Origin: Blastomonas sp.
Lineage (GTDB): Bacteria > Pseudomonadota > Alphaproteobacteria > Sphingomonadales > Sphingomonadaceae
DNA length: 64,000 bases
Assembly (NCBI RefSeq): GCF_030373265.1
Contig: NZ_JAUCZC010000016.1
Span: forward strand, 1-64,000
Direction: 5' to 3'
Shown: positions 1-64,000 of the stretch, one piece after another
Layout: each line of letters opens with the position of its first letter
Position numbering within the stretch: the stretch's first letter is position 1
Position numbers and translations under genes: made by a program
Notes under the pieces: model-generated
Told to the model about the DNA's origin: nothing
Seen by the model: only the letters and a program-made list of their open reading frames with translations
Database searches by the model: none

Positions 1-82
1 CAGCAAGACTTGTAATTCATTTTTTTTGGCGTCACTATCTGCCGCTCGCAAAAGCGCGGCGCTGCCGTTAAGGCGTAGGCCC

Positions 83-877
83 ATGGCCGACCACCCACCC
101 CGATCTGCTCTCGATAAAAAGGCGCAAGGCAAGACGCCCAAAATGCGTGTTGACCAATTGCTGGTCGAGCGCGGACTGGTGGAAAGCCGCGCGCGGGCGC
201 AGGCGCTGATTCTCGCCGGGCTGGTGTTCGCCGGAGAGCGAAAGGTCGCCAAGGCGGGCGAAACGCTGCCGGCAGATGCGCCGCTGGATGTGCGCGGGCG
301 CGACCATCCCTGGGTGTCACGCGGCGGAATCAAGCTGGCGCATGCGCTCGATCATTTCGGGATCGACGTTACGGACATGACCGCGATCGATGTCGGCTCG
401 TCCACCGGCGGTTTCACCGACGTGCTGCTGACGCGCGGCGCGGGCCATGTCTTCGCGGTGGACAGCGGAACCAACCAGCTGGCGTGGAAGCTGCGGCAGG
501 ATCCGCGCGTCACGGTGCACGAACAGACCAGCGCGCGCATCCTGACCGACGCGCATATCACGCAGGCCATAGATATCGTGGTGTGCGATGCCAGCTTCAT
601 CGCGCTCGACAAGGTGCTGCCGGTGCCGATGGCGTTTGCAAAGCCCGGCGCTTGGCTGGCCGCGTTGATCAAGCCGCAGTTCGAGGTCGGTCGCGACCAG
701 ATCGGCAAGGGCGGGGTGGTCCGTGATCCCGCGCTGCATTCGGCGGTGTGCGATCGGGTCATGCAGTGGCTCGAAAGCATCGACTGGCCCGTTACCGGCC
801 TGACTCAAAGCCCGATTACCGGTCCCAGCGGCAATGTCGAATTTCTGGTCGTCGCGCAAAAGGGGCGCAGCTGCTGA
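83..877 (+). CDS. tlyA: TlyA-family rRNA methyltransferase / hemolysin A
   Basis: Predicted SAM-dependent 2'-O-ribose methyltransferase of rRNA; the family is also annotated as hemolysin. An S4 RNA-binding domain (about residues 21-85, starting RVDQLLVERG) is followed by an FtsJ-like Rossmann domain with the SAM-binding motif DVGSSTGGFTD near residue 103, and later VCDASFI and IKPQFEVG. The track ORF opens at a TTG at 26; I prefer the ATG at 83, which has AAGG about 11 bases upstream. The ATG at 143, right at the S4 domain, is also possible. Length (264 aa) is normal. In many alphaproteobacteria this gene follows dxs, which would lie off the left edge. Family assignment is secure; the start is not. 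Confidence 0.9.
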   Translation: MADHPPRSALDKKAQGKTPKMRVDQLLVERGLVESRARAQALILAGLVFAGERKVAKAGETLPADAPLDVRGRDHPWVSRGGIKLAHALDHFGIDVTDMTAIDVGSSTGGFTDVLLTRGAGHVFAVDSGTNQLAWKLRQDPRVTVHEQTSARILTDAHITQAIDIVVCDASFIALDKVLPVPMAFAKPGAWLAALIKPQFEVGRDQIGKGGVVRDPALHSAVCDRVMQWLESIDWPVTGLTQSPITGPSGNVEFLVVAQKGRSC

Positions 878-983
878 CCCGAAGCGGTACGATTTTCCAT
901 GCTAAACCCCGCTGGCGCGGCTCGAACGAATCCGATATGCGAGTGCAGTCAAGTGCCCGGAAATGGCTGGAGAATTCGCGTCG

Positions 984-1553
984 ATGAATGAAATCGCTTC
1001 GCCCATGCAGCTTCGTCTCAGCTTTCTGCGCTGGGCCTTGTTGTTCGTTCCGCTGGTCGTTCTGCTCGGCTTCGGTGTCAGCGATTTTTCCGGATCGGGG
1101 GAGGATAACCGCTGGTTCCAGGCGCTTCAGAAGCCCGATGCGCAGCCGCCGGGCTGGGCATTCGGCGCAGCCTGGTCGGTCCTGTATGTCATGATGGGTC
1201 TGGCGGTCACCGTTGTGGTCACCGCGCGCGGGGCGCGGCTGCGCGGTGTCGCGGTGCTGCTGTTCTTTATCCAGCTCGCGCTCAATCTGTCCTGGCCGAT
1301 CGTGTTCTTCGCGATGCACCAGGTCACGCTGGCATTCTATTTGCTGGTCGCAGTGTTCGGCGCTGCGTTCATCACCACCATCGTGTTTGGCCGCGTCAGG
1401 TCGCTCGCGGCGTGGCTGATGGTGCCATATCTGGCATGGCTGTGTTTTGCAGCGGTGCTGAACAAGCAGATCGATACGCTGAACCCCAATGCCGAAACTC
1501 TGGTGGTCCCGCGCGACGCCCAGCGCATTCAGCTCGCCCCGCCTGCGCCCTGA
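984..1553 (+). CDS. tspO: TspO/MBR family membrane protein
   Basis: Tryptophan-rich sensory protein / peripheral benzodiazepine receptor homologue, a five-helix inner-membrane protein that binds porphyrins and related ligands. The family signature PPGWAFGAAWSVLY is present near residue 50, followed by several hydrophobic helices and the conserved ALNLSWP segment and a WLCFAAVLN helix. At 189 aa it is a little longer than the usual ~160, with an N-terminal extension before the first helix and a polar C-terminal tail. The ATG at 984 was chosen over the upstream start at 963 because GGAGAA precedes it by about 10 bases. It stands alone, about 100 bp after tlyA. Ligand and role cannot be read from the sequence. 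Confidence 0.9.
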   Translation: MNEIASPMQLRLSFLRWALLFVPLVVLLGFGVSDFSGSGEDNRWFQALQKPDAQPPGWAFGAAWSVLYVMMGLAVTVVVTARGARLRGVAVLLFFIQLALNLSWPIVFFAMHQVTLAFYLLVAVFGAAFITTIVFGRVRSLAAWLMVPYLAWLCFAAVLNKQIDTLNPNAETLVVPRDAQRIQLAPPAP

Positions 1554-1649
1554 TCACGGCAATAGCGCTTGCGGTTGGTGGCCGTGCAACCCACATGCTA
1601 TGGCATCACAATTAGCATCAGGCGCCCAGCGCCTGAGATGGAGATACTG

Positions 1650-1919
1650 ATGCAGAACAAATCCGAATTTGGCGGCGACTTCGCAAAGTTCATCAATGGC
1701 CTGGCCGGAACCGTGGCCGGGATGAGCCGTGAAGCTGGCGAGAGCGCGCGCGAGCGGACCCGCGAATGGATTGCGGGAATGGATTTCGTCAGCCGCGAGG
1801 AGTTCGATGCGGTAAAGGAAATGGCCAGCAAAGCGCGCGAAGAGAGCGAAACGCTCAAGGCGCGGCTGGAGGCTCTGGAAGCCAAGTTGGCTGGCCAGAG
1901 CGCAGGCCCTGCGGCCTGA
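1650..1919 (+). CDS. ubiK: UbiK-like accessory factor (BMFP domain)
   Basis: Small protein (89 aa) with an amphipathic N-terminal half and a C-terminal coiled coil (about residues 50-83, rich in Glu, Lys and Leu heptads such as ETLKARLEALEAKL). This matches the BMFP / membrane-fusogenic family, of which UbiK, a ubiquinone-biosynthesis accessory factor, is the best-known member. The SREEFDAV motif just before the coiled coil is typical. The start at 1650 has GGAG nine bases upstream; the ATG at 1638 is an in-frame alternative. Alphaproteobacterial members are usually annotated only as 'accessory factor UbiK family'. Function in quinone synthesis is inferred from the family only. Confidence 0.75.
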   Translation: MQNKSEFGGDFAKFINGLAGTVAGMSREAGESARERTREWIAGMDFVSREEFDAVKEMASKAREESETLKARLEALEAKLAGQSAGPAA

Positions 1920-2060
1920 GCCTGGCTTAACCGTTCGTTATCCACAGTTTTTGAACAGACTTCGCCACATCACGCGCTCCGACGGTGTGCGTAGCCATTG
2001 CGTGCAACGGCGCATGGCGGCAATTTGAAGCCGCGCCACCGGGCGCGAAAGGAAATTCAT

Positions 2061-2564
2061 TTGAACGAACAGCAGCTTGATCTGGACCGGGAGGAAGCAG
2101 CTCCGGTGGACATGCTCGCCGCGCTGTTCGAGGCGCGCGGCTGGCCGTGCGAGATGGTGGGCGAGGACGAGCTGCTGACCGAGGTCAAGGGCAGCTGGAC
2201 CAGCTATCAGCTGCGCGCGATCTGGCGGCATGAGGACAATGTCTTGCAATTGCTGGCGATGCCCGACATTCGCGTCCCCGACGACAAGTTTGCGGTCATC
2301 TGTGAGGCGTTGGCGCTGATCAACGAGCAGCTGTGGCTGGGGCATTTCGATATCTGGTCGAACAGCGGCGTGGTGCTGTATCGCAACGGCATGATGCTGG
2401 GCAGCGACGCGATGCTGGGGCTCGACCAGGCGCAGCTCGCGGTCGAGGCCGCGATCGACGAATGCGACCGTTTCTATCCAGTGTTCCAGTTCATCCTGTG
2501 GGGCGACAAGACCCCGCAGGAAGCGTTGGCAGCAGCGCTGATCGATACGCAGGGCGAGGCTTGA
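2061..2564 (+). CDS. YbjN domain-containing protein
   Basis: A 167-aa soluble protein matching the YbjN family, whose fold resembles type III secretion chaperones and whose role is poorly defined (linked to stress and motility regulation in enterobacteria). Recognisable features are the early DMLAALFEARGW segment, a central beta-rich part, and the FYPVFQFILWGDKTPQEAL C-terminal motif common in alphaproteobacterial members. The track start at 1998 is not supported; a TTG at 2061 preceded by AAAGGA at good spacing fits better and gives the expected N-terminus. It is transcribed with the same polarity as proC but a palindromic repeat lies between them. Confidence 0.8.
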   Translation: MNEQQLDLDREEAAPVDMLAALFEARGWPCEMVGEDELLTEVKGSWTSYQLRAIWRHEDNVLQLLAMPDIRVPDDKFAVICEALALINEQLWLGHFDIWSNSGVVLYRNGMMLGSDAMLGLDQAQLAVEAAIDECDRFYPVFQFILWGDKTPQEALAAALIDTQGEA

Positions 2565-2595
2565 GGTTTTAGCGGCATAGCCACCTCAGCCGCGT

Positions 2596-2661
2596 TCCCG
2601 AGCGAAGTCGAGGGACGCGATCGTAACCGTTGGCGCGCACGTCCCTCGACTTCGCTCGGGA
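2596..2661. repeat. Palindromic intergenic repeat, family D, copy 1
   Basis: Two 22-nt arms in inverted orientation: TCCCGAGCGAAGTCGAGGGA-CG at 2596-2617 and its exact reverse complement at 2640-2661, with a 22-nt loop. The same 22-mer and its complement recur at 60104-60125 and 60206-60227. The transcript of the 112-bp gap between ybjN and proC would fold into a long hairpin, ending a few bases before the proC ribosome binding site. Confidence 0.9.
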
Positions 2662-2676
2662 CAAACGGAGGTTTTC

Positions 2677-3480
2677 GTGTCGGGCATATTCCCCCAATCG
2701 CTGCTGGTCATCGGCTCGGGCAACATGGCTGGCGCGATGCTGCGGGGATGGTTTGCGCGCGGACTTGAGCCGGCCACCGTCACCGTCGTCGATCCATCAC
2801 CGCGGGATCTTCCAGAAGGCGTGCGCCACCTCACCACGATCGATTCGAGCATCGCTGCCCCCGAATGGCTGTTGCTGGGCATCAAGCCGCAGATGCTGGC
2901 CGATGTCGCGCCGAAGCTGGCGTCGCTCGATCTGTCAGGAGCCCTGCTGGTGTCGATGCTGGCAGGGGTTGAGATCACGGGGCTCCGCAAGGCGGTGCCG
3001 GGTGCGCGTACCATCGCGCGGATCATGCCGAACATGGCGATCGGGATCGGCCAGTCGGTTACCGCGCTGTACGCCGAACCATTGGAGCCTGCCGAGCATC
3101 GGCGGCTCGAATCCTTGTTCGCGATGCTGGGCACCGCCGAATGGCTGACCGATGAATCGCAGATGCATCTGGTGACCGCGCTGAGTGGCTCCGGCCCGGC
3201 CTATCTGTTCCGTTTCATCGATGCGCTTAGCAAAGGCGCAGTTGCGATGGGCATGCCTGCCGATCAGGCCGCACGTTTTGCGCTCGGCATGGTGCGGGGA
3301 TCGGCGGACCTCGCGCAGCAGTCGCCCGAAACGCCGGCGCAGCTTGCCGAGCGAGTCGCCAGCCCCGGCGGCACCACCCGCGCCGCGCTCAACGTGTTCG
3401 ACGCCGATGATGCACTCGACAGGCTGGTGGCCGACGCGATGGCGGCGGCTGCCCGGCGCAGCGTCGAACTGGGTCAGTAG
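2677..3480 (+). CDS. proC: Pyrroline-5-carboxylate reductase
   Basis: Catalyses the last step of proline synthesis, reducing 1-pyrroline-5-carboxylate with NAD(P)H in the cytoplasm. The N-terminal Rossmann motif (LLVIGSGNMAGAML, residues 8-21) and the C-terminal signature around ALSGSGPAYLFRFIDA and VASPGGTTRAAL are intact; 267 aa is the standard length. It starts with GTG at 2677, preceded by GGAGG ending six bases upstream. A palindromic repeat sits directly before the ribosome binding site. The 3' end overlaps the convergent grpB-like gene by 7 bp. Confidence 0.95.
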   Translation: MSGIFPQSLLVIGSGNMAGAMLRGWFARGLEPATVTVVDPSPRDLPEGVRHLTTIDSSIAAPEWLLLGIKPQMLADVAPKLASLDLSGALLVSMLAGVEITGLRKAVPGARTIARIMPNMAIGIGQSVTALYAEPLEPAEHRRLESLFAMLGTAEWLTDESQMHLVTALSGSGPAYLFRFIDALSKGAVAMGMPADQAARFALGMVRGSADLAQQSPETPAQLAERVASPGGTTRAALNVFDADDALDRLVADAMAAAARRSVELGQ

Positions 3481-3989
3481 CTTCCCGGCTGCGCGCGATA
3501 CCAGACCATCGCATCAGCCTGGGTTGCCAGCACGAACGGCGCCTTGCCCTCGATATAATCTACAGATCCCGTCACAAGCTGTTGCTTGAGCGCTGAATAT
3601 CGCTCGGCGATATCCGGATGCGCGCGCAGGAAATCGCGGAACGCCAGATGCCGTTCTATGTCCGGGGAGTCTGCTGCAAAGCTGTGCAGATGATGAGTGC
3701 GGCGGCCTGCGGCGTCATCCTTGCGGAAATAGCGCCGGCCCTCGATGCCGTATTCGCCCATCGCCTCATAGCCCAGCCTGACCAGCGCCGGGGCGGCGGC
3801 ATCGAGCGCCTCCACTGACGGCGCCACCGCCAGCATGTCGATCACCGGCTTGGCGTGGATGCCGGGAATGGATGTGCTGCCGATATGGTGGAGCGTGATG
3901 AGGTGTGGGCCCATGGCGGAACGGATGGCCTTGCGTTCCGCCCGAGAGTCATCGGTCCATAAAGGGTTATGGGCAACTATTTCGACCAT
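3474..3989 (-). CDS. GrpB family protein (nucleotidyltransferase fold)
   Basis: 171-aa member of the GrpB/UPF0157 family, related to nucleotidyltransferases; the reaction is not known for most members. The diagnostic block HIGSTSIPGIHAKPVIDMLA lies near residues 35-54, followed by the RRYFRKDD and HLHSF motifs and a C-terminal YSALKQQL helix. The gene is convergent with proC and the two reading frames overlap by 7 bp at their stops, so neither has room for its own terminator there. Family assignment is solid; function is unknown. Confidence 0.85.
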   Translation of the reverse strand: MVEIVAHNPLWTDDSRAERKAIRSAMGPHLITLHHIGSTSIPGIHAKPVIDMLAVAPSVEALDAAAPALVRLGYEAMGEYGIEGRRYFRKDDAAGRRTHHLHSFAADSPDIERHLAFRDFLRAHPDIAERYSALKQQLVTGSVDYIEGKAPFVLATQADAMVWYRAQPGSY

Positions 3990-4008
3990 GGCTCAACTGC
4001 TGGCGGGG

Positions 4009-4878
4009 TCAATCGCAGGGCAGCTCGTAGAATGTGCTGATCTTTTCCCAGGCCTCGTCGGCGGTTTCAACGAAATGGAACAGACCTAGATTGCTAGGCG
4101 AGATCACGCCTTCCTCGGCCAGTGCCTCGAAATTGACCACACGGTTCCAGAATTCGCGGCCGAACAGCATGATCGGAATGGCCTCCATCTTGCCGGTCTG
4201 GATCAGCGTGAGCAGTTCGAAGAACTCGTCGAACGTGCCGAACCCGCCGGGGAACACCGCCACCGCGCGGGCGCGCAGCAGAAAGTGCATCTTGCGCAGC
4301 GCGAAATAGTGGAACTGGAACGACAAATGCGGGGTCACATAGCGGTTGGGCGCCTGTTCGTGCGGCAGCACGATGTTGAGGCCGACAGAATCCATGCCGA
4401 CATCGGCAGCGCCGCGGTTGGCGGCTTCCATGATCGACGGGCCGCCGCCCGAGCAGACGACGAACTGGCGCTTGCCGTCCTCTTCCACGCCGCATTCGCT
4501 GGCGAGCTGGGCCAGCCGGCGCGCCTCGTCATAATATTTGGCCTTGGCGACCAGCCTTTCGGCCACCGTTTTCTCCTCCGGCGTCCGTGCGGCTTCGACC
4601 AGCCCTTCGGTTTTGTCGGGCGAGGGGATGCGCGCCGAGCCGTAGATCACCAATGTCGATCCGATGCCGGCTTCTTCCAGCAGCATCTCGGTCTTGAGCA
4701 GTTCGAGCTGAAAGCGCACCGGGCGCAGTTCCTGCCGCAGCAGGAAGTCGGTGTCGCCAAAGGCCAGCCGATAGGCCGGGTCCTGGGTCTGGGGGGTATC
4801 GTGGACCGCAGCTTCGGCGGTACGGGCGTCTTCGGCAGCTTGGCGAAAACGCGGCTCGGTCAGGTCTTTTTTGGTCAT
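4009..4878 (-). CDS. LOG-family Rossmann-fold protein (TIGR00730)
   Basis: 289-aa protein of the LOG / 'lysine decarboxylase-like' family, whose characterised members hydrolyse nucleoside 5'-monophosphates (cytokinin riboside monophosphate phosphoribohydrolase). Visible signatures are GGGPSIMEAANRGA (nucleotide binding) and the catalytic PGGFGTFDEFFELL. About 90 residues precede the core domain, as in the longer bacterial type. The start is the ATG at 4878; the TTG nine bases earlier (4887) is an alternative. It runs as a likely pair with the extensin-like gene upstream on the same strand only loosely (25 bp apart). The old name 'lysine decarboxylase' is misleading. Confidence 0.85.
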   Translation of the reverse strand: MTKKDLTEPRFRQAAEDARTAEAAVHDTPQTQDPAYRLAFGDTDFLLRQELRPVRFQLELLKTEMLLEEAGIGSTLVIYGSARIPSPDKTEGLVEAARTPEEKTVAERLVAKAKYYDEARRLAQLASECGVEEDGKRQFVVCSGGGPSIMEAANRGAADVGMDSVGLNIVLPHEQAPNRYVTPHLSFQFHYFALRKMHFLLRARAVAVFPGGFGTFDEFFELLTLIQTGKMEAIPIMLFGREFWNRVVNFEALAEEGVISPSNLGLFHFVETADEAWEKISTFYELPCD

Positions 4879-4903
4879 CGTCCGCAATTAAGGGGCCAAG
4901 CGG

Positions 4904-5602
4904 TTATCGGCAATAGCCTTGGCCGCTCATATCGACATGCAAATGGTCACGATGCGCCGCGTTATAGTCGGGTCCCAGCACTGTGCCGAAACGCTTGCAG
5001 GCGCTGGCGTGGATAGTGCGCAGAAAGGCCCGCTCCTGGTTGCTTCCGTTCCATCCCTGCTTGACGGTTATACGGCGCCCATCGGCAAGCACGAACGCGG
5101 CGATATCGATCGCGTTGGCGTGGGCGTGCTGCGACAGCTTGACCGAGCCCGCAATGTTGCGGCAGGCATAGCTGCCCATGGTCTCGATCCTGACGAGCGG
5201 GCTTCCGAGCGTCTGCTCGGCGGCGCGCGCGATGCCGAACTGAGCCCAGCCGGCAAAGCGCTGCGCGAGTTCGCAGCGCACCGGCCCGATGTTGCTGATC
5301 GCCAGCTCGTTGGCGCCGCGTTGTGCATCGGTGAGCGATATCGTCGACAGGCGGACGCTGCCGAGCTGCGAACATCCTGCTCCGAACGTCTGGTCGGGGA
5401 CGGGGGTAAAGCGCACCTGCGCCTGGGTCAGGGCGGCGATGCACTGGCGGGTTTCGGTGCGCGATGGAGCGGGAAGCGCGGCAGGCGCGCTGGCCGTTGC
5501 AGGTCGCGACACCGGCGCACGGGACAGCACCCGCCCCTCGGGCAACACGCTGCAGCCGGAGATCAGCACCGAGAGCGCAGCGACCAGCGCCATGCGCTGC
5601 AT
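4904..5602 (-). CDS. Extensin-like C-terminal domain lipoprotein
   Basis: Secreted envelope protein with the extensin-like C-terminal domain, which in bacteria resembles D,D-carboxypeptidase-type zinc folds. Conserved cysteines (near CIAALTQ, GAGCSQL, PVRCEL, YACRN and the C-terminal YCR) and the zinc-type histidine segments SQHAHANAIDIAAF and RDHLHVDM are all present. I start at the ATG at 5602, which gives MQRMALVAALSVLISGC, a convincing lipoprotein signal with Cys at residue 17. The track ORF begins at 5827, but its extra 75 residues look like upstream shadow and have no ribosome binding site. Peptidoglycan or cell-wall processing is an inference from the fold. Confidence 0.8.
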   Translation of the reverse strand: MQRMALVAALSVLISGCSVLPEGRVLSRAPVSRPATASAPAALPAPSRTETRQCIAALTQAQVRFTPVPDQTFGAGCSQLGSVRLSTISLTDAQRGANELAISNIGPVRCELAQRFAGWAQFGIARAAEQTLGSPLVRIETMGSYACRNIAGSVKLSQHAHANAIDIAAFVLADGRRITVKQGWNGSNQERAFLRTIHASACKRFGTVLGPDYNAAHRDHLHVDMSGQGYCR

Positions 5603-5976
5603 TTCGGGCGAGCCGGGGCTCGCATGGAAGCGAGGATCAGCCTTGCGGGTTTCGCAGCGATGGCGCCGTACACGACTGGTCGCGGCGAGGTGGGGCTGGG
5701 CCAAGGCAGCAAAAGCGACGGCGGGCGACACGGCATCGGCAGGCATGCTGCCAGCGATATCCACAGCCGAACCCGGCAGCGGACTGGCCGCCAGAGGATT
5801 GCTGTCAGGAAGAGCGCTACGGGTCATGAGATGCTATTACGACATGAACTTTAACCCTGCCGTGCCGACTATGGTTAACGGGCGGGTAGGGATTGAAACC
5901 ATGGCATTGCGCCGGGTTGGCGAGAGGTTTAGCCAGAAGCCAGGCTGTGTTCTGCCTGCAATCACAAAGGCCTGCA

Positions 5977-6582
5977 ATGTTGCGCATCCTGAAAAACCCC
6001 CGTCTCATCTGGCTTGTCCTGGCGATACCCGGGATTGCCATGGTGGCCGGATTCGTCCGCGATCCGGTGACGGCGTTCGACCTTATCCATCCCAGCGGCG
6101 AGTATTCGGTGCGTCTGATGATTGTAGCGATGATGATATCGCCGCTGCGGGCTGTTCTGGGTCGGCGAAGCTGGCTCGATTGGCTGCTGGCGCACCGCCG
6201 CGCTCTGGGTGTTGCCGCCTTTGGGTATGGGGCGCTGCATCTGGCGTTCTATCTCTACGACATGGGCGACTGGGGCATGATCGCCGAAGAGGCAGTGATC
6301 TTCAGCATCTGGACGGGCTATGCCGCGATGCTGATCTTTGCGGCCATGGCGGCGACGAGCAATGCTGCCTCGCAGCGTATGCTCAAGGCCAATTGGAAAC
6401 GGCTGCAACGGCTGGTTTATCCCGCTGCGGTTCTGATTGCGCTGCACTGGCTTTATGTCGATGGGGAATGGGAGGCCATGCTAGCCCATTTTGTTCCACT
6501 GCTCGTCCTGGAAATCATTCGAGTGGTCCTTATGTTAAAGCGGCGTTCAGCGCGACGTGCCAAACACGCGATGGTCAATTGA
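5977..6582 (+). CDS. MsrQ-like ferric reductase domain membrane protein
   Basis: 201-aa integral membrane protein with about six hydrophobic helices and the paired histidines of b-type haem-binding ferric-reductase-like domains (RRALGVAAFGYGALHLAFYL and PAAVLIALHWLYV). It fits the MsrQ/YedZ family, the haem membrane subunit that passes electrons from the quinone pool to the periplasmic methionine sulfoxide reductase MsrP. No msrP lies beside it; the next gene is a periplasmic PepSY protein instead. The ATG at 5977 has AAAGG seven bases upstream; the track start at 5893 is too early. It could be another haem-dependent electron-transfer subunit. Confidence 0.75.
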   Translation: MLRILKNPRLIWLVLAIPGIAMVAGFVRDPVTAFDLIHPSGEYSVRLMIVAMMISPLRAVLGRRSWLDWLLAHRRALGVAAFGYGALHLAFYLYDMGDWGMIAEEAVIFSIWTGYAAMLIFAAMAATSNAASQRMLKANWKRLQRLVYPAAVLIALHWLYVDGEWEAMLAHFVPLLVLEIIRVVLMLKRRSARRAKHAMVN

Positions 6583-6598
6583 AGAAGAGGGTTTCACG

Positions 6599-6910
6599 AT
6601 GAAGTTTGGTCAAGCAATGCTGGCTGTGGCCGCGGCGACAGCGATGCAGTTTTCCGCTAGCCCGGCAGCGTTTGCCACGGGTAAGATGAAGTGCGACGCC
6701 GGCCCACAGTCAGGCTGGAAGAGCCGCACGGATCTCGAGTCTAAGCTCAAGAAAGACGGCTGGACGGTCAAGAAGTCCAAGGTCGATGGCGGCTGCTACG
6801 AAGTGTATGGCGTCACCCCCGAGGGCCAGAACGTCGAGGCCTATTTCCATCCGGTGACCATGGAAAAGCTGCTGGTGTCCCAGCGCGGCAAGGTAATTTT
6901 CAAGAAGTAA
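6599..6910 (+). CDS. Periplasmic PepSY-domain protein
   Basis: 103-aa exported protein: a signal peptide of about 26 residues (MKFGQAMLAVAAATAMQ, cleavage probably after AFA) and a single PepSY domain with the GWTVKKSKVDGGCYEVYG and EAYFHPVTMEKL strands. PepSY domains are thought to inhibit peptidases or to sit in redox and metal-uptake systems. It follows the msrQ-like gene by 16 bp, so co-transcription is likely, and a role as a periplasmic partner of that haem protein is an inference. Two cysteines remain in the mature protein. Confidence 0.75.
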   Translation: MKFGQAMLAVAAATAMQFSASPAAFATGKMKCDAGPQSGWKSRTDLESKLKKDGWTVKKSKVDGGCYEVYGVTPEGQNVEAYFHPVTMEKLLVSQRGKVIFKK

Positions 6911-6917
6911 TTGGCGC

Positions 6918-6948
6918 GCCGTCCGTTGCATTGTTGCACCGGACGGCG
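6918..6948 (+). terminator. Hairpin after the PepSY gene
   Basis: GCCGTCCG and CGGACGGC form an 8-bp inverted repeat about ten bases after the PepSY stop codon. There is only a weak T run after it, so it may be a processing hairpin rather than a strong terminator. Confidence 0.45.
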
Positions 6949-7002
6949 ACCATTTGTACCCGTCCGCCGATTGGTGATTGCGCAAAACGCAAAACACCCT
7001 TA

Positions 7003-7057
7003 GGGCCGTCGACGGGCCACGCGGTCCCAACGCCGCGCGTGCTCTCTGTAAGGAGAG
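7003..7057 (+). promoter_or_regulatory. Candidate serC leader RNA motif
   Basis: Directly before serC the leader can form three small hairpins: GGCC/GGCC at 7003-7018, GCGG-TCCCAACG-CCGC at 7021-7036, and CTCTC-TGTAAG-GAGAG at 7042-7057. The last one pairs the Shine-Dalgarno region (AAGGAGAG) only seven bases from the serC ATG. A 'serC' RNA motif upstream of serC-serA is known from alphaproteobacteria and this position and layout fit it. I am matching from memory of the motif, not from a covariance search. Confidence 0.55.
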
Positions 7058-7063
7058 ACTGAC

Positions 7064-8221
7064 ATGACTGATACCGTTGGCGCGAGCACTGCCGTGCTCG
7101 CCAAAAAACCTGCTACTCTGCCTGCTCGGCCGTATTTTTCTTCCGGCCCCTGCGCCAAGCCTCCGGGCTGGACGCCACAGGCGCTCTCCACCGAATCACT
7201 CGGCCGCTCGCATCGGTCCAAGATCGGCAAGGCGCGGCTGCAGTATTGCATCGACCTGATGCGCGAACTGCTCAAGCTCCCCGAAACCCATCGTATCGGT
7301 ATCGTTCCGGGATCGGACACCGGTGCGTTTGAAATGGCGATGTGGACGATGCTCGGCGCGCGTCCGGTTACCGCAATGGCTTGGGAAAGCTTCGGCGAAG
7401 GCTGGGTCACCGATGCGGTAAAACAGCTCAAGCTCGATCCCACCATTGTGCGCGCGGACTACGGCCATGTGCCCGATCTGGCGGCGGTCGACTGGTCCAG
7501 CGATGTGCTGTTCACCTGGAACGGCACCACCTCTGGCGCACGCGTCCCCAATGGCGACTGGATCGCCGATGACCGCGAAGGCCTGAGCTTCGCCGATGCC
7601 ACCAGCGCGGTGTTCGCCTATGACATCCCTTGGGACAAGATCGACGTTGCCACCTTCAGCTGGCAGAAAGTACTCGGCGGCGAAGGCGCGCACGGCGTGC
7701 TGATCCTCGGCCCTCGCGCGGTCGAACGGCTCGAGACCTATACGCCTGAATGGCCGCTGCCCAAGGTGTTCCGCCTGGTTTCCAAGGGCAAGCTTGCCGA
7801 AGGCGTGTTCAAGGGCGAGACCATCAACACCCCTTCGATGCTTGCAGTCGAAGACGCGATCTTCGCGCTCGAATGGGGCAAGTCGGTCGGCGGTGCAGAC
7901 GGCATGATCGCGCGCAGCAACGCCAATGCGGCGGCCTTGGACGCGATCGTCCAGTCGCGGCCGTGGCTGGGTCACCTCGCGCCCGATCCGGCGACGCGTT
8001 CGACCACCAGCGTCTGCCTGACAGTCGAGGGTGCCGACGAAGCCTTTATCAAGGCGTTTGCCGGACTGCTCGAAAAGGAAGGCGCGGCCTTCGATATTGC
8101 GGGCTATCGCGATGCCCCTCCTGGGCTTCGCATCTGGTGCGGCGCCACGGTCGACACCGCCGATATCGAGGCGCTCGGGCCCTGGCTCGACTGGGCCTAC
8201 GCCGAGCTGACTTCCAAATAA
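7064..8221 (+). CDS. serC: Phosphoserine aminotransferase
   Basis: PLP-dependent enzyme that converts 3-phosphohydroxypyruvate and glutamate to phosphoserine in serine synthesis (and acts in pyridoxine synthesis). The 385-aa protein matches the alphaproteobacterial/archaeal-type SerC with an early PYFSSGPCAKPPGW motif and the PLP-lysine segment TFSWQKVLGGEGAHG near residue 205. AAGGAGAG lies six bases upstream of the ATG. It is followed by serA 124 bp downstream in the same direction, so the two consecutive pathway enzymes are probably co-expressed. Confidence 0.95.
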   Translation: MTDTVGASTAVLAKKPATLPARPYFSSGPCAKPPGWTPQALSTESLGRSHRSKIGKARLQYCIDLMRELLKLPETHRIGIVPGSDTGAFEMAMWTMLGARPVTAMAWESFGEGWVTDAVKQLKLDPTIVRADYGHVPDLAAVDWSSDVLFTWNGTTSGARVPNGDWIADDREGLSFADATSAVFAYDIPWDKIDVATFSWQKVLGGEGAHGVLILGPRAVERLETYTPEWPLPKVFRLVSKGKLAEGVFKGETINTPSMLAVEDAIFALEWGKSVGGADGMIARSNANAAALDAIVQSRPWLGHLAPDPATRSTTSVCLTVEGADEAFIKAFAGLLEKEGAAFDIAGYRDAPPGLRIWCGATVDTADIEALGPWLDWAYAELTSK

Positions 8222-8233
8222 TTGAACCGGTTT

Positions 8234-8312
8234 CCCCGCGAAGGCGGGGACCCATCTTCTGCGCGTGCACCAAGTGCGGCCGTCCGGAGATGGGCCCCTG
8301 CCTGCGCAGGGG
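8234..8312. repeat. Three-hairpin intergenic repeat, family E
   Basis: CCCCGC-GAAG-GCGGGG at 8234-8249, an outer stem CCCATCT (8251-8257) with AGATGGG (8288-8294), and CCCCTGC-CTGC-GCAGGGG at 8295-8312. Together they fill the gap between serC and serA with a compact folded RNA. No T run follows, so it need not terminate the serC transcript. Confidence 0.8.
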
Positions 8313-8345
8313 ACCGACACATCGTCCGACACAAGGAATCCCGAC

Positions 8346-9935
8346 ATGCCTAAAGTTCTCATTTCCGACAAAATGGACCCCAAAGCCGCGCAGATCTTTC
8401 GCGAGCGCGGCTGCGAAGTCGATGTCATCACCGGGCAGACGCCTGAGGAACTCGCCGGGATCATCGGCCAGTATGATGGCCTCGCCATCCGCTCCTCGAC
8501 CAAGGTGACCAAGGCGATCCTCGATGCGGCGACCAATCTCAAGGTTGTCGGTCGCGCCGGGATCGGCGTCGACAATGTCGATATCCCCGCGGCCTCGGCC
8601 AAGGGCGTTGTCGTCATGAACACCCCGTTCGGCAACTCGATCACCACCGCCGAACACGCCATCGCGCTGATGTTTGCGCTCGCCCGCCAGCTGCCCGAGG
8701 CGGACGCCTCGACCCAGGCCGGCAAGTGGGAAAAGAACCGCTTCATGGGCGTCGAGCTCACTGCCAAGACGCTGGGTCTGATCGGCGCGGGCAATATCGG
8801 CTCGATCGTCGCGGATCGCGCCCTGGGCCTCAAGATGAAGGTCGTTGCATTCGATCCCTTCCTGACGCCTGAGCGCGCGGTGGAGCTGGGGATCGAGAAG
8901 GTCACGCTCGACGACCTGCTGGCGCGGGCCGATTTCATCACGCTGCACACTCCGCTCACCGACCAGACGCGCAACATCCTCAGCAAGGATGCGCTGGCCA
9001 AGACCAAGAAGGGCGTGCGCATCATCAACTGCGCACGTGGCGGTCTGATCGACGAAGCCGCGCTCAAGGACGCGCTGGATTCGGGCCAGGTCGCCGGCGC
9101 CGCGCTCGACGTGTTCGCGACCGAGCCTGCCACCGACAGCCCGCTGTTCGGCACCCCCAACTTCGTTTCGACCCCGCATCTGGGTGCATCGACCAGCGAA
9201 GCGCAGGTCAATGTCGCGATTCAGGTTGCCGAGCAGATGGCCGATTATCTGGTCAAGGGCGGCGTCACCAATGCGCTCAACATGCCCAGCCTGTCGGCCG
9301 AACAGGCGCCCAAGCTGCGCCCCTATATGGCGCTGGCTACCAATCTGGGCCTGCTCGTGGGGCAGCTGGAGAGCGACCGCGTCAAGAGCATCGCGATCGA
9401 AGTGGAGGGCGCTGCCGCCGAACTCGACATGAGGCCGATCACCGCTGCGGTGCTCGCCGGCTTCATGCGCGCGTTCAGCAGCTCGGTGAACATGGTCAAC
9501 GCACCGTTCCTCGCCAAGGATCGCGGGCTCGACGTGCGCGAAGTGCGCCATGACCGCGAGGGCGATTATCACACGCTCGTGCGCGTCTCCGTCGAAACCG
9601 AAGAGGGCGAACGTTCGGTTGCGGGCACGCTGTTCGGCAATGCTACGCCGCGTCTCGTCGAGATCTACGGCATCAAGATCGAGGCCGATCTGGCCGGGCA
9701 CATGCTGTACATCGTCAACCGCGATGAGCCGGGCTTCATCGGACGGCTGGGTTCGACCCTGGGCGAGGCGAATGTCAACATCGCGACCTTCCACCTGGGC
9801 CGCCGTGAGTCGCGTGGCGGAGGTGAGGCCGTTCTGCTGCTGTCGCTCGATGGCGCGCCTGCCGAACCCGTGCTGTGGAAACTGTGCCAGCTCGCTGGCG
9901 TGAAAACGGTCAAGAGCCTGCGCTTCGACGGATGA
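8346..9935 (+). CDS. serA: D-3-phosphoglycerate dehydrogenase
   Basis: First committed step of serine synthesis, oxidising 3-phosphoglycerate with NAD. The 529-aa long form is complete: substrate domain with GRAGIGVDNVD and VVVMNTPFGNS, NAD-binding LGLIGAGNIGSIVADRALG, catalytic CARGGLIDEAAL and HLGASTSEAQ (His of the catalytic relay), an intervening (ASB) domain, and a C-terminal ACT domain (MLYIVNRDEPGFIGRLGSTL) that normally binds serine. The ATG at 8346 has AAGGA nine bases before it; the track start at 8265 reads through the repeat. The cluster with serC suggests feedback at both RNA and protein level. Confidence 0.97.
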   Translation: MPKVLISDKMDPKAAQIFRERGCEVDVITGQTPEELAGIIGQYDGLAIRSSTKVTKAILDAATNLKVVGRAGIGVDNVDIPAASAKGVVVMNTPFGNSITTAEHAIALMFALARQLPEADASTQAGKWEKNRFMGVELTAKTLGLIGAGNIGSIVADRALGLKMKVVAFDPFLTPERAVELGIEKVTLDDLLARADFITLHTPLTDQTRNILSKDALAKTKKGVRIINCARGGLIDEAALKDALDSGQVAGAALDVFATEPATDSPLFGTPNFVSTPHLGASTSEAQVNVAIQVAEQMADYLVKGGVTNALNMPSLSAEQAPKLRPYMALATNLGLLVGQLESDRVKSIAIEVEGAAAELDMRPITAAVLAGFMRAFSSSVNMVNAPFLAKDRGLDVREVRHDREGDYHTLVRVSVETEEGERSVAGTLFGNATPRLVEIYGIKIEADLAGHMLYIVNRDEPGFIGRLGSTLGEANVNIATFHLGRRESRGGGEAVLLLSLDGAPAEPVLWKLCQLAGVKTVKSLRFDG

Positions 9936-9950
9936 TCGCAGGATCGTGCT

Positions 9951-9979
9951 CCTGCCTCGGGCTTCGGCCGGGGGCAGGG
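9951..9979. terminator. GC-rich hairpin between serA and the PilZ gene
   Basis: CCTGCC ... GGCAGG arms with TCGG/CCGG inside form a stem in the 72-bp gap between convergent serA and the PilZ gene. It is in the right place for a bidirectional terminator but the T run is poor on both strands. Confidence 0.4.
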
Positions 9980-10007
9980 GTGGCCGGCGGTATGCCCGCC
10001 GGGCTGC

Positions 10008-10469
10008 TTACCGGCCGCGGCGGCTCGGGGAGATGCCCGGTCGATAGGTGTTTTGCATCGGTCTGAACCGCGTGAAGACATGGTTTTCGAGCGGCTTATT
10101 GACCTGGCTGTCCCAGCTGGACCCGTTGAATGCCAGGTTTTCGATCGCCTTTGTGTCGATGCGCAAATCCGATGTGAGCTGCGCACCGAACTGGCCGTTG
10201 CGCACCCAGCGGACCTCGGCCTCAAACCGGCCAAGTCCCGGCCGGTCGATGTCTATGACATCGCCCTGGGTGAGCATGGCGGTGCAGCGGCCGCCCAGGC
10301 CGCCTGACGATATATCCCGAATGACGGCGTCGGCGCTGCCGAAGCGTTCGTGAAAAATGGTGACCTTCATCAAACGGTGCACACGCGCTTCGCGCTCGGG
10401 CATGGCTCCGGCATCCGCATCTGTCTGCGATACGCCCGTTTCTGGCAGCCCTTTTTTTCCGAACGACAT
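10008..10469 (-). CDS. PilZ domain protein
   Basis: 153-aa protein with one PilZ domain, the c-di-GMP receptor fold. The first strand RREARVHRLMKV-like segment (EREARVHRLMK near residue 24) and the IRDISSGGLGGRC motif correspond to the RxxxR and D/NxSxxG c-di-GMP motifs, followed by a beta barrel ending EAEVRWVRNGQFGAQL. The first motif is ExxARVHRL here, so binding should be tested. I use the ATG at 10469 (GAGG about 10 bases upstream) instead of the TTG at 10508. The C-terminal 50 residues are Arg/Pro rich and probably disordered. Likely a cytoplasmic effector; target unknown. Confidence 0.8.
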   Translation of the reverse strand: MSFGKKGLPETGVSQTDADAGAMPEREARVHRLMKVTIFHERFGSADAVIRDISSGGLGGRCTAMLTQGDVIDIDRPGLGRFEAEVRWVRNGQFGAQLTSDLRIDTKAIENLAFNGSSWDSQVNKPLENHVFTRFRPMQNTYRPGISPSRRGR

Positions 10470-10551
10470 AGCGGTTTCATCCTCGTCGAACCGAGGATTA
10501 GCCACCAACCCTTAAATTGCGGTAAAATAGGGCTAAGCAGATCCGACGAGG

Positions 10552-10983
10552 TCAGGCATTGCCGATTTTGTCGAGGTAACTGTCGAACTGCGTTTCGCCC
10601 ATGCGGGTAAGCGAGACCCGGGTCCGCCTGCGATCCGATCGATCGGGCACCATTTCGGCATAGCCTTTTTCGCGGAGCTGATGGATCAGGCGCAAAGCGG
10701 TACTTTCCGGTGCATCGCACATCAGACAAAGGTCGCTCATCGAAAGTTGCGTGCCGTTGCGCTTGGCCGCAAGCAGCGCCACGAGCATGTCCCAGCTTGG
10801 ATTGCGCAGCTTCAGCCCTGAAAAGCAAGAAGAACGCAACCGGCTGGCTTGCTGTTCCTGCAGGATGAGGCGCGTCTTGGCGTCGCCCTCAAGTAATCTG
10901 GCGTCCGGCTGCGGGCCATCTGTTCGGGTCGGTCGGCTCCACGCGGAGGTCGAGCGCGAAGTATCTCTGGCTAACGATTTCAC
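10552..10983 (-). CDS. MarR-type winged-helix transcriptional regulator
   Basis: 143-aa DNA-binding protein. The core from about residue 62 (NPSWDMLVALLAAKRNG) reads as a MarR-like winged helix: MSDLCLMCDAPESTALRLIHQL is the helix-turn-helix and EMVPDRSDRRRTRVSLT the beta wing with its conserved DRR. The first ~55 residues are polar and probably flexible. I use a GTG at 10983 with AGGGGA eight bases upstream; the track start at 11034 lacks support. Sphingomonads carry several such short regulators; ligand and targets are unknown. Confidence 0.75.
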   Translation of the reverse strand: MKSLARDTSRSTSAWSRPTRTDGPQPDARLLEGDAKTRLILQEQQASRLRSSCFSGLKLRNPSWDMLVALLAAKRNGTQLSMSDLCLMCDAPESTALRLIHQLREKGYAEMVPDRSDRRRTRVSLTRMGETQFDSYLDKIGNA

Positions 10984-11308
10984 GTGCTTTCCCCTGTGCA
11001 AAGTCGCGCGACCGTGTGCCCTCTGTCTGCCCATTTGACGTGCGTTATTACTTGCCGGGCACCGACGGCTTATTCGATAGTTATGTTTTGCAGTATCTTT
11101 AAGGACTTACTACCCCGACTTTTAGGGGGGTGCGAAGTTTTATCGCTGTAAATCAAGCACCGGCCCGCGGCTTTTCCCGACAAGTTGGCAGGCGCGCTGC
11201 AACCGGTGTGCCCAGGGCAAGTCTGGAGCCCAGAGATGATTGCACCAGATGCGATCGGCGGTAAAAGGCGGGCGGGGCCAAACCGGCCCGCGACCATGGG
11301 ATGCCGAT
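10984..11308. other. Intergenic region upstream of the MarR-type and CitE-like genes
   Basis: 325 bp between divergent genes. The middle (about 11040-11160) is AT-rich compared with the rest of the window and probably carries both promoters. I see a weak ACCCC/GGGGT hairpin near 11112-11133 but no RNA gene, no clear terminator and no ORF with coding character. Confidence 0.5.
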
Positions 11309-12196
11309 ATGCCTTTGACTGCCGATCTGCCGATGCGCTCGTGGTTGTTCGCACCGGGCGATAGCGAGAAAAAGATGGCCAAGGCGGCACAATCCGCTGC
11401 CGACATCGCGCTGTTCGACCTCGAGGATGCGGTCGCAACCGAGAACAAGCCGCTGGCAAGGCAGTTGGTTCAGGCCATGCTCGCCGACCAGACGGATGGG
11501 CGCGATCGGCTTTGGGTTCGGGTCAACCCGCTTGATGGTCCTTATACGCTGGCGGATCTCGCCGCCGTCATGCCCGCGCGGCCAGGCGGAATCATGCTGC
11601 CCAAGGCGAATGGACGCCGCGATGTCGAGGTGCTCGACCATTATCTCTCTGCGCTCGAGGTCGCCAACGGCATCGAGCAGGGATCGACGCCGGTGATCGC
11701 TCTGGTGACCGAGACCGCGGAATCGATGTTCCACACCGGCGGCTACAAGGGTGCAGCGCGGCTTGTCGCAATGAGCTGGGGGGGCGAGGACCTGGCAGAC
11801 TCGATCGGAGCGAGTTCGAACCGCAACGCTGACGGGAGCTTCGGGTTTACCTACGAGCTTGCGCGCAGCCTGTGCCTGCTGGGCGCGGCCAGCGCAGGTG
11901 TGGCCGCGATCGAAACCATCCAGGCTGATTTCCGGGATCTGGACGGGTTGAAGGCGCGTGCGGAGAAGGTGCGCCGTGACGGGTTTCGCGGCATGTTGGC
12001 GATCCATCCCGCACAGGTCGATGTGATCAATGCCGCGTTCACGCCGAGCGCAGAGGAACTGGCGCACGCACAGATGATCGTCGACCTGTTCGCCGCCAAC
12101 CCCGGCGTCGGTACGATCGGCTATCAGGGCGGCATGCTCGATCGTCCCCATCTGTCGCGCGCGCAGCAGCTGTTGCGGCAGCAGGGGCAGGTTTGA
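11309..12196 (+). CDS. HpcH/HpaI aldolase / CitE-like lyase
   Basis: 295-aa TIM-barrel protein of the citrate-lyase beta-subunit-like family, which cleaves or hydrolyses malyl- or citramalyl-type CoA thioesters with Mg2+. Conserved blocks are RSWLFAPGD near the N-terminus, IALFDLEDAV (metal/acid residues), RVNPLD (substrate Arg), IMLPKA, ALVTETAESMF and the C-terminal GMLAIHPAQVDVIN. Citrate lyase alpha and gamma subunits are absent, so it is the stand-alone type. The ATG at 11309 is chosen because it gives a normal N-terminus; its ribosome binding site is weak. The exact substrate cannot be set from sequence. Confidence 0.85.
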   Translation: MPLTADLPMRSWLFAPGDSEKKMAKAAQSAADIALFDLEDAVATENKPLARQLVQAMLADQTDGRDRLWVRVNPLDGPYTLADLAAVMPARPGGIMLPKANGRRDVEVLDHYLSALEVANGIEQGSTPVIALVTETAESMFHTGGYKGAARLVAMSWGGEDLADSIGASSNRNADGSFGFTYELARSLCLLGAASAGVAAIETIQADFRDLDGLKARAEKVRRDGFRGMLAIHPAQVDVINAAFTPSAEELAHAQMIVDLFAANPGVGTIGYQGGMLDRPHLSRAQQLLRQQGQV

Positions 12197-12225
12197 GGAA
12201 AGTAACATACAGCAAGTTGAACTGC

Positions 12226-12241
12226 GGGGTGTGAGCACCCC
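12226..12241 (+). terminator. Perfect hairpin after the CitE-like gene
   Basis: GGGGTG-TGAG-CACCCC is a perfect 6-bp stem with a 4-base loop, 30 bp after the CitE-like stop. It overlaps the first base of the clpB promoter box. No T tract follows, so termination is uncertain. Confidence 0.4.
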
Positions 12242-12271
12242 TTGCGTTGCAAAGATGCAACACTATGTGAG
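12241..12271 (+). promoter_or_regulatory. RpoH (sigma-32) promoter of clpB
   Basis: CTTG at 12241-12244, exactly 17 bases, then ACTATGTGAG at 12262-12271. This matches 9 of 10 positions of the alphaproteobacterial heat-shock -10 box (CYTATNTNNG) with the expected CTTG -35 core. The spacer contains a perfect inverted repeat, GTTGCA-AAGA-TGCAAC. The clpB ATG lies 36 bases downstream. Confidence 0.8.
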
Positions 12272-12306
12272 TTCTGCAAGGGCACAGATAGGGCGGAGAC
12301 ACTCCC

Positions 12307-14886
<2,580 letters not shown>

Positions 14887-14890
14887 ACTG

Positions 14891-15019
14891 CCTCTCCCCT
14901 CCCGCAAGCGGGAGGGGAGAGGCTCAGCTTGCTGAGCCGGGGTGGGCAGGGGGCACAATGGTCTGATCAGGCCCACCCCGCCCTGCGGGCACCCCTCCCG
15001 CTTGCGGGAGGGGAGAGGG
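14891..15019. repeat. Palindromic intergenic repeat, family A
   Basis: The gap between clpB and the convergent DUF2891 gene is almost entirely palindromic. CCTCTCCCCTCCCGC / AA / GCGGGAGGGGAGAGG at 14891-14922 is a perfect 15-bp stem, CTCAGC-TT-GCTGAG follows at 14923-14936, and a second CCTCCCGC-TT-GCGGGAGG stem closes the element near 14994-15013. It may act as a bidirectional transcription end. It resembles, but is not identical to, the elements at 38.6 and 40.5 kb. Confidence 0.85.
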
Positions 15020-15030
15020 TGTGCGCTGAC

Positions 15031-16158
15031 TTACCGCGCCGCAATCCCCCGCTTGGTCGTCAGATAGGTCGCGAAACTGCCCAGCCAGTGGCTGCCTTCG
15101 TAATTGTCGGCGCTGACCGCTGCCAGCCCGCTGGTGGCGTGCGCCTTCGACGCCGCCAGCAGCGCGGGGATGCGTGCATCGCCCTCGGGCAGCGCGCTGG
15201 CGATGCCCTCCATCGCCCAAGCGCGCGACAGGTTGACCCCATCGAGGTGGACCAACTTGCCATCGGTGGGATCGCGGACCTCGCCGGGCGTCAGCCAGTC
15301 CGCCGAACCATCCGCGGGGATCTGCGGCAGGAACTTCGCCAGCCACGCGGCATAGTCCGCCTGCGGCATCACCCGGCGCATCAGATCTGCCTCCATCAGG
15401 CAGGGCGAAAGGAAATCCTCGCCCGAAGGTTCATAGGCGAGCGGGCAATTGACGTCCGCGCGATGGAACTCCAGCGACTTGTCAACCAGCGCCTGTTCGA
15501 ACGCGCTATTGCCCGCCTGCCGCGCATAATCGATCATCAGACCAAACGCGAAGGCGCTCTGGTTGTGCGTGCCCAGCCGGATCGGATAGGCCAGCTTGGG
15601 CAGCCATTCCTGCGTCTCGGTGACAATCCGTTCCTCGAGCGGGCGCAACGTTTCGCGCCAGGCTTTCAGTTTCGGATCATCGCTTTCGTCAAGCTCGGCG
15701 ACCAGCTGCAGCAGCCAGGCGGTGCCATAGGGCCGCTCGAACCCCTTGCGGCCCTCACCATCGAGATAGGCGAGTTCGAGCGCGATGTTGTCCTGAGTGA
15801 AGCTGCGGTCAAGCGCCGCGAGGATCGCGGGCTTCATCGGCGAGGCAGGGTCGGTCTTGAGGATGCGGACCAACAACCAATGGCCGTGGACCGAGCTGTG
15901 CCAATCGAAACAGCCGTAGAACGCGGGGGTCAGCCGGCTGGGCGTGCGCGCATCGGCGGCGTCGTTGAGCACGTGCGAAATCTTGTTGGGGTACTCTTTG
16001 TGCACGCAGCTCAGCGCCAGCCGGGCGAAGCGATCATTTACCGCGTCTGGCCGTGCTTCGGGAATGGCAGCGACGGGTTCATCGACCGTGGTGTCGGCCG
16101 GTCCGCAGGCCGACAGCGTCAGCAGGCCTGCAAACGCAAGGCCAGTCAGCTTGTTCAA
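15031..16158 (-). CDS. DUF2891 family lipoprotein
   Basis: 375-aa exported lipoprotein: LNKLTGLAFAGLLTLSAC is a clean lipoprotein signal with Cys at residue 18, followed by a long alpha-helical domain of the DUF2891 type. Landmarks are FYGCFDWHSSVHGHWLL, FERPYGTAWLLQL, NQSAFAFGLMIDYA and CLMEADLMRRV. The repeated W/H-rich helices suggest an alpha/alpha toroid such as those of glycan-active proteins, but no activity is established. The start is a TTG at 16158 with AAAGGA at good spacing; the track start at 16281 is too early. It faces clpB and is divergent from the Anbu operon. Confidence 0.8.
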   Translation of the reverse strand: MNKLTGLAFAGLLTLSACGPADTTVDEPVAAIPEARPDAVNDRFARLALSCVHKEYPNKISHVLNDAADARTPSRLTPAFYGCFDWHSSVHGHWLLVRILKTDPASPMKPAILAALDRSFTQDNIALELAYLDGEGRKGFERPYGTAWLLQLVAELDESDDPKLKAWRETLRPLEERIVTETQEWLPKLAYPIRLGTHNQSAFAFGLMIDYARQAGNSAFEQALVDKSLEFHRADVNCPLAYEPSGEDFLSPCLMEADLMRRVMPQADYAAWLAKFLPQIPADGSADWLTPGEVRDPTDGKLVHLDGVNLSRAWAMEGIASALPEGDARIPALLAASKAHATSGLAAVSADNYEGSHWLGSFATYLTTKRGIAAR

Positions 16159-16302
16159 AATGTGTTCCTTTGGTGTGTTTGGCGGCGAATACACACCAGA
16201 AGCCACGCCAAGGCAAGAAGTGCGATCAACGCAGCGCGAGGGTTGCGCGCGATGCATTTCCGGTCTTGCGGCAGTGCACAATAGCTGTCACATCTTCTGG
16301 CA

Positions 16303-17730
16303 ATGACAGGGGACACACCGCACTTTGACGAGATGCTTCGGGCCGATGGTTCGGTGCGTGAACCTTATGACGAATTCTGCGCCTGGTACACCAGCCAGGA
16401 CGCGAGCAGGTTGCGCACCAAGGCGCGCGATGCGGAGAACTTCTTCCGCCGTACCGGCATCACCTTCGCGGTCTATGGCGAGGAAGAAGCCAGCGAGCGC
16501 CTGATTCCCTTCGATATCGTGCCGCGCATCATTTCGGGCCGCGAATGGGCACGGCTCAGCCGCGGGATCGAGCAGCGCGTCCGCGCGATCAACGCGTTTC
16601 TCTACGACATCTATCACCGGCAGGAGATTCTGCGCGCAGGGCGTATTCCGATCGACCTGATCGCCAAGAACGATGCCTATCTGCCGCAGATGATCGGCAT
16701 GGATCCGCCCGGCGGCATCTACACCCACATCATCGGCGTCGACATCGTGCGCACCGGCCCGAACCAGTTCTATGTGCTCGAAGACAATGCCCGCACGCCG
16801 TCGGGCGTGTCGTACATGCTCGAAAACCGCGAGACGATGCTGCACATGTTCCCGGAATTGTTCCGCAAGAACAAGGTGCGCGAGGTTTCCGATTATCCGC
16901 GCAAGCTGCGTCGCTCGCTCGCTGCCAGCGCGCCGCGTGCGTGCAATGGCCAGCCCGAGATCGCGGTGCTGACGCCGGGCATCCACAACAGCGCCTATTT
17001 CGAGCACAGCTTCCTCGCCGACCAGATGGGCGCGGAACTGGTCGAGGGGCATGATCTGCGCGTCATCGACGGACGCGTCGCGATGCGCACCACGCGCGGC
17101 TATCGCGCCATCGACGTGCTCTATCGCCGGGTCGACGACGATTATCTCGATCCGCTGACCTTCCGTCCGGAATCGGCGTTGGGCGTGCCAGGGATCATGG
17201 ACGTCTATCGCGCCGGCGGCATCACCATCGCCAACGCACCGGGCACCGGCATCTCGGACGACAAGGCATTGTACAGCTACATGCCCGAGATCATCGAGTT
17301 CTATACCGGCGAAAAGGCGATCCTCGAAAACGTGCCGACCTGGCGCTGCTCGGAAGCCGATTCGCTGGCCTATGTGCTCGAGCATCTGAGCGAACTGGTG
17401 GTCAAGGAAGTGCACGGATCTGGCGGCTACGGCATGCTCGTCGGCCCCGCTGCCAACCGCCGCGAACTCGCTGCCTTCCGCGACAAATTGAAGGCACGGC
17501 CGGGCAACTATATCGCGCAGCCGACGCTGGCGCTGTCCACGGTGCCGATCATGACCCGCCAGGGTCTTGCGCCTCGGCATGTCGATCTTCGGCCGTTCGT
17601 GCTGGTATCTCCCAAGGGCATCGATATCACGCCTGGCGGGCTGACCCGAGTGGCGCTGAAAAAGGGGTCGCTCGTCGTCAATTCCAGCCAGGGTGGCGGC
17701 ACCAAGGACAGTTGGGTGCTCGACGAATGA
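16303..17730 (+). CDS. Circularly permuted ATP-grasp ligase (Anbu operon)
   Basis: 475-aa member of the circularly permuted type 2 ATP-grasp family, predicted to form amide bonds with ATP, i.e. to make or extend a peptide-like product. Conserved parts include FDEMLRADGSVR at the N-terminus, PFDIVPRII, DLIAKNDAYLPQM, YVLEDNARTPSGVSYMLENR (metal/ATP residues), VVKEVHGSGGYGML and the C-terminal RPFVLVSPKG and SLVVNSSQGGGTKDSWVL. It starts the run ATP-grasp, alpha-E, transglutaminase, Anbu, a known conserved bacterial gene neighbourhood of unknown product. The ATG at 16303 has no clear ribosome binding site but gives the normal N-terminus. Confidence 0.9.
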   Translation: MTGDTPHFDEMLRADGSVREPYDEFCAWYTSQDASRLRTKARDAENFFRRTGITFAVYGEEEASERLIPFDIVPRIISGREWARLSRGIEQRVRAINAFLYDIYHRQEILRAGRIPIDLIAKNDAYLPQMIGMDPPGGIYTHIIGVDIVRTGPNQFYVLEDNARTPSGVSYMLENRETMLHMFPELFRKNKVREVSDYPRKLRRSLAASAPRACNGQPEIAVLTPGIHNSAYFEHSFLADQMGAELVEGHDLRVIDGRVAMRTTRGYRAIDVLYRRVDDDYLDPLTFRPESALGVPGIMDVYRAGGITIANAPGTGISDDKALYSYMPEIIEFYTGEKAILENVPTWRCSEADSLAYVLEHLSELVVKEVHGSGGYGMLVGPAANRRELAAFRDKLKARPGNYIAQPTLALSTVPIMTRQGLAPRHVDLRPFVLVSPKGIDITPGGLTRVALKKGSLVVNSSQGGGTKDSWVLDE

Positions 17731-17761
17731 TGTACGCTGTTGACGCTGAAGGAGCCCGCTG

Positions 17762-18703
17762 ATGCTGGGCAAGACCGCAGGCGGCCTGTTCTGGATGCAG
17801 CGCTATCTCGAGCGCAGCGAGAACATTGCGCGGCTGGTCGATGCGGGCTTCCGCATCGCGTTGACCCGGTCGGAAGCGGCCGAGGACGAATGGGGATCAG
17901 TGCTGACCACCGCGGGCGTGCGCCGGGCCTATGCCCAGCGTTACGAAAAGGTCGAAGGCTCCAGCGTCATCAACTTCCTGCTGCGCGACAAGACGAACCC
18001 CAACAGCGTGCTTTCGGTCATAGAAAGCGCGCGCAACAATGCACGTCTGGTGCGCACCGCGCTGACCCGCGAGGTGTGGGAGGCCACCAACGAATGCTGG
18101 ATGACGCTCAAGGAAGCGCTGCGCACCCAGATATCCGATAACGACCTGCCCGATGTGCTCAGTCTCATCCGCCAGCAAAGCGCGCTGGTGCGCGGCGCCC
18201 AGAGCGGCACGATGATGCGCAACGACATCTATTTCTTCGCGCAGCTCGGCGCCTTTGTCGAACGCTCGGACAGCACCGCGCGCATTCTCGACGTCAAATA
18301 TTACGTGCTGCTGCCCTCCTTGTCCTATGTCGGGTCCAGCCTCGACAACGTGCAATGGGAAACGATCCTGCGGTCGGTTTCGGCCTATCGCGCGTTTCGC
18401 TGGCTCAACCCGGGCGAAACCAACCCGCGCAATATCGCCCAGTTCATGATACTCGATCAGGTGATGCCGCGTTCGCTGGCTTTTTGCGCAGGCCGCATGG
18501 CGGGCGCGCTCGAGGCGATCGCGCGCGAATATGGCGGCAGCGGCAGCAGTCTGGAACTCGCCTCGGCCTTGCGGCGGGATCTGGAGACGGCCAATATCGA
18601 CATGATCGTCGACAATGGCCTGCACCAGTTCATTCAGGATTTCATCAAGCGCAACAACGCCATTTCCGCGCAGATCGAGCAGGAATTCCGCTTCTATCTG
18701 TAA
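17762..18703 (+). CDS. Alpha-E domain protein (Anbu operon)
   Basis: 313-aa all-helical protein with the alpha-E domain, found almost only beside circularly permuted ATP-grasp and transglutaminase genes. It opens with the typical MLGKTAGGLFWMQRYLERSENIARLVD and has repeated helices with conserved acidic and aromatic residues (SVINFLLRD, NNARLVRTALTREVWEATNE, RNDIYFFAQLGAFVERSDSTARILD). Its biochemical role is not known; it may act as a scaffold or second subunit of the ligase. AAGGAG precedes the ATG, 31 bp after the ATP-grasp stop, so the pair is co-transcribed. Confidence 0.9.
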   Translation: MLGKTAGGLFWMQRYLERSENIARLVDAGFRIALTRSEAAEDEWGSVLTTAGVRRAYAQRYEKVEGSSVINFLLRDKTNPNSVLSVIESARNNARLVRTALTREVWEATNECWMTLKEALRTQISDNDLPDVLSLIRQQSALVRGAQSGTMMRNDIYFFAQLGAFVERSDSTARILDVKYYVLLPSLSYVGSSLDNVQWETILRSVSAYRAFRWLNPGETNPRNIAQFMILDQVMPRSLAFCAGRMAGALEAIAREYGGSGSSLELASALRRDLETANIDMIVDNGLHQFIQDFIKRNNAISAQIEQEFRFYL

Positions 18704-18746
18704 GGGCCCGCGCCGGGTCGGATATTAATAGAGTTACGGGTCACTC

Positions 18747-19643
18747 ATGCGTCTGCATATCGTTCACCGCACATCCTATCATTATGACACGCCGATGCCC
18801 TATGCACTGCAGCGGCTGCGGATGATCCCCAAGGACTCCGCCGGACAGCGCGTGGTCAGCTGGAAGACCGAGGTCGATGGCGGGTCGAAGCAAGTCGAAT
18901 ACGTCGATCATCACAACAATCATGTCGAACTGTTCAGCTTCGATCCCGATCAGCACGAGGTCGTGATCCATTGCGAGGGCGAAGTCGAGACCAGCGATCA
19001 CGCCGGAATGGTCGGCCAGCATGGCGGTTCTGCACCGCTTTGGTATTTCTGTCGCGAGACGCCGTTCACCCGGCCCGGCCCCGGCATCCGCAAGCTGCTG
19101 CGTCAATTCGATGATCCCGGCACGGCCGATGGTGACGCCGTGCGCCTGCACAGGCTGTCAGAACTGGTGCGCGGCGCGGTGGGCTATGAGGTCGGCCAGA
19201 CCGGGGCCACCACGACGGCGGAAGAGGCGTTGAGCGCCGGCCATGGCGTCTGTCAGGACCATGCGCATCTGTTCATCACGCTCGCGCGCTTGTTGGGCTA
19301 TCCCGCTCGCTATGTCAGCGGCTATCTGCTGATGAACGACCGGGTCGATCAGGATGCCGGGCACGGCTGGGCAGAGGTGCATGTCGCCGGGCTGGGCTGG
19401 GTCGGCTTCGACATTTCCAACGGCTATTCCCCCGATGAGCGGTACGTCCGCGTCGCCACTGGGCTCGATTACCGCGAGGCGGCGCCGATCGGCGGCATCA
19501 CCTTCGGCAAGAGCAACGAGGCGATGAGCGTCACGCTGCAGGTCCAGCAACTGCAGGTCCAGTCCCAGTCCCAATCGCAGGGCCAGTCCCAATCTCAGGG
19601 CCAGTCACAATCCCAGGGGCAATCGCAGACCCAGCAGCAGTAG
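18747..19643 (+). CDS. Transglutaminase-like protein with glutamine-rich tail (Anbu operon)
   Basis: 298-aa transglutaminase-like cysteine protein: an N-terminal beta domain (RLHIVHRTSYHYDTPMPYALQRLRMIP) then the catalytic core with Cys169 (AGHGVCQDHAHLF), His206 (GHGWAEVHV) and Asp222 (GFDISNG). Bacterial members act as peptidases or amidases as well as cross-linkers. The unusual part is the tail, residues 262-298: 19 of the last 34 residues are Gln, mostly alternating with Ser or Gly, with no charged residue, built on three near-perfect hexapeptide repeats. It is third in the operon, 43 bp after the alpha-E gene. Confidence 0.9.
   Translation: MRLHIVHRTSYHYDTPMPYALQRLRMIPKDSAGQRVVSWKTEVDGGSKQVEYVDHHNNHVELFSFDPDQHEVVIHCEGEVETSDHAGMVGQHGGSAPLWYFCRETPFTRPGPGIRKLLRQFDDPGTADGDAVRLHRLSELVRGAVGYEVGQTGATTTAEEALSAGHGVCQDHAHLFITLARLLGYPARYVSGYLLMNDRVDQDAGHGWAEVHVAGLGWVGFDISNGYSPDERYVRVATGLDYREAAPIGGITFGKSNEAMSVTLQVQQLQVQSQSQSQGQSQSQGQSQSQGQSQTQQQ
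19565..19640 (+). repeat. In-frame tandem repeat encoding (GQSQSQ)n
   Basis: About three imperfect copies of an 18-bp unit (CAGGGCCAGTCCCAATCT-like) within the 3' end of the transglutaminase gene. The copies differ at third positions while keeping Gln/Ser/Gly, which suggests selection for the protein sequence. Confidence 0.75.
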
Positions 19644-19746
19644 CGGTTTTCCACATGCAAAAAGCGGCAAGTGGCATTCAAGCTTGACCCTGTGAAGTGC
19701 ATGACCACTTATGGCAGTCATGCGAATAAAGGGGGAGGACGCTCCT

Positions 19747-20478
19747 ATGACATATTGCGTCGGGATGCGACTGGACAAGGGGCTGGTGTTCATGTCGGAC
19801 ACGCGCACCAACTCTGGTGTCGATAACATCAGCGTTTTCAAGAAGATGTTCACTTGGGAAAAGCCGGGTGACCGCTACATCACGGTGATGACCGCGGGCA
19901 ACCTTGCCACCACGCAGGGCGTGATCAGCGTGCTCGAGGAGCGCACCAAGGTGCCGCATGAGCGCAAGCCTTCGATCATGGAAGCGCCGACGATGTTCCA
20001 GGTCGCACGGCTGATCGGCGAAGCGCTGCGCGACGAGATTGCGCGGACACGTGCGATCGCCGGAGAAAGCGCGTCATCCTCTTTCGGCGCATCGATGATC
20101 GTCGGTGGCCAGATCAAGGGCATGGATCCCAAATTGTTCCTGATCTATCCCGAAGGCAACTTCATCGAGGCGGGCGACGACACGCCGTTCTTCCAGATCG
20201 GTGAAACCAAATACGGACGGCCCATCCTGGTGCGCGCCTATGATCGCGACATGTCGTTCAACGATGCGATCAAGCTGCTGATGGTGTCGTTCGACTCGAC
20301 GATCAAGGCCAACCTCTCGGTCGATCTGCCGCTTGATTTGCAGATCTACGCCTCGAACAGCTTCGCCGGGCGCAACCGCCGCATTCTGGGCAGCGATCCT
20401 TATTACAACCTGATCGCCGATCAGTGGAGCGACGCCCTCAAGAACGCTTTTCACTCGCTGCCCGATTATACCGGGTGA
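19747..20478 (+). CDS. Anbu proteasome-like peptidase
   Basis: 243-aa N-terminal nucleophile hydrolase of the Anbu (ancestral beta subunit) family, related to HslV and proteasome beta subunits. The N-terminus MTYCVGMRLDKGLVFMSDTR is diagnostic: removal of Met exposes the catalytic Thr. The ATG at 19747 preceded by GGAGGA at eight bases is therefore the real start, not the track start at 19711, which would bury the Thr. Further family motifs are MTAGNLATTQGV and SSFGASMIVGGQI. Anbu forms open-ring assemblies in studied species, but its substrate is unknown. It closes the operon after the transglutaminase, 103 bp downstream. Confidence 0.93.
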   Translation: MTYCVGMRLDKGLVFMSDTRTNSGVDNISVFKKMFTWEKPGDRYITVMTAGNLATTQGVISVLEERTKVPHERKPSIMEAPTMFQVARLIGEALRDEIARTRAIAGESASSSFGASMIVGGQIKGMDPKLFLIYPEGNFIEAGDDTPFFQIGETKYGRPILVRAYDRDMSFNDAIKLLMVSFDSTIKANLSVDLPLDLQIYASNSFAGRNRRILGSDPYYNLIADQWSDALKNAFHSLPDYTG

Positions 20479-20519
20479 TCCTGCTTGCGTGCGGGGGCCG
20501 GGCCCCCTAATTCTGGGAA

Positions 20520-21923
20520 ATGACCAACAAAGCACGCAACATTCTCGTTTTTCTGGGCCTCACCACCGCCATCGTCGGCGGCGCAGGCTGGTATTTTCTG
20601 AGTGGCGACACCGCCGAGCTCGATATTGCCGAGGTGTCCGGGCCCTCGCCGACGATCCTGCCCCCTCGCAAGGAAACCTTCCCGACGATCAATGTCGCCG
20701 ATGTCAAAGTCTGGGCGGCCGACGAAGCGCCCAAGGCGGCCGCGGGGCTTTCCGTCGTGCGGTTTGCAGAGGGTCTCGACCACCCGCGTTCGATGCTGGT
20801 GCTGCCCAATGGCGATGTGCTGGTCGCCGAAACCAACAGTCCGCCGCGCGAGAACAAGGGCGTCGAGGGTTTTGTCATGCGGATGCTGATGAACAAGGCG
20901 GGCGCAGGCGTGCCGTCTGCCAACCGCGTCTCCGTGCTGCGCGATGCCGATGGCGATGGCAAGGCGGAGAGCAAGTCGGTCCTGCTCGAAGGGCTGAACT
21001 CGCCTTATGGCATGGCGCTGGTGGGTGAAACTTTGTACGTCGCCAACACCGATGCGGTGATGGCCTATGCGTTCACCCCCGGCCAGACCAAGATCACTGG
21101 AAATGGCCGCAAGATCATCGATCTGCCTGCGTCCAAGCCCAACAACCACTGGACGCGCAATCTGCTCGCCAGCGGTGACGGCACAAAGCTGTATGTCGCG
21201 ATCGGTTCTGCCACCAACATCGCCGAAAAGGGCTTGCCCGCCGAGAAGGGCCGCGCGCGGATCATCGAGATCGATTTGGCGACCGGCGAGAAGCGCGACT
21301 TTGCGGTCGGTCTGCGCAACCCGGTCGGCATGGCATGGGAGCCCGGTTCGCAAGCTTTGTGGACGGTGGTCAACGAACGCGACATGCTGGGCTCCGATCT
21401 GGTGCCAGATTATCTCACCCGGGTGGAAGCCGGGATGCACTTTGGCTGGCCGTGGAACTATTGGGGCGGCTACGAGGATTTCCGCGTTGAGCCGCGCCGC
21501 CAGGATCTGCGCGAATACACCCGCCGGCCCGATTATGCGCTGGGCAGCCACGTTGCGCCGCTGGGGCTGACGTTCGCCGGCAACGCGGCCCTGGGCGGCA
21601 ATTTTGCGAGCGGCGCGTTCGTTGCTCTGCACGGATCGTGGAACCGCAAGCCCGCCTCGGGCTACAAAGTGGTGTTCGTTCCGTTCGGCGAGGGCGGACG
21701 CCCGGCGGTTACCCGCAACGCCGAGGGCAAGGTTACCGGCGGCCTGCCGGTCGATGTGCTCACAGGGTTTCTGACGGCTAATGGATCCGCCAAGGGACGC
21801 CCCACCGATGTGACGGTGGACTCGCGAGGCGGTCTGCTCGTCACCGACGACGTTGCCGGGATCATCTGGCGGGTGAGCAACCCAAGCATGCGGCCTCGTC
21901 CCACCGAAACCGCGGCGCGCTGA
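20520..21923 (+). CDS. PQQ-type sorbosone dehydrogenase family protein, membrane-anchored
   Basis: 467-aa beta-propeller protein of the glucose/sorbosone dehydrogenase family. An N-terminal membrane anchor (ILVFLGLTTAIVGGAGWYFL, residues 8-27) is followed by an acidic linker and propeller blades with GLDHPRSMLVLPNGDVLVAETN, GLNSPYGMALVGETLYVANTD, GLRNPVGMAWEP and ALGSHVAPLGLTF. The set of Arg/Asn/His residues around the propeller entrance is consistent with PQQ binding, but no PQQ genes are visible here. It likely faces the periplasm and oxidises a sugar or aldose; the substrate is unknown. It starts 42 bp after anbu but without an obvious functional tie. Confidence 0.85.
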   Translation: MTNKARNILVFLGLTTAIVGGAGWYFLSGDTAELDIAEVSGPSPTILPPRKETFPTINVADVKVWAADEAPKAAAGLSVVRFAEGLDHPRSMLVLPNGDVLVAETNSPPRENKGVEGFVMRMLMNKAGAGVPSANRVSVLRDADGDGKAESKSVLLEGLNSPYGMALVGETLYVANTDAVMAYAFTPGQTKITGNGRKIIDLPASKPNNHWTRNLLASGDGTKLYVAIGSATNIAEKGLPAEKGRARIIEIDLATGEKRDFAVGLRNPVGMAWEPGSQALWTVVNERDMLGSDLVPDYLTRVEAGMHFGWPWNYWGGYEDFRVEPRRQDLREYTRRPDYALGSHVAPLGLTFAGNAALGGNFASGAFVALHGSWNRKPASGYKVVFVPFGEGGRPAVTRNAEGKVTGGLPVDVLTGFLTANGSAKGRPTDVTVDSRGGLLVTDDVAGIIWRVSNPSMRPRPTETAAR

Positions 21924-21970
21924 ACCCGCCGCGGCAGGAACCGTCCACGGGTGTCATGCGTAGATATGAC

Positions 21971-22207
21971 ATGAGCAAAGACACCAAAAAAACACCGCCC
22001 GCGCTCGATCAGACAGACCTGTCCGAAAAAGCGCTCAACCTTAAACAGGAAGGCGCGTCGGACGCGGATGCGGAATACCTCCAGCATCAGACCGATACCG
22101 CTGGCGAGGGACGGATCAGCGGAGACAGCGATCATAATCCGCCGATGGGAGCCCTGGATGCCGAGGGCCACCGCCCCGTCCTGGAACGTTCCAGAAAGGT
22201 GCGGTGA
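21971..22207 (+). CDS. Small polar protein, unknown
   Basis: 78-aa protein rich in Asp, Glu, Lys and Gln with no hydrophobic segment, probably intrinsically disordered. I do not recognise a domain. It ends seven bases before the hpf ATG and runs in the same direction, so it is probably co-transcribed and perhaps translationally coupled with the ribosome hibernation factor. The start could also be the ATG at 21956, adding MRRYD. Composition resembles small stress-induced proteins of sphingomonads. Confidence 0.6.
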   Translation: MSKDTKKTPPALDQTDLSEKALNLKQEGASDADAEYLQHQTDTAGEGRISGDSDHNPPMGALDAEGHRPVLERSRKVR

Positions 22208-22213
22208 ACGATT

Positions 22214-22528
22214 ATGCTGATCCAATTCAACACCGATAACCGCATCACCGGCGATGAAGCGCTCGCCACCGAAGCCGAGGACATCGTCAAGTCCAGGCTG
22301 AACCGCTTTTCGAGCCGATTGACGCGCGTGGAAGTTCACCTGGCCGACGTGAATGGCCCGCGTGGCGGCAGCGACGATATCGAGTGCACGCTCGAAGCCA
22401 GGCCGGAGGGCGGCAAGCCGCTCACGGTCAAGGGCAATGGCGGCCAGACCGACGCAGCCTTGCGCGATGCGGCCGACAAGATGCAGGCCCTGCTGGAAAC
22501 CCATTTCGGCAAGCTGAGGCCGTACTGA
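22214..22528 (+). CDS. hpf: Ribosome hibernation promoting factor (short HPF/RaiA type)
   Basis: 104-aa member of the HPF/RaiA family, which binds the 30S decoding region and silences or dimerises ribosomes in stationary phase. The beta-alpha-beta fold is visible: MLIQFNTDNRI, then helix EAEDIVKSRLNRFSSRLTRVEVHLADVN, ECTLEARPEGGKPLTVKGN and a C-terminal helix DAALRDAADKMQALLETHF. It lacks the long C-terminal dimerisation domain that most alphaproteobacterial HPFs carry, so it is the short type or a divergent paralogue. A strong terminator follows. Confidence 0.8.
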   Translation: MLIQFNTDNRITGDEALATEAEDIVKSRLNRFSSRLTRVEVHLADVNGPRGGSDDIECTLEARPEGGKPLTVKGNGGQTDAALRDAADKMQALLETHFGKLRPY

Positions 22529-22563
22529 CTTCAAGCCCAGCCTGATCGGCTGGCTATTGCGAA

Positions 22564-22604
22564 AAAGGGCGCTGTCACGGCAATGACAGCGCCCTTTGTT
22601 GTTT
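22564..22604. terminator. Bidirectional rho-independent terminator
   Basis: AAAGGGCGCTGTCA / CGGCAA / TGACAGCGCCCTTT is a perfect 14-bp stem with a 6-base loop, followed by TTTGTTGTTT on the plus strand and an A-rich flank that serves the minus strand. It separates hpf from the convergent M13 peptidase gene. Confidence 0.9.
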
Positions 22605-22625
22605 GTGGCCAGCGCCGCAACGCGA

Positions 22626-24824
22626 TTACCAGATGCGGATACGCTTTTCCGGCGGCAAATACAGCGCGTCGCCCGGCTGAACGTTGAACGCTTCATACCA
22701 CTCGTCGAAATTGCGGACCGTGCCGTTGGCGCGATAGTTGGCCGGCGAGTGAGAATCGGTCTGGAGCTGCTGGCGCAAATACTCCTCGCGCGACTTGTTG
22801 CGCCACACCTGCGCCCACGCCATGAAGAAGCGCTGATCGCCGGTCAGCCCGTCGATCACCTTGTCTTCCTTGCCATCGAGATGGATCTTGTAGGCACGGT
22901 ATGCCATCGACAGACCGCCGACATCGCCGATGTTCTCGCCCAGCGTCAGCGCACCGTTGACGCAGGTCTTGCCATCGTCGAGCGGGCACAGTTCGCTGTA
23001 TTGCGCCACCAGGGCGTTGGTCAGTTTCTTGAAGTTGGCTTGGTCTTCTGCGGTCCACCAGTCGCGCAGCACGCCGTCGCCATCCGACTTGGACCCCTGA
23101 TCGTCGAAACCATGGCCCATTTCATGGCCGATGACACCGCCGATCGCGCCATAATTGACCGCAGGGTCCGCCGACAGGTTGAAGAACGGCGGCTGCAGGA
23201 TTGCAGCGGGGAATACGATCTCGTTGCGCGGCGGCGAATAATAGGCGTTCACCGTCTGGGGCAGCATGAACCATTCGGTCTTGTCGATCGGCTTGCCCAG
23301 CTTCGAGATGTTGTCGTTATAGCCCCATTTGGTCGCGGCCATGACGTTATCCAGCGCCTTGCCGGGGGCCACGGCCAGGGTGTCATAGGTCTCGAACTTC
23401 TCGGTATAGCCGATCTTAGGGGTGAACTTGGCCAGCTTGTCACGCGCCTCGACCTTGGTGGCCTCTCCCATCCAGTCGATCTCGACCAGATTCGCCGCCA
23501 TTGCCTTGCGCAGGTTTCCGACCAGCTCGTCCATCGCCGCCTTGTTATCGGACGGGAAATATCGGTCGGCGTAGATCTTGCCGACGATCTCGCCCATCGT
23601 GCCTTCGACGGCAGCGACGCCGCGCTGCCAGCGCTCGCGCTGCGTCTGCTGGCCGCCCAGAACCTTGCCATAAAAGGCGAAGTTGGCATCATCGATGTCC
23701 GAAGGCAGCACGCTGGCGTTGGCAGTGAGGAAGCCTGCAGTCAGCCATGCCTGCCAGGCTTCGACAGGCGCGGTGTTGGCCAGCCGGAACAGCCCGGGAA
23801 TGCCGCTGCCAAGCTTGGCCGCCTGCTCGGGCGTCAGCTTTTCCGCTGCCAGTTCCTCGGCCGTGGGGGTGAGCTGACGGACCACGAACTCCTGCTGCCC
23901 GTCGACGCCGATGGCCTGCATGAAGGTTTCGACCGGGAAACCGTCGCCCAGTGCCACCATCTCCGCCTTGGAGAGCTTGTTGTAGGTGAGGTTGCGGTTG
24001 CGGCCGATGGCGCGATCCCAATGTTCGGTCGCGATCGCCTTTTCCAGATCATACACTGTTTGCGCGGTCGCCGCAGGGTCCGCATATCCGGCCTTGCCCA
24101 TCAGGAAGGTCAGATACTCCAAATAGGCTGTGCGGATCTTCAGGTTCGCCTCGCTGTCGACCAGATAATAATCGCGGTCGGGCAACCCCAGCCCCGCCTG
24201 CGTCACCTGGAAGATGTACTTGTCGGTCTCCTTGGAATCGATGTCGACAAAGCCGGCGACGGGGCTGCGGAAACCGGGCGTGCCGAACAGCTTGGCCAGA
24301 TCTTCGCGGGTCTTGGCCGCCTTGATGGTGTCGAGATAGGGCTGGGCAGGGGCCAGGCCTGCCGCGTCGATCGCGGCCGTGTCCAGATAGGCGTTGTAGA
24401 ACGCGGCCACCTTGCCCGCGCCGGTCCCGGCATCGGGCTTGGTCGCGGCGAGTTCGTCGATGATCTTGCGGACGCGCTGCTCGGACTTTTCTGCCAGCAG
24501 AGTGAAGGCACCGTAACGGGCCCGGTCGGCCGGGATCTCAAAGGTGTCGAGCCACTTGCCGTTGACGTGGGCGTAGAAGTCGTCGCCCGGCTTGACTGCG
24601 GGGTTCATGACCGTGGTGTCGATACCCCAGTTGCCCCAATAATCGCGCGCGGTGGTGGTGATGCCTTCGGCATCGGCAGCGCCGGTTGCCGCAGTGGTGC
24701 CGGGAGCCTCGCCCTCGATCAGCATGTCGATGTCAGGGCCGTTGGCATCGGGCTTGTGCGCGTAGGCAGGTGCGGCCGTCAGCGCGACAAGCGCTGCCGA
24801 TGCCAGCAGAATCGATTTTACCAT
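22626..24824 (-). CDS. M13 family zinc metallopeptidase, secreted
   Basis: 732-aa neprilysin-like (M13) peptidase exported by a signal peptide (MVKSILLASAALVALTAAPAYA). The zinc site HEMGH lies in VIGHEMGHGFDDQGS near residue 568, the third ligand in ENIGDVGGLSMAY, and the family N-terminal domain begins with MNPAVKPGDDFYAHVNGKWLD. The C-terminus ends in the conserved PEKRIRIW. Such enzymes cut oligopeptides in the periplasm and are common in sphingomonads. It faces hpf across a shared terminator. Confidence 0.95.
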   Translation of the reverse strand: MVKSILLASAALVALTAAPAYAHKPDANGPDIDMLIEGEAPGTTAATGAADAEGITTTARDYWGNWGIDTTVMNPAVKPGDDFYAHVNGKWLDTFEIPADRARYGAFTLLAEKSEQRVRKIIDELAATKPDAGTGAGKVAAFYNAYLDTAAIDAAGLAPAQPYLDTIKAAKTREDLAKLFGTPGFRSPVAGFVDIDSKETDKYIFQVTQAGLGLPDRDYYLVDSEANLKIRTAYLEYLTFLMGKAGYADPAATAQTVYDLEKAIATEHWDRAIGRNRNLTYNKLSKAEMVALGDGFPVETFMQAIGVDGQQEFVVRQLTPTAEELAAEKLTPEQAAKLGSGIPGLFRLANTAPVEAWQAWLTAGFLTANASVLPSDIDDANFAFYGKVLGGQQTQRERWQRGVAAVEGTMGEIVGKIYADRYFPSDNKAAMDELVGNLRKAMAANLVEIDWMGEATKVEARDKLAKFTPKIGYTEKFETYDTLAVAPGKALDNVMAATKWGYNDNISKLGKPIDKTEWFMLPQTVNAYYSPPRNEIVFPAAILQPPFFNLSADPAVNYGAIGGVIGHEMGHGFDDQGSKSDGDGVLRDWWTAEDQANFKKLTNALVAQYSELCPLDDGKTCVNGALTLGENIGDVGGLSMAYRAYKIHLDGKEDKVIDGLTGDQRFFMAWAQVWRNKSREEYLRQQLQTDSHSPANYRANGTVRNFDEWYEAFNVQPGDALYLPPEKRIRIW

Positions 24825-25005
24825 ATTCAGTTCCCCAGATGTCGGTTGAGCCCGCAGAATGCGGGCGGCCGCAACACGCGCTCCGGGGCGCGGTTCGCGG
24901 CGATGGGGTCAGCTTAGGTAACCACCTGCAGACGGGCAAAGCTTTTCGGCAGGCGGCTGGGCACAATCGACCAACGTCGGCTGGCGGCCGCCGGCCGAAG
25001 ATCGA

Positions 25006-26652
25006 TCAGGCGGGATCGGCGATCGTTCGGCGCCCCGGCCGAACACTGAGGCTGGTCGTGCCTGCCAATGCTGGATCCCGCTCGCGGATCGTGCGCAATT
25101 TGTGCCAGTGCGCGGTGGCGCTGTCCTTGGTCAGGTTCAGCGTCATATAGCCGCGCGCGCTGGTGTCGGCCCATTTGAGCTGCGGATTGGCACGAACCAG
25201 CGCCCCTGCGACATCCGTGGGCGCAATCGTCGGGGCATAGGCCTCGAAGCCGGGCGAACTGATCGAGTGGCCGGCAAATTCCACGCCCGCTGGCTTGCCG
25301 CCGGCATCGAGGTCGAAACCCCAAGCGTTGTGGCTGTCGCCAGACAGCACGACCAGATCGGCGTCTGCGGCTTGCGCGGATTTCAGCAAGGCCTCGCGCT
25401 GCACCGGATAGCCGTCCCAAGCGTCCATGTTCAACGGCAGCCCGGCCTTGCTTGCGGCAAGCCCCGCGGCCGAGCGGGTCCGCACGATCTGTGGCGCATC
25501 CTTGGGCACCCAGTCGGCCGTCTCCAGCGGCAGCTTGAGCGACCCCATGACGCATTGCTGCGCCCACACCTGCCAGCGCGTTCCCGATGCCTTCGATGCC
25601 CTGAACTGGTCACCCAGCCAGCGCGCCTGGTCATCGCCCAGCATCCGGCGCGATGGGTCCATCCAGGTTTCGTTGCGGAACTTGGCCAGTGCTGCGGCCA
25701 GGTCGCCGCCGCCCGAAAAGGCTTCCGCCAGCTCGGCGGGCTTGTCGCGTCCCGACAGCCGGCTCTCGGTGCGGAACAGTGTGGCCAGATCGCCGATCTG
25801 ATAGCTGCGCCACAGCGTGTCGGACGGCGCCAGATCGGCGACCGGCATCCACTCGCGATAGACCTGTTCGGCGATGCGGCGGCGAACCATATAATCGCCC
25901 TCGGTCTCGCTCTGGTGATTCTGCGCACCGTCCCGATAGGCGTCGTTGGCGATCTCGTGGTCGTCCCACATCGCGATCATCGGCACCACCTGATGCAGCC
26001 GCTGGAGGTCGGCATCGAGCCGGTAGCTGGCATAGCGCAGCCGGTAATCGGCCAAGGTCACCATCTCGTGATCGGGCTGGACGCTGCGGCCGGGCAGGGC
26101 CTGCGTGCGGGTGGGGTACACGTCGAGACCATATTCATAGACGTAATCGCCGGTGTGCACCGCCAAGTCGATATCGTTGCGGGCCGCGGCATGGGCATAG
26201 CCGTTGAACCACCCGAACGGCAGGTTGGAGCAGGAAAAGACGCCGATGTTGAACGCGGCGGTGTCTCCCACCGGCAGGGTGCGGGTGCGCCCGACCGGGG
26301 ATGTGCTGCCGTCCGGCGCCACGAAGCGGTAAAAATACCAGCGGTCAGGGCTCAATCCCGAGACGGTGAGCTTGGCGATATGATCGCGTGCGCCGCTTGC
26401 GGTGACCGATCCTCCGCCGACGACCTTCGCGAAATCGGGGGAGGGGGAAAGCTCCGCGGTCAGCCGGGTATCGCCATCGGCGACATAGCGTGTCCACAGC
26501 AACACGGAGTCGCCCGCAGGCTCGCCGCTCGCGACGCCATGGGTGAAGCCTCGACCGGCAAACAGCGCCTGCGCCGCGCCCGGGATGGACAGTGCGGCCA
26601 GACCGAAGGTCCCGGCCTTGATCAGCAGTCTGCGGTCGATCGTCATTGTCAT
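25006..26652 (-). CDS. phoD: PhoD-type alkaline phosphatase, Tat-exported
   Basis: 548-aa alkaline phosphatase D family enzyme (phosphodi-/monoesterase using Ca/Fe). The N-terminus MTMTIDRRLLIKAGTFGLAAL is a twin-arginine signal, as usual for PhoD, followed by a fibronectin-like domain (FTHGVASGEPAGDSVLLWTR) and the metallophosphatase domain with HTGDYVYEYG, MWDDHEIANDAY and VVLSGDSHNAWGFDLD. I start at 26652, with GGGGGAAG nine bases upstream, not at 26715. A four-unit PhoB-box-like array lies 100 bp upstream on the same strand, suggesting induction by phosphate limitation. Confidence 0.9.
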   Translation of the reverse strand: MTMTIDRRLLIKAGTFGLAALSIPGAAQALFAGRGFTHGVASGEPAGDSVLLWTRYVADGDTRLTAELSPSPDFAKVVGGGSVTASGARDHIAKLTVSGLSPDRWYFYRFVAPDGSTSPVGRTRTLPVGDTAAFNIGVFSCSNLPFGWFNGYAHAAARNDIDLAVHTGDYVYEYGLDVYPTRTQALPGRSVQPDHEMVTLADYRLRYASYRLDADLQRLHQVVPMIAMWDDHEIANDAYRDGAQNHQSETEGDYMVRRRIAEQVYREWMPVADLAPSDTLWRSYQIGDLATLFRTESRLSGRDKPAELAEAFSGGGDLAAALAKFRNETWMDPSRRMLGDDQARWLGDQFRASKASGTRWQVWAQQCVMGSLKLPLETADWVPKDAPQIVRTRSAAGLAASKAGLPLNMDAWDGYPVQREALLKSAQAADADLVVLSGDSHNAWGFDLDAGGKPAGVEFAGHSISSPGFEAYAPTIAPTDVAGALVRANPQLKWADTSARGYMTLNLTKDSATAHWHKLRTIRERDPALAGTTSLSVRPGRRTIADPA

Positions 26653-26751
26653 GGCAAGGCTTCCCCCCGGGTAATGATCTGGCCGCGAGCTACGGCGCAT
26701 GTGCCTGATGATCACGTCCCGTGTCGTGCGTGTGACAATCGTTCAACATTT

Positions 26752-26795
26752 CTAAGATTACAAAAATATGACACAAAAACGTATTTTATATGACA
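26752..26795 (-). promoter_or_regulatory. Putative Pho box upstream of phoD
   Basis: Read on the minus strand, four consecutive 11-bp units start TGTCAT, ATACGT, TGTCAT and TGTAAT, each followed by an A/T-rich filler. Spacing of exactly 11 bp is the PhoB/OmpR-type tandem architecture. The array lies about 100 bp before the phoD ATG and also within 110 bp of the divergent TPR gene. Three units match well; the second is degenerate. Confidence 0.7.
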
Positions 26796-26862
26796 TTGGT
26801 GTTGCACCGGATGTCACAAAGGCATAGCCTGCTGCTTGTCACACGATGAAAGGATTGATGAC

Positions 26863-27273
26863 ATGAACACCAAAGTTATCGCATTCGCGGCGCTGGCCGC
26901 CCTCGGAATGGCTGCCCCTGGCTTTGCCCAGCCTGTGCAGAACCGGGCGGCGGCGACTGAAATCGGATATGACGCAGGCTCGCTTGGCTACGCCGCGATG
27001 CTGCAGGGCAATTATCCGGCCGCTCTGGAACAGATGCACGCCGCAGAGAAACAGGTTTCCCCCGCCGCCCGTCGTGATCCCGCCCGGTTGATCAATATGG
27101 GGCTGGCGTACGCCAAGCTGGGCGACGTCGGATCGGCGCGCCAGCATTATCAGGCGGCGATCGATACCCCGGTGTCGTTCGACATCGTCCTGTCCGATGG
27201 GCGGGTGATGGACAGCCGCGTTGCCGCGCGCCATGCCCTGCGCCGCCTCGATCAGGGCTATGCCAGCCGCTGA
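26863..27273 (+). CDS. Small exported TPR-like protein
   Basis: 136-aa protein with a signal peptide (MNTKVIAFAALAALGMAAPGFAQ) and two or three TPR-like helix pairs (LGYAAMLQGNYPAALEQMHAAEK, ARLINMGLAYAKLGDVGSARQHYQAAID). The ATG at 26863 has AAGGA about nine bases upstream. It is divergent from phoD with a shared 210-bp control region, and a terminator follows it. Role unknown; periplasmic TPR proteins usually mediate protein contacts. Confidence 0.75.
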   Translation: MNTKVIAFAALAALGMAAPGFAQPVQNRAAATEIGYDAGSLGYAAMLQGNYPAALEQMHAAEKQVSPAARRDPARLINMGLAYAKLGDVGSARQHYQAAIDTPVSFDIVLSDGRVMDSRVAARHALRRLDQGYASR

Positions 27274-27305
27274 TCGCCACGATCGCCTTCCGTATTGAAC
27301 GCGAT

Positions 27306-27336
27306 GCCCGGTCGAATCCGTTTCGGCCGGGCTTTT
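27306..27336 (+). terminator. Rho-independent terminator of the TPR gene
   Basis: GCCCGGTCGAA and TTCGGCCGGGC pair over 11 bp with one G-T wobble and a 5-base loop, followed by TTTT. It lies 33 bp after the stop codon. Confidence 0.85.
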
Positions 27337-27536
27337 GCATGGCCAGTCGGACAGATTGTTGCAAAATGATCACCTTCTGAGTCAATCGTGACCGCAAACA
27401 GACGTCGACTGCCGTGCTCCAGGCTGGCATCGACCCCCGACTGCTGCTGCAGTACCCGGAAAATAACGCAATAATTCCAGTCGCCTAGCCTGGAATGCGG
27501 TCCGGTTGACGCTGGATTGTCATATAAGACTCCAAA

Positions 27537-27569
27537 TCGTCACATTCCTGTCGCTGCGCTGTCACTGAA
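27537..27569 (+). promoter_or_regulatory. Putative Pho box upstream of the lipoprotein gene
   Basis: Three 11-bp units in register: TCGTCAC-ATTC, CTGTCGC-TGCG, CTGTCAC-TGAA. The 7-mers are close to the CTGTCAC/T PhoB half-site; the fillers are less AT-rich than ideal. It ends 134 bp before the lipoprotein ATG. A further TTGTCATAT lies just upstream (27517) but out of phase by two bases. Confidence 0.6.
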
Positions 27570-27702
27570 ATAGCGCCGCAGCTTCATCATGCCTGCCTAT
27601 CTGCCCTCTCGAACGGCGTTCCAGGGGGTGGAATCAGCTCATCTCCGCTTCGTTCCTGAAAAGCCGACAGCCCAGCCTGTCCAGATTTGCGGAGAATCAA
27701 AG

Positions 27703-29271
27703 ATGCTTAATGCACGTGTTCGTACGGTCCTGATGGCTTCGGCCGCGGCCCTAGTAGTAACCGCCTGCGGTGCAGATGATATTGCTTCGCCTGGCGAAGG
27801 CGTGATTGTTATTCCTGCCCCCACGCCGGCACCGGCTCCCACGCCAACGCCGACCCCGACCCCGACTCCGCCCAGCTTGGCCACTCCGGCAGCATCCTGC
27901 CCGTCTGCGATTTACACCGATCGCGGCACGATTTCGGGGCCGACCGGCACGTACCGCAACTGCGAGTTCCCCAGCCGTTTCACCAGCAACACCCAGGTGG
28001 CCCGCGTCCCCGGCGTCATCTATTCGATGGGTGGCCGCGTTGACGTCGGCACCGATCAGGGTCCGACGAGCACGGGCACGAATGTCATCCTGACCGTCGA
28101 TCCTGGCGTCGTGGTGTTTGCGAGCGGCGCCTCGTTCCTGGCGGTCAATCGCGGCAACCAGATCGATGCAGTGGGCACGGCGGCCCAGCCGATTATTTTC
28201 ACCGGACGCCAGAACGTGACCGGCGCAGCCACCGATGCAACCTCGCAGCTGTGGGGCGGCATCGTCCTCCTTGGCCGCGCGCCCATCACCGACTGCCTGG
28301 CTTCGGGTGCGACCCCGGGAACCGCCGCGTGCGAGCGTGACACCGAAGGCACCAGCAACGCGCTGTATGGCGGTGCATCGCCGACCGACAGCAGCGGTCG
28401 CATGCGCTATGTTCAGATCCGCTATTCGGGCTTTGTGCTCGAGCGCAACAGCGAGCTTCAGGGTCTTACCCCCTCGGGCACCGGATCGGGCACCGAACTG
28501 CAGTATATCCAGGTCCACAACAGCTCGGATGACGGCATCGAAATCTTCGGTGGCCGCGGTAACGCCAAGCACCTCGTCATCACCGGCGCGGAAGATGACA
28601 GCCTTGATACCGATGTCGGCTACAAGGGCTTCATCCAATATGTCCTCGCTATCCAGCGCTCGGACATCGGCGATTCGATCCTCGAAATCGACTCGGACAA
28701 TGCGAACGATGGTCAGACGCCGCGTCAGAACGTCCGGCTGTCCAACTTCACCTTCGTCAAGAACGGCGACAATCGCGCCGGCAACAACGGAACGGCCATC
28801 CTGCTTCGCGGCGGTGCCGACTATTCGTTCTTCAATGGCGTGATGGTCAGCCCCAACCTTCCGTGCTTCGCGGTCAGCCGGCCTCAGACGGCAGCCACTG
28901 CGGCCGATGCCTCGATCGACGAAGCGGGCGCTCCCGTCTTCCGTTCGGTGCAGTTCCAGTGCCCTTCGGGCAACGCCTTCAGCGGTCGTAACGGCGTCAC
29001 CAACGAGCAGGTCGCTTCGCTGTTCAACGCTGGCACCAACGTCAGCTCGACCTTCTCGCCGACTCTGTCCGCGATTTATATCAACGGCTCTGCAGAAACC
29101 GCCATCCCGGCATTCGATGCTTCGACGATCAATTCGTTCTTCGAGCGCACGAACTATATCGGTGCGGTCCGTGATGCGAATGACCGGTGGTTTGCCGGAT
29201 GGACCTGCAACTCCAACTTCGCCAACTTCGGGTCCAGCAGCGGCAGCTGCACCTCTATCCCCGTGATCTGA
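27703..29271 (+). CDS. Surface lipoprotein with beta-helix-like repeats, TonB-receptor partner
   Basis: 522-aa lipoprotein: signal MLNARVRTVLMASAAALVVTAC with lipobox Cys at residue 22 and Gly after it (no inner-membrane retention Asp), then a Pro-Thr spacer (PAPTPTPTPT type) and a long beta-rich domain. I recognise the conserved blocks of a secreted family found next to TonB receptors in Proteobacteria and Bacteroidetes: LWGGIVLLGRAPI, MRYVQIRYSGF, LQYIQVHNSSDDGIEIFGG, AKHLVITGAEDDSLDTDVGY. A right-handed parallel beta-helix is likely. The ATG at 27703 has GGAG nine bases upstream. Function is unknown; ligand capture for the adjacent receptor is an inference. Confidence 0.75.
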   Translation: MLNARVRTVLMASAAALVVTACGADDIASPGEGVIVIPAPTPAPAPTPTPTPTPTPPSLATPAASCPSAIYTDRGTISGPTGTYRNCEFPSRFTSNTQVARVPGVIYSMGGRVDVGTDQGPTSTGTNVILTVDPGVVVFASGASFLAVNRGNQIDAVGTAAQPIIFTGRQNVTGAATDATSQLWGGIVLLGRAPITDCLASGATPGTAACERDTEGTSNALYGGASPTDSSGRMRYVQIRYSGFVLERNSELQGLTPSGTGSGTELQYIQVHNSSDDGIEIFGGRGNAKHLVITGAEDDSLDTDVGYKGFIQYVLAIQRSDIGDSILEIDSDNANDGQTPRQNVRLSNFTFVKNGDNRAGNNGTAILLRGGADYSFFNGVMVSPNLPCFAVSRPQTAATAADASIDEAGAPVFRSVQFQCPSGNAFSGRNGVTNEQVASLFNAGTNVSSTFSPTLSAIYINGSAETAIPAFDASTINSFFERTNYIGAVRDANDRWFAGWTCNSNFANFGSSSGSCTSIPVI

Positions 29272-29284
29272 ACAAACTGAATAA

Positions 29285-29322
29285 GGGTCGAGCCATCCGG
29301 CTCGACCCCCATACTATGGGGG
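29285..29322 (+). promoter_or_regulatory. Overlapping hairpins before the TonB-receptor gene
   Basis: GGGTCGAGCC-ATCC-GGCTCGACCC (29285-29308) is a perfect 10-bp stem. Its last three C residues also begin a second perfect inverted repeat, CCCCCAT-ACT-ATGGGGG (29306-29322), whose right arm is the receptor's ribosome binding site. The two stems cannot both form fully, so one may hide and the other expose the binding site. Neither is followed by a T run. Confidence 0.6.
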
Positions 29323-29327
29323 TTATT

Positions 29328-32060
29328 ATGCGAATGCCGCTATCCTTTGCGGGCGCACTCTTGCTGAGCACAGCGCTTGTTGCTCCTTCCAGCGCCTGGG
29401 CGCAATCGTCTGACGGGCAGGCTGGTGGTGGCACCGTCAGCCAGAATGCGCAGGCTGGCGGCACCGTCGTCCCGGACGCGCAGGCTGAACCGGACCTCGG
29501 CGCAGAAGAGGAAGTCGATGTTTCCGGTCCCGGTGCTGGCGGGCAGGAGATCGTCGTCCGCGGCCGGTTCATTCCGAATACCCTCAGGGCGAATACCGAG
29601 GTCGTATCGGTGCTGTCCTCGGCGGATATTGCGCGTACCGGCGAAGGCGACATCGCGGGCGCGCTCGAGCGCGTCACCGGTCTCAGCGTCGTCGGCAACG
29701 GTTTCGTCTACGTCCGCGGTTTGGGCGACCGCTATTCGCTGGCTCTGCTCAACGGCTCGCCGCTGCCCAGCCCCGAGCCGCTCAAGCGCGTGGTTCCGCT
29801 CGACATTTTCCCGACGAGCGTGATCGCATCGTCGGTGGTTCAGAAGACGTTTTCGGCGAGTTATCCCGGTGAATTCGGCGGCGGTGCGATCAATCTGACC
29901 ACCATCGCTACTCCCGCAGAACCGTTTCTCAACGTGTCGTTCAGCACGGGTGGGGATACGGAAACCACGGGACAGCTTGGCTACACCTATTTCGGGTCGC
30001 GCACCGACTGGACGGGGTTCGACAATGGAACCCGTGACATTCCCCCGCTGTTGAGCGCGGCGCTGAACAGCGGCCGCCCCATCCTGCCGGGCGCGGACTT
30101 CACGCTCGACGATCTGAAGGCCATCCAGCTTCAGCTTGTCAATGCGCCGACCACCGTCCTGCAACGCAACAACAACATTCCGGTGAACTGGTCCGCGGGC
30201 TTTTCCGGCGGGACCACCATTCCGATTGGCGATACCCAACTGGGCCTGATCGCTTCGGCCAATATCAGCAACAAGTGGCTGACCCGTCAAACGCTCCAGC
30301 AGTCTGCAAGCACGCTCGACCTTTCGGGTACGCCGGCCTCCGACTTTACCCGCGTCATCACCGACAACCGCATCATCGTCAGCGGATTGCTGGGCGCGGC
30401 GCTTGAGTTCGGCGAGCACAAGCTGCGCTGGACCAACCTGTATATCCGCGACACTCTGAAGCAGGGGCGGTTGGGCGTCGGCACCAACATCAACACCTTC
30501 CAGACCGAGTTGCTCGAGCAGGACACCGCCTGGTTCGAGCGCCAGCTGATCAATTCCCAGCTCGTCGGCGAATTCAAGTTCGACGCCTTTTCGGTCAACA
30601 CCCGCGGCGGATATGCCAACTCGCAGCGCGAAGCGCCCTACGAGCGCAGCTTCACGTATGTTCGGTCGACCGTTGATGATCCGAACAATCCCCTGAGCCG
30701 GAAATTCATCAACGACCTCGGGGGGTCTTCCCAGGGCGTAGCTTCGCTGGCGTTCAGCGACCTGAATGAAGATCTCTGGTTCGGCAGTATCGATCTGGGC
30801 TATGAAGTGACCCCCGATATCACGGCGTCGATCGGATATGCCTATACGGACGCATCCCGCAGTGCCGTGCGCAGAGCCTTTCTCTATCGCGCGCCCGGTC
30901 TGCCGATCCCCGTCCAGCAGTTGCGGCCCGATTTCCTGCTGTCCGATGCAAGCGTCCAGTTGTACGACATCTTCCTGATCGAAACGTCGGCGCAGGACGG
31001 CACGGCAGCGTTCCAGGCCGACCTGACGACTCACGCCGGATATTTCCAGCTTCAGGTCAATATGGCCGAAGGATTGAGCCTCAACGCCGGCGTGCGCTAT
31101 GAGGACGCGGAACTGACAGTGGTACCGGTCGATTTGTTCGACAGCGGTGCATCGGCCATCGTCGCGACCAACCTCAACAACGACTACTTCTTGCCCACTG
31201 CAACCCTGACCTGGGAATTCCTTCCCGACATGCAGCTGCGCTTCAACGTGTCGAGCACGATCGCCCGGCCCCAGTTCCGCGAGTTGATCGCGCAGGTCTT
31301 CCAGGACACGGACAGCAACCGCGTGTTCCGTGGCAACCCATCGCTACAGGATAGCCGCCTGATCAATGCCGAGGCACGCTACGAGTGGTATTTCGACCGC
31401 GATCAGCGTTTCTCGGCAGCCGGTTTCTTCAAATCGATCGACAATCCGATCGAAACCTTCACCTCGAATTCGGACAACGTCGTCAACTCCAGTTTTGCCA
31501 ACGCTCCCAAGGCAACGCTGTATGGTGCCGAGGTCGAAGCGATAAAGTATTTCGACATGGCCAACTGGATCGATGGTGATTTTTTCACCTCGCGCCGGCT
31601 GCTGCTTCTGGCAAACTACACCTTCACGCAGTCTGAACTGAAAGTGCGGCCCGGTGATGTGACGGTGGTGAACGGGTTGAGCTCTGCAGCCTCGAATTTC
31701 TTCATCGATGGGGCGCCCTTGACCGGACAGTCGGATCACATCGTCAACCTGCAGATCGGCCTCGAGGATACCGAGCGGCTGTCCCAGCAGACGCTGCTGT
31801 TCATCTACAACAGCGATCGTGTGACCAGCCGCGGCCCTTCCGGTCAGCCGGACATCTTCGAGAAACCCGGGCTTCGTCTCGACTTTGTCGCAAGGCAGGG
31901 CATCCGACTGGGCGGATTGGACGCCGAGCTGAAATTCGAGGCGCGCAACATTACGCGCACCAAGTACCAGGAACTTCAGCGGGTTGGCGACAATCGCATT
32001 TTCTACAACCGCTATGATCTTGGCGCAGCTTTCAGCATTGGTTTGTCCGCCAATTTCTGA
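29328..32060 (+). CDS. TonB-dependent outer-membrane receptor
   Basis: 910-aa TonB-dependent transporter. After a signal peptide (MRMPLSFAGALLLSTALVAPSSAWAQ) there is a low-complexity acidic stretch, then the plug domain with VVSVLSSADIARTGEGDIAGALERVTGLSV and the RGLGDRYSLALLNGSPLPSPEPLKR block, then a 22-strand barrel ending in the expected aromatic C-terminus (GLSANF). There is no STN signalling domain, so no direct sigma/anti-sigma coupling. It follows the lipoprotein by 57 bp and is surely co-transcribed. The start at 29328 has GGGGG six bases upstream; the track start at 29187 overlaps the lipoprotein gene. The transported substrate is unknown. Confidence 0.9.
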   Translation: MRMPLSFAGALLLSTALVAPSSAWAQSSDGQAGGGTVSQNAQAGGTVVPDAQAEPDLGAEEEVDVSGPGAGGQEIVVRGRFIPNTLRANTEVVSVLSSADIARTGEGDIAGALERVTGLSVVGNGFVYVRGLGDRYSLALLNGSPLPSPEPLKRVVPLDIFPTSVIASSVVQKTFSASYPGEFGGGAINLTTIATPAEPFLNVSFSTGGDTETTGQLGYTYFGSRTDWTGFDNGTRDIPPLLSAALNSGRPILPGADFTLDDLKAIQLQLVNAPTTVLQRNNNIPVNWSAGFSGGTTIPIGDTQLGLIASANISNKWLTRQTLQQSASTLDLSGTPASDFTRVITDNRIIVSGLLGAALEFGEHKLRWTNLYIRDTLKQGRLGVGTNINTFQTELLEQDTAWFERQLINSQLVGEFKFDAFSVNTRGGYANSQREAPYERSFTYVRSTVDDPNNPLSRKFINDLGGSSQGVASLAFSDLNEDLWFGSIDLGYEVTPDITASIGYAYTDASRSAVRRAFLYRAPGLPIPVQQLRPDFLLSDASVQLYDIFLIETSAQDGTAAFQADLTTHAGYFQLQVNMAEGLSLNAGVRYEDAELTVVPVDLFDSGASAIVATNLNNDYFLPTATLTWEFLPDMQLRFNVSSTIARPQFRELIAQVFQDTDSNRVFRGNPSLQDSRLINAEARYEWYFDRDQRFSAAGFFKSIDNPIETFTSNSDNVVNSSFANAPKATLYGAEVEAIKYFDMANWIDGDFFTSRRLLLLANYTFTQSELKVRPGDVTVVNGLSSAASNFFIDGAPLTGQSDHIVNLQIGLEDTERLSQQTLLFIYNSDRVTSRGPSGQPDIFEKPGLRLDFVARQGIRLGGLDAELKFEARNITRTKYQELQRVGDNRIFYNRYDLGAAFSIGLSANF

Positions 32061-32089
32061 CGCGTCAGCGCGGTTTCAACGCGACCATA

Positions 32090-32127
32090 AGGGGGGCGGG
32101 CGACAAGCCTGCCCCCTACTTGTTTGC
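32090..32127 (+). terminator. Terminator after the TonB-receptor gene
   Basis: AGGGGGGCGGGC and GCCTGCCCCCT form a stem of about 11 bp (one wobble) with a GACAA-type loop, followed by ACTTGTTT. It separates the receptor from the secretion operon. Confidence 0.75.
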
Positions 32128-32153
32128 GCTTCAGATGCGCGCCGACGCATTTG

Positions 32154-32197
32154 CGTTCAAATATCTGTCACAAACTGGTAATCCAACCGTCATTCAC
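32154..32197 (+). promoter_or_regulatory. Putative Pho box upstream of gspC
   Basis: Units at exact 11-bp spacing: CGTTCAA-ATAT, CTGTCAC-AAAC, TGGTAAT-CCAA, CCGTCAT-TCAC. The last three have GTCA, GTAA and GTCA in register at 32167, 32178 and 32189. The array ends 56 bp before the gspC start. It suggests PhoB control of the type II secretion operon. Confidence 0.7.
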
Positions 32198-32252
32198 TGC
32201 GCCTAGCAGCGAGTGAGGGCCAAGGGGATCGGCCTGCAAAGGGGAGTGATTC

Positions 32253-33149
32253 GTGGCATCAGCGGCCCATAACGGCGCGCAGACAGGCCTTGGCGCTTCA
32301 CTCTCCCGATTCCGGTCGGCAAGGTTTGAAGGGCGGGGCGGCAGTGTCGCTCGGTTTCTGCCGGTCGGCCTGTATGGCTGGCTGCGGGCTCTGCTTGTGC
32401 TGGCGCTGGTCATCCAGCTTGCCCGGCTGATCTGGACAATTGTCACCCCGATTTCCCCTTTGGGCGACTGGCAGGCGCGCACCGCAAACGTCATGTCCGC
32501 TCCCTCGCGCGCAGCGCTCTTCGCCAGTTTTGACGGGTTCGATCGCGCCGCCGCAACGGGCGATGCCAGCGCGGCGGTCACCTCGCTCGATCTTACGCTC
32601 TACGGGCTGCGGATGAACGAGGCTTCGGGCGGCGGCTCTGCGATCATAGCCGGATCCGACGGGGTGCAGCGCAGCTATTCGGTTGGCGAGGAAGTCGCCT
32701 CCGGGGTCAAGCTGGTTGAGGTGCTGTTCGATCATGTCGTGCTCGAGCGCGGCGGATCGCGCGAAAGCCTGTTCATCGATCAGTCGGTTCCCGCCGAGAC
32801 GGTGGGCGATACCGCCGCTGCCCCGGTATCCGGAGCGCCGCAGCTGCCGGTAGCCCAAGCAGGGCCGCTTACGTCAGACGCGATCACCGCAGGCATTGGC
32901 TTTGCACCGCGCTCCGAAAACGGCCGCGTCAGCGGTTTCGCCGTCACCCCCAAGGCCGATGGTGCGGTGTTTGCGCAGGCCGGGTTCAAACCCGGTGATA
33001 TCGTCGTGGAAATCAACGGCCGCAAGGTCAGCTCCGCCCAGGATGGCGCGGCGCTGGCAGGGCAGCTTCGCCCTGGTGCCCGCATTTCGCTGCTCGTCGA
33101 GCGCGGCACAGAAACCCTTCCCATCGCGCTGATCATTCCGGAACCATGA
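32253..33149 (+). CDS. gspC: Type II secretion protein C
   Basis: 298-aa inner-membrane clamp protein that links the secretin GspD to the inner-membrane platform. It has a cytoplasmic N-terminus, one membrane helix (GWLRALLVLALVIQLARLIWTIV), a periplasmic homology region (LTLYGLRMNE... SYSVGEEVASGVKLVEVLFDHVVLERGG) and a C-terminal PDZ domain (FKPGDIVVEINGRKVSS). The GTG at 32253 has AGGGGAG at good spacing. It overlaps gspD by 4 bp (ATGA) and opens the operon behind a Pho-like box. Confidence 0.9.
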   Translation: MASAAHNGAQTGLGASLSRFRSARFEGRGGSVARFLPVGLYGWLRALLVLALVIQLARLIWTIVTPISPLGDWQARTANVMSAPSRAALFASFDGFDRAAATGDASAAVTSLDLTLYGLRMNEASGGGSAIIAGSDGVQRSYSVGEEVASGVKLVEVLFDHVVLERGGSRESLFIDQSVPAETVGDTAAAPVSGAPQLPVAQAGPLTSDAITAGIGFAPRSENGRVSGFAVTPKADGAVFAQAGFKPGDIVVEINGRKVSSAQDGAALAGQLRPGARISLLVERGTETLPIALIIPEP

Positions 33150-35338
33150 AAAAACACATCTCAACCCTGGCGCTGTGCGCCGCGCTCGTGCTGTCGTCGC
33201 CCTTGGCCGCGCAGCACAGCCTGAATGTCCGCGATGCCGATGTCCGCGCCTTTATCGAGGACGCGGCGACGGTCACCGGACGCACCTTCATCATCGACGG
33301 CCGTGTGCAGGGCAAGGTTTCGGTGGTCACCGATCGGCCCTTGAGCCGCAGTGAATATTTCGAGGTGTTCCTTTCCACCTTGCGCGCCAACGGGCTGATC
33401 GCGGTGCCGACCGCCAACGGTGCGTACCGCGTTCAGCCGACCGATGGCGCGGCCTCGGCACCAGGCCGGGTGGGCAGCCGCGGTGGGCAGAACGAGTTCG
33501 TCACCGAAGTCTTCCGCCTGCGCGCGATCGACGCGAGCACGGCGGTCGAGACGCTGCGTCCTCTGGTTAGCCGCGAAGGCTCGATCACCGCGAACCGCAG
33601 CGGCAACAGCCTGGTCGTCGCCGATTATGCCGACAACATCCGCCGTATCCGCGCGCTGATCGGCCAGATCGACCGTGACAATGCGACCACCCAGGTGATC
33701 ACGCTCAACCATGCCGGCGCGCGAGAAATCGCGATGACGCTGCAGCAGCTCAGCCCGGCACCGGGCGGCGGCGCAGAAGGCGGCGGGGGCGCGCCTCTGG
33801 TGTCGGTCGTCGCAGTGGACAGCAGCAACTCGGTCGCGTTGCGCGGCGATGCGCCAACGGTAGCGCGGCTCACCGCGATCGCCCGAGAGCTGGATGCACG
33901 CGCCGCCAATGGCAGCGAAATCCGCGTAATCTGGCTCGATTATGCCGATGCCCAACAGCTGGTGCCGGTGCTGCAGATGATGGCCGGCAGCCAGGGCGGG
34001 GGCGGCATGCAGCCGCTGTCGGCGGCGGTCGCAGCGCCCGCAGCCAATGGCGCGGCGACCGGCGGAGCATCGGCTCCGGTCGGTGGCGCGGTGGCGCTGT
34101 CGAACGGGCGCGGCCAGGCGATCATCACCCGCTATGAGGGCGCCAATGCGGTGATCATCTCGGCACCGGTGGATGTCCAGCGCTCGCTGGCCGAACTGGT
34201 ACGCCAGCTCGATATCCGCCAGGAACAGGTTCTGGTCGAGGCGATCATCGTCGAGATTTCGGACCGGGTGGCGCGCGAGCTCGGCGTCCAGTTCCTCATC
34301 GGCGGCAAGGACATCCCGTTCCTCGTCACGCCGTTCTCCAACGTCACGCCCAACATTCTGGATATTGCAGGCGGCCTGCTTGCCAATGACCTGGATGAAA
34401 CGACCACCGTGATCAACGGCAACACCGTGACCACCAGCACCAACAGCGCGGTGGGCGATTTCCTCCGTCAGAACGCAGCCAACCGCATCTTGGGCGCGCG
34501 CGGCGGCTATACCGGTTTTGCCGCCGATATCGGCAACAACCGCGTGCTGGGCGCGATCATCAACGCGGTGCAGGAAGACAGCGATTCGAACATCCTGTCG
34601 ACGCCGTCGCTGACCGTGAACGACAACGTCCAGGGTTCGATCCTGTTCGGTCAGGAAATCCCGGTCAGCACCGGCGAGGCGCTGTCGAACAATTTCGACA
34701 ACGCCTTCCGCACCATCCAGCGCCAGAATGTCGGCATCGAGCTCGAAGTGAAGCCGCAGATCAATGCCGGCAACCAGGTCAAGCTTCAGATCCGGCAGGA
34801 GGTCAGTTCGATCGTCGGTCCGGTGAGCGATGATTTCAACGAACTGATCATCAACAAGCGCGAAGTCGAAACCACGGTCACCGTCAAGGACCGCGAGATT
34901 ATCGCTCTGGGCGGACTGCTCGACGACAATGAACGCCGCACGATCCAGAAGATTCCGTTCCTGGGCGATATTCCGATCATCGGTGAACTGTTCAAGTCGC
35001 GTGGCAAGGAACGCACCAAGACCAACCTGATGGTGTTCATCCGCCCAACGATCCTGCGCACCGCAGAAGATGCGCAGGCAATCGCTGCGCGGCGTTACAA
35101 TTATGTGCGCGCGGCGCAGATCGAGTTTAACCCCAAAAGCGAACCCTCGCTCGACGCGATTGTGCGCGATTATATGGGGGCAAACATTCCGGTCGCTCCG
35201 CCTGCAGGGCCGAACGATCTGGTCGTATCGCCGCGCGCGATGCCGAACAGCGCGCCGCTCGACAGCATGACACTGCCGCCGAGCCAGCCTGCGCAGCGAT
35301 CAGGCCAGATGCCGCCCTTGCCGGGAGAACAGCCATGA
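33146..35338 (+). CDS. gspD: Type II secretion secretin
   Basis: 730-aa outer-membrane secretin. Signal peptide (MKKHISTLALCAALVLSSPLAAQ), N0 domain (LNVRDADVRAFIEDAATVTGRTFIIDGRVQGKVSV), N1-N3 domains with a Gly/Ala-rich insert in N3 (about residues 275-320), then the secretin core with SNILSTPSLTVNDNVQGSILFGQEIPV and LIINKREVETTVTVKDREIIALGGLL. The C-terminal 90 residues are Pro-rich and may be the pilotin-binding S domain. Translationally coupled to gspC and gspE by ATGA overlaps. Confidence 0.95.
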   Translation: MKKHISTLALCAALVLSSPLAAQHSLNVRDADVRAFIEDAATVTGRTFIIDGRVQGKVSVVTDRPLSRSEYFEVFLSTLRANGLIAVPTANGAYRVQPTDGAASAPGRVGSRGGQNEFVTEVFRLRAIDASTAVETLRPLVSREGSITANRSGNSLVVADYADNIRRIRALIGQIDRDNATTQVITLNHAGAREIAMTLQQLSPAPGGGAEGGGGAPLVSVVAVDSSNSVALRGDAPTVARLTAIARELDARAANGSEIRVIWLDYADAQQLVPVLQMMAGSQGGGGMQPLSAAVAAPAANGAATGGASAPVGGAVALSNGRGQAIITRYEGANAVIISAPVDVQRSLAELVRQLDIRQEQVLVEAIIVEISDRVARELGVQFLIGGKDIPFLVTPFSNVTPNILDIAGGLLANDLDETTTVINGNTVTTSTNSAVGDFLRQNAANRILGARGGYTGFAADIGNNRVLGAIINAVQEDSDSNILSTPSLTVNDNVQGSILFGQEIPVSTGEALSNNFDNAFRTIQRQNVGIELEVKPQINAGNQVKLQIRQEVSSIVGPVSDDFNELIINKREVETTVTVKDREIIALGGLLDDNERRTIQKIPFLGDIPIIGELFKSRGKERTKTNLMVFIRPTILRTAEDAQAIAARRYNYVRAAQIEFNPKSEPSLDAIVRDYMGANIPVAPPAGPNDLVVSPRAMPNSAPLDSMTLPPSQPAQRSGQMPPLPGEQP

Positions 35339-36924
35339 AGATCCGCAAAGGCGACGCTCCCATGGAAGAGGCCGCTAGCGAAGGGCCCGGCTCTGCGCTC
35401 GACCTGTCGGTTGATCGCACCCTGTCGCGGATGATGCTCGACATCCCCTATGGCTTTGCCCGCGACAATGGCGTGGTGATGCTGGGCGAGGCCGAGGGGC
35501 GGCTCAAGGTCGCTTTGCGCGAAGGCGCGGACCCGATCACTTTGCTCGAGGTGCGGCGCTATCTCGCGATGCCGTTCGATGTCGAGATCGCCCCGGTGGC
35601 GCAGTTCGAACGCTATCTGTCGGATCATTATGCGGTCGAGGGCAATGCAGCGGCGATGGCGAGCTCGATGAACATCGATGGCGGCGATCTCGAGATGCTG
35701 GCAAGCGACCTGCCCAGCGCCGAGGATCTGCTCGACAGCGCCGATGATGCGCCCGCGATCCGGCTGATCAACGGCGTGATCGCCGAGGCCGCGCGCCAGG
35801 GCGTGTCTGACATCCATATCGAGCCTTATGAAACCGGGCTGGTCATCCGCATGCGCATGGATGGCGTGCTGCAGGAAAAGCTGCGGATGCCGCCCAATGT
35901 CGCGCCGGTGATCGTCAGCCGGATCAAGGTGATGGCGCGGCTCGACATCGCCGAGCGCCGCGTGCCGCAGGATGGCCGCATCGGTCTGACGATCGGCGGC
36001 AAATTGCTCGACGTCCGCGTCTCGACCTTGCCCAGTCGCGCGGGCGAGCGCGTCGTTCTGCGCCTGCTCGACAAGGAAAACGCCAATATGGATCTGGGGC
36101 TGCTGGGCATGAGTCCGCGCACCCACAAGATCCTCGCCGAGGCGCTGTCCGAACCCAATGGCATCGTGCTGGTCACCGGTCCCACTGGATCGGGCAAGAC
36201 GACGACGCTCTATTCGTGCCTCAAGCAATTGAACGATGGCTCGCGCAACATGCTGACCGTCGAGGACCCGGTCGAATATGCGATCGAAGGCGTCGGCCAG
36301 ACCCAGGTCAATCCCAAGGTCGGGCTCACCTTTGCCGCAGGGCTGCGCGCGATCCTGCGCCAGGATCCCGACGTGGTGATGATCGGCGAAATCCGCGATC
36401 ACGAGACCGCCGAGATCGCGGTGCAGGCTTCGCTGACCGGACATCTGGTGCTCTCGACCGTCCACACCAACGATGCGATCGGCGCGATCACCCGGATGCG
36501 CGACATGAAGATCGAGCCGTTCCTGCTCGCCTCGACCTTGCGTGCGGTCGTTGCGCAGCGGCTGGTGCGGCGGCTGTGCCCCGACTGCCGCGAGCCGGTG
36601 CAGGCCGATGGCTCGCTCGCCTCGCTGCTCGGCTTCGACAAGGGCACCGTGGTCTATCGCCCGGTCGGCTGCGATTCGTGCAACCACACCGGCTTCCAGG
36701 GACGCATCGGCGTGTTCGAGGCGGTGCGCGTCGACGAAACGATCCGCCGGCTGATAAACGACGGCGGCGACGAGGCGATCATCTCGCGGCATGCCTTCCT
36801 CAACGCGCCCAACCTCGGCTCGGCGGCGCGCGAACTCGTCCGCACCGGGCAGACCACCGCGGAAGAGGCGATCCGGATTTCAAGGCGCGAGGCTGAACCG
36901 GTGCCCGAAACGGCCAATGGCTGA
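35335..36924 (+). CDS. gspE: Type II secretion ATPase
   Basis: 529-aa cytoplasmic ATPase that powers the secretion piston. N1E/N2E domains lead to the RecA-like core with Walker A GPTGSGKTTTLYS near residue 282, the Asp box LTVEDPVEY, Walker B RQDPDVVMIGEIRD and the His box. The tetracysteine zinc motif is intact: CPDCREP and CDSCNHTGFQGR. It starts with an ATGA overlap to gspD and its 3' end overlaps gspF by 8 bp. Confidence 0.96.
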   Translation: MKIRKGDAPMEEAASEGPGSALDLSVDRTLSRMMLDIPYGFARDNGVVMLGEAEGRLKVALREGADPITLLEVRRYLAMPFDVEIAPVAQFERYLSDHYAVEGNAAAMASSMNIDGGDLEMLASDLPSAEDLLDSADDAPAIRLINGVIAEAARQGVSDIHIEPYETGLVIRMRMDGVLQEKLRMPPNVAPVIVSRIKVMARLDIAERRVPQDGRIGLTIGGKLLDVRVSTLPSRAGERVVLRLLDKENANMDLGLLGMSPRTHKILAEALSEPNGIVLVTGPTGSGKTTTLYSCLKQLNDGSRNMLTVEDPVEYAIEGVGQTQVNPKVGLTFAAGLRAILRQDPDVVMIGEIRDHETAEIAVQASLTGHLVLSTVHTNDAIGAITRMRDMKIEPFLLASTLRAVVAQRLVRRLCPDCREPVQADGSLASLLGFDKGTVVYRPVGCDSCNHTGFQGRIGVFEAVRVDETIRRLINDGGDEAIISRHAFLNAPNLGSAARELVRTGQTTAEEAIRISRREAEPVPETANG

Positions 36925-38122
36925 CTTTGCCTATAAGGTGATCGATGCGGCCGGGCGCGAACGGCAGGGGCGGATTAGCGCGCCTTCCGATGCGCAGGCG
37001 CGCGCAGCGTTGATCCGCAAGGCGTTCCACATCGTCACCGTATCGCCAGCGCCGCCGCGCAAAGCGTTGCTGTCGCAGCGCACCGCGCGATTGAGCCCCA
37101 AGCAGCTCACCCTGTTCACCCGGCAGATGTCGTCGCTGATGTCCGTCAGCCCGCTCGAGGAAGCGCTGCGCACGATCAGCCGCCAGACCGAAAAGGCCAA
37201 CGCCCGCGATGTGCTGATCAACGTTCACGCAGGCGTGATGGAGGGCCAGTCGCTTGCTGAATCGATGGCGCGCGAGGCACGCAGCTTTCCGCCGCTGTAT
37301 CGCGCAATGATCAGCGCGGGCGAAAGCTCGGGCTCGCTGCCGGTGATCACCGAGCGGCTGGCGGCCTTGCTCGAGCAGCAGGCCGAGGTGCGCGGCAAGA
37401 TCATCGGGGCGCTGGCCTATCCGATCATCCTGACGCTGGTCGCCTTCGGCGTGGTCGCAGGCCTGATGATCTCGGTGGTCCCGCGGGTGGTCGAGCAGTT
37501 CGACAATGCCCAGACCCAGCTGCCGCTGATCACGCGGATCGTCATCGGGCTTTCCGATTTTCTCAGTACCTGGTGGTGGGCGCTTGCCATCGCGCTGGTG
37601 CTGGCGGGCATCGCCTTCTGGCGCGCGATGAAGGTGCCCAAATTCAAATACCGCTTCGACGGCATGCTGCTCAGGCTGCCGCTGATCGGACGGCTGATCC
37701 GCGACCTGAACGCGGCCAAGCTGGCGCGCACGCTGGCCACGATGGTGCACAGCCGCCTGCCGCTGCTCGAGGGCATGAAGCTGACCACCCGCACCGTGCG
37801 CAATGCGGTGCTGCGCGAGGCGCTCGAAGAAGCGGTCGAATCGATCCGTTCGGGCGGGTCCTTGTCGGGCGCGCTCCGCAATGCGGGGACGTTTCCGCCG
37901 CTTCTGGTGTATCTTGTTGCCAGCGGCGAAAGCGCCGGCCAGCTCGACACGATGCTCGAGCGCGCCGCCGAGTATCTGGAGCGCGAGTTCCAGAATTTCA
38001 CCTCCACCGCGATGGCGCTGCTCGAGCCGGCGATCATCGTGGTGATGGGCGGGGTGGTCGCACTGATCATCCTGTCGATCCTGCTGCCGATTCTGCAGCT
38101 TCAGAACCTGACTGGCTTATGA
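36917..38122 (+). CDS. gspF: Type II secretion inner-membrane platform protein
   Basis: 401-aa polytopic membrane protein of the GspF/PilC family. Two cytoplasmic GspF domains (FTRQMSSLMSVSPLEEAL and ARTLATMVHSRLPLLEGMKL) are separated by membrane helices around residues 165-190 and 215-235, with a final helix near 375-395. The true start is the ATG at 36917, which overlaps the gspE stop (ATGGCTGA); the track start at 36791 reads the gspE frame. It contacts GspE and GspL in known systems. Confidence 0.95.
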   Translation: MADFAYKVIDAAGRERQGRISAPSDAQARAALIRKAFHIVTVSPAPPRKALLSQRTARLSPKQLTLFTRQMSSLMSVSPLEEALRTISRQTEKANARDVLINVHAGVMEGQSLAESMAREARSFPPLYRAMISAGESSGSLPVITERLAALLEQQAEVRGKIIGALAYPIILTLVAFGVVAGLMISVVPRVVEQFDNAQTQLPLITRIVIGLSDFLSTWWWALAIALVLAGIAFWRAMKVPKFKYRFDGMLLRLPLIGRLIRDLNAAKLARTLATMVHSRLPLLEGMKLTTRTVRNAVLREALEEAVESIRSGGSLSGALRNAGTFPPLLVYLVASGESAGQLDTMLERAAEYLEREFQNFTSTAMALLEPAIIVVMGGVVALIILSILLPILQLQNLTGL

Positions 38123-38130
38123 GGAATATC

Positions 38131-38601
38131 ATGTTGAACTTTCGATCCGCGCTGCTGAAGCGCCTCTCGCCCAAGGCACGCAAGCGTGCCAATGGCTTCA
38201 CCCTCGTCGAACTGATGGTGGTGATCTTCATCATCGGTCTGCTCGCGACCGTGGTCGTGATCAATGTGCTGCCCAGCCAGGACCGCGCGATGACCGAAAA
38301 GGCGCGCAGCGACATTGCGACCTTGAGCCAGGCGCTCGAGATGTACCGGCTCGACAATCTTGCCTATCCGGGGTCGGCAGAGGGCTTGAACGCGCTGATG
38401 ACCCCACCTCCCACGCTGACGCAGCCCGGCCGCTATCGCAGCGGTGGCTATATCAAGCAGCTGCCGCAGGATCCGTGGGGCCGCCCGTACCAGTACACCA
38501 GCCCCGGCACCACCGGCGCGTTCGACCTCTATTCGCTGGGCGCCGACGGCGCACCGGGCGGCGAGAACGAGAATGCGGATATCACCGCCAATGGGGGGTG
38601 A
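38131..38601 (+). CDS. gspG: Type II secretion major pseudopilin
   Basis: 156-aa major pseudopilin. The prepilin peptidase site is RANG/FTLVELMVV with a Glu at position +5, after an unusually long leader of about 25 residues (LNFRSALLKRLSPKARKRANG). The hydrophobic stalk, the QALEMYRLDNLAYPGSAEGL loop and the calcium-binding C-terminal region (LYSLGADGAPGGENENADI) are all conserved. AGGA eight bases upstream supports the ATG at 38131 over that at 38119. Prepilin peptidase (gspO/pilD) is not in the window. Confidence 0.95.
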   Translation: MLNFRSALLKRLSPKARKRANGFTLVELMVVIFIIGLLATVVVINVLPSQDRAMTEKARSDIATLSQALEMYRLDNLAYPGSAEGLNALMTPPPTLTQPGRYRSGGYIKQLPQDPWGRPYQYTSPGTTGAFDLYSLGADGAPGGENENADITANGG

Positions 38602-38608
38602 GACGCTT

Positions 38609-38769
38609 AAATCCTCCCCCAGCTTGCTGGGGGAGGGGGACCGTTCGCGCAGCGAATGGTGGAGGGGAAGCGGGATCGTACCGATGAAAAAGACGTGCGC
38701 CTCGCTTCCCCTCCACCCCGCCGCTGCGCGGCGCAGTCCCCCACCCCGAGACAAGCTCGGGGAGGATTT
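38609..38769. repeat. Palindromic repeat element, family B/C, copy 1 (gspG-gspH)
   Basis: An 11-bp outer stem (AAATCCTCCCC at 38609-38619, GGGGAGGATTT at 38759-38769) and a 15-bp inner stem (38658-38672 with 38703-38717, GGTGGAGGGGAAGCG and its exact complement) frame several smaller hairpins. The element lies inside the secretion operon. Its GGGGAGG-GGGACCG...GGTGGAGGGG half is shared with the element at 40.46-40.6 kb. Confidence 0.85.
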
Positions 38770-39256
38770 GAGCAACGGCTTCACGCTGATCGAACTGATG
38801 GTGGTGCTGTTCATCGTCGGGCTGGTCGCGGGCGCTGTGATGCTGTCCATCCCTGGCGACAGCTCGGCGCTTTCCGAAGATGCCGATCGCTTTGCCGCCC
38901 GCGTCGCCGCAGCGCGCGACGAGGCGGTGGTGAGCGCGCGGCCGATCGCGGTGTGGATCGCGCCATCGGGCTACGGCTTCGATGCGCGGCAGGACCGGCA
39001 ATGGGTTCCCTTGAACGCGCGGACGCTGGCCAACCGGGACTGGAAGCCGGGGACTATCGCCCGGATCGAAGGCGAGGCTGCACAATCCGTTGAACCGCCG
39101 GGCACCGATCCTGCCGCTGCAGCACCGACACGCGCGCGCTTCTGGTTCGACAGCACCGGACTGCCCAATGCGCCGGTGACGGTGTTGCTGTCGCGCGGCG
39201 CCAACAGCGACCGGATCATCATCAGCGCCACGGGGGAGGTGGGCCGCCCCCGGTGA
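38684..39256 (+). CDS. gspH: Type II secretion minor pseudopilin H
   Basis: Minor pseudopilin of the pilus tip. The prepilin site NG/FTLIELMVVLFIVGLVAG with Glu+5 and the C-terminal GspH domain (RFAARVAAARDEAVVSARPIAVWI, RFWFDSTGLPNAPVTVLLSR) are intact. The start is odd. From the ATG at 38684 the leader is about 32 residues and is encoded by a palindromic repeat; from the TTG at 38768 the protein would begin MSNGFTLIEL, a normal short leader, with GGAGGA just before it but only two bases away. It is the last gsp gene here; gspI, J, K, L, M and N are not adjacent. Confidence 0.85.
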   Translation: MKKTCASLPLHPAAARRSPPPRDKLGEDLSNGFTLIELMVVLFIVGLVAGAVMLSIPGDSSALSEDADRFAARVAAARDEAVVSARPIAVWIAPSGYGFDARQDRQWVPLNARTLANRDWKPGTIARIEGEAAQSVEPPGTDPAAAAPTRARFWFDSTGLPNAPVTVLLSRGANSDRIIISATGEVGRPR

Positions 39257-39270
39257 GCGTCCCCGCTCGG

Positions 39271-40437
39271 TTACCGCCAGCGCAGATTGCCGCGCGTCAG
39301 CTGGTCGAGCTTGGTCACCCCCATCAGCTTCATGCCGCGCTCGATTTCCCCGCGCAGGTTGGCCAAAGTCCGCTCGACCCCGCGCTGGCCCCCGGCGGCG
39401 AGCGCGTAGAGATACAGACGCCCGCCCGAACACGCCTTGGCGCCGACGCTGAGCGCTTTCAGCACATGCGTGCCCCGCGTGATGCCGCCATCGCAGATCA
39501 CCTCGATCCTGTCGCCGACCGCATCGACGATCTCGGCGAGCTGGTCGAACGGTGCGCGGCTGCCGTCGAGCTGCCGTCCGCCATGGTTCGACACCATGAT
39601 CGCGGTCGCGCCGATCGCGACCGCGCGGCGCGCATCCTCGACGCTCATGATCCCTTTCAGGCAGAACGGGCCGTCCCACGCCTTGCGGATCTCCTCGGCC
39701 ATCGCCCAGTCCATCTGCTGGTCGAGCATGGTGTTGAAATAGTCCGCCACCGAAATCGCCGCGTTGGTGCCCGCCGCGATATGGCTTTCCAGATTGGGCA
39801 GCGAGAAGCGCTCGCGGCCCATGTAATTGAACGACCAGCCGGGATGGGTAGCAAAGCTCATCGCCGATCCCGGGGTGAGCCGCGGCGGAGAGGTGAAGCC
39901 GGTGTGCAAACACCGCTCGCGCTTGCCCGAGACGATGGTATCGACCGTCAGCGCCAGCGCATCGAACTTCGCGTCCTTGGCCGCCTGGATCAGCGCGGCG
40001 TTCAAGCCCTTGTCCTTGTGGACATAGAGCTGGAACAGTTTGGGGCTGGCGATGCTGTCGCCGATCTCGGCAAGGCTGACCGTGGCGAGCGAGGAGATGC
40101 CGAAGAAGGTGTTGAACTTTTCCGCCGCCGCACCGACCGCCTTCTCGCCGCGCCAATGGAACAGCCGCTGCAAGGCTGTCGGTGACAGGAACAACGGCAT
40201 ATCGATCTTGCGGCCCATCAGCGTGGTCGTCATGTCGATATCTGCGACCCCTGCGAGCACATTGGGGACGAGGTCGCACTCTTCATACGCCGTGGTGTTG
40301 CGGTTGCGGGTCACCTCGTCATCGGCAGCGCCATCGATATAGTGGAACACCGGATAGGGCAGCTTCTTGCGTGCCAGCTCGCGAAAGTCATCGACCGTGT
40401 GGCAATCGGCCAGCCGCCGGACCGGAAAACGTCGCAT
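39271..40437 (-). CDS. lldD: FMN-dependent alpha-hydroxy-acid dehydrogenase (L-lactate type)
   Basis: 388-aa TIM-barrel flavoenzyme that oxidises L-lactate or another 2-hydroxy acid and passes electrons to quinones. Family landmarks: FHYIDGAADDEVT, FLSPTALQRLFHWRGE, FQLYVHKDKG, LTVDTIVSGKRERC, CLKGIMSVEDA (FMN Lys), SNHGGRQLD (catalytic His and Arg) and VICDGGITRGTHVLKAL. It is convergent with gspH, 14 bp apart, and its upstream side carries a palindromic repeat. Glycolate or mandelate as substrate cannot be excluded. Confidence 0.88.
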   Translation of the reverse strand: MRRFPVRRLADCHTVDDFRELARKKLPYPVFHYIDGAADDEVTRNRNTTAYEECDLVPNVLAGVADIDMTTTLMGRKIDMPLFLSPTALQRLFHWRGEKAVGAAAEKFNTFFGISSLATVSLAEIGDSIASPKLFQLYVHKDKGLNAALIQAAKDAKFDALALTVDTIVSGKRERCLHTGFTSPPRLTPGSAMSFATHPGWSFNYMGRERFSLPNLESHIAAGTNAAISVADYFNTMLDQQMDWAMAEEIRKAWDGPFCLKGIMSVEDARRAVAIGATAIMVSNHGGRQLDGSRAPFDQLAEIVDAVGDRIEVICDGGITRGTHVLKALSVGAKACSGGRLYLYALAAGGQRGVERTLANLRGEIERGMKLMGVTKLDQLTRGNLRWR

Positions 40438-40462
40438 AGATTTCTGCCCCCAACTGTCGGAT

Positions 40463-40597
40463 CCTCCCCGGAACGGGGAGGGGGACCGCGAAGCGGTGGA
40501 GGGGCAGCCGAATTGCGCATCCCATCGGACACATCATCCGGACGCTTCCCCTCCGTCTCGCCTGCGGCGAGCCACCTCCCCTAAAGGGAGAGGAGTT
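40463..40597. repeat. Palindromic repeat element, family B/C, copy 2 (upstream of lldD)
   Basis: Hairpins CCTCCCCG-GAA-CGGGGAGG (40463-40481), ACCGC-GAA-GCGGT (40485-40497), CTCGCC-TGC-GGCGAG (about 40557-40571) and CTCCCCTAAAGGGAG-like (about 40576-40592). The left half matches the element between gspG and gspH. It fills the gap between lldD and the next minus-strand gene. Confidence 0.8.
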
Positions 40598-40606
40598 TGA
40601 AGCAAG

Positions 40607-41134
40607 TCACTTCATGCTCGAAGGCTCGGGTGCGGACGGATACTTGCAGCCGCGCTGATGGCCGATCCCCTTGAGGAAGCTGCGCCGCACGACGCCCGCA
40701 TAAACCGCGGCGTTATAACGGCGCTCCTGTGCCGCCGCTCCCGAGATTTCGCGAATGACCCGGCGGAAGGGGATGATCGAATTGACGATCAGACCGCCGA
40801 CCCTGCCGGCTGTATCCTTGCGCTTGTCATCGCGGGTCTGCTCATAGCGCACGTCGAGGTCTTCGCCGAGCACTGCGTCCATGTCACCGATCGCGCTGCG
40901 GATCTGAGCGCACGTCTTGATCCCGACCAGCGAATAGGGCTTGTCCTGAATGGCGATCAGATTTTGCGGGATGTCCTTCTTGTCGATCCCGATATCCTCG
41001 ACCGGCTGGGTGACGACATCTTCGGCCACCTGCTCGGTCGAGCGCGGTCCATTCGACCCTGGGTTCTGCGCGGCGGCGGGAAGTGCACTCGCGGCAAAGG
41101 CAAGGCTGGCGAGAACGGTGGCGGTGCGGTGCAT
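40607..41134 (-). CDS. Exported protein, unknown
   Basis: 175-aa protein with a clear signal peptide (MHRTATVLASLAFAASALPAAAQ). The mature part has a KTCAQIRSAIGDMDAVLGEDLDVRYEQ segment, a predicted amphipathic or weakly hydrophobic stretch (VGGLIVNSIIPFRRVIREISG) and a basic C-terminus with RGCKYPS. Two cysteines could form a disulfide. I do not recognise a characterised domain, although similar proteins are frequent in sphingomonad genomes. Its neighbours give no functional hint. Confidence 0.65.
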   Translation of the reverse strand: MHRTATVLASLAFAASALPAAAQNPGSNGPRSTEQVAEDVVTQPVEDIGIDKKDIPQNLIAIQDKPYSLVGIKTCAQIRSAIGDMDAVLGEDLDVRYEQTRDDKRKDTAGRVGGLIVNSIIPFRRVIREISGAAAQERRYNAAVYAGVVRRSFLKGIGHQRGCKYPSAPEPSSMK

Positions 41135-41211
41135 GATGGTTTCCCCGGTTATGGCGTCAGTTAAGCGCCTTTGTTGCGCTTACGCACGACTGTGCCAAAC
41201 GATGCGTCCGA

Positions 41212-42099
41212 TCACAAACGTGTCGCGCTGAAAGTATCGCATTGCGCCGGGTCGCCGGTGCTCAACCCCTTCTTCAACCACGCCATGCGCTGGGCAGAGG
41301 TGCCATGGGTGAAGCTTTCGGGGACCGGCCTGCGGCCTGCAGCCTTTTGCAGCGTATCATCTCCGATGGCGCTGGCGGCGGTCAGGCCCTCCTCGATATC
41401 GCCCGGTTCCATGCGGTTCTTGTTGCGCGCCGCCCAGACCCCGGCATAGCAATCCGCCTCAAGCTCCATCCGCACCTGCAACTGGTTGCCTTCGGCCTGG
41501 CTGGCGGTGCTTTGCGCGCGGCGCACATTGGCAGAGCGCCCCGTGATCGTCTGGATATGGTGGCCGACCTCGTGCGCGATGACATAAGCCTGAGCGAAAT
41601 CGCCTGCGGCGCCGAAGCGCGTGGCGAGTTCGTCGAAGAAGCTGGTGTCGAGATAAATTCCGTTATCGGCGGGGCAGTAGAACGGCCCCATCGCGCTTTG
41701 TGCCGCGCCGCATCCCGACTGGCCATTGCGGTCATAGAAAGTCAGGGTGGCAGGCTGATAGGCCTGACCCTGTTCCTGGAACAGCGCCCCCCAGGTGTCT
41801 TCGGTGCTGGCAAGCACCTGGCAGCTGAACTTGCTTTTCTCATCGACCGCGCAGCTTTGCGCCGCGTTCTGGCCGCCGGCTGCCCCAGGTCCTTGAGTCT
41901 GCACCGGCGCACCACCGGTCATCCCGCCCCCCTGGATCAGTTCCATCGGATTGATGCCGAAAACCAAGGCTGCGATGCCCAGGATAAGGATGGTGCCGAT
42001 CCCCATCTTGCCGCCGCCGATCGGCAGGCGAGAGCCGCCGCCCCTGCCGCCGCGCTGATCCGAAACATTGTCTGAGGTGCGATAGTCGTCGAGCTTCAT
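41212..42099 (-). CDS. Neutral zinc metallopeptidase, YpfJ family
   Basis: 295-aa membrane-anchored putative zinc peptidase. It begins MKLDDYRTSDNVSDQRG, as typical for the family, has one membrane helix (GIGTILILGIAALVFGI) and then the peptidase domain with the zinc motif in VIAHEVGHHIQTITG and the further conserved ELEADCYAGVWA. The C-terminus GTSAQRMAWLKKGLSTGD is also a family signature. I use the ATG at 42099; the track start is one ATG earlier (42111). Substrate unknown. Confidence 0.88.
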   Translation of the reverse strand: MKLDDYRTSDNVSDQRGGRGGGSRLPIGGGKMGIGTILILGIAALVFGINPMELIQGGGMTGGAPVQTQGPGAAGGQNAAQSCAVDEKSKFSCQVLASTEDTWGALFQEQGQAYQPATLTFYDRNGQSGCGAAQSAMGPFYCPADNGIYLDTSFFDELATRFGAAGDFAQAYVIAHEVGHHIQTITGRSANVRRAQSTASQAEGNQLQVRMELEADCYAGVWAARNKNRMEPGDIEEGLTAASAIGDDTLQKAAGRRPVPESFTHGTSAQRMAWLKKGLSTGDPAQCDTFSATRL

Positions 42100-42252
42100 G
42101 CGCTGCGTCATCCCTGTAGCGAACAGTGCCTGTCTACCACCGGCAGCGTGCGATGGGCATCACCCATTTTTGCAGCAATTGCGTTATTGTGCGCTGCGGC
42201 ATAGAGTCACGTCCAAAGCGTGCAATGGCACGCCAACAGACGAGGACGTAAC

Positions 42253-43407
42253 ATGCCGGGCTCTCAAGATGCGCTGGATACCCAGTCCGCAGCCGTTCCG
42301 CTGCCGGAAACCGTGGCCTTGGTGCTGCAGGGCGGCGGCGCGCTCGGTTCCTATCAGGCAGGCGTGTTCAGCGAACTCGTGCGACAGAACGTGCGGATCG
42401 ACTGGGTCGCCGGGATATCGATCGGTGCGATCAACTCGGCGATTATTGCCGGCAACGAGCCCGATATGGCCTGCACACGGCTGCGCGAATTCTGGGAGCT
42501 GGTGACGTCGGGCACCGTCGATTTCATGCTCGGCGATGCGGACTACTGGCGCGAGGTGAACCACTATGCCGGAGCGGCGATGGCCGCGACGGTCGGCGTT
42601 CCGGGCTTCTATCGCCCGCATCTGCTGCCGCCCTTCTTCGCCTGGCCGGGCACGCCCGCGGCGGTCAGCATGTACGATACCACCCCGATGATCGAGACGC
42701 TCAACCGCTTCATCGACTGGGACCGCCTGAACAACGGCCCGATGCGGTTTTCGGTCGGCGCGGTGAACGTGGAATCGGGCAATTTCTATTACTTCGACAC
42801 GCAGGACCCCCACGGCCCGCAGGTTATCGACGCGCGCCATATCATGGCCTCGGGCGCGCTGCCTCCCGGGTTTGCGCCGATAGAAATCAACGGCAAGCAT
42901 TACTGGGACGGCGGCCTCGTCAGCAACACGCCGCTGGCCTATGTGCTCGACAACCAGACCAGCGATATGCTGGCCTTCCAGGTCGATCTGTTCCCGGCAC
43001 GTGGCGAGCTTCCCACCAAGTTTGCCGATGTGATGAGCCGCGAAAAGGACATCCGCTATTCCAGCCGCACCCGGCAGGTGACCGATTATTATCTCAAGCT
43101 GCGCAAGGAGCACGAGGCGCTGCGCAACGTTCTGGCGATGCTGCCGCCAGACATGCGGACCGACCCCGATGTCGAGCGCATGCGCGCACTGGTGGAGGAC
43201 AATGCAGTCAACATCGTCCACCTGATCTACAATGTACAAAGATGGGAAAGCGGGATGCGCGATTTCGAGTTTTCGCGCGCCACCATGGACATGCACTGGG
43301 ACCAGGGCATCGAGGCGGTGCAGGCGGTGATGAAACGCGGCGACCTGCTGGCGCAGAACATCATGAACGGCAAGACGGCCGCCTTCGATCTGGCGCCGCA
43401 CAGCTGA
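42253..43407 (+). CDS. Patatin-like phospholipase
   Basis: 384-aa patatin-like serine hydrolase. The oxyanion GGGALGSYQAG, nucleophile elbow GISIGAINS (GxSxG) and the Asp of the catalytic dyad in WDGGLVSNTP are all intact. The C-terminal part (about residues 230-340) matches DUF3734, frequent in this subgroup. There is no signal peptide. GAGGA lies about seven bases before the ATG at 42253; the track start at 42220 is too early. Probably acts on membrane lipids or PHB-related esters. Confidence 0.88.
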   Translation: MPGSQDALDTQSAAVPLPETVALVLQGGGALGSYQAGVFSELVRQNVRIDWVAGISIGAINSAIIAGNEPDMACTRLREFWELVTSGTVDFMLGDADYWREVNHYAGAAMAATVGVPGFYRPHLLPPFFAWPGTPAAVSMYDTTPMIETLNRFIDWDRLNNGPMRFSVGAVNVESGNFYYFDTQDPHGPQVIDARHIMASGALPPGFAPIEINGKHYWDGGLVSNTPLAYVLDNQTSDMLAFQVDLFPARGELPTKFADVMSREKDIRYSSRTRQVTDYYLKLRKEHEALRNVLAMLPPDMRTDPDVERMRALVEDNAVNIVHLIYNVQRWESGMRDFEFSRATMDMHWDQGIEAVQAVMKRGDLLAQNIMNGKTAAFDLAPHS

Positions 43408-43441
43408 TCAGGCTGGCCACCACGAGGCACGGAGAGTGAGC

Positions 43442-44032
43442 ATGGTTTTGGGGATCCGAGCAGGGCTGGTGCTTGCCGCTGCGGCACTGGGCACGGTGGC
43501 CACCGCGCAGGGCTGGCAGGATACCATCACTGCCAGCGATGCAGAGCGGCTCAAGCAGCGCGACACCGCGTTCGCCGCGGCGCTGGCCGAGGTGCGCGCG
43601 TCCGAATATGCTGGCGAACTCGCCAAGGACGGTTTGCTCTACGATCCGAAAAAGCGTCTCGAGACGCCGCTGCCCCCCGAGGGACGCTATCGGTGCGCCA
43701 CCCACAAATTGGGCGGGAAATATCTGGCGTTCATCGCCTATCCCGATTTTGTCTGTGCGGTTTACGGCAGCGGGGCGACCCGGCAGTTCGTCAAGCTCAC
43801 CGGCTCGCAGCGCCCGGTTGGTTTCATTCACGCCGATAGTAAGCGCGGAGGGGTGTTCCTGGGTTCGCTGATGCTGGGCGATGACGAGACCCTGGTGCCG
43901 TATGGGCAGGACAAGGAGCGTGACATGGCCGGCACCGTCGAGCGCATCGGCGAGGACCGCTGGCGGATCGTGTTTCCCAACCCTTATTATGAATCGACGC
44001 TCGACATCATCGATCTCCGCCCACTGAAGTGA
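43442..44032 (+). CDS. Exported DUF4893-type protein
   Basis: 196-aa exported protein with a signal peptide (VLGIRAGLVLAAAALGTVATAQ). The mature part has GRYRCATHKLGG, YPDFVCAVYG, and SQRPVGFIHAD motifs that I associate with DUF4893, a family of small periplasmic proteins in sphingomonads. Two cysteines in the core may be disulfide-linked. It starts 34 bp after the patatin gene and may be co-transcribed. Function unknown. Confidence 0.65.
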   Translation: MVLGIRAGLVLAAAALGTVATAQGWQDTITASDAERLKQRDTAFAAALAEVRASEYAGELAKDGLLYDPKKRLETPLPPEGRYRCATHKLGGKYLAFIAYPDFVCAVYGSGATRQFVKLTGSQRPVGFIHADSKRGGVFLGSLMLGDDETLVPYGQDKERDMAGTVERIGEDRWRIVFPNPYYESTLDIIDLRPLK

Positions 44033-44058
44033 GGCGCGACGGGTGAGGTGCGCATCTT

Positions 44059-44143
44059 CGTCATCCCCCGGGCACGCCGGGGGGCCCGCTTGCGCGCAAC
44101 CCCGGCCACAACGAGCGGTATTCCCGCGGACGCGGAAATGACG
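44059..44143. repeat. Intergenic inverted repeat, family F
   Basis: CGTCAT at 44059-44064 and ATGACG at 44138-44143 close a GC-rich element that contains smaller stems (CCCGGGCACGCCGGGGGG-like and TTCCCGCGGACGCGGAA). It resembles the CGTCATTCCCGCG repeats common in sphingomonads and lies before the amidohydrolase gene. Confidence 0.6.
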
Positions 44144-44215
44144 GTCCAAATTCGATTGGCGTAATGCGATCAAGGCGTTAGCCTGCGGCTCAAACATATG
44201 TCTGGGGAGACACTT

Positions 44216-45556
44216 ATGCCGGTCGCATCGTTTGTAACGCGCGCGTTTGCCGCATCCGTTCTGGCGCTGGCAGCCGCCATGCCCGCGCAGGCGCAGGACA
44301 CCATCCGCGCCGATATCGCTGCGGACATGCCCGGCCTGATGGAAATCTATCGCGATCTGCACGCCAATCCGGAGCTGAGCTTTCAGGAGGTCAAGACCGC
44401 AGCCAAGCTTGCCGCCGAGGCGCGCAGCCTGGGCTTTGAGGTGACCGAAGGCGTCGGCAGGACCGGCGTGGTCGCGGTGATGAAGAACGGTCCCGGTCCG
44501 GTGGTGATGCTTCGCGCCGACATGGATGGGCTGCCCGTGGTCGAGCAGACCGGGCTTCCCTTTGCCAGCAAGGTGCGCGCGATGAGCCCCGCGGGGATTG
44601 AGACCGGGGTGATGCACGCCTGCGGGCATGACACGCATATGACCGGCTGGGTCGCCACCGCGCGGCAGTTGGTCAAGCGCAAGGCCGAATGGTCGGGCAC
44701 CTTGGTGATGATCCTGCAGCCAGCCGAAGAGATCGGCTCGGGCGCGCTGGCGATGCTCGAGGATGGGCTCTACACGCGCTTTCCCAAGCCCGAATACGTG
44801 CTCGGCTTCCATGATGCCGCGCAGGCACCCGCCGGTTTCATCGGCTACACCCCCGGTTTCGCGCTCGCCAATGTCGACAGCGTCGATATCAAGGTGAAAG
44901 GGCTGGGAGGGCACGGTGCCTATCCACAATCGACCAAGGACCCGATCGTGCTCGGCGCGCGGATCGTCACCACGCTGCAGACTTTGATCAGCCGTGAGCT
45001 TGATCCGCAGGATGCCGCGGTGGTCACCGTCGGCAGTTTCCAGGCGGGGGCCAAGCACAACATCATCTCCGACGAGGCGAAGCTGCTGCTGACGGTGCGC
45101 AGCTATTCGGACGAGACGCGCGAGAAAATCCTCAACGGCATCAAGCGCGTGGCCAAAGGCGAGGCGATTGCCGCGGGCATGCCCGAAGACCGGATGCCCG
45201 AGGTGACGATGAGCGACACCTTCACGCCTGCGGTCTACAACAGCCCGGATTTCACCCGCGAGACCGCCGAGATGCTCAAGGCCCGGTTCGGCGAGCAGCG
45301 GGTCGCGCAGGTGCCGCCGTCGATGGGTGGCGAGGATTTCAGCCGCTTCTACCGCGCCGATCCCGACAACATCACCAGCCTGATCTTTTGGGTCGGCGGG
45401 GTGCCGCTGGCCGAATACAACAAGGCCAAGAAGGAGGGCGCCGAAATGCCCTCGCTGCACAGCCCGTTCTGGGCACCCGAGGCCGATACCGTGATCGCCA
45501 CAGCCGCCGAGGCGATGACCGCGATGACGCTCAAGCTGATGGCGAAGTCGCCCTGA
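44216..45556 (+). CDS. M20 family amidohydrolase, exported
   Basis: 446-aa zinc-dependent amidohydrolase/carboxypeptidase of the M20D type (hippurate hydrolase-like), with a signal peptide (MPVASFVTRAFAASVLALAAAMPAQAQ). Metal ligands are visible: RADMDGLPVVE, HACGHDTHMTGWV, QPAEEIGSGA, and the late HSPFWAPE-type His. The dimerisation domain starts near GGHGAYPQSTKDP. GGGGAGA eight bases upstream supports the ATG at 44216. It probably removes acyl or amino-acid groups in the periplasm. Confidence 0.9.
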   Translation: MPVASFVTRAFAASVLALAAAMPAQAQDTIRADIAADMPGLMEIYRDLHANPELSFQEVKTAAKLAAEARSLGFEVTEGVGRTGVVAVMKNGPGPVVMLRADMDGLPVVEQTGLPFASKVRAMSPAGIETGVMHACGHDTHMTGWVATARQLVKRKAEWSGTLVMILQPAEEIGSGALAMLEDGLYTRFPKPEYVLGFHDAAQAPAGFIGYTPGFALANVDSVDIKVKGLGGHGAYPQSTKDPIVLGARIVTTLQTLISRELDPQDAAVVTVGSFQAGAKHNIISDEAKLLLTVRSYSDETREKILNGIKRVAKGEAIAAGMPEDRMPEVTMSDTFTPAVYNSPDFTRETAEMLKARFGEQRVAQVPPSMGGEDFSRFYRADPDNITSLIFWVGGVPLAEYNKAKKEGAEMPSLHSPFWAPEADTVIATAAEAMTAMTLKLMAKSP

Positions 45557-45568
45557 AAAAGCCGGGCG

Positions 45569-46387
45569 TCAGATCAGCTGCGGCTGGCGCTCGGTAGCCC
45601 GGCTGCCGACGCCGGGGAGGTTGAGCGCCGAGACCATTTCGCGCAGTTCCTGCCGGGCGATGATGTGGCTGGTGCCGAGATCGGCGAGATGGCCCTTGTC
45701 GAGCAAGGTCAGCCCCGAGGGGAACAGTTCGCGATAGACAACGCGCTCTGACAGTCCCTGGACATAGCGGAAGCCGACGCGCTTGGAGAGTTCGGCGAGC
45801 GCGGCATCGAGCCTGCGCTTGTTGCGGGCATCGGTCTGCTGGGTGCGGTTGCGCAGCACCACCCAGTCGATCTCGATCCCGTCGGTCTTGGCGCGCGCCT
45901 TGCGTGCCTCCCAGATCAGTTCGGCATAGAAGCTCAGGCGGCGGACCTTGAAGTTTTCCGGATCGACCTGGCCGATCAGATCGAAATCGACGAAGCTGTC
46001 GTTGAGTGGGGTGACCAAGGTATCGGCGCGGGTGGCGACGAAACGCGCGAACTTGTCATCACGGCCCGGCGTATCATAGACCAGAAAGTCGCAGTCCTCG
46101 CTCATCTTGACGACCATCTGCTCGAGCCGAGCCTGGCTTTCTTCCTGATACACTTCGAACCGGGGGGTCGGCAGGGTGATGCCGCGCCGTTCCTGTGTTG
46201 CCACACGGTTTTCCAGATAGCGGTGCAATGTGCGCTGGCGCGGATCGAGATCGATCGCGCCGACGCGAAAGCCGAGATACGACAGAGCCACCGCGACATG
46301 GACCGCGCTGGTGGATTTGCCGGTGCCGCCCTTCTCGTTGGCAAACACGATATGGTGCGGGGACGCCTTGCGCGTCGTCATGTCCAT
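45569..46387 (-). CDS. mipZ: Division-plane positioning ATPase MipZ
   Basis: 272-aa ParA-like P-loop ATPase that forms gradients from the poles and keeps FtsZ at mid-cell in alphaproteobacteria. The deviant Walker [18 protein letters not shown] lies near residue 17, followed by [28 protein letters not shown] and the family-specific [10 protein letters not shown]-like stretch ([16 protein letters not shown]). It is divergent from panC, 113 bp apart, and not linked to parAB here. An ATG two codons downstream (46381) is an alternative start. Confidence 0.93.
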
Positions 46388-46500
46388 GGTTTTCAGCCCC
46401 TTCCAGCAGGCCGACGAATGTGCCAGTGCTGCCTAGTGAATCGCGTGCGGGCACGACCCGTACCCCATTGCGGCAGTTCCCTATCGGAGGCTTTACCAAG

Positions 46501-47346
46501 GTGCAAATCATACGTCGGCTAGACAGGTTGAGGTCTGCGGTTTCGCTGCTGAGGCGGCAGGGCGGCGAGGTGGCTCTGGTGCCCACCATGGGGGCGCTGC
46601 ACAGCGGGCACATGCAGCTTGTCCGAGAGGCCCGGCAGCGCGCCGACCATGTGGTCGCGTCGATTTTCGTCAACCCCAAGCAGTTCGGCGCAAACGAGGA
46701 TCTGGACGCCTATCCGCGACAGGAAGACGCGGACGCTGCAATGCTCAGCGAGGCTGGCGTGGCAATCCTGTGGGCACCCGATGTCGATCAGGTCTATCCG
46801 GCAGGCTTTGCTACCAACGTCAGCGTCACCGGGGTCAGCGAGGGCCTGTGCGGTGCGGCGCGGCCCGGTCATTTCGATGGCGTCGCGACCGTCGTTGCCA
46901 AGCTTTTCAACCAGGTTCAGCCCGATATGGCGCTGTTCGGCGAGAAGGATTACCAGCAGCTCGCCGTCATCCGCGCGATGGCGCGAGATTTGAACTTCGG
47001 GCTCGACATTATCGGTGTGCCGACGGTGCGCGATGTCGATGGGCTGGCGCTGTCATCGCGCAACGCCTATCTGAGCGCCGAGCAGCGCGCTGCCGCCGCG
47101 ATGCTGCCACGCGCGATGCAGGCGGGGATCGCGGTGATCGAGGCGGGTGGTCCGGTGAGGGAGGCAACCAGCGGCATCGAGCAGGCGCTGCTGGCAGCCG
47201 GGTTCGGCTCGGTCGATTATGTCACGCTGGCCGATGCGGCGACGCTTGAGCGGATGGACGCTGCCGACCGTCCGGCGCGGCTGCTGGTCGCAGCGCGCAT
47301 CGGCGGAACTCGGCTGATCGATAATATGCCCGTAAACGCAAGCTAA
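46501..47346 (+). CDS. panC: Pantoate-beta-alanine ligase
   Basis: Makes pantothenate from pantoate and beta-alanine with ATP. The 281-aa protein has the nucleotidyltransferase HIGH-like motif in [35 protein letters not shown], the [13 protein letters not shown] (KMSKS-equivalent) block and C-terminal [12 protein letters not shown]. The start is a GTG at 46501 with GGAGG ten bases upstream; the long track ORF start at 46195 lies in the antisense of mipZ. It is a single gene; panB is not next to it. Confidence 0.95.
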
Positions 47347-47452
47347 TGTAAAACTTCTGGCATGGTTACTGCCGAATTAACCTTTTCTTCACCACATTTT
47401 CCCAAGCTCGCCCCTGTCGGATCAACCGGCCATGCAAAGAGGGGCATGAGTG

Positions 47453-47749
47453 ATGGCTAACAGTCTGAAGTCCGCGACGTTTCTGATGGAGAGCAAGCTC
47501 GCTGCGGCAGCGCGCGGCGACATCAACGCCTATTTCGATCTGGGAGTGGCATTTTCCACCGGGGGACACGGCGTGAATGTCGATCTGATCGAAGCGCACA
47601 AATGGTTCAACCTCGCCGCGGTCAAGGGGCATGAGGAAAGCCAGCTGTGCCGCGCGGAAATCTCCGAGGAAATGACCGCACGCCAGATCGCCGAAGCCCA
47701 GCGCGAAGCCCGCGCCTGGCTCCAGCAGATCGCAGCGCGCGCCGCCTGA
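47453..47749 (+). CDS. Small Sel1-repeat-like protein
   Basis: 98-aa cytoplasmic protein with one Sel1/TPR-like helical pair: AARGDINAYFDLGVAFSTG and VDLIEAHKWFNLAAVKGHEESQLCRAEISEEM, then an Arg/Ala-rich helix. AGAGGGG lies nine bases before the ATG. Similar single-repeat proteins sit widely in alphaproteobacterial genomes without defined function. It is convergent with the S9 peptidase gene, only three bases apart. Confidence 0.75.
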   Translation: MANSLKSATFLMESKLAAAARGDINAYFDLGVAFSTGGHGVNVDLIEAHKWFNLAAVKGHEESQLCRAEISEEMTARQIAEAQREARAWLQQIAARAA

Positions 47750-47752
47750 GTC

Positions 47753-49813
47753 TTACTGCGCTGCCGGTTTGCGGTAGCGTTCGAACCAGGCGATGATCGC
47801 CGACGCCTTGGCCGCGCTTTGCGAAGGCCGCGCCGCGATGCCGCCATGGCTGGCGCCTGGAACCTTGACCAAAGCCGTCGGCACGCCGACCAGCTTGAGC
47901 GCGGTATAGTACTGCTCGGATTCGCTGACCGGGGTGCGATAATCCTCGCTGCCGACCACCACCAAAGTCGGCGTCTTCACATTGCCGACCAGCGACAGCG
48001 GCGAGCGCGCCCAATAGCTCGCCTGATCCTCCCACGGCATTTTCCCGAACCAGTATTTCGCGAAGAACGCCGGGCCATCGGCGGTCAGCGCCTGGCTGGT
48101 CCAGTTGATCACCGGCTTTTGCGTCGCGGCCGCCTTGAAGCGGTCGGTCTTGCCGACGATCCAGCTGGTCAGCACGCCTCCACCCGATCCACCAGTGACG
48201 AACAGCTGCTCGGGATCAGCCACACCGTCGGCAATCGCCTTGTCGACCATCGCGATCAGATCGTCATAGTCGTTGCCCGGATAGGCATGGTGGATAAGGT
48301 TTGCGAACTCAGCACCGTAACTGGTTGATCCGCGAGGGTTCACTGACAGCACCGCATAGCCCGATGCGGCATAGAGCTGGTTGTCGGTCGAAAAATGGGG
48401 GCCATAAGCGGCAAACGGTCCGCCATGGATTTCGAGCACCAAAGGCACCCGCATGCCAGGCACGTGACCCGGCGGCAGCGTCAGCCAGCCTTCGACTTCC
48501 CGGCCATCGAAGGTCGAGGCGGTGGTCATCTTGCGCACCTCGCCGAGCCGCTTGCTCGCCATCAGCGACTGGTTGAACCGTGTCAGCGTGCGGGTCTTGC
48601 CGCCGCTCGCCAGCATGACATCGGCAGGTTTGGTGGCATTGCCGCCCGAATAGGCGATCGCACCGTTTCTTGCGATGCTGAACGATCCGCCCGCATAGGG
48701 CCGGTCGAGCGCCGGGCCGGTCAGGCCGCGCACGATCTCGCGCACCGATCCATCCATGCCGATCCGCGCGACGAGGGTTTCGCCATGGTCGTCATATTGC
48801 GCGATCAGTGCCTGGCCATCGGGTGCCCACACCAGGGTGTCGATGCTGCGGTCGAGCGCGGGCGCGACCGCGCGTTTGCCCGATCCGTCGCGGTTCATCA
48901 CATAGGCCTGGGCGTTGTGATAGCCGAGCAGCTGGTCGTCGAAGCCGAGATAAGCGATCCTGCTGCCATCGGGCGATACCACCGGCGATGCGTCGGGCCC
49001 ATCGCGGTCGGTGAGCGCGGTGATGGCACCGGTGGCGATGTCGAGCGCGTAAATCTCTGCATCGACCGGATCGTTTTCCCAGTCGGGCGAGCGGTTGCCC
49101 GAGAAGTACAGCGTCTGCCCGTCGCGGCTCCAGGTCAGCCCGCCCCCGTCATGATACTCGCCGAAGCTGAGCTGGCGCGGTGCGCCGCCGGTCGCGGGGA
49201 CGACGAAGATCTTGTCGAAGCCGGGCTTGATATAGCCCGCGCCATCGGCACGATAGGAGAGCAGGTCATAGGTTTCGAGCGGCGCTGCCCAGGTCGCTCC
49301 CTCGGGCTTGTCGGGCGCCTTGCCCAGCTTCGGGCCTTCGGCGGGCACGAACATGGTGTAGGCTATCTGATTGCCATCAGGGGACCAGGCGATGTTGCCC
49401 GGGCTTTGCGGCAGACCCGTGATCCGCACGGCTTCGCCCGAGGCCATCCAGCGCACGAACAATTGCGGCGCACCGCCTTCTGCCGTCGAGACATAAGCAA
49501 GGCGCTTGCCGTCGGGCGACCATCGCGGCTGGCTGTGGCTGCCGGGCCCTGCGGCAACCGGGGTCAGCTCGCCGGTGGCAGTATCCACCAGCCAGATCGA
49601 CGAGACCGCCTTGTCCGCCATGATGTCGTTGGCGCGTCGGACGAACGCGATCTTGCCGCTATCGGGTGCGATCTGCGGATCAGCGGCAACCTCGAGCGAG
49701 AACAGGTCCTGGCCGGTCAGCCTGCTGTCGGGCGCAGTCTGCGCGACCTGTGCCATGAGGGCGGTGGGGCTGGCGAAGGCAAGCAACAGGGCGGCAAGAC
49801 GAAGGGTGCGCAT
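47753..49813 (-). CDS. S9 family prolyl oligopeptidase-like peptidase, exported
   Basis: 686-aa serine peptidase of the acylaminoacyl/dipeptidyl type. A signal peptide (MRTLRLAALLLAFASPTALMAQ) precedes a beta-propeller built from WD40-like repeats (WSPDGKRLAYVS, WSPDGNQIAYTM, WSRDGQTLYFSG), then the alpha/beta-hydrolase with catalytic Ser in FVTGGSGGGVLT, Asp in VVGSEDYRTP and His in GASHGGIA. Length and order are normal. It probably degrades short peptides in the periplasm. Confidence 0.93.
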   Translation of the reverse strand: MRTLRLAALLLAFASPTALMAQVAQTAPDSRLTGQDLFSLEVAADPQIAPDSGKIAFVRRANDIMADKAVSSIWLVDTATGELTPVAAGPGSHSQPRWSPDGKRLAYVSTAEGGAPQLFVRWMASGEAVRITGLPQSPGNIAWSPDGNQIAYTMFVPAEGPKLGKAPDKPEGATWAAPLETYDLLSYRADGAGYIKPGFDKIFVVPATGGAPRQLSFGEYHDGGGLTWSRDGQTLYFSGNRSPDWENDPVDAEIYALDIATGAITALTDRDGPDASPVVSPDGSRIAYLGFDDQLLGYHNAQAYVMNRDGSGKRAVAPALDRSIDTLVWAPDGQALIAQYDDHGETLVARIGMDGSVREIVRGLTGPALDRPYAGGSFSIARNGAIAYSGGNATKPADVMLASGGKTRTLTRFNQSLMASKRLGEVRKMTTASTFDGREVEGWLTLPPGHVPGMRVPLVLEIHGGPFAAYGPHFSTDNQLYAASGYAVLSVNPRGSTSYGAEFANLIHHAYPGNDYDDLIAMVDKAIADGVADPEQLFVTGGSGGGVLTSWIVGKTDRFKAAATQKPVINWTSQALTADGPAFFAKYWFGKMPWEDQASYWARSPLSLVGNVKTPTLVVVGSEDYRTPVSESEQYYTALKLVGVPTALVKVPGASHGGIAARPSQSAAKASAIIAWFERYRKPAAQ

Positions 49814-49893
49814 GGGGCGAAGGCTTTCTGCAGGAAGGTCAGGAGCTTAGGCAGGTGTTGCTGGTGCGATGGTGCGCTGCCCGCGCGCCAGCG

Positions 49894-51042
49894 TCAAGCA
49901 GGAGATGGACCGCGCCGGAACGGAAGCATCTCGGTCAGCATGTCGCGGTCAGCCTCCACCGCTGCGCGCTCGCGCACGAGGAAATCACCCACAGCGCGGC
50001 GAAAGCCCGGATCGGGAATGTAATGCGCCGACCAGGTGATCTCGGGCGCATAGCCGCGCGCCATCTTGTGCCCGCCCTGCGCGCCCGCCTCGACACGGGT
50101 CAGGCCGCGTGCCAGTGCGGCGTCGATCGCCTGATAATAGCACAGCTCGAAATGCAGGAACGGCTTGTCGACGGTACAGCCCCAATAGCGGCCATAGAGC
50201 GTATCGCTGCCGATAAAGTTGAGCGCGCCGGCGATCGGGCGCCCTTCGTGCAGCGCCAGGATCAGCAAAATGCGATCGGCCATCGTCTGACCCATCAGGC
50301 TGAACGCCTCGCGGGTGAGATAGGGCTGGCCCCATTTGCGCGCGCCGGTGTCCTGATAGAAGATCCAGAAAGCGTCCCAATGCTCTTCGGTGATCATGTC
50401 CCCCGTCAGGTGGACGATTTCGACGCCCTCCTGTGCGTTGGCCCGCTCCTTGCGCAGGTCCTTGCGCTTGCGCGAGGTCAGCGAGGCCAGGAACCCCTCG
50501 AAGTCGCCATAGTCCTCATCGTGCCAGTGGAACTGGGTGTCGGCACGCAGCAGCCATCCGGCCTGTTCGAACAGCGGCAGTTGCGCAGGCTCGATAAAGG
50601 TCGCGTGGACCGAGGACAGGGCGTTCTGCTCGGCAAGGTTCTGCGCGGCGGTGAGGATCGGCAGCGACCAGACCGGATCGGCGAGCAGGATGCGTGGGCC
50701 GGTTGCCGGGGTGAACGGCACCGCGATCTGCAGCTTGGGATAATAGCTGCCGCCAGCATTTTCCCAGGCGTGCGCCCAATTGTGGTCGAAGACGTATTCG
50801 CCCTGGCTGTGGCTCTTGAGATAGGCCGGCAGCGCGGCGACCAGCGCGCCGTCCTCGCCCTTGATCGTGATCGGGGCAGGGGTCCATCCGGTGCCGCGCC
50901 CGACGCTGCCCGATTGCTCGAGCAGGCTTAAGAACGCGTGGGACACGAACGGATTGTCCGGACCTGCCAGAGCATCCCATTGACCAGCATCGAGTGCGGC
51001 GATGCTGCGGCCGACCTCTGCGGTGATCGCCCGCTCGTTCAT
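49894..51042 (-). CDS. FemAB-like GNAT acyltransferase (DUF482)
   Basis: 382-aa protein of the GNAT/FemAB-like superfamily (DUF482, sometimes called peptidogalycan biosynthesis protein). Conserved stretches are NPFVSHAFLSLLEQSG, YVFDHNWAHAWE, SYYPKLQIAVPFTPATGPRIL, SRKRKDLRKER, LFFxY-like FWIFYQDTGARKWG, and GRYWGCTVDKPFLHFELCYYQAIDAAL. Transfer of an amino-acyl group is predicted but no substrate is known. It overlaps the GDPD gene by 4 bp (ATGA) in a compact operon. Confidence 0.85.
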   Translation of the reverse strand: MNERAITAEVGRSIAALDAGQWDALAGPDNPFVSHAFLSLLEQSGSVGRGTGWTPAPITIKGEDGALVAALPAYLKSHSQGEYVFDHNWAHAWENAGGSYYPKLQIAVPFTPATGPRILLADPVWSLPILTAAQNLAEQNALSSVHATFIEPAQLPLFEQAGWLLRADTQFHWHDEDYGDFEGFLASLTSRKRKDLRKERANAQEGVEIVHLTGDMITEEHWDAFWIFYQDTGARKWGQPYLTREAFSLMGQTMADRILLILALHEGRPIAGALNFIGSDTLYGRYWGCTVDKPFLHFELCYYQAIDAALARGLTRVEAGAQGGHKMARGYAPEITWSAHYIPDPGFRRAVGDFLVRERAAVEADRDMLTEMLPFRRGPSPA

Positions 51043-51839
51043 GCTGGTAGCGCGGAGTCCGGCATGGCTGTCCGTTCGTAGATCGGTGCATCGGCATATG
51101 CAGCGGCGATGGCGTGCTGATCGTCGCTGCGCACGGTCCAGGTCAGCACCGGTAGCCCGCGCGCGCGCTGCGCGCCGGCGAAGCGGCTGGGCAGGTCGCG
51201 GATGTCATAGGCCAGAAAATCGGGTTTGGCCTTCCACAGGTCGCGATGGCGTTGCAGCATGCCCTTCCAGCCGCGGTTGCCTTCCTCGGTGATGACAAGC
51301 CCGCGTGTGATGTGCGGTGCCTGCCGCCGGAACCACGCCGACACGGCCGGGTGGAAGCCCATGATCGCCGCCTTGCCGCCATAGCCTTCTAGCGCGCGGC
51401 GCACCGCCAGGCACAGGGGCGCGACGTTGTCACTCTCGGTCTTGATCTCGATCAGGATCGGCGCGCGCCCGCGCACCACGCCCAGCACCGCGCCAAGCTC
51501 GGCAATCGCGCCGTTCTGACCGATCAGGCGGATCTGGGTCAACTCGGCGGCGGTCTTGCCGTCAACCCGCCCTTGCGCCAGCGTCAGCCGGCTGAGCGAG
51601 AAATCGTGGAACACCACCGCGCGGTTGTCGATGCTGCGCTGGACGTCGCATTCGATGCCATGGCCCGCCGCGATCGCTGCAGCAAAGGCGGGCAGGCCGT
51701 TCTCCAGCACCGGCCCGTCCCAGTTGCCATCATGCAGTCCGCGATGGGCGTAGGGCTGCTCTCCCAGCCAGGCGATGCGGCGGGGGTCGGGCGGCGGCGC
51801 CAGCCAGCCGTCAAGCAGGCCGAACGGCAACAATTGCAT
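51039..51839 (-). CDS. Glycerophosphodiester phosphodiesterase
   Basis: 266-aa TIM-barrel phosphodiesterase of the GlpQ/UgpQ type without signal peptide. The catalytic pair is visible in YAHRGLHDGNW (HR) and ECDVQRSIDNRAVVFHDFSLSRLT (ExD and HD), and the barrel ends with GLPVLTWTVRSDDQ. It releases glycerol 3-phosphate from deacylated phospholipids. The ATG at 51839 lies inside the ridA 3' end (29-bp overlap); the track start at 51896 is unlikely. Order ridA, GDPD, GNAT is common in sphingomonads. Confidence 0.9.
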   Translation of the reverse strand: MQLLPFGLLDGWLAPPPDPRRIAWLGEQPYAHRGLHDGNWDGPVLENGLPAFAAAIAAGHGIECDVQRSIDNRAVVFHDFSLSRLTLAQGRVDGKTAAELTQIRLIGQNGAIAELGAVLGVVRGRAPILIEIKTESDNVAPLCLAVRRALEGYGGKAAIMGFHPAVSAWFRRQAPHITRGLVITEEGNRGWKGMLQRHRDLWKAKPDFLAYDIRDLPSRFAGAQRARGLPVLTWTVRSDDQHAIAAAYADAPIYERTAMPDSALPA

Positions 51840-52278
51840 CGATTTCCACGGCTGCGCCCAGCGGCAGCACGGGTACGCCGACAGCGCTGCGCGCATGCTG
51901 GCCAGCGGGGCCGAAGACCTGCGCCATCAGATCGGAAGCGCCATTGGCGACCTTGGGCTGGGCGTTGAACTCGGGCGTACTCGCAATGAACGCGCCCAAT
52001 TTGACGATCCGCTCGACCCGGTCGAGCGAGCCCAGAGCTGCCTTCATCTGCGCGATCAGCATGATGCCGCATGCGCGTGCCGCGGCTTCTCCGGCTTCGA
52101 GCGAAACATTCTCCCCCAGCCGTCCGGTGACCACCTTGCCGTCGATGAACGGCAGCTGGCCCGAGATGTAGAGCAATCCATTTACTTCCACGGCGGGAAC
52201 ATAGGATGCCACGGGGGCTGCCGGCTGGGGCAGGTCCAGCCCAATTTCGGCCAGCCTTTTTTCAATGATGTCAGTCAT
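51811..52278 (-). CDS. RidA family enamine/imine deaminase
   Basis: 155-aa member of the RidA/YjgF family, which hydrolyses reactive enamine/imine intermediates. It starts MTDIIEKRLAEIGLDLPQPAAPVA and has LLYISGQLPFIDGKVVTGRLGENVS and a C-terminal half ending RSAVGVPVLPLGAAVEIDAIV with the substrate Arg and Glu typical of the family. It belongs to the YjgF-like subgroup with a longer N-terminus. GGAGAG about 10 bases upstream supports the ATG at 52278; the track start at 52560 is a shadow extension. Confidence 0.9.
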   Translation of the reverse strand: MTDIIEKRLAEIGLDLPQPAAPVASYVPAVEVNGLLYISGQLPFIDGKVVTGRLGENVSLEAGEAAARACGIMLIAQMKAALGSLDRVERIVKLGAFIASTPEFNAQPKVANGASDLMAQVFGPAGQHARSAVGVPVLPLGAAVEIDAIVAVRPA

Positions 52279-52309
52279 ATGCGCATTCTCTCCAATGGGT
52301 GGGCCAGCG

Positions 52310-53002
52310 TCAAGCTGCCGCTGCGATGCCGGGGGCAGGGACGCCCAGCGCAAAACGTTCGAGCACCCAGTCGAGCGCTTCGTGCCAACTGTCGATCCGG
52401 GCATGGGCATGGCCGGCGCTGGCGGCACAGGCGATATGCGGAGCGAGCGCGGTCTCTCCGACCATGTGCAGCCGCCAGACCTCGGGTGCGTGCTCGGCGG
52501 CGGATTCGTGGTGCTGCGGCAGATCGTCGACGAAGATCGCGACCGAGGGGGCATGCTCATCGATGATCCGCTTCAGGGGTTCGCCCTTGGGCCCCTGGTT
52601 GCAGACGACGCGATGGTGCACGCCAAAGCGCGCCAGCTGCTCGCTGCGCGACTGCTGGCGGTGATCATTGAGGTTGGTCAGAACGACGATGTCGGCCTGT
52701 TCGCTGATCGCCTGCAGGGCCTCGATCGCGCCCGGGATCGGCATCTGGCGATGCATTTCGGTGTCGAAGAACGCATTGAGCAAAGGCCAGATATCCCCCG
52801 GTTTTACCGCTTCGCGCGTCTTGCGATCGAGCAGCGCCTTGGCGAAATCGCCGCCGGACATGTCGAACTCGATGTCATGCGCCTCGTCCAGCCATTCGCG
52901 GAACGGGGAGACCATATACAGCAGCACCTCGTCGCAATCGGTGATCAGCAGTGGGCGGGGGGCTCGGGGGGAGGGGGTCATGTCGGGTCCGTTCGGGGTC
53001 AT
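52310..53002 (-). CDS. HAD-like hydrolase
   Basis: 230-aa haloacid-dehalogenase superfamily protein. Motif I is LLITDCDEVLLY (DxD), motif II VVLTNLND, a Lys region in NQGPKGEPLKRII, and the acidic motif IV IFVDDLPQHH. A cap domain lies between residues 30 and 90. Probably a phosphatase of a small metabolite. Start at 53002 overlaps the DUF3572 stop (ATGA); an ATG at 52981 would also work. It is the second gene of the minus-strand operon that continues into ridA. Confidence 0.85.
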   Translation of the reverse strand: MTPNGPDMTPSPRAPRPLLITDCDEVLLYMVSPFREWLDEAHDIEFDMSGGDFAKALLDRKTREAVKPGDIWPLLNAFFDTEMHRQMPIPGAIEALQAISEQADIVVLTNLNDHRQQSRSEQLARFGVHHRVVCNQGPKGEPLKRIIDEHAPSVAIFVDDLPQHHESAAEHAPEVWRLHMVGETALAPHIACAASAGHAHARIDSWHEALDWVLERFALGVPAPGIAAAA

Positions 53003-53304
53003 GTCTGGCGTTCAAGTTCAATGCGGGCGTTGACCAAAGCCGGCGGGCTGGTGCCGATTGCATCGGCAGCGGCAACCAGATCGGCCTCGTGCCCCTCGAG
53101 ATAGCGGACGAATTCCGCCAGAATTCTGGGGTTCGAGGCGCCCTGGCGCAGATCGTCGACGGTCATTCCGGTAAGTGACAGCAACCGGTCGGCGCGCTCA
53201 CCGTCGCCCAGCAGCCAGGATAGCGCCATCAGCGCCATCGTCGCAGGATCATTGGGCTGACCCCGGTCTGCCCTGATTGTGTCTGGCCTGATTGTGTCGG
53301 TCAC
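52999..53304 (-). CDS. DUF3572 family protein
   Basis: 101-aa helical protein of the DUF3572 family, which in alphaproteobacteria is regularly found next to divK. Signature: ALMALSWLLGDGERADRLLSLTGMTVDDLRQGASNPRILAEFVRYLEGHEADL. It has no membrane segment. Here it is divergent from divK (75 bp between starts) and begins the HAD-ridA-GDPD-GNAT run. Function unknown; the conserved neighbourhood suggests a cell-cycle connection. Confidence 0.85.
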   Translation of the reverse strand: MTDTIRPDTIRADRGQPNDPATMALMALSWLLGDGERADRLLSLTGMTVDDLRQGASNPRILAEFVRYLEGHEADLVAAADAIGTSPPALVNARIELERQT

Positions 53305-53379
53305 GGCTTTGGCCTACATCCACGTTCTGGTGAATAACGTCCGGCGCCTCGCGCGTCGGCAATTTGGATAAGCGGTTCA

Positions 53380-53742
53380 GTGGCAAAAAGAGTGCTGGTT
53401 GTCGAGGACAACGACCTCAATCGCAAACTTTTCTGCGATCTCCTCACCGCGCACGGCTTTGCCGTCGAGGGGCTGGCGGATGGCCGCGAGGTTATGGAGC
53501 GTGCACGTCAGTTCGTGCCCGGATTGATTATCATGGATATCCAGTTGCCCCACATCAGCGGGCTCGAACTGATCGAGGCGATCAAGGCCGATCGCGACCT
53601 GCGGCTGATCCCGATCATGGCGGTCACCGCGTATGCGGGCAAGGGCGACGAAGACCGGATCCGCGACGCCGGCGCCGAGGGCTATGTGTCCAAGCCGGTG
53701 TCGATCGGGCCGTTCATGGCGGCGGTGAACGCGCTCGTGTAA
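53380..53742 (+). CDS. divK: Single-domain response regulator DivK
   Basis: 120-aa stand-alone receiver domain of the DivK type, a cell-cycle switch protein that tunes the DivJ/PleC-DivL-CckA-CtrA pathway in alphaproteobacteria. All receiver residues are there: acidic pair in VEDNDLNRKLF, phospho-Asp in IIMDIQLPHISG, Thr in AVTAYA and Lys in VSKPVSIGPF. The start is a GTG at 53380. pleD, which follows divK in Caulobacter, is absent; the next gene is a convergent thiolase. Confidence 0.93.
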   Translation: MAKRVLVVEDNDLNRKLFCDLLTAHGFAVEGLADGREVMERARQFVPGLIIMDIQLPHISGLELIEAIKADRDLRLIPIMAVTAYAGKGDEDRIRDAGAEGYVSKPVSIGPFMAAVNALV

Positions 53743-53770
53743 AGCGCGCTCACCGGGCCGAAGTTCAGTT

Positions 53771-55018
53771 TCAGATACGCTCGATGATGATCGCAGGGGC
53801 CATGCCGCCCGCAGCGCACATCGTAATGAGGCCATAGCGGCCACCCGAACGTTCCAACTCGTCAAGCGCGGTGCCGATCAGCATCGATCCGGTCGCGCCG
53901 ATCGGATGTCCCAGCGCCATCGCGCCGCCGTTGATGTTGACCTTTTCGCGGTCGAGATCGAGATCGCGGATGAATTTCTCCGCCACCACCGAAAACGCCT
54001 CGTTGATTTCCCACACGTCGATGTCGTCCTTGGTCAGGCCTGCGCGCTCCAACGCCTTCTTCGCCGCGGGGACGGGGGCGTTGAGCATCAGCGTTGGGTC
54101 ATCGCCCATGTTGACATAGGTGACGATGCGCGCGCGCGGCTTTAGCCCGTGCTTGTCGGCATACTCCTTCGAGGCGATCAGCACCGCTGCTGCACCATCG
54201 ACCACGCCCGAGCTGTTGCCCGCGTGGTGGACGTGCTCGATCGTCAGGTCGGGATAGCGCCGATTGATCTGCTTGCGGAAGGTCGTGCCGCCGATCTCGA
54301 AATCGGCCAGCGCGGTGAACGCGGGCTTGAGCCCGGCAAGGCTCTCGGCGGTGGTTTCGGGGCGCGGGAACTCCTCGCGGTCGAGCGCGACCGAGCCATC
54401 GGGATTGTGCACCGGCACCACCGACTTGTCGAAACGGCCCTCGGCGATCGCGCGCGCCGCACGCTGCTGGCTGACCAGAGCGAGCGCATCCAACGCTTCG
54501 CGCGAAATGCCCTCGATCGAGGCGATCGCATCGCCGCACACGCCCTGGTGCGACTGCGGGTGCAGTTCGTCGAGCGCAGGGTTGTGCGATCCCATCAGCG
54601 GCGGCGGCATGCCGGCGTTCGCTTCGGCTGCGCCCACGGTCTGGGTGTAGCTCATCATCTCGGTGCCGCCCGCGATCACGCAGTCTTCCATGCCCGACAT
54701 CACCGATGCCGTCGCCATGTTGACCGAGGTGATGCCGCCGCCGCAGAAGCGGTCGAGCGTCACGCCGCTGGCCTTGACATCATAGCCTGCCGCGAGCGCG
54801 GCCATGCGGCCAAGGTCGCCGCCCTGCTTGCCCTTCTGGGTCGAGGTCGACCACACGATATCGTCGACGGTCGCGGTGTCGAGGTGGTTGCGGTCCTTGA
54901 TCGCCTTGAGCACGGTCGCGGCAAGGTCCTGCGGATGCAGGTGCGACAGCGCGCCCTTGCCGGGCTTGCCGACCCCACGCGGGGTGCGGACAGCGTCGAT
55001 GATATAGGCGTCGGCCAT
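53771..55018 (-). CDS. Acetyl-CoA C-acyltransferase (thiolase)
   Basis: 415-aa thiolase for beta-oxidation or acetoacetyl-CoA metabolism. The nucleophile Cys lies in TLDRFCGGGITSVNMA near residue 93, the NEAF motif in WEINEAFSVVAEKF, the catalytic His in MALGHPIGATGS and the second Cys in MCAAGGMAP. The GGG after Cys is a less common variant of the usual SGxxA. It is a single gene; the leader carries a palindromic operator candidate of TetR type, which suggests repression by a fatty-acid regulator. Confidence 0.9.
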   Translation of the reverse strand: MADAYIIDAVRTPRGVGKPGKGALSHLHPQDLAATVLKAIKDRNHLDTATVDDIVWSTSTQKGKQGGDLGRMAALAAGYDVKASGVTLDRFCGGGITSVNMATASVMSGMEDCVIAGGTEMMSYTQTVGAAEANAGMPPPLMGSHNPALDELHPQSHQGVCGDAIASIEGISREALDALALVSQQRAARAIAEGRFDKSVVPVHNPDGSVALDREEFPRPETTAESLAGLKPAFTALADFEIGGTTFRKQINRRYPDLTIEHVHHAGNSSGVVDGAAAVLIASKEYADKHGLKPRARIVTYVNMGDDPTLMLNAPVPAAKKALERAGLTKDDIDVWEINEAFSVVAEKFIRDLDLDREKVNINGGAMALGHPIGATGSMLIGTALDELERSGGRYGLITMCAAGGMAPAIIIERI

Positions 55019-55042
55019 GCAGGTATCCTCTCGGGCTTCGTT

Positions 55043-55064
55043 GGTTTAACCGATCAGTTAAACC
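55043..55064 (-). promoter_or_regulatory. Palindromic operator upstream of the thiolase gene
   Basis: GGTTTAAC-CGATCA-GTTAAACC: perfect 8-bp arms with a 6-bp centre, 25 bp upstream of the thiolase start codon. Size and symmetry suit a TetR-family repressor such as those controlling fatty-acid degradation. It would overlap the transcription start or the leader. Confidence 0.6.
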
Positions 55065-55086
55065 ATCCCCGGGACGCCAGCAAGCG

Positions 55087-56952
55087 TCAATTCAGCGCTT
55101 CGAGCTTCTCGTTGTTTTCAAGCCACGTCGCCTCGGCTGCGGCAAGCTCGTCGCCCAGCCGCGCGCGCTGGCGGGCCAGTTCGCTCATCGTCAGCTTGGC
55201 GTGCTCGGGCTTGGCCGAAGAAGGGTCGAACATCGCGCGGTCGAGGTCGGAACACTGCGCCTGAAGTTCGGCGACGGCCTTTTCGGCTGCCTTGACCTTG
55301 TTCTCGACCTTGCGGACCTGATCGCGGTGGAAGGCGTCGGCCTTCTTGTCCTTCTTGGACATCTTGGGCTTGGGCTCGCCCTTGGGCTGGTTGATGCCCA
55401 GCACGAAGTCCATGTAATCGCGCATCGAGCCGTTGTATTCGGTCGCGGTGCCGGCATCGACCAGCACCAGCCGGTCGGCGGTCAGCTCGACCATGTGGCG
55501 GTCATGGCTGATCAGGATCACCGCGCCGTCATATTCGTTGAGCGCCTGCACCAAAGCCTCGCGCGCATCGACATCCAAGTGGTTGGTCGGTTCGTCGAGG
55601 ATCAGCAGGTGCGGGGCATCGCGGGTGATCAGCGCCAGCGCCAGCCGCGCGCGCTCGCCGCCCGACAGGGTGCCGACGCTCGACATCGCGCGGTTGCCCG
55701 AGAAGCCGAAGCGGCCGAGTTGCGCGCGCACGGCTGCAGGCGTCTTGCCCTTCATCGCGCGGGTCATCTGTTCGAGCGGGGTGCTGTCGCTTTCGAGTTC
55801 TTCGACCTGATACTGGGTAAAATAGCCGATCTGCATCTTGCCCGCGGTATCCATCGCACCTTCGAGCGGCGGCAGCTGGGCTGCGAGCAGCCGTGCGAGC
55901 GTGGTCTTGCCGTTGCCGTTGCGCCCCAAGAGCGCGATCCGGTCGTCGGGATCGATCCGCAGGTTCAGCCGCCGCAGGATCGGCGTGTCCGCGCTATAGC
56001 CGACCGCGGCCAGATCGAGCGTGATCAGCGGGGGCTTGAGCTCGGAAGGGCTGGGGAAGTCGAAGGTCAGGCTCGGATCTTCCATCAGCGCGGTGATCGG
56101 CTGCATCTTGGCGAGCATCTTGGCGCGTGACTGCGCCTGCTTGGCGGTCGAGGCGCGGGCGCTGTTGCGCGCGACGTAATCCTGCAACTTGGCGCGCTGG
56201 GCATCCTGCGACAGCTTGGCGGCGGCGAGCTGCGCGGCGCGTTCGGCGCGCTGGCGCTCGAAGCTGTCATAGCCGCCGGGATAGAGCGTCACCTTGCCGC
56301 CCTGCAGGTGCAGGATGTGGTCGACGACGTTGTTGAGCAAATCGCGCTCGTGGCTGATGACGATCAGCGTGGCGGGGTACGCCTTGAGGAAGTTTTCGAG
56401 CCACAAGGTCGCTTCGAGATCGAGGTGGTTCGAGGGCTCGTCGAGCAGCAGCACGTCGGGCTGCGAGAACAGCAGCGCACCCAAAGCGACGCGCATCTTC
56501 CAGCCGCCCGAAAAGCTGTCGAGCGGGCGGTTCTGCATCTCGTCGTCGAAGCCGAGGCCGGTGAGAATGATCGCCGCGCGCGAAGGCGCGCTATAGGCAT
56601 CGATCGCGAGCAACCGATCATGGACATCGCCCAGCCGGTCGGGATCGGTGCAGGTTTCGGCCTCTTCGAGCAGGCTGGTGCGCTCGACATCGGCGGCGAG
56701 CACGGTCTCGAGCGGGGTCATCGCGCCGTGCGGGGCTTCCTGTGCGATATAGCCCAGTTTGGCGAGGCGTGGCATGTCGATCTCGCCGTCATCGGGCTCG
56801 AGTTCGCCGATCATCACCTTCATCAGCGTGGACTTGCCCGCGCCGTTGCGCCCGATCAGGCCGATACGGCCGCCAGGGGGAATGGACGCGGTTGCGCCGT
56901 CGAGGATCGTGCGGCCACCCAGCCGGACGGTGATGTTGTTCATTGCGAGCAT
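55087..56952 (-). CDS. ABC-F family ATPase
   Basis: 621-aa cytoplasmic protein with two ABC ATPase domains and no membrane part, of the ABC-F class that acts on ribosomes. Walker A boxes GRNGAGKSTLMK and GRNGNGKTTLAR, signature motifs (FSGGWKMRVALG and LSGGERARLALAL), both Walker B regions (LLLDEPSNHLDLE, LILDEPTNHLDVD), the inter-domain linker and a C-terminal coiled coil (about residues 540-620). It looks most like the Uup/YheS branch. The ATG at 56952 or the one at 56943 fits better than the track start. Confidence 0.93.
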   Translation of the reverse strand: MLAMNNITVRLGGRTILDGATASIPPGGRIGLIGRNGAGKSTLMKVMIGELEPDDGEIDMPRLAKLGYIAQEAPHGAMTPLETVLAADVERTSLLEEAETCTDPDRLGDVHDRLLAIDAYSAPSRAAIILTGLGFDDEMQNRPLDSFSGGWKMRVALGALLFSQPDVLLLDEPSNHLDLEATLWLENFLKAYPATLIVISHERDLLNNVVDHILHLQGGKVTLYPGGYDSFERQRAERAAQLAAAKLSQDAQRAKLQDYVARNSARASTAKQAQSRAKMLAKMQPITALMEDPSLTFDFPSPSELKPPLITLDLAAVGYSADTPILRRLNLRIDPDDRIALLGRNGNGKTTLARLLAAQLPPLEGAMDTAGKMQIGYFTQYQVEELESDSTPLEQMTRAMKGKTPAAVRAQLGRFGFSGNRAMSSVGTLSGGERARLALALITRDAPHLLILDEPTNHLDVDAREALVQALNEYDGAVILISHDRHMVELTADRLVLVDAGTATEYNGSMRDYMDFVLGINQPKGEPKPKMSKKDKKADAFHRDQVRKVENKVKAAEKAVAELQAQCSDLDRAMFDPSSAKPEHAKLTMSELARQRARLGDELAAAEATWLENNEKLEALN

Positions 56953-57230
56953 GCACGCGCGCCTATCAGGGCGCGGCGCATTAGCCAAGCGGGGCGTTGC
57001 TGCGATGCAGCGAAAACGTTGCCAAAACCCCTATCAGCTTGCGCGCGGATGAACGCTCGGCCCCATCTGATACACTTTGCGACACTTTTGCCGGTGATCC
57101 GGCATAGCTGTGCGACATTGGACTCCTAAAACGGTTCTCAAGGAAGTCGTTCCGGTCCCCAATTTCCCCCTTTGCAGCGGGGCTGGGGCGACTTCCTCCG
57201 ATTTGGAAACGAACCACAAAGGAATACCCC

Positions 57231-57842
57231 ATGAAGAAGACCCTTATAGCAGGTGCCGCTCTCGCCGCGATGCTCACTGGCAGCATGGCCATTGCCCAGC
57301 CGGGCGGCGGCAAGATGCGCGGCCCGGATGCCAATCAGGACGGCGTGATCACCGAAGCCGAGGTCCGCGGCCATGCGCGCGAGCGCTTTGCCAAGATGGA
57401 CGTCAACAACGACGGCAAGATCGACAAGGCCGACCGTGAAGCCCGTCAGGCCGAGCGCTTCAAGAAGCTCGACACCGACGGAAACGGTCAGATCAGCCAG
57501 GCCGAAATGACCGCAGCGCGCGAAGCCCGTGAAGCCAAGCGCGGTGAGCGCATGGCGCAGCGTGGCACCGAGGCCAAGCCGGGCGAGACGCGCGGTGGAC
57601 CCGGCGGCAAATGGCGCGGCAAGCGCGGCGGTGGCGGCGAAGGCATGCAGCGCGGCATGATGCGGATGGACACCAACAAGGACGGCGCGATCTCGCTGGC
57701 CGAGTTCGAAGCCGCCGCAGTCGAGCGCTTCAAGCGCCAGGACACCAACAACGACGGCCAGGTGACCAAGGCCGAACGCGACGCTGCGCGCGAAGCGATG
57801 AAGCAGCGCTGGCAGGAAAAGCGCGCTGCTCCCGAGGGCTGA
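57231..57842 (+). CDS. Exported EF-hand calcium-binding protein
   Basis: 203-aa secreted protein with a signal peptide (MKKTLIAGAALAAMLTGSMAIAQ) and at least five EF-hand-like loops: DANQDGVITEAE, DVNNDGKIDKAD, DTDGNGQISQAE, DTNKDGAISLAE and DTNNDGQVTKAE. The first three and last two groups are separated by a basic Gly/Arg-rich stretch. Periplasmic EF-hand proteins of this kind are common in sphingomonads; calcium buffering or sensing is an inference. It precedes a two-component pair but a strong terminator lies between them. Confidence 0.88.
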   Translation: MKKTLIAGAALAAMLTGSMAIAQPGGGKMRGPDANQDGVITEAEVRGHARERFAKMDVNNDGKIDKADREARQAERFKKLDTDGNGQISQAEMTAAREAREAKRGERMAQRGTEAKPGETRGGPGGKWRGKRGGGGEGMQRGMMRMDTNKDGAISLAEFEAAAVERFKRQDTNNDGQVTKAERDAAREAMKQRWQEKRAAPEG

Positions 57843-57862
57843 TCCAGCCTTGATCCGACCTT

Positions 57863-57908
57863 CCGGCCCCGGTGCAGGTTCCCCGCTGCACCGGGGCCGG
57901 TTGCCTTT
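57863..57908 (+). terminator. Strong terminator after the EF-hand gene
   Basis: CCGGCCCCGGTGCAG and CTGCACCGGGGCCGG form a perfect 15-bp stem with an 8-base loop, followed by TTGCCTTT. It isolates the response-regulator gene transcriptionally from the EF-hand gene. Confidence 0.85.
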
Positions 57909-57939
57909 GCCCCCCGCAACCGGCACATGCTGAATTGAT

Positions 57940-58674
57940 ATGAACGAACCCGTCCACATCCTGCTCGTCGATGACGAACCGTCTTTGCGCGAACCTCTGG
58001 CCGAATATCTCGTCGGGCAGGGCTTCGACGTGACCGAGGCAGGTGATGCCGCCAGGGCGCGGACGTTGATGCGCGACCAGCGCTTTTCCATCCTGCTGCT
58101 CGATATCATGATGCCCGGCGAGGATGGCCTGAGCCTGTGCCGCCATGTCGCGGCGCAATCCGAAATTCCGGTCATCCTGCTCACCGCGAAGGGCGAGGCG
58201 ATGGACCGGATCATCGGATTGGAAATCGGCGCGGATGACTATGTCGTCAAACCCTTCGACCCGCGCGAACTGGTGGCGCGGATCAAGACCGTGCTGCGCC
58301 GCGCTTCGCGGTCCCCGCAAGCGCTCGAGGAAGACGTGCAGGGCTTCGAGTTCGACGGCTGGACGCTCGACACCGTCAAGCGCCGCCTGATCGATCCCGA
58401 TGGCGCGCTCGTCCCGATCTCCACCGCCGAATTCAAGCTGCTCCAGGTGTTCGCCGAACATGCAGGGCACGTGCTCAACCGCGACCAGTTGCTCGATCTC
58501 GCGCATGGCCGCGAGGCGCATCTGTTCGATCGTGCGATTGACAACCAGATCAGCCGTCTGCGCAAGAAGGTCGAGGTCGACAACCGCAGTCCCAAGCTGA
58601 TCAAGACCGTATGGGGCGGCGGCTACACGCTCGCCGCCAAGGTGCGCCGTCTGGCCAGCCCCGATACGCCATGA
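57940..58674 (+). CDS. OmpR-family response regulator
   Basis: 244-aa DNA-binding response regulator. The receiver has the acidic pair (VDDEPSLREPL), phospho-Asp in ILLLDIMMPGEDGLSL and Lys in DDYVVKPFDPRELVARI; the C-terminal winged helix has STAEFKLLQVFAEHAGHVLNRDQLL and VWGGGYTLA. It overlaps the sensor kinase gene by 4 bp (ATGA), so the two form a system. Input signal unknown; this pair is close to alphaproteobacterial EnvZ/OmpR-like systems. Confidence 0.93.
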   Translation: MNEPVHILLVDDEPSLREPLAEYLVGQGFDVTEAGDAARARTLMRDQRFSILLLDIMMPGEDGLSLCRHVAAQSEIPVILLTAKGEAMDRIIGLEIGADDYVVKPFDPRELVARIKTVLRRASRSPQALEEDVQGFEFDGWTLDTVKRRLIDPDGALVPISTAEFKLLQVFAEHAGHVLNRDQLLDLAHGREAHLFDRAIDNQISRLRKKVEVDNRSPKLIKTVWGGGYTLAAKVRRLASPDTP

Positions 58675-60092
58675 CCATTGTAAAGCGGCCGAGTTTGAAG
58701 AGCCTGTGGCCGTCCAGCCTGGCCGGCCGCCTGCTCGTGACCATCGCGCTCGCGCTGCTGGTCGGGCAGTTGCTCAACGGCGTGCTGCTGGTGCGCGCGC
58801 AGCGAGCGCAGGCGATGGACCGGGTTGCGGCCGAGGCTGCGGTCCGGCTGATCGCAGCGACCGACCGGATCGAGGCGGGTCGCCCGCTGCGCGAGCGAAG
58901 GCTCGGGCGGATGAACCGCGCGCCCGGGCTCAGGCTGCGCCGCACCGACCTGACACCCGCCAACCCGCTCAAGCCGGGAATGCGGGCGTTGCCTCAACTT
59001 GAGGAACGACTCGACGCGATCCTGCCGAGCTATGGCGTGGAGTATCGCCAGATCGATGCCGCCGCCATGGCGGCCCCGCCACGGCCGCAGCGGATGGCGC
59101 GGCTGTCGGCGGAAATTGGCGGGCGCGGAGACGCGGAAATCCGCCAATTGGCGCTGATCGCGATCGAGCGCCCGGACGGCCAATGGCTGAGCGTCGGGGT
59201 CCCCGTGCCCGAGGCGTCGAGCCGCGTCGGCGCGACGATCATCTTTCAAACGGTGGTGCTGTATCTGGTGATGCTGGTGCCTTTGGTGTGGCTGACCCGA
59301 CGGATCGCCCGGTCGATGGGGGCATTGCGCGATGGCGTCGCGCAGTTCGAGCAGACCCAGCAGGCGCAGCCGATCGAGCCCTCGGGCCCCAGCGACCTTG
59401 CCGACCTGACGCGATCATTCAACGCGATGAGCGCGCGGATCGCCGCGATGCTCAACGAGAAGGACGTGATGCTCGGCGCGATCGGGCATGATCTCAAGAC
59501 GCCGCTTGCAGCCTTGCGGGTCCGCGTAGAATCGGTGCCCGACGACCGCCAGCGCGGACGCATGGTCGCGAGCATCGACGATATCACCCGCACGCTCGAC
59601 GACATCCTGTCGCTGGCGCGGATCGGACGCACCGGCGAGGCGCCCGAGCCGGTCAATCTGGGCGCCTTGGTCGAGATGATCGCCGACGAATATCGCGATC
59701 TGGGGCAGGACGTCGAACTGGCCGATTGCGAGCGGATTGTCGCGCCGCTGCAGCTCACCTGGATCCGCCGCGCGTTGCGCAACGTCATCGGCAACGCTGT
59801 GCGCTATGGGACGCGCGCGCGGATCAGCGTTGCGCGGCAGGCGTCGTCTGTTTCGATCACGATCGACGACGACGGGCCTGGCATCGCCGACGACCAGATC
59901 GAACGGATGTTCGAACCTTTCACCCGGTTGGAAGCCTCGCGCAACATGGCGACCGGCGGCACGGGTCTGGGCCTGACGCTCGCCCGCGCGGTCGCGCACC
60001 AGCATGGCGGTACGCTGACGGTGCAGAACCGGCGCGGTGCGGACGGTGCGGTCGAAGGGCTGCGCGCGGTGCTGACGCTGCCGGTGGGGTGA
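58671..60092 (+). CDS. EnvZ-type sensor histidine kinase
   Basis: 473-aa membrane sensor: first helix about residues 20-42 (LLVTIALALLVGQLLNGVLLV), a periplasmic domain of about 160 residues rich in Arg and Pro, second helix (IIFQTVVLYLVMLVPLVWL), HAMP domain, then the phosphoacceptor AIGHDLKTPLAALR and a catalytic domain with RNVIGNAVRYG, DDGPGIADDQIERMFEPF and GGTGLGLTLARAV. The 4-bp overlap with the regulator gives the start. The basic periplasmic domain suggests an anionic ligand; that is speculation. Confidence 0.93.
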   Translation: MTIVKRPSLKSLWPSSLAGRLLVTIALALLVGQLLNGVLLVRAQRAQAMDRVAAEAAVRLIAATDRIEAGRPLRERRLGRMNRAPGLRLRRTDLTPANPLKPGMRALPQLEERLDAILPSYGVEYRQIDAAAMAAPPRPQRMARLSAEIGGRGDAEIRQLALIAIERPDGQWLSVGVPVPEASSRVGATIIFQTVVLYLVMLVPLVWLTRRIARSMGALRDGVAQFEQTQQAQPIEPSGPSDLADLTRSFNAMSARIAAMLNEKDVMLGAIGHDLKTPLAALRVRVESVPDDRQRGRMVASIDDITRTLDDILSLARIGRTGEAPEPVNLGALVEMIADEYRDLGQDVELADCERIVAPLQLTWIRRALRNVIGNAVRYGTRARISVARQASSVSITIDDDGPGIADDQIERMFEPFTRLEASRNMATGGTGLGLTLARAVAHQHGGTLTVQNRRGADGAVEGLRAVLTLPVG

Positions 60093-60103
60093 GGCGTTGT
60101 GGA

Positions 60104-60227
60104 CGTCCCTCGACTTCGCTCGGGATAGGCGGGGTGGGGGTGTTTGGCATTTTGATGGCTAGCCTGTACGTACTATACCTGTCCGCTAAAGCCCCCCTCC
60201 CGTGTTCCCGAGCGAAGTCGAGGGACG
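60104..60227. repeat. Palindromic intergenic repeat, family D, copy 2
   Basis: CGTCCCTCGACTTCGCTCGG-GA at 60104-60125 and its exact reverse complement at 60206-60227, an 80-base loop apart. These are the same 22-mers as at 2596-2661, in the opposite arm order. The loop contains GGGTGGGGGTG and an AT-rich patch that may hold the hemB promoter. Confidence 0.9.
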
Positions 60228-60304
60228 TTGCGCCTCCCGTGCCTGATTGACCCCAGTCCGCAACACCGCTTCCCCTCGACCCAACCACCCGCTAATGCTC
60301 GGGC

Positions 60305-61318
60305 ATGACGCACACCACTCCCCCCACCGCCTATCCCGCAACCCGCCTGCGCCGCACCCGTGCGACCCGCTGGAGCAGGGAGATGGTCCGCGAAAACAGC
60401 CTGACGCCCGCCAACCTGATCTGGCCGTTGTTCGTGACCGAAGGCGAGGGCGTCGAGGAGCCGATCGGCTCGCTTCCCGGCGTGTCGCGCTGGTCGGTCG
60501 ATGGCATCGTTGCTCGTGCCAAGGAGGCCGCAGAGCTTGGCATCGCGTGCATCGCGCTGTTTCCCAACACCCAGGCCGATCGCCGCAGCCAGGATGGCGC
60601 CGAAGCGCTCAACCCCGACAATCTGATGTGCCGCGCGATCCGCGCGATCAAGGCCGAGCTTGGCGACCGGATCGGGGTGCTCACCGATGTCGCGCTCGAC
60701 CCCTACACCGCGCACGGCCAGGACGGGCTGATCGACGATGAAGGCTATGTGCTCAACGACGCCACGGTCGAGGTGCTGGTCGGCCAGGCGCTCAACCAGG
60801 CGGCGGCGGGCGCGGACATCATCGCGCCATCGGACATGATGGATGGCCGCATCGGCGCGATCCGCGCGGCGCTTGAGGCGCACGGGCACCACAACGTCCA
60901 GATCATGAGCTATGCTGCGAAGTACGCCAGCGCGTTCTACGGCCCGTTCCGCGATGCGGTCGGCTCGTCAGGCCTGCTCAAAGGCGACAAGAAGAGCTAT
61001 CAGATGGACCCGGCCAATGCCGACGAGGCGCTGCGCGAAGTCGCGATGGACATCGCCGAGGGCGCCGACAGCGTGATGGTCAAGCCTGGCATGCCCTATC
61101 TCGATATCGCGGCCAAGGTGAAGCAGACCTTCGGGCTGCCCACCTACGCCTATATGGTCTCGGGCGAATATGCGATGATCGAGGCGATGGCGGCGGCAGG
61201 CGCGGGCGACCGCGACGCGGTGGTGCTCGAAAGCCTGCTCGCTTTCCGCCGCGCCGGGTGCAGCGGCATCCTCACCTATCACGCGCTCCACGCCGCCAAG
61301 CTGCTGGCGAAAGGCTGA
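60305..61318 (+). CDS. hemB: Delta-aminolevulinic acid dehydratase (porphobilinogen synthase)
   Basis: Condenses two 5-aminolevulinate molecules to porphobilinogen in haem and chlorophyll synthesis. The 337-aa protein has PANLIWPLFVTEG, LTDVALDPYTAHGQDG (in the metal-switch region; Asp-type, so Mg rather than Zn as in most alphaproteobacteria), the Schiff-base Lys in MSYAAKYASAFYGPFRDA and VKPGMPYLDI. Only the first of the two active-site Lys regions carries K in full context, the second is in SDSVMVKPG-like GADSVMVKPG. Co-directional with the carbonic anhydrase gene, 4 bp apart. Confidence 0.95.
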   Translation: MTHTTPPTAYPATRLRRTRATRWSREMVRENSLTPANLIWPLFVTEGEGVEEPIGSLPGVSRWSVDGIVARAKEAAELGIACIALFPNTQADRRSQDGAEALNPDNLMCRAIRAIKAELGDRIGVLTDVALDPYTAHGQDGLIDDEGYVLNDATVEVLVGQALNQAAAGADIIAPSDMMDGRIGAIRAALEAHGHHNVQIMSYAAKYASAFYGPFRDAVGSSGLLKGDKKSYQMDPANADEALREVAMDIAEGADSVMVKPGMPYLDIAAKVKQTFGLPTYAYMVSGEYAMIEAMAAAGAGDRDAVVLESLLAFRRAGCSGILTYHALHAAKLLAKG

Positions 61319-61322
61319 CATC

Positions 61323-61880
61323 ATGCAGGACGTCTCGATCATCAGCCTGCACGGCAAGACCCCGCGCATCCATGACAGCGCGTTCATCGCGCCGGGATGC
61401 CGCATCATCGGCGATGTCGAGATCGGCGCCGATGCCAGCATCTGGTACAACTGCGTGATCCGCGCCGACGTCAACCGCATCGTCATCGGCGCGCGCACCA
61501 ATGTGCAGGATGGCAGCATCATCCATTGCGACAGCCCGCGCCCGGGCCTGGAAGACGGTTATCCCACGCTGATCGGTGACGATGTGCTGATCGGCCATCT
61601 GGCGATGGTGCACGGCTGCGTGCTTGAAGACCGCGCGTTCGTCGGGCTGGGCTCGATCGTGATGGACGGGTGCCGTATCGGCAGCGATGCGATGCTGGCC
61701 GCCGGTGCGATGCTGACGCCGGGCAAATCGATCCCCGGCGGCCAGCTCTGGAGCGGTCGTCCTGCTCAGTTCATGCGCGATCTGCCCGAACCTGCGATCG
61801 CCGGAATGCGCGTGGGAGTTGCGCACTATGTCGAGAACGCGCGCGCCCACAAGGCGGCGCTTGACGGTTCTGTCACCTGA
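61323..61880 (+). CDS. Gamma-type carbonic anhydrase family protein
   Basis: 185-aa left-handed beta-helix protein of the gamma-carbonic anhydrase (YrdA-like) family. The hexapeptide repeat pattern runs through most of the protein (GDVEIGADASIWYNCVIRADVNRIVIGARTNV). Metal-ligand histidines occur in SIIHCDS and IGHLAMVHGC. It starts four bases after the hemB stop, so the two are co-translated. Whether it is an active anhydrase cannot be decided from sequence; many members are metal-binding acyltransferase relatives. Confidence 0.9.
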   Translation: MQDVSIISLHGKTPRIHDSAFIAPGCRIIGDVEIGADASIWYNCVIRADVNRIVIGARTNVQDGSIIHCDSPRPGLEDGYPTLIGDDVLIGHLAMVHGCVLEDRAFVGLGSIVMDGCRIGSDAMLAAGAMLTPGKSIPGGQLWSGRPAQFMRDLPEPAIAGMRVGVAHYVENARAHKAALDGSVT

Positions 61881-61894
61881 TCCAGGCTCAGATC

Positions 61895-62401
61895 GTGGGG
61901 GTATGGCTGATCGATCACCTTCCGTGGATGTGCGCGCTGGTCGCGACGCTGGTCGCGCTTGCGCTGCTGCGCCGTCTGCACCTGACCCAGCACGAGAACT
62001 GGGCGCTGCATCAGGATCGCAACCGGGTCAGCCTGTCGCTCGATCTGGCCCACAGCGTGGGCAGAATGGGCATCTGGCAGTTTGAGCGATCGGACGCGTC
62101 GCTGGTCTGGTCGGACGAGGTGTTCGTCATCCATCATCGCGACCGTCGCCGCGGTCAGCCCGGGCTGGACGAGGCGATCTCCTATTATCATCCCGACGAT
62201 CGCCTGAAGGTTGCCGATGCGGTGCAGCGCTCGCTCGACCATGGCGAGGACTATGACCTGCGCGCGCGGATCATCACCGATCGGGGCGAGGTGCGCGAGG
62301 TCATGTCGCGTGGAACCTGTCGCTTTGGTCGAGACGGCACGACCATAGGCCTGCTCGGTTTCGTCATCGACCTGACATCCGGCCCGGTCGGGCAAGCCTG
62401 A
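61895..62401 (+). CDS. Membrane-anchored stand-alone PAS domain protein
   Basis: 168-aa protein with one N-terminal membrane helix (LPWMCALVATLVALALLRRL, residues 9-28) and a PAS_3-type fold: GRMGIWQFERSDASLVWSDEVFVIHH, ISYYHPDDRLKVADAVQRSLDHGEDYDLRARIITDRGEVREVMSRG, then FGRDGTTIGLLGFVIDLT. No kinase, GGDEF or other output domain follows. It starts at a GTG 14 bp after the carbonic anhydrase gene. It could be a truncated sensor or act by interaction with another protein. Confidence 0.75.
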   Translation: MGVWLIDHLPWMCALVATLVALALLRRLHLTQHENWALHQDRNRVSLSLDLAHSVGRMGIWQFERSDASLVWSDEVFVIHHRDRRRGQPGLDEAISYYHPDDRLKVADAVQRSLDHGEDYDLRARIITDRGEVREVMSRGTCRFGRDGTTIGLLGFVIDLTSGPVGQA

Positions 62402-62408
62402 TTGCGCG

Positions 62409-62666
62409 TCAGCCTGTTCTGTAATTGCGCGGCGGAACGAACCGTTCGCCGCGCGCCCGCGCCTGCATAGCCTCATCCGCGATCGCGGTCTTGCGTTCGA
62501 CAGCGGCGATCCGCGTCGCCTTCCGCCGGGTCAACCCACCGCTTTCCTCGGTCAACGCCATCGCCACCTTGCGGATCTGGTCGCCGCGCGTGCCGATGAC
62601 CAACGCCAGAAAGACCGAGGCAAGCGAGATCGAGAGGAATGAAATGAACACACTGTCTGGTGACAT
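62409..62666 (-). CDS. Small single-helix membrane protein, unknown
   Basis: 85-aa protein with one N-terminal membrane helix (VFISFLSISLASVFLALVIGT) and a basic cytoplasmic tail with LTRRKATRIAAVERKTAI and a C-terminal Arg/Pro-rich end. I do not recognise a family. The ATG at 62666 follows AAAAGGGGG at good spacing; the track start at 62708 adds Cys-rich residues that look untranslated. It is convergent with the PAS gene, 7 bp apart. Confidence 0.6.
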   Translation of the reverse strand: MSPDSVFISFLSISLASVFLALVIGTRGDQIRKVAMALTEESGGLTRRKATRIAAVERKTAIADEAMQARARGERFVPPRNYRTG

Positions 62667-62836
62667 GCTGACCCCCTTTTGCGAACAACTACAACAAGAT
62701 GTGCGCATTGCTGGTTAAGCGCGGCTTGGCAGCAGGGGTTAACAGGTCGTTGACGACAGATTTATCTTCTCTTTACCTCTCGCGCACGCCGCGCTGCTGG
62801 AATATCGATCGATCCGTCACGCAACGAAAGTCCGCC

Positions 62837-63199
62837 ATGCCCAGCCAGATCGCGCCCACCGTCCTGCTGCTCGCCATATCCAACATCTTCATGACCACCG
62901 CCTGGTACTGGCACCTGAAAGGTGGACCAGAGGCTGCGGCGGCCCGGCCGATTTTCTGGGTGATCGCGATCAGCTGGGGAATCGCGCTGGTCGAATATTG
63001 CTTTGCCGTGCCCGCCAACCGCATTGGCTTTGCCCATGGCTGGACTCCGGGCCAGCTCAAGATCGTGCAGGAGGCGCTGGCACTGACCGTGTTCGGCGTG
63101 TTCATGGTGGCGGTTCTGGGCGAGGCACTGCACTGGCGGCATTTTGCCGCGTTCGCCTGCATCATGGCCGGGGTGGGTTTCCTGTTTGTTGGGAAATAA
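62837..63199 (+). CDS. DMT-superfamily membrane protein (DUF486)
   Basis: 120-aa protein with four membrane helices, the DUF486/DMT family. It begins MPSQIAPTVLLLAISNIFMTTAWYWHL and contains the conserved ISWGIALVEYCFAVPANRIGF and LKIVQEALALTVFGVFMVAVLGE blocks. Small four-helix DMT proteins are related to small multidrug-resistance exporters but no substrate is known for this group. The ATG at 62837 gives the family N-terminus; the track start at 62699 adds unrelated residues. Confidence 0.85.
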   Translation: MPSQIAPTVLLLAISNIFMTTAWYWHLKGGPEAAAARPIFWVIAISWGIALVEYCFAVPANRIGFAHGWTPGQLKIVQEALALTVFGVFMVAVLGEALHWRHFAAFACIMAGVGFLFVGK

Positions 63200-63256
63200 G
63201 CCCTACAGCGCGGACATCGATGCCCGCAATTTGCTAACCTCGCGCGTGGAGTGACC

Positions 63257-64000
63257 ATGACCGACAGCTACAGCCTGACCCTGTCCTGCGCCGATCGACC
63301 CGGCATCGTTGCCGCGGTCGCCGGCTTTCTCGCCGGTCATCACGCCAATATTCTGGAATCGCAGCAGTATAACGACCGGATCGAAGACCGGTTCTTCATG
63401 CGGGTCAGTTTTGAACTGCTCGAGGGAGCCAAGCCGATCGACGATTTCCGCGATGCCTTTGCGCTCGTCGCAGGTTCGCATGGGATGGAGTGGTCGATCC
63501 GCGATACCGCCCAGCCGCGCCGCGTGCTGCTTCTGGTCTCGAAGTTCGACCACTGCCTGAGCGATCTTCTCTACCGCGCGCGCATCGGCGAGCTCAACAT
63601 GGTTGTCACCGGCATCGTCTCCAACCACCCGCGCGAGGCGATCAGCCACACCATGATCGGCGATATTCCCTATCACCATCTGCCGGTCACCGCGGCAACC
63701 AAGCCCGCTCAGGAGGCCTCCATTCGCGCGATCGTCGAGCAGACCGAAGCCGAGCTGGTGGTGCTGGCGCGCTACATGCAGATCCTGTCGGACGAGATGG
63801 CGCAATATCTCTCGGGGCGCTGCATCAACATCCACCACAGCTTTCTGCCCGGGTTCAAGGGCGCCAAGCCCTATCATCAGGCGTGGGATCGGGGCGTGAA
63901 GATCATCGGCGCAACCGCGCATTATGTGACGGGCGATCTCGACGAGGGGCCGATCATCCACCAGGATATCGAAGCCATCAGCCACAGCGACACCCCCGAT
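63257..64000 (+). CDS. purU: Formyltetrahydrofolate deformylase (3' end cut by window)
   Basis: Hydrolyses 10-formyl-tetrahydrofolate to formate and tetrahydrofolate, balancing one-carbon units. 248 codons are visible: an N-terminal ACT domain ([31 protein letters not shown]) and the formyltransferase-like domain with [54 protein letters not shown] and [10 protein letters not shown]. The catalytic Asn-His-Asp set (N, H and D in these last blocks) is present. About 35-40 residues of the expected ~286 lie beyond the right edge. Confidence 0.95.

Follow-up and report, generated by a model that had tools for sequence, protein, structure and literature searches.

In Caulobacter, the genes cc0170, which encodes the lipoprotein ElpS, and cc0171, which encodes a TonB receptor, are followed by gspC and further type II secretion genes (PMC2996285). 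Phosphate starvation induces ElpS, which is made at low phosphate only, and the type II system is required for its release (PMC2996285). In Caulobacter, the type II system and TonB receptors belong to the PhoB regulon (PMC11208175), and a similar arrangement was already noted in 2010 in Sphingomonas alaskensis, Hyphomonas and Xanthomonas (PMC2996285). ElpS gets to the cell surface without the type II system, which is needed for release only. Two other known systems are comparable in part. Pseudomonas has phosphate-regulated type II systems, e.g., Hxc with LapA as substrate in P. aeruginosa, and in the SusCD systems of Bacteroidota a TonB-dependent receptor is encoded together with a surface lipoprotein.

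The locus described here lies in a 64-kb stretch of Blastomonas sp. DNA (the window) and has the following features.

25006–26652, minus strand: phoD, PhoD-family alkaline phosphatase (Pfam PF09423, 1.6e-97; PF16655, 9.6e-25)
26752–26806, minus strand: Pho-box array of phoD, TGCAACACCAA TGTCATATAAA ATACGTTTTTG TGTCATATTTT TGTAATCTTAG; core pair 26756–26773
26863–27273, plus strand: small secreted TPR-repeat protein, divergent from phoD (Pfam TPR_2, 2.3e-7)
27538–27570, plus strand: Pho-box array of the probable lipoprotein/receptor operon, three units, CGTCACATTCC TGTCGCTGCGC TGTCACTGAAA
27596–27601, plus strand: -10-like CCTATC, 14 nt past an array phase position; invariant in nine species
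27703–29271, plus strand: ElpS-like lipoprotein, predicted right-handed parallel beta-helix; lipobox Cys22
29328–32060, plus strand: TonB-dependent receptor (Pfam PF00593, 1.2e-26; PF07715, 5e-12); own promoter array absent
32155–32198, plus strand: Pho-box array of gspC, GTTCAAATATC TGTCACAAACT GGTAATCCAAC CGTCATTCACT
32202–32207, plus strand: -10-like CCTAGC, 14 nt past the last unit start of the gspC array; invariant in nine species
32253–33149, plus strand: gspC (PF11356, 2.1e-24)
33146–35338, plus strand: gspD, secretin (PF00263, 4.7e-48)
35335–36924, plus strand: gspE, ATPase (PF00437, 5e-141)
36917–38122, plus strand: gspF (PF00482, 1e-55)
38120–38601, plus strand: gspG, start approximate (PF08334, 7.7e-38 on ORF 37573–38601)
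38678–39256, plus strand: gspH, start approximate, last gsp gene here (PF12019, 3.6e-10)
39271–40437, minus strand: FMN-dependent dehydrogenase, next gene past gspH (PF01070, 4.5e-125)

The order lipoprotein, TonB receptor, gspC, gspD and onward, the lipoprotein signal and the link to phosphate starvation are those of the Caulobacter elpS module. The first-pass annotation had cited Caulobacter as a precedent, and the match is closer than it stated, both in gene order and in the membership of the type II system in the PhoB regulon. There are three differences. The Caulobacter module comprises gspC–N, whereas the operon here consists of gspC–H only, with gspIJK and gspLM elsewhere, such that the gsp set is spread over three genome sites. 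In Blastomonas phoD is located divergently beside the cluster. The lipoprotein operon and gspC each have an explicit Pho-box array of their own. A search for a Pho box at gspIJK and gspLM found none; therefore induction through this kind of site does not extend to the complete secretion system, and what had been annotated as a type II secretion operon is a Pho-box-preceded gspC–H segment rather than a complete system. The proposal that the lipoprotein is carried to the surface by the type II system conflicts with Caulobacter, where ElpS is at the surface without that system.

Like Hxc, the type II system here would be controlled by phosphate and serve phosphate scavenging; unlike the Blastomonas locus, Hxc is not known to be linked to a lipoprotein/TonB-receptor pair such as this one. 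The pairing of receptor and lipoprotein resembles SusCD, but the lipoprotein is predicted to be a parallel beta-helix, not the alpha-helical TPR fold of SusD. Its AlphaFold2 model has a mean pLDDT of 85.9 and a pTM of 0.85, and Cys22 is invariant in the family-wide alignment. There are no Pfam or NCBIfam matches to the lipoprotein, and a fold search returned loose beta-helix neighbours only (solved structures, E of 6e-3 or worse), none of which indicates a function. Homologues are found in Brevundimonas at 39–40%, with the same gene order in two of three. The receptor probably shares an operon with the lipoprotein.

The phosphatase has PhoD and PhoD_N domains and a twin-arginine signal read from sequence (MTMTIDRRLLIKAG...). 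Its start was set at 26652, with in-frame alternatives at 26700 and 26715. The divergent TPR-repeat gene is present in all congeners, several of which have a sense-strand TGTCACATAAGCGTAGCA about 50 bp before it that scores 13.4 bits. Phosphate control of this gene is not claimed, since the counterpart in this genome scores 6.1 bits.

Tandem 11-bp TGTCA-type direct repeats are present on the sense strand upstream of phoD, the lipoprotein gene and gspC, as the first-pass annotation had described. A sequence check of the four-unit stretch at phoD (26752–26795, minus strand) gives TGTCATATAAA ATACGTTTTTG TGTCATATTTT TGTAATCTTAG. The annotated position is thus correct, but unit 2 (ATACGTTTTTG) is unlike TGTCA, so that the array consists of three good units and one gap instead of four TGTCA-like units. 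A fifth, partial unit (TGCAACACCAA) is directly upstream. The three lipoprotein units and four gspC units agree with the earlier description, but both arrays had been placed one base too early, at a start of 27537 and at 32154–32197, respectively.

A PhoB matrix was built from pst/pho promoters only, from this genome and relatives, with the phoD, lipoprotein and gspC sites left out. When both strands of the 64-kb window were scanned, the phoD site ranked first (21.1 bits) and gspC sites second and third (18.9 and 16.0 bits); the top score in the reversed-sequence control was 15.2 bits. As a triple, the gspC site ranks first in the window at 28.8 bits, with a top control of 14.2. The lipoprotein site is modest as a triple (11.9 bits, rank 5, with one control at 14.2), and as a pair its 9.3 bits are inside the noise. 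Within the window, the matrix places phoD and gspC above the controls but not the lipoprotein pair.

A pattern search of the 3.66-Mb genome found four perfect three-unit matches, among them the gspC array and the pst promoter, which carries the same kind of array. If one mismatch is allowed, there are 11 three-unit matches, among them the lipoprotein site. Eight TGTCAY-N5-TGTMA pairs are present, phoD being one of them, compared with none in the control. The genome encodes PhoB, PhoR, PhoU and PstSCAB. A PhoX homologue is also present, with no site above 11 bits within 1.5 kb of its gene. Another high-scoring site precedes a metallophosphoesterase and glycosyltransferase pair. Several further high-scoring sites, which may be false hits, stand before genes without an obvious link to phosphate.

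All three arrays are conserved in exact 11-bp phase in nine of nine Blastomonas species while neighbouring bases diverge, as would be expected of the earlier reading, which had named conservation of phase as a check. The gspC array is kept at -87 in all nine. With a period of 11, the mean best three-unit scores across the nine species are 19.5 (lipoprotein) and 24.4 (gspC); periods of 8–10 and 12–14 give at most 2.5. The pst, lipoprotein and gspC promoters of this genome have a -10-like CCTA in the same phase relative to the repeats, i.e., a -10 at fixed spacing after repeats that stand in place of a -35, as in PhoB promoters. In 17 of 20 lipoprotein and gspC promoters of relatives, CCTA, a feature absent from the matrix, occupies the same one of the eleven possible phases. 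No in-phase -10 was seen at the phoD array.

A family survey covered 80 loci from sphingomonads, Caulobacterales, Xanthomonas and other relatives, with an ORF-based test and a box threshold of at least 12 bits. Sense-strand boxes precede 40 of 48 lipoprotein genes (83%; antisense 5/48) and 11 of 16 gspC genes (69%; antisense 0/16), compared with 21 of 264 other genes (8%). None was found upstream of 45 TonB-dependent receptor orthologues at this threshold. When each lipoprotein upstream region was compared with dinucleotide shuffles of itself, 40 of 77 were at p ≤ 0.01. The ORF-based figures are taken as the main ones because the shuffle test gives too low a result at some loci, where coding sequence had been taken as the upstream region (a lipoprotein match starting within the gene, or tandem copies). 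The gsp genes adjoin the lipoprotein/receptor pair in about a third of the loci, and phoD does so in Blastomonas only. The family-wide unit is therefore the pair and not the secretion system. Three PhoB-type promoters do stand together here, as had been proposed for a single module, but a fixed three-part unit they are not, since most relatives have the pair without adjacent gsp genes.

Judged by their sequences, the arrays at the three promoters are genuine and conserved, and they look like PhoB sites, as the first-pass annotation supposed. This is consistent with the matrix ranks, the phase conservation, the survey and the phase-locked CCTA. PhoB control of all three is very likely, as is induction of phoD, the lipoprotein/receptor pair and gspC together at low phosphate. 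Phosphorylated PhoB would, upon phosphate starvation, occupy the tandem repeats upstream of phoD, the lipoprotein/receptor operon and gspCDEFGH and activate all three promoters, acting at the latter two over the in-phase -10 (CCTATC or CCTAGC). The cell would then make at once PhoD, the lipoprotein and receptor, and the secretin with part of the inner-membrane type II machinery. By analogy with ElpS, the substrate of the type II system may act to release the lipoprotein or to hydrolyse phosphate esters, and the pair may help capture and import a phosphorus-containing ligand, which would join secretion, capture and uptake.

As a whole this explanation is highly probable. It is favoured by a matrix that ranks phoD and gspC first although it was made without these sites, by the pst array and the PhoB, PhoR, PhoU and PstSCAB genes, by the exact phase in all nine congeners with family-wide boxes and in-phase CCTA, and by the Caulobacter precedent (PMC2996285, PMC11208175). 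It is weakened by the weak lipoprotein site in this genome alone, the phoD array without a visible in-phase -10, gspIJK and gspLM without a Pho box, and the 2010 Caulobacter study, in which rich and poor media differed little in gsp expression (1.7-fold for gspE and gspL; PMC2996285).

That weak lipoprotein site might be a chance run of TGTCA-like words, with phoD and gspC the only real PhoB targets, as its pair score lies under the top reversed-sequence controls. This is very improbable given the fixed position and phase in nine of nine species (mean triple 17.8 bits versus a median of -16.5 over tested positions) and the boxes before 83% of lipoprotein orthologues. Slightly less improbable, but still quite unlikely, is that the arrays are bound by another response regulator of the OmpR family whose site is a similar 11-bp direct repeat, and that the genes answer another signal. 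PhoB relatives bind 10–11 bp direct repeats, and the 33 genome matches to the PhoB model represent many OmpR-family regulators, one in the window (C16:57955–58632). However, the pst/pho-derived model fits these sites best of all in the window, and phosphate control of the corresponding Caulobacter module has been measured. More plausible than either, though still doubtful, is that each promoter is PhoB-controlled while PhoD, the pair and the type II system are neighbours by history only and share no pathway. The scattered gsp set, the rarity of adjacent gsp genes and the restriction of adjacent phoD to Blastomonas are in its favour; the order lipoprotein-receptor-gspC nevertheless recurs in sphingomonads, Brevundimonas, Xanthomonas and other lineages (see also PMC2996285), and ElpS release in Caulobacter needs the type II system.

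The low-phosphate module is not new, having been described in Caulobacter, and is here extended to sphingomonads. Tentatively, the pair may represent a surface device, widespread in Proteobacteria and under Pho control, that captures and imports a phosphorus-containing ligand, with a beta-helix lipoprotein and a function comparable to SusCD. The type II system and phosphatase would have been attached to it separately in some lineages. An observation on ElpS in a single Caulobacter species becomes a testable rule for the whole order, i.e., throughout the sphingomonads a lipoprotein/receptor pair or a gspC gene can be recognised by PhoB-type sites with a phase-locked -10. As the conserved unit is the pair and not the secretion system, the receptor is the target for questions of ligand and of ElpS function.

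The locus lies in a 3.66 Mb genome that also encodes PhoB, PhoR, PhoU and PstSCAB. It has the following layout:

25006–26652, minus strand, phoD (alkaline phosphatase family), divergent from a small TPR gene
27596–27601, -10-like CCTATC of the lipoprotein promoter
27703–29271, lipoprotein gene, after the TPR gene
29328–32060, TonB-dependent receptor gene, after the lipoprotein gene
32202–32207, -10-like CCTAGC of the gspC promoter
32253–39256, gspC, D, E, F, G and H, after the receptor gene

An unrelated gene on the opposite strand is downstream of gspH. The gsp set is split, and a Pho box is present at the gspC–H portion only; gspI, J and K are on contig C35 and gspL on contig C53, and a gspM-like gene adjoins gspL in congeners.

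The Pho-box matrix (7-bp units, 4-bp spacer) was trained on pst/pho gene promoters of this genome and relatives, with the phoD, lipoprotein and gspC sites all left out. The pst promoter of this genome is TGTCATAAATC CGTCATCCCAT TGTCATCTTTG. On both strands of the 64-kb window the phoD pair ranks first (21.1 bits) and the gspC pairs second and third (18.9 and 16.0 bits); the gspC triple ranks first at 28.8 bits. The first-pass annotation had read arrays before phoD, the lipoprotein gene and gspC. Those of phoD and gspC exceed the reversed-sequence maxima (15.2 for pairs, 14.2 for triples), but the lipoprotein site scores just 9.3 (pair) and 11.9 bits (triple) and is thus not convincing when judged from this genome alone. 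Genome-wide, the strict pair TGTCAY-N5-TGTMA is found eight times, phoD included (control, 0). The three-unit pattern is matched perfectly four times, including pst and gspC, and 11 times with at most one mismatch, including the lipoprotein site. With at most two there are 53 matches vs 33 in the reversed control, therefore low-stringency matches are for the most part noise.

Two other sites were seen in this genome. A perfect three-unit array, TGTCACGACTATGTCATTCAACTGTAAT (contig C11, 44866–44893), is upstream of a small putative membrane protein. The second-best pair among pattern matches (contig C27, 45233–45249) is upstream of a metallophosphoesterase and a family-4 glycosyltransferase, possibly for lipid remodelling at low phosphate.

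The proposed 11-bp phase is kept in relatives, with all three arrays at identical place and phase in 8 congeners. Over nine species the mean triple is 17.8 bits at -165 for the lipoprotein array (median over tested positions, -16.5) and 28.8 at -87 for gspC. The best three-unit scores at period 11 are 19.5 (lipoprotein) and 24.4 (gspC), and never exceed 2.5 at periods 8–10 and 12–14; for phoD the two-unit maximum is 20.4 at period 11, and none of the other periods gives more than 11.3. Congeners also keep TGTCACATAAGCGTAGCA about 50 bp upstream of the TPR gene on its sense strand (window 26790–26860, plus); its counterpart in this genome is weak.

The matrix does not include the -10-like CCTA. 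In 17 of 20 cases this element takes the same one of eleven possible phases with respect to the repeats; some of the loci are close relatives, so the cases do not amount to 20 independent events. The lipoprotein, gspC and pst promoters share this phase relation. In PhoB-activated promoters the Pho box takes the place of the -35 element, and repeats with a phased CCTA are the layout expected.

When the lipoprotein alignment was run against a single genome of each species, 80 loci emerged, ranging from sphingomonads to Brevundimonas, Xanthomonas, Luteimonas and Alteromonadales. The receptor follows the lipoprotein in nearly all; the pair is the conserved unit. Of these loci, 27 have gspC/gspD downstream and 2 have them divergent upstream, some loci being cut by contig ends. 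Among loci compared, a close PhoD adjoins the pair in Blastomonas only. With upstream regions delimited by ORFs, boxes scoring 12 bits or more on the sense strand are present for 40/48 lipoprotein genes (antisense, 5), 11/16 gspC genes (antisense, 0), 0/45 receptor genes and 21/264 other genes. Of 77 lipoprotein upstream regions, 40 have p ≤ 0.01 when compared with dinucleotide shuffles.

Within the genus the pair (27800–32060) occurs at the same locus as two diverged alleles, one in this genome and congener G001 (lipoprotein identity 93%), the other in seven congeners (~52%). Flanking genes are ~80–93% identical, and the two alleles share the core promoter and the lipoprotein signal peptide. 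It looks as though a surface cassette has been exchanged. In order-level relatives (e.g., G040, G046, G052, G054) a single open frame of 900–1000 residues holds two lipoprotein-like repeats; in G052 and G054, those examined, the receptor beside it is ~30% identical. The relative G020 has a second high-scoring phoB copy (336 bits, C22:39313–39993) within 4 kb of its pair (lipoprotein, C22:34175–35755), a further link to phosphate control.

The arrangement corresponds to the Caulobacter ElpS (CC0170) module. ElpS is produced at low phosphate only; it gets to the surface even in the absence of the type II system, which is needed for its release, and the medium shows more alkaline phosphatase activity when ElpS is overexpressed (PMC2996285). 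Members of the Caulobacter PhoB regulon include the type II system as well as several TonB receptors (PMC11208175). This gene order was already described in 2010, Sphingomonas alaskensis included (PMC2996285). New here are the explicit Pho-box arrays at three promoters, conserved in the order, the phase-locked -10 element, the recognition of the pair as the conserved unit, the box on gspC–H only of a split set, and phoD as a Blastomonas-specific neighbour.

The best explanation of these sequences is that at low phosphate PhoB would directly activate the phoD, lipoprotein/receptor and gspC promoters; the downstream roles of the module genes we infer. Structure prediction gives the lipoprotein a right-handed parallel beta-helix fold (pLDDT 85.9), with loose structural neighbours only. 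The first-pass annotation proposed one scavenging module of secretion, capture and uptake. Given the Caulobacter ElpS/type II data, it is doubtful that the type II system secretes the lipoprotein itself, surface capture and uptake by lipoprotein and receptor are plausible, and joint low-phosphate induction of all three promoters, as argued from the arrays and the Caulobacter precedent, is well supported.
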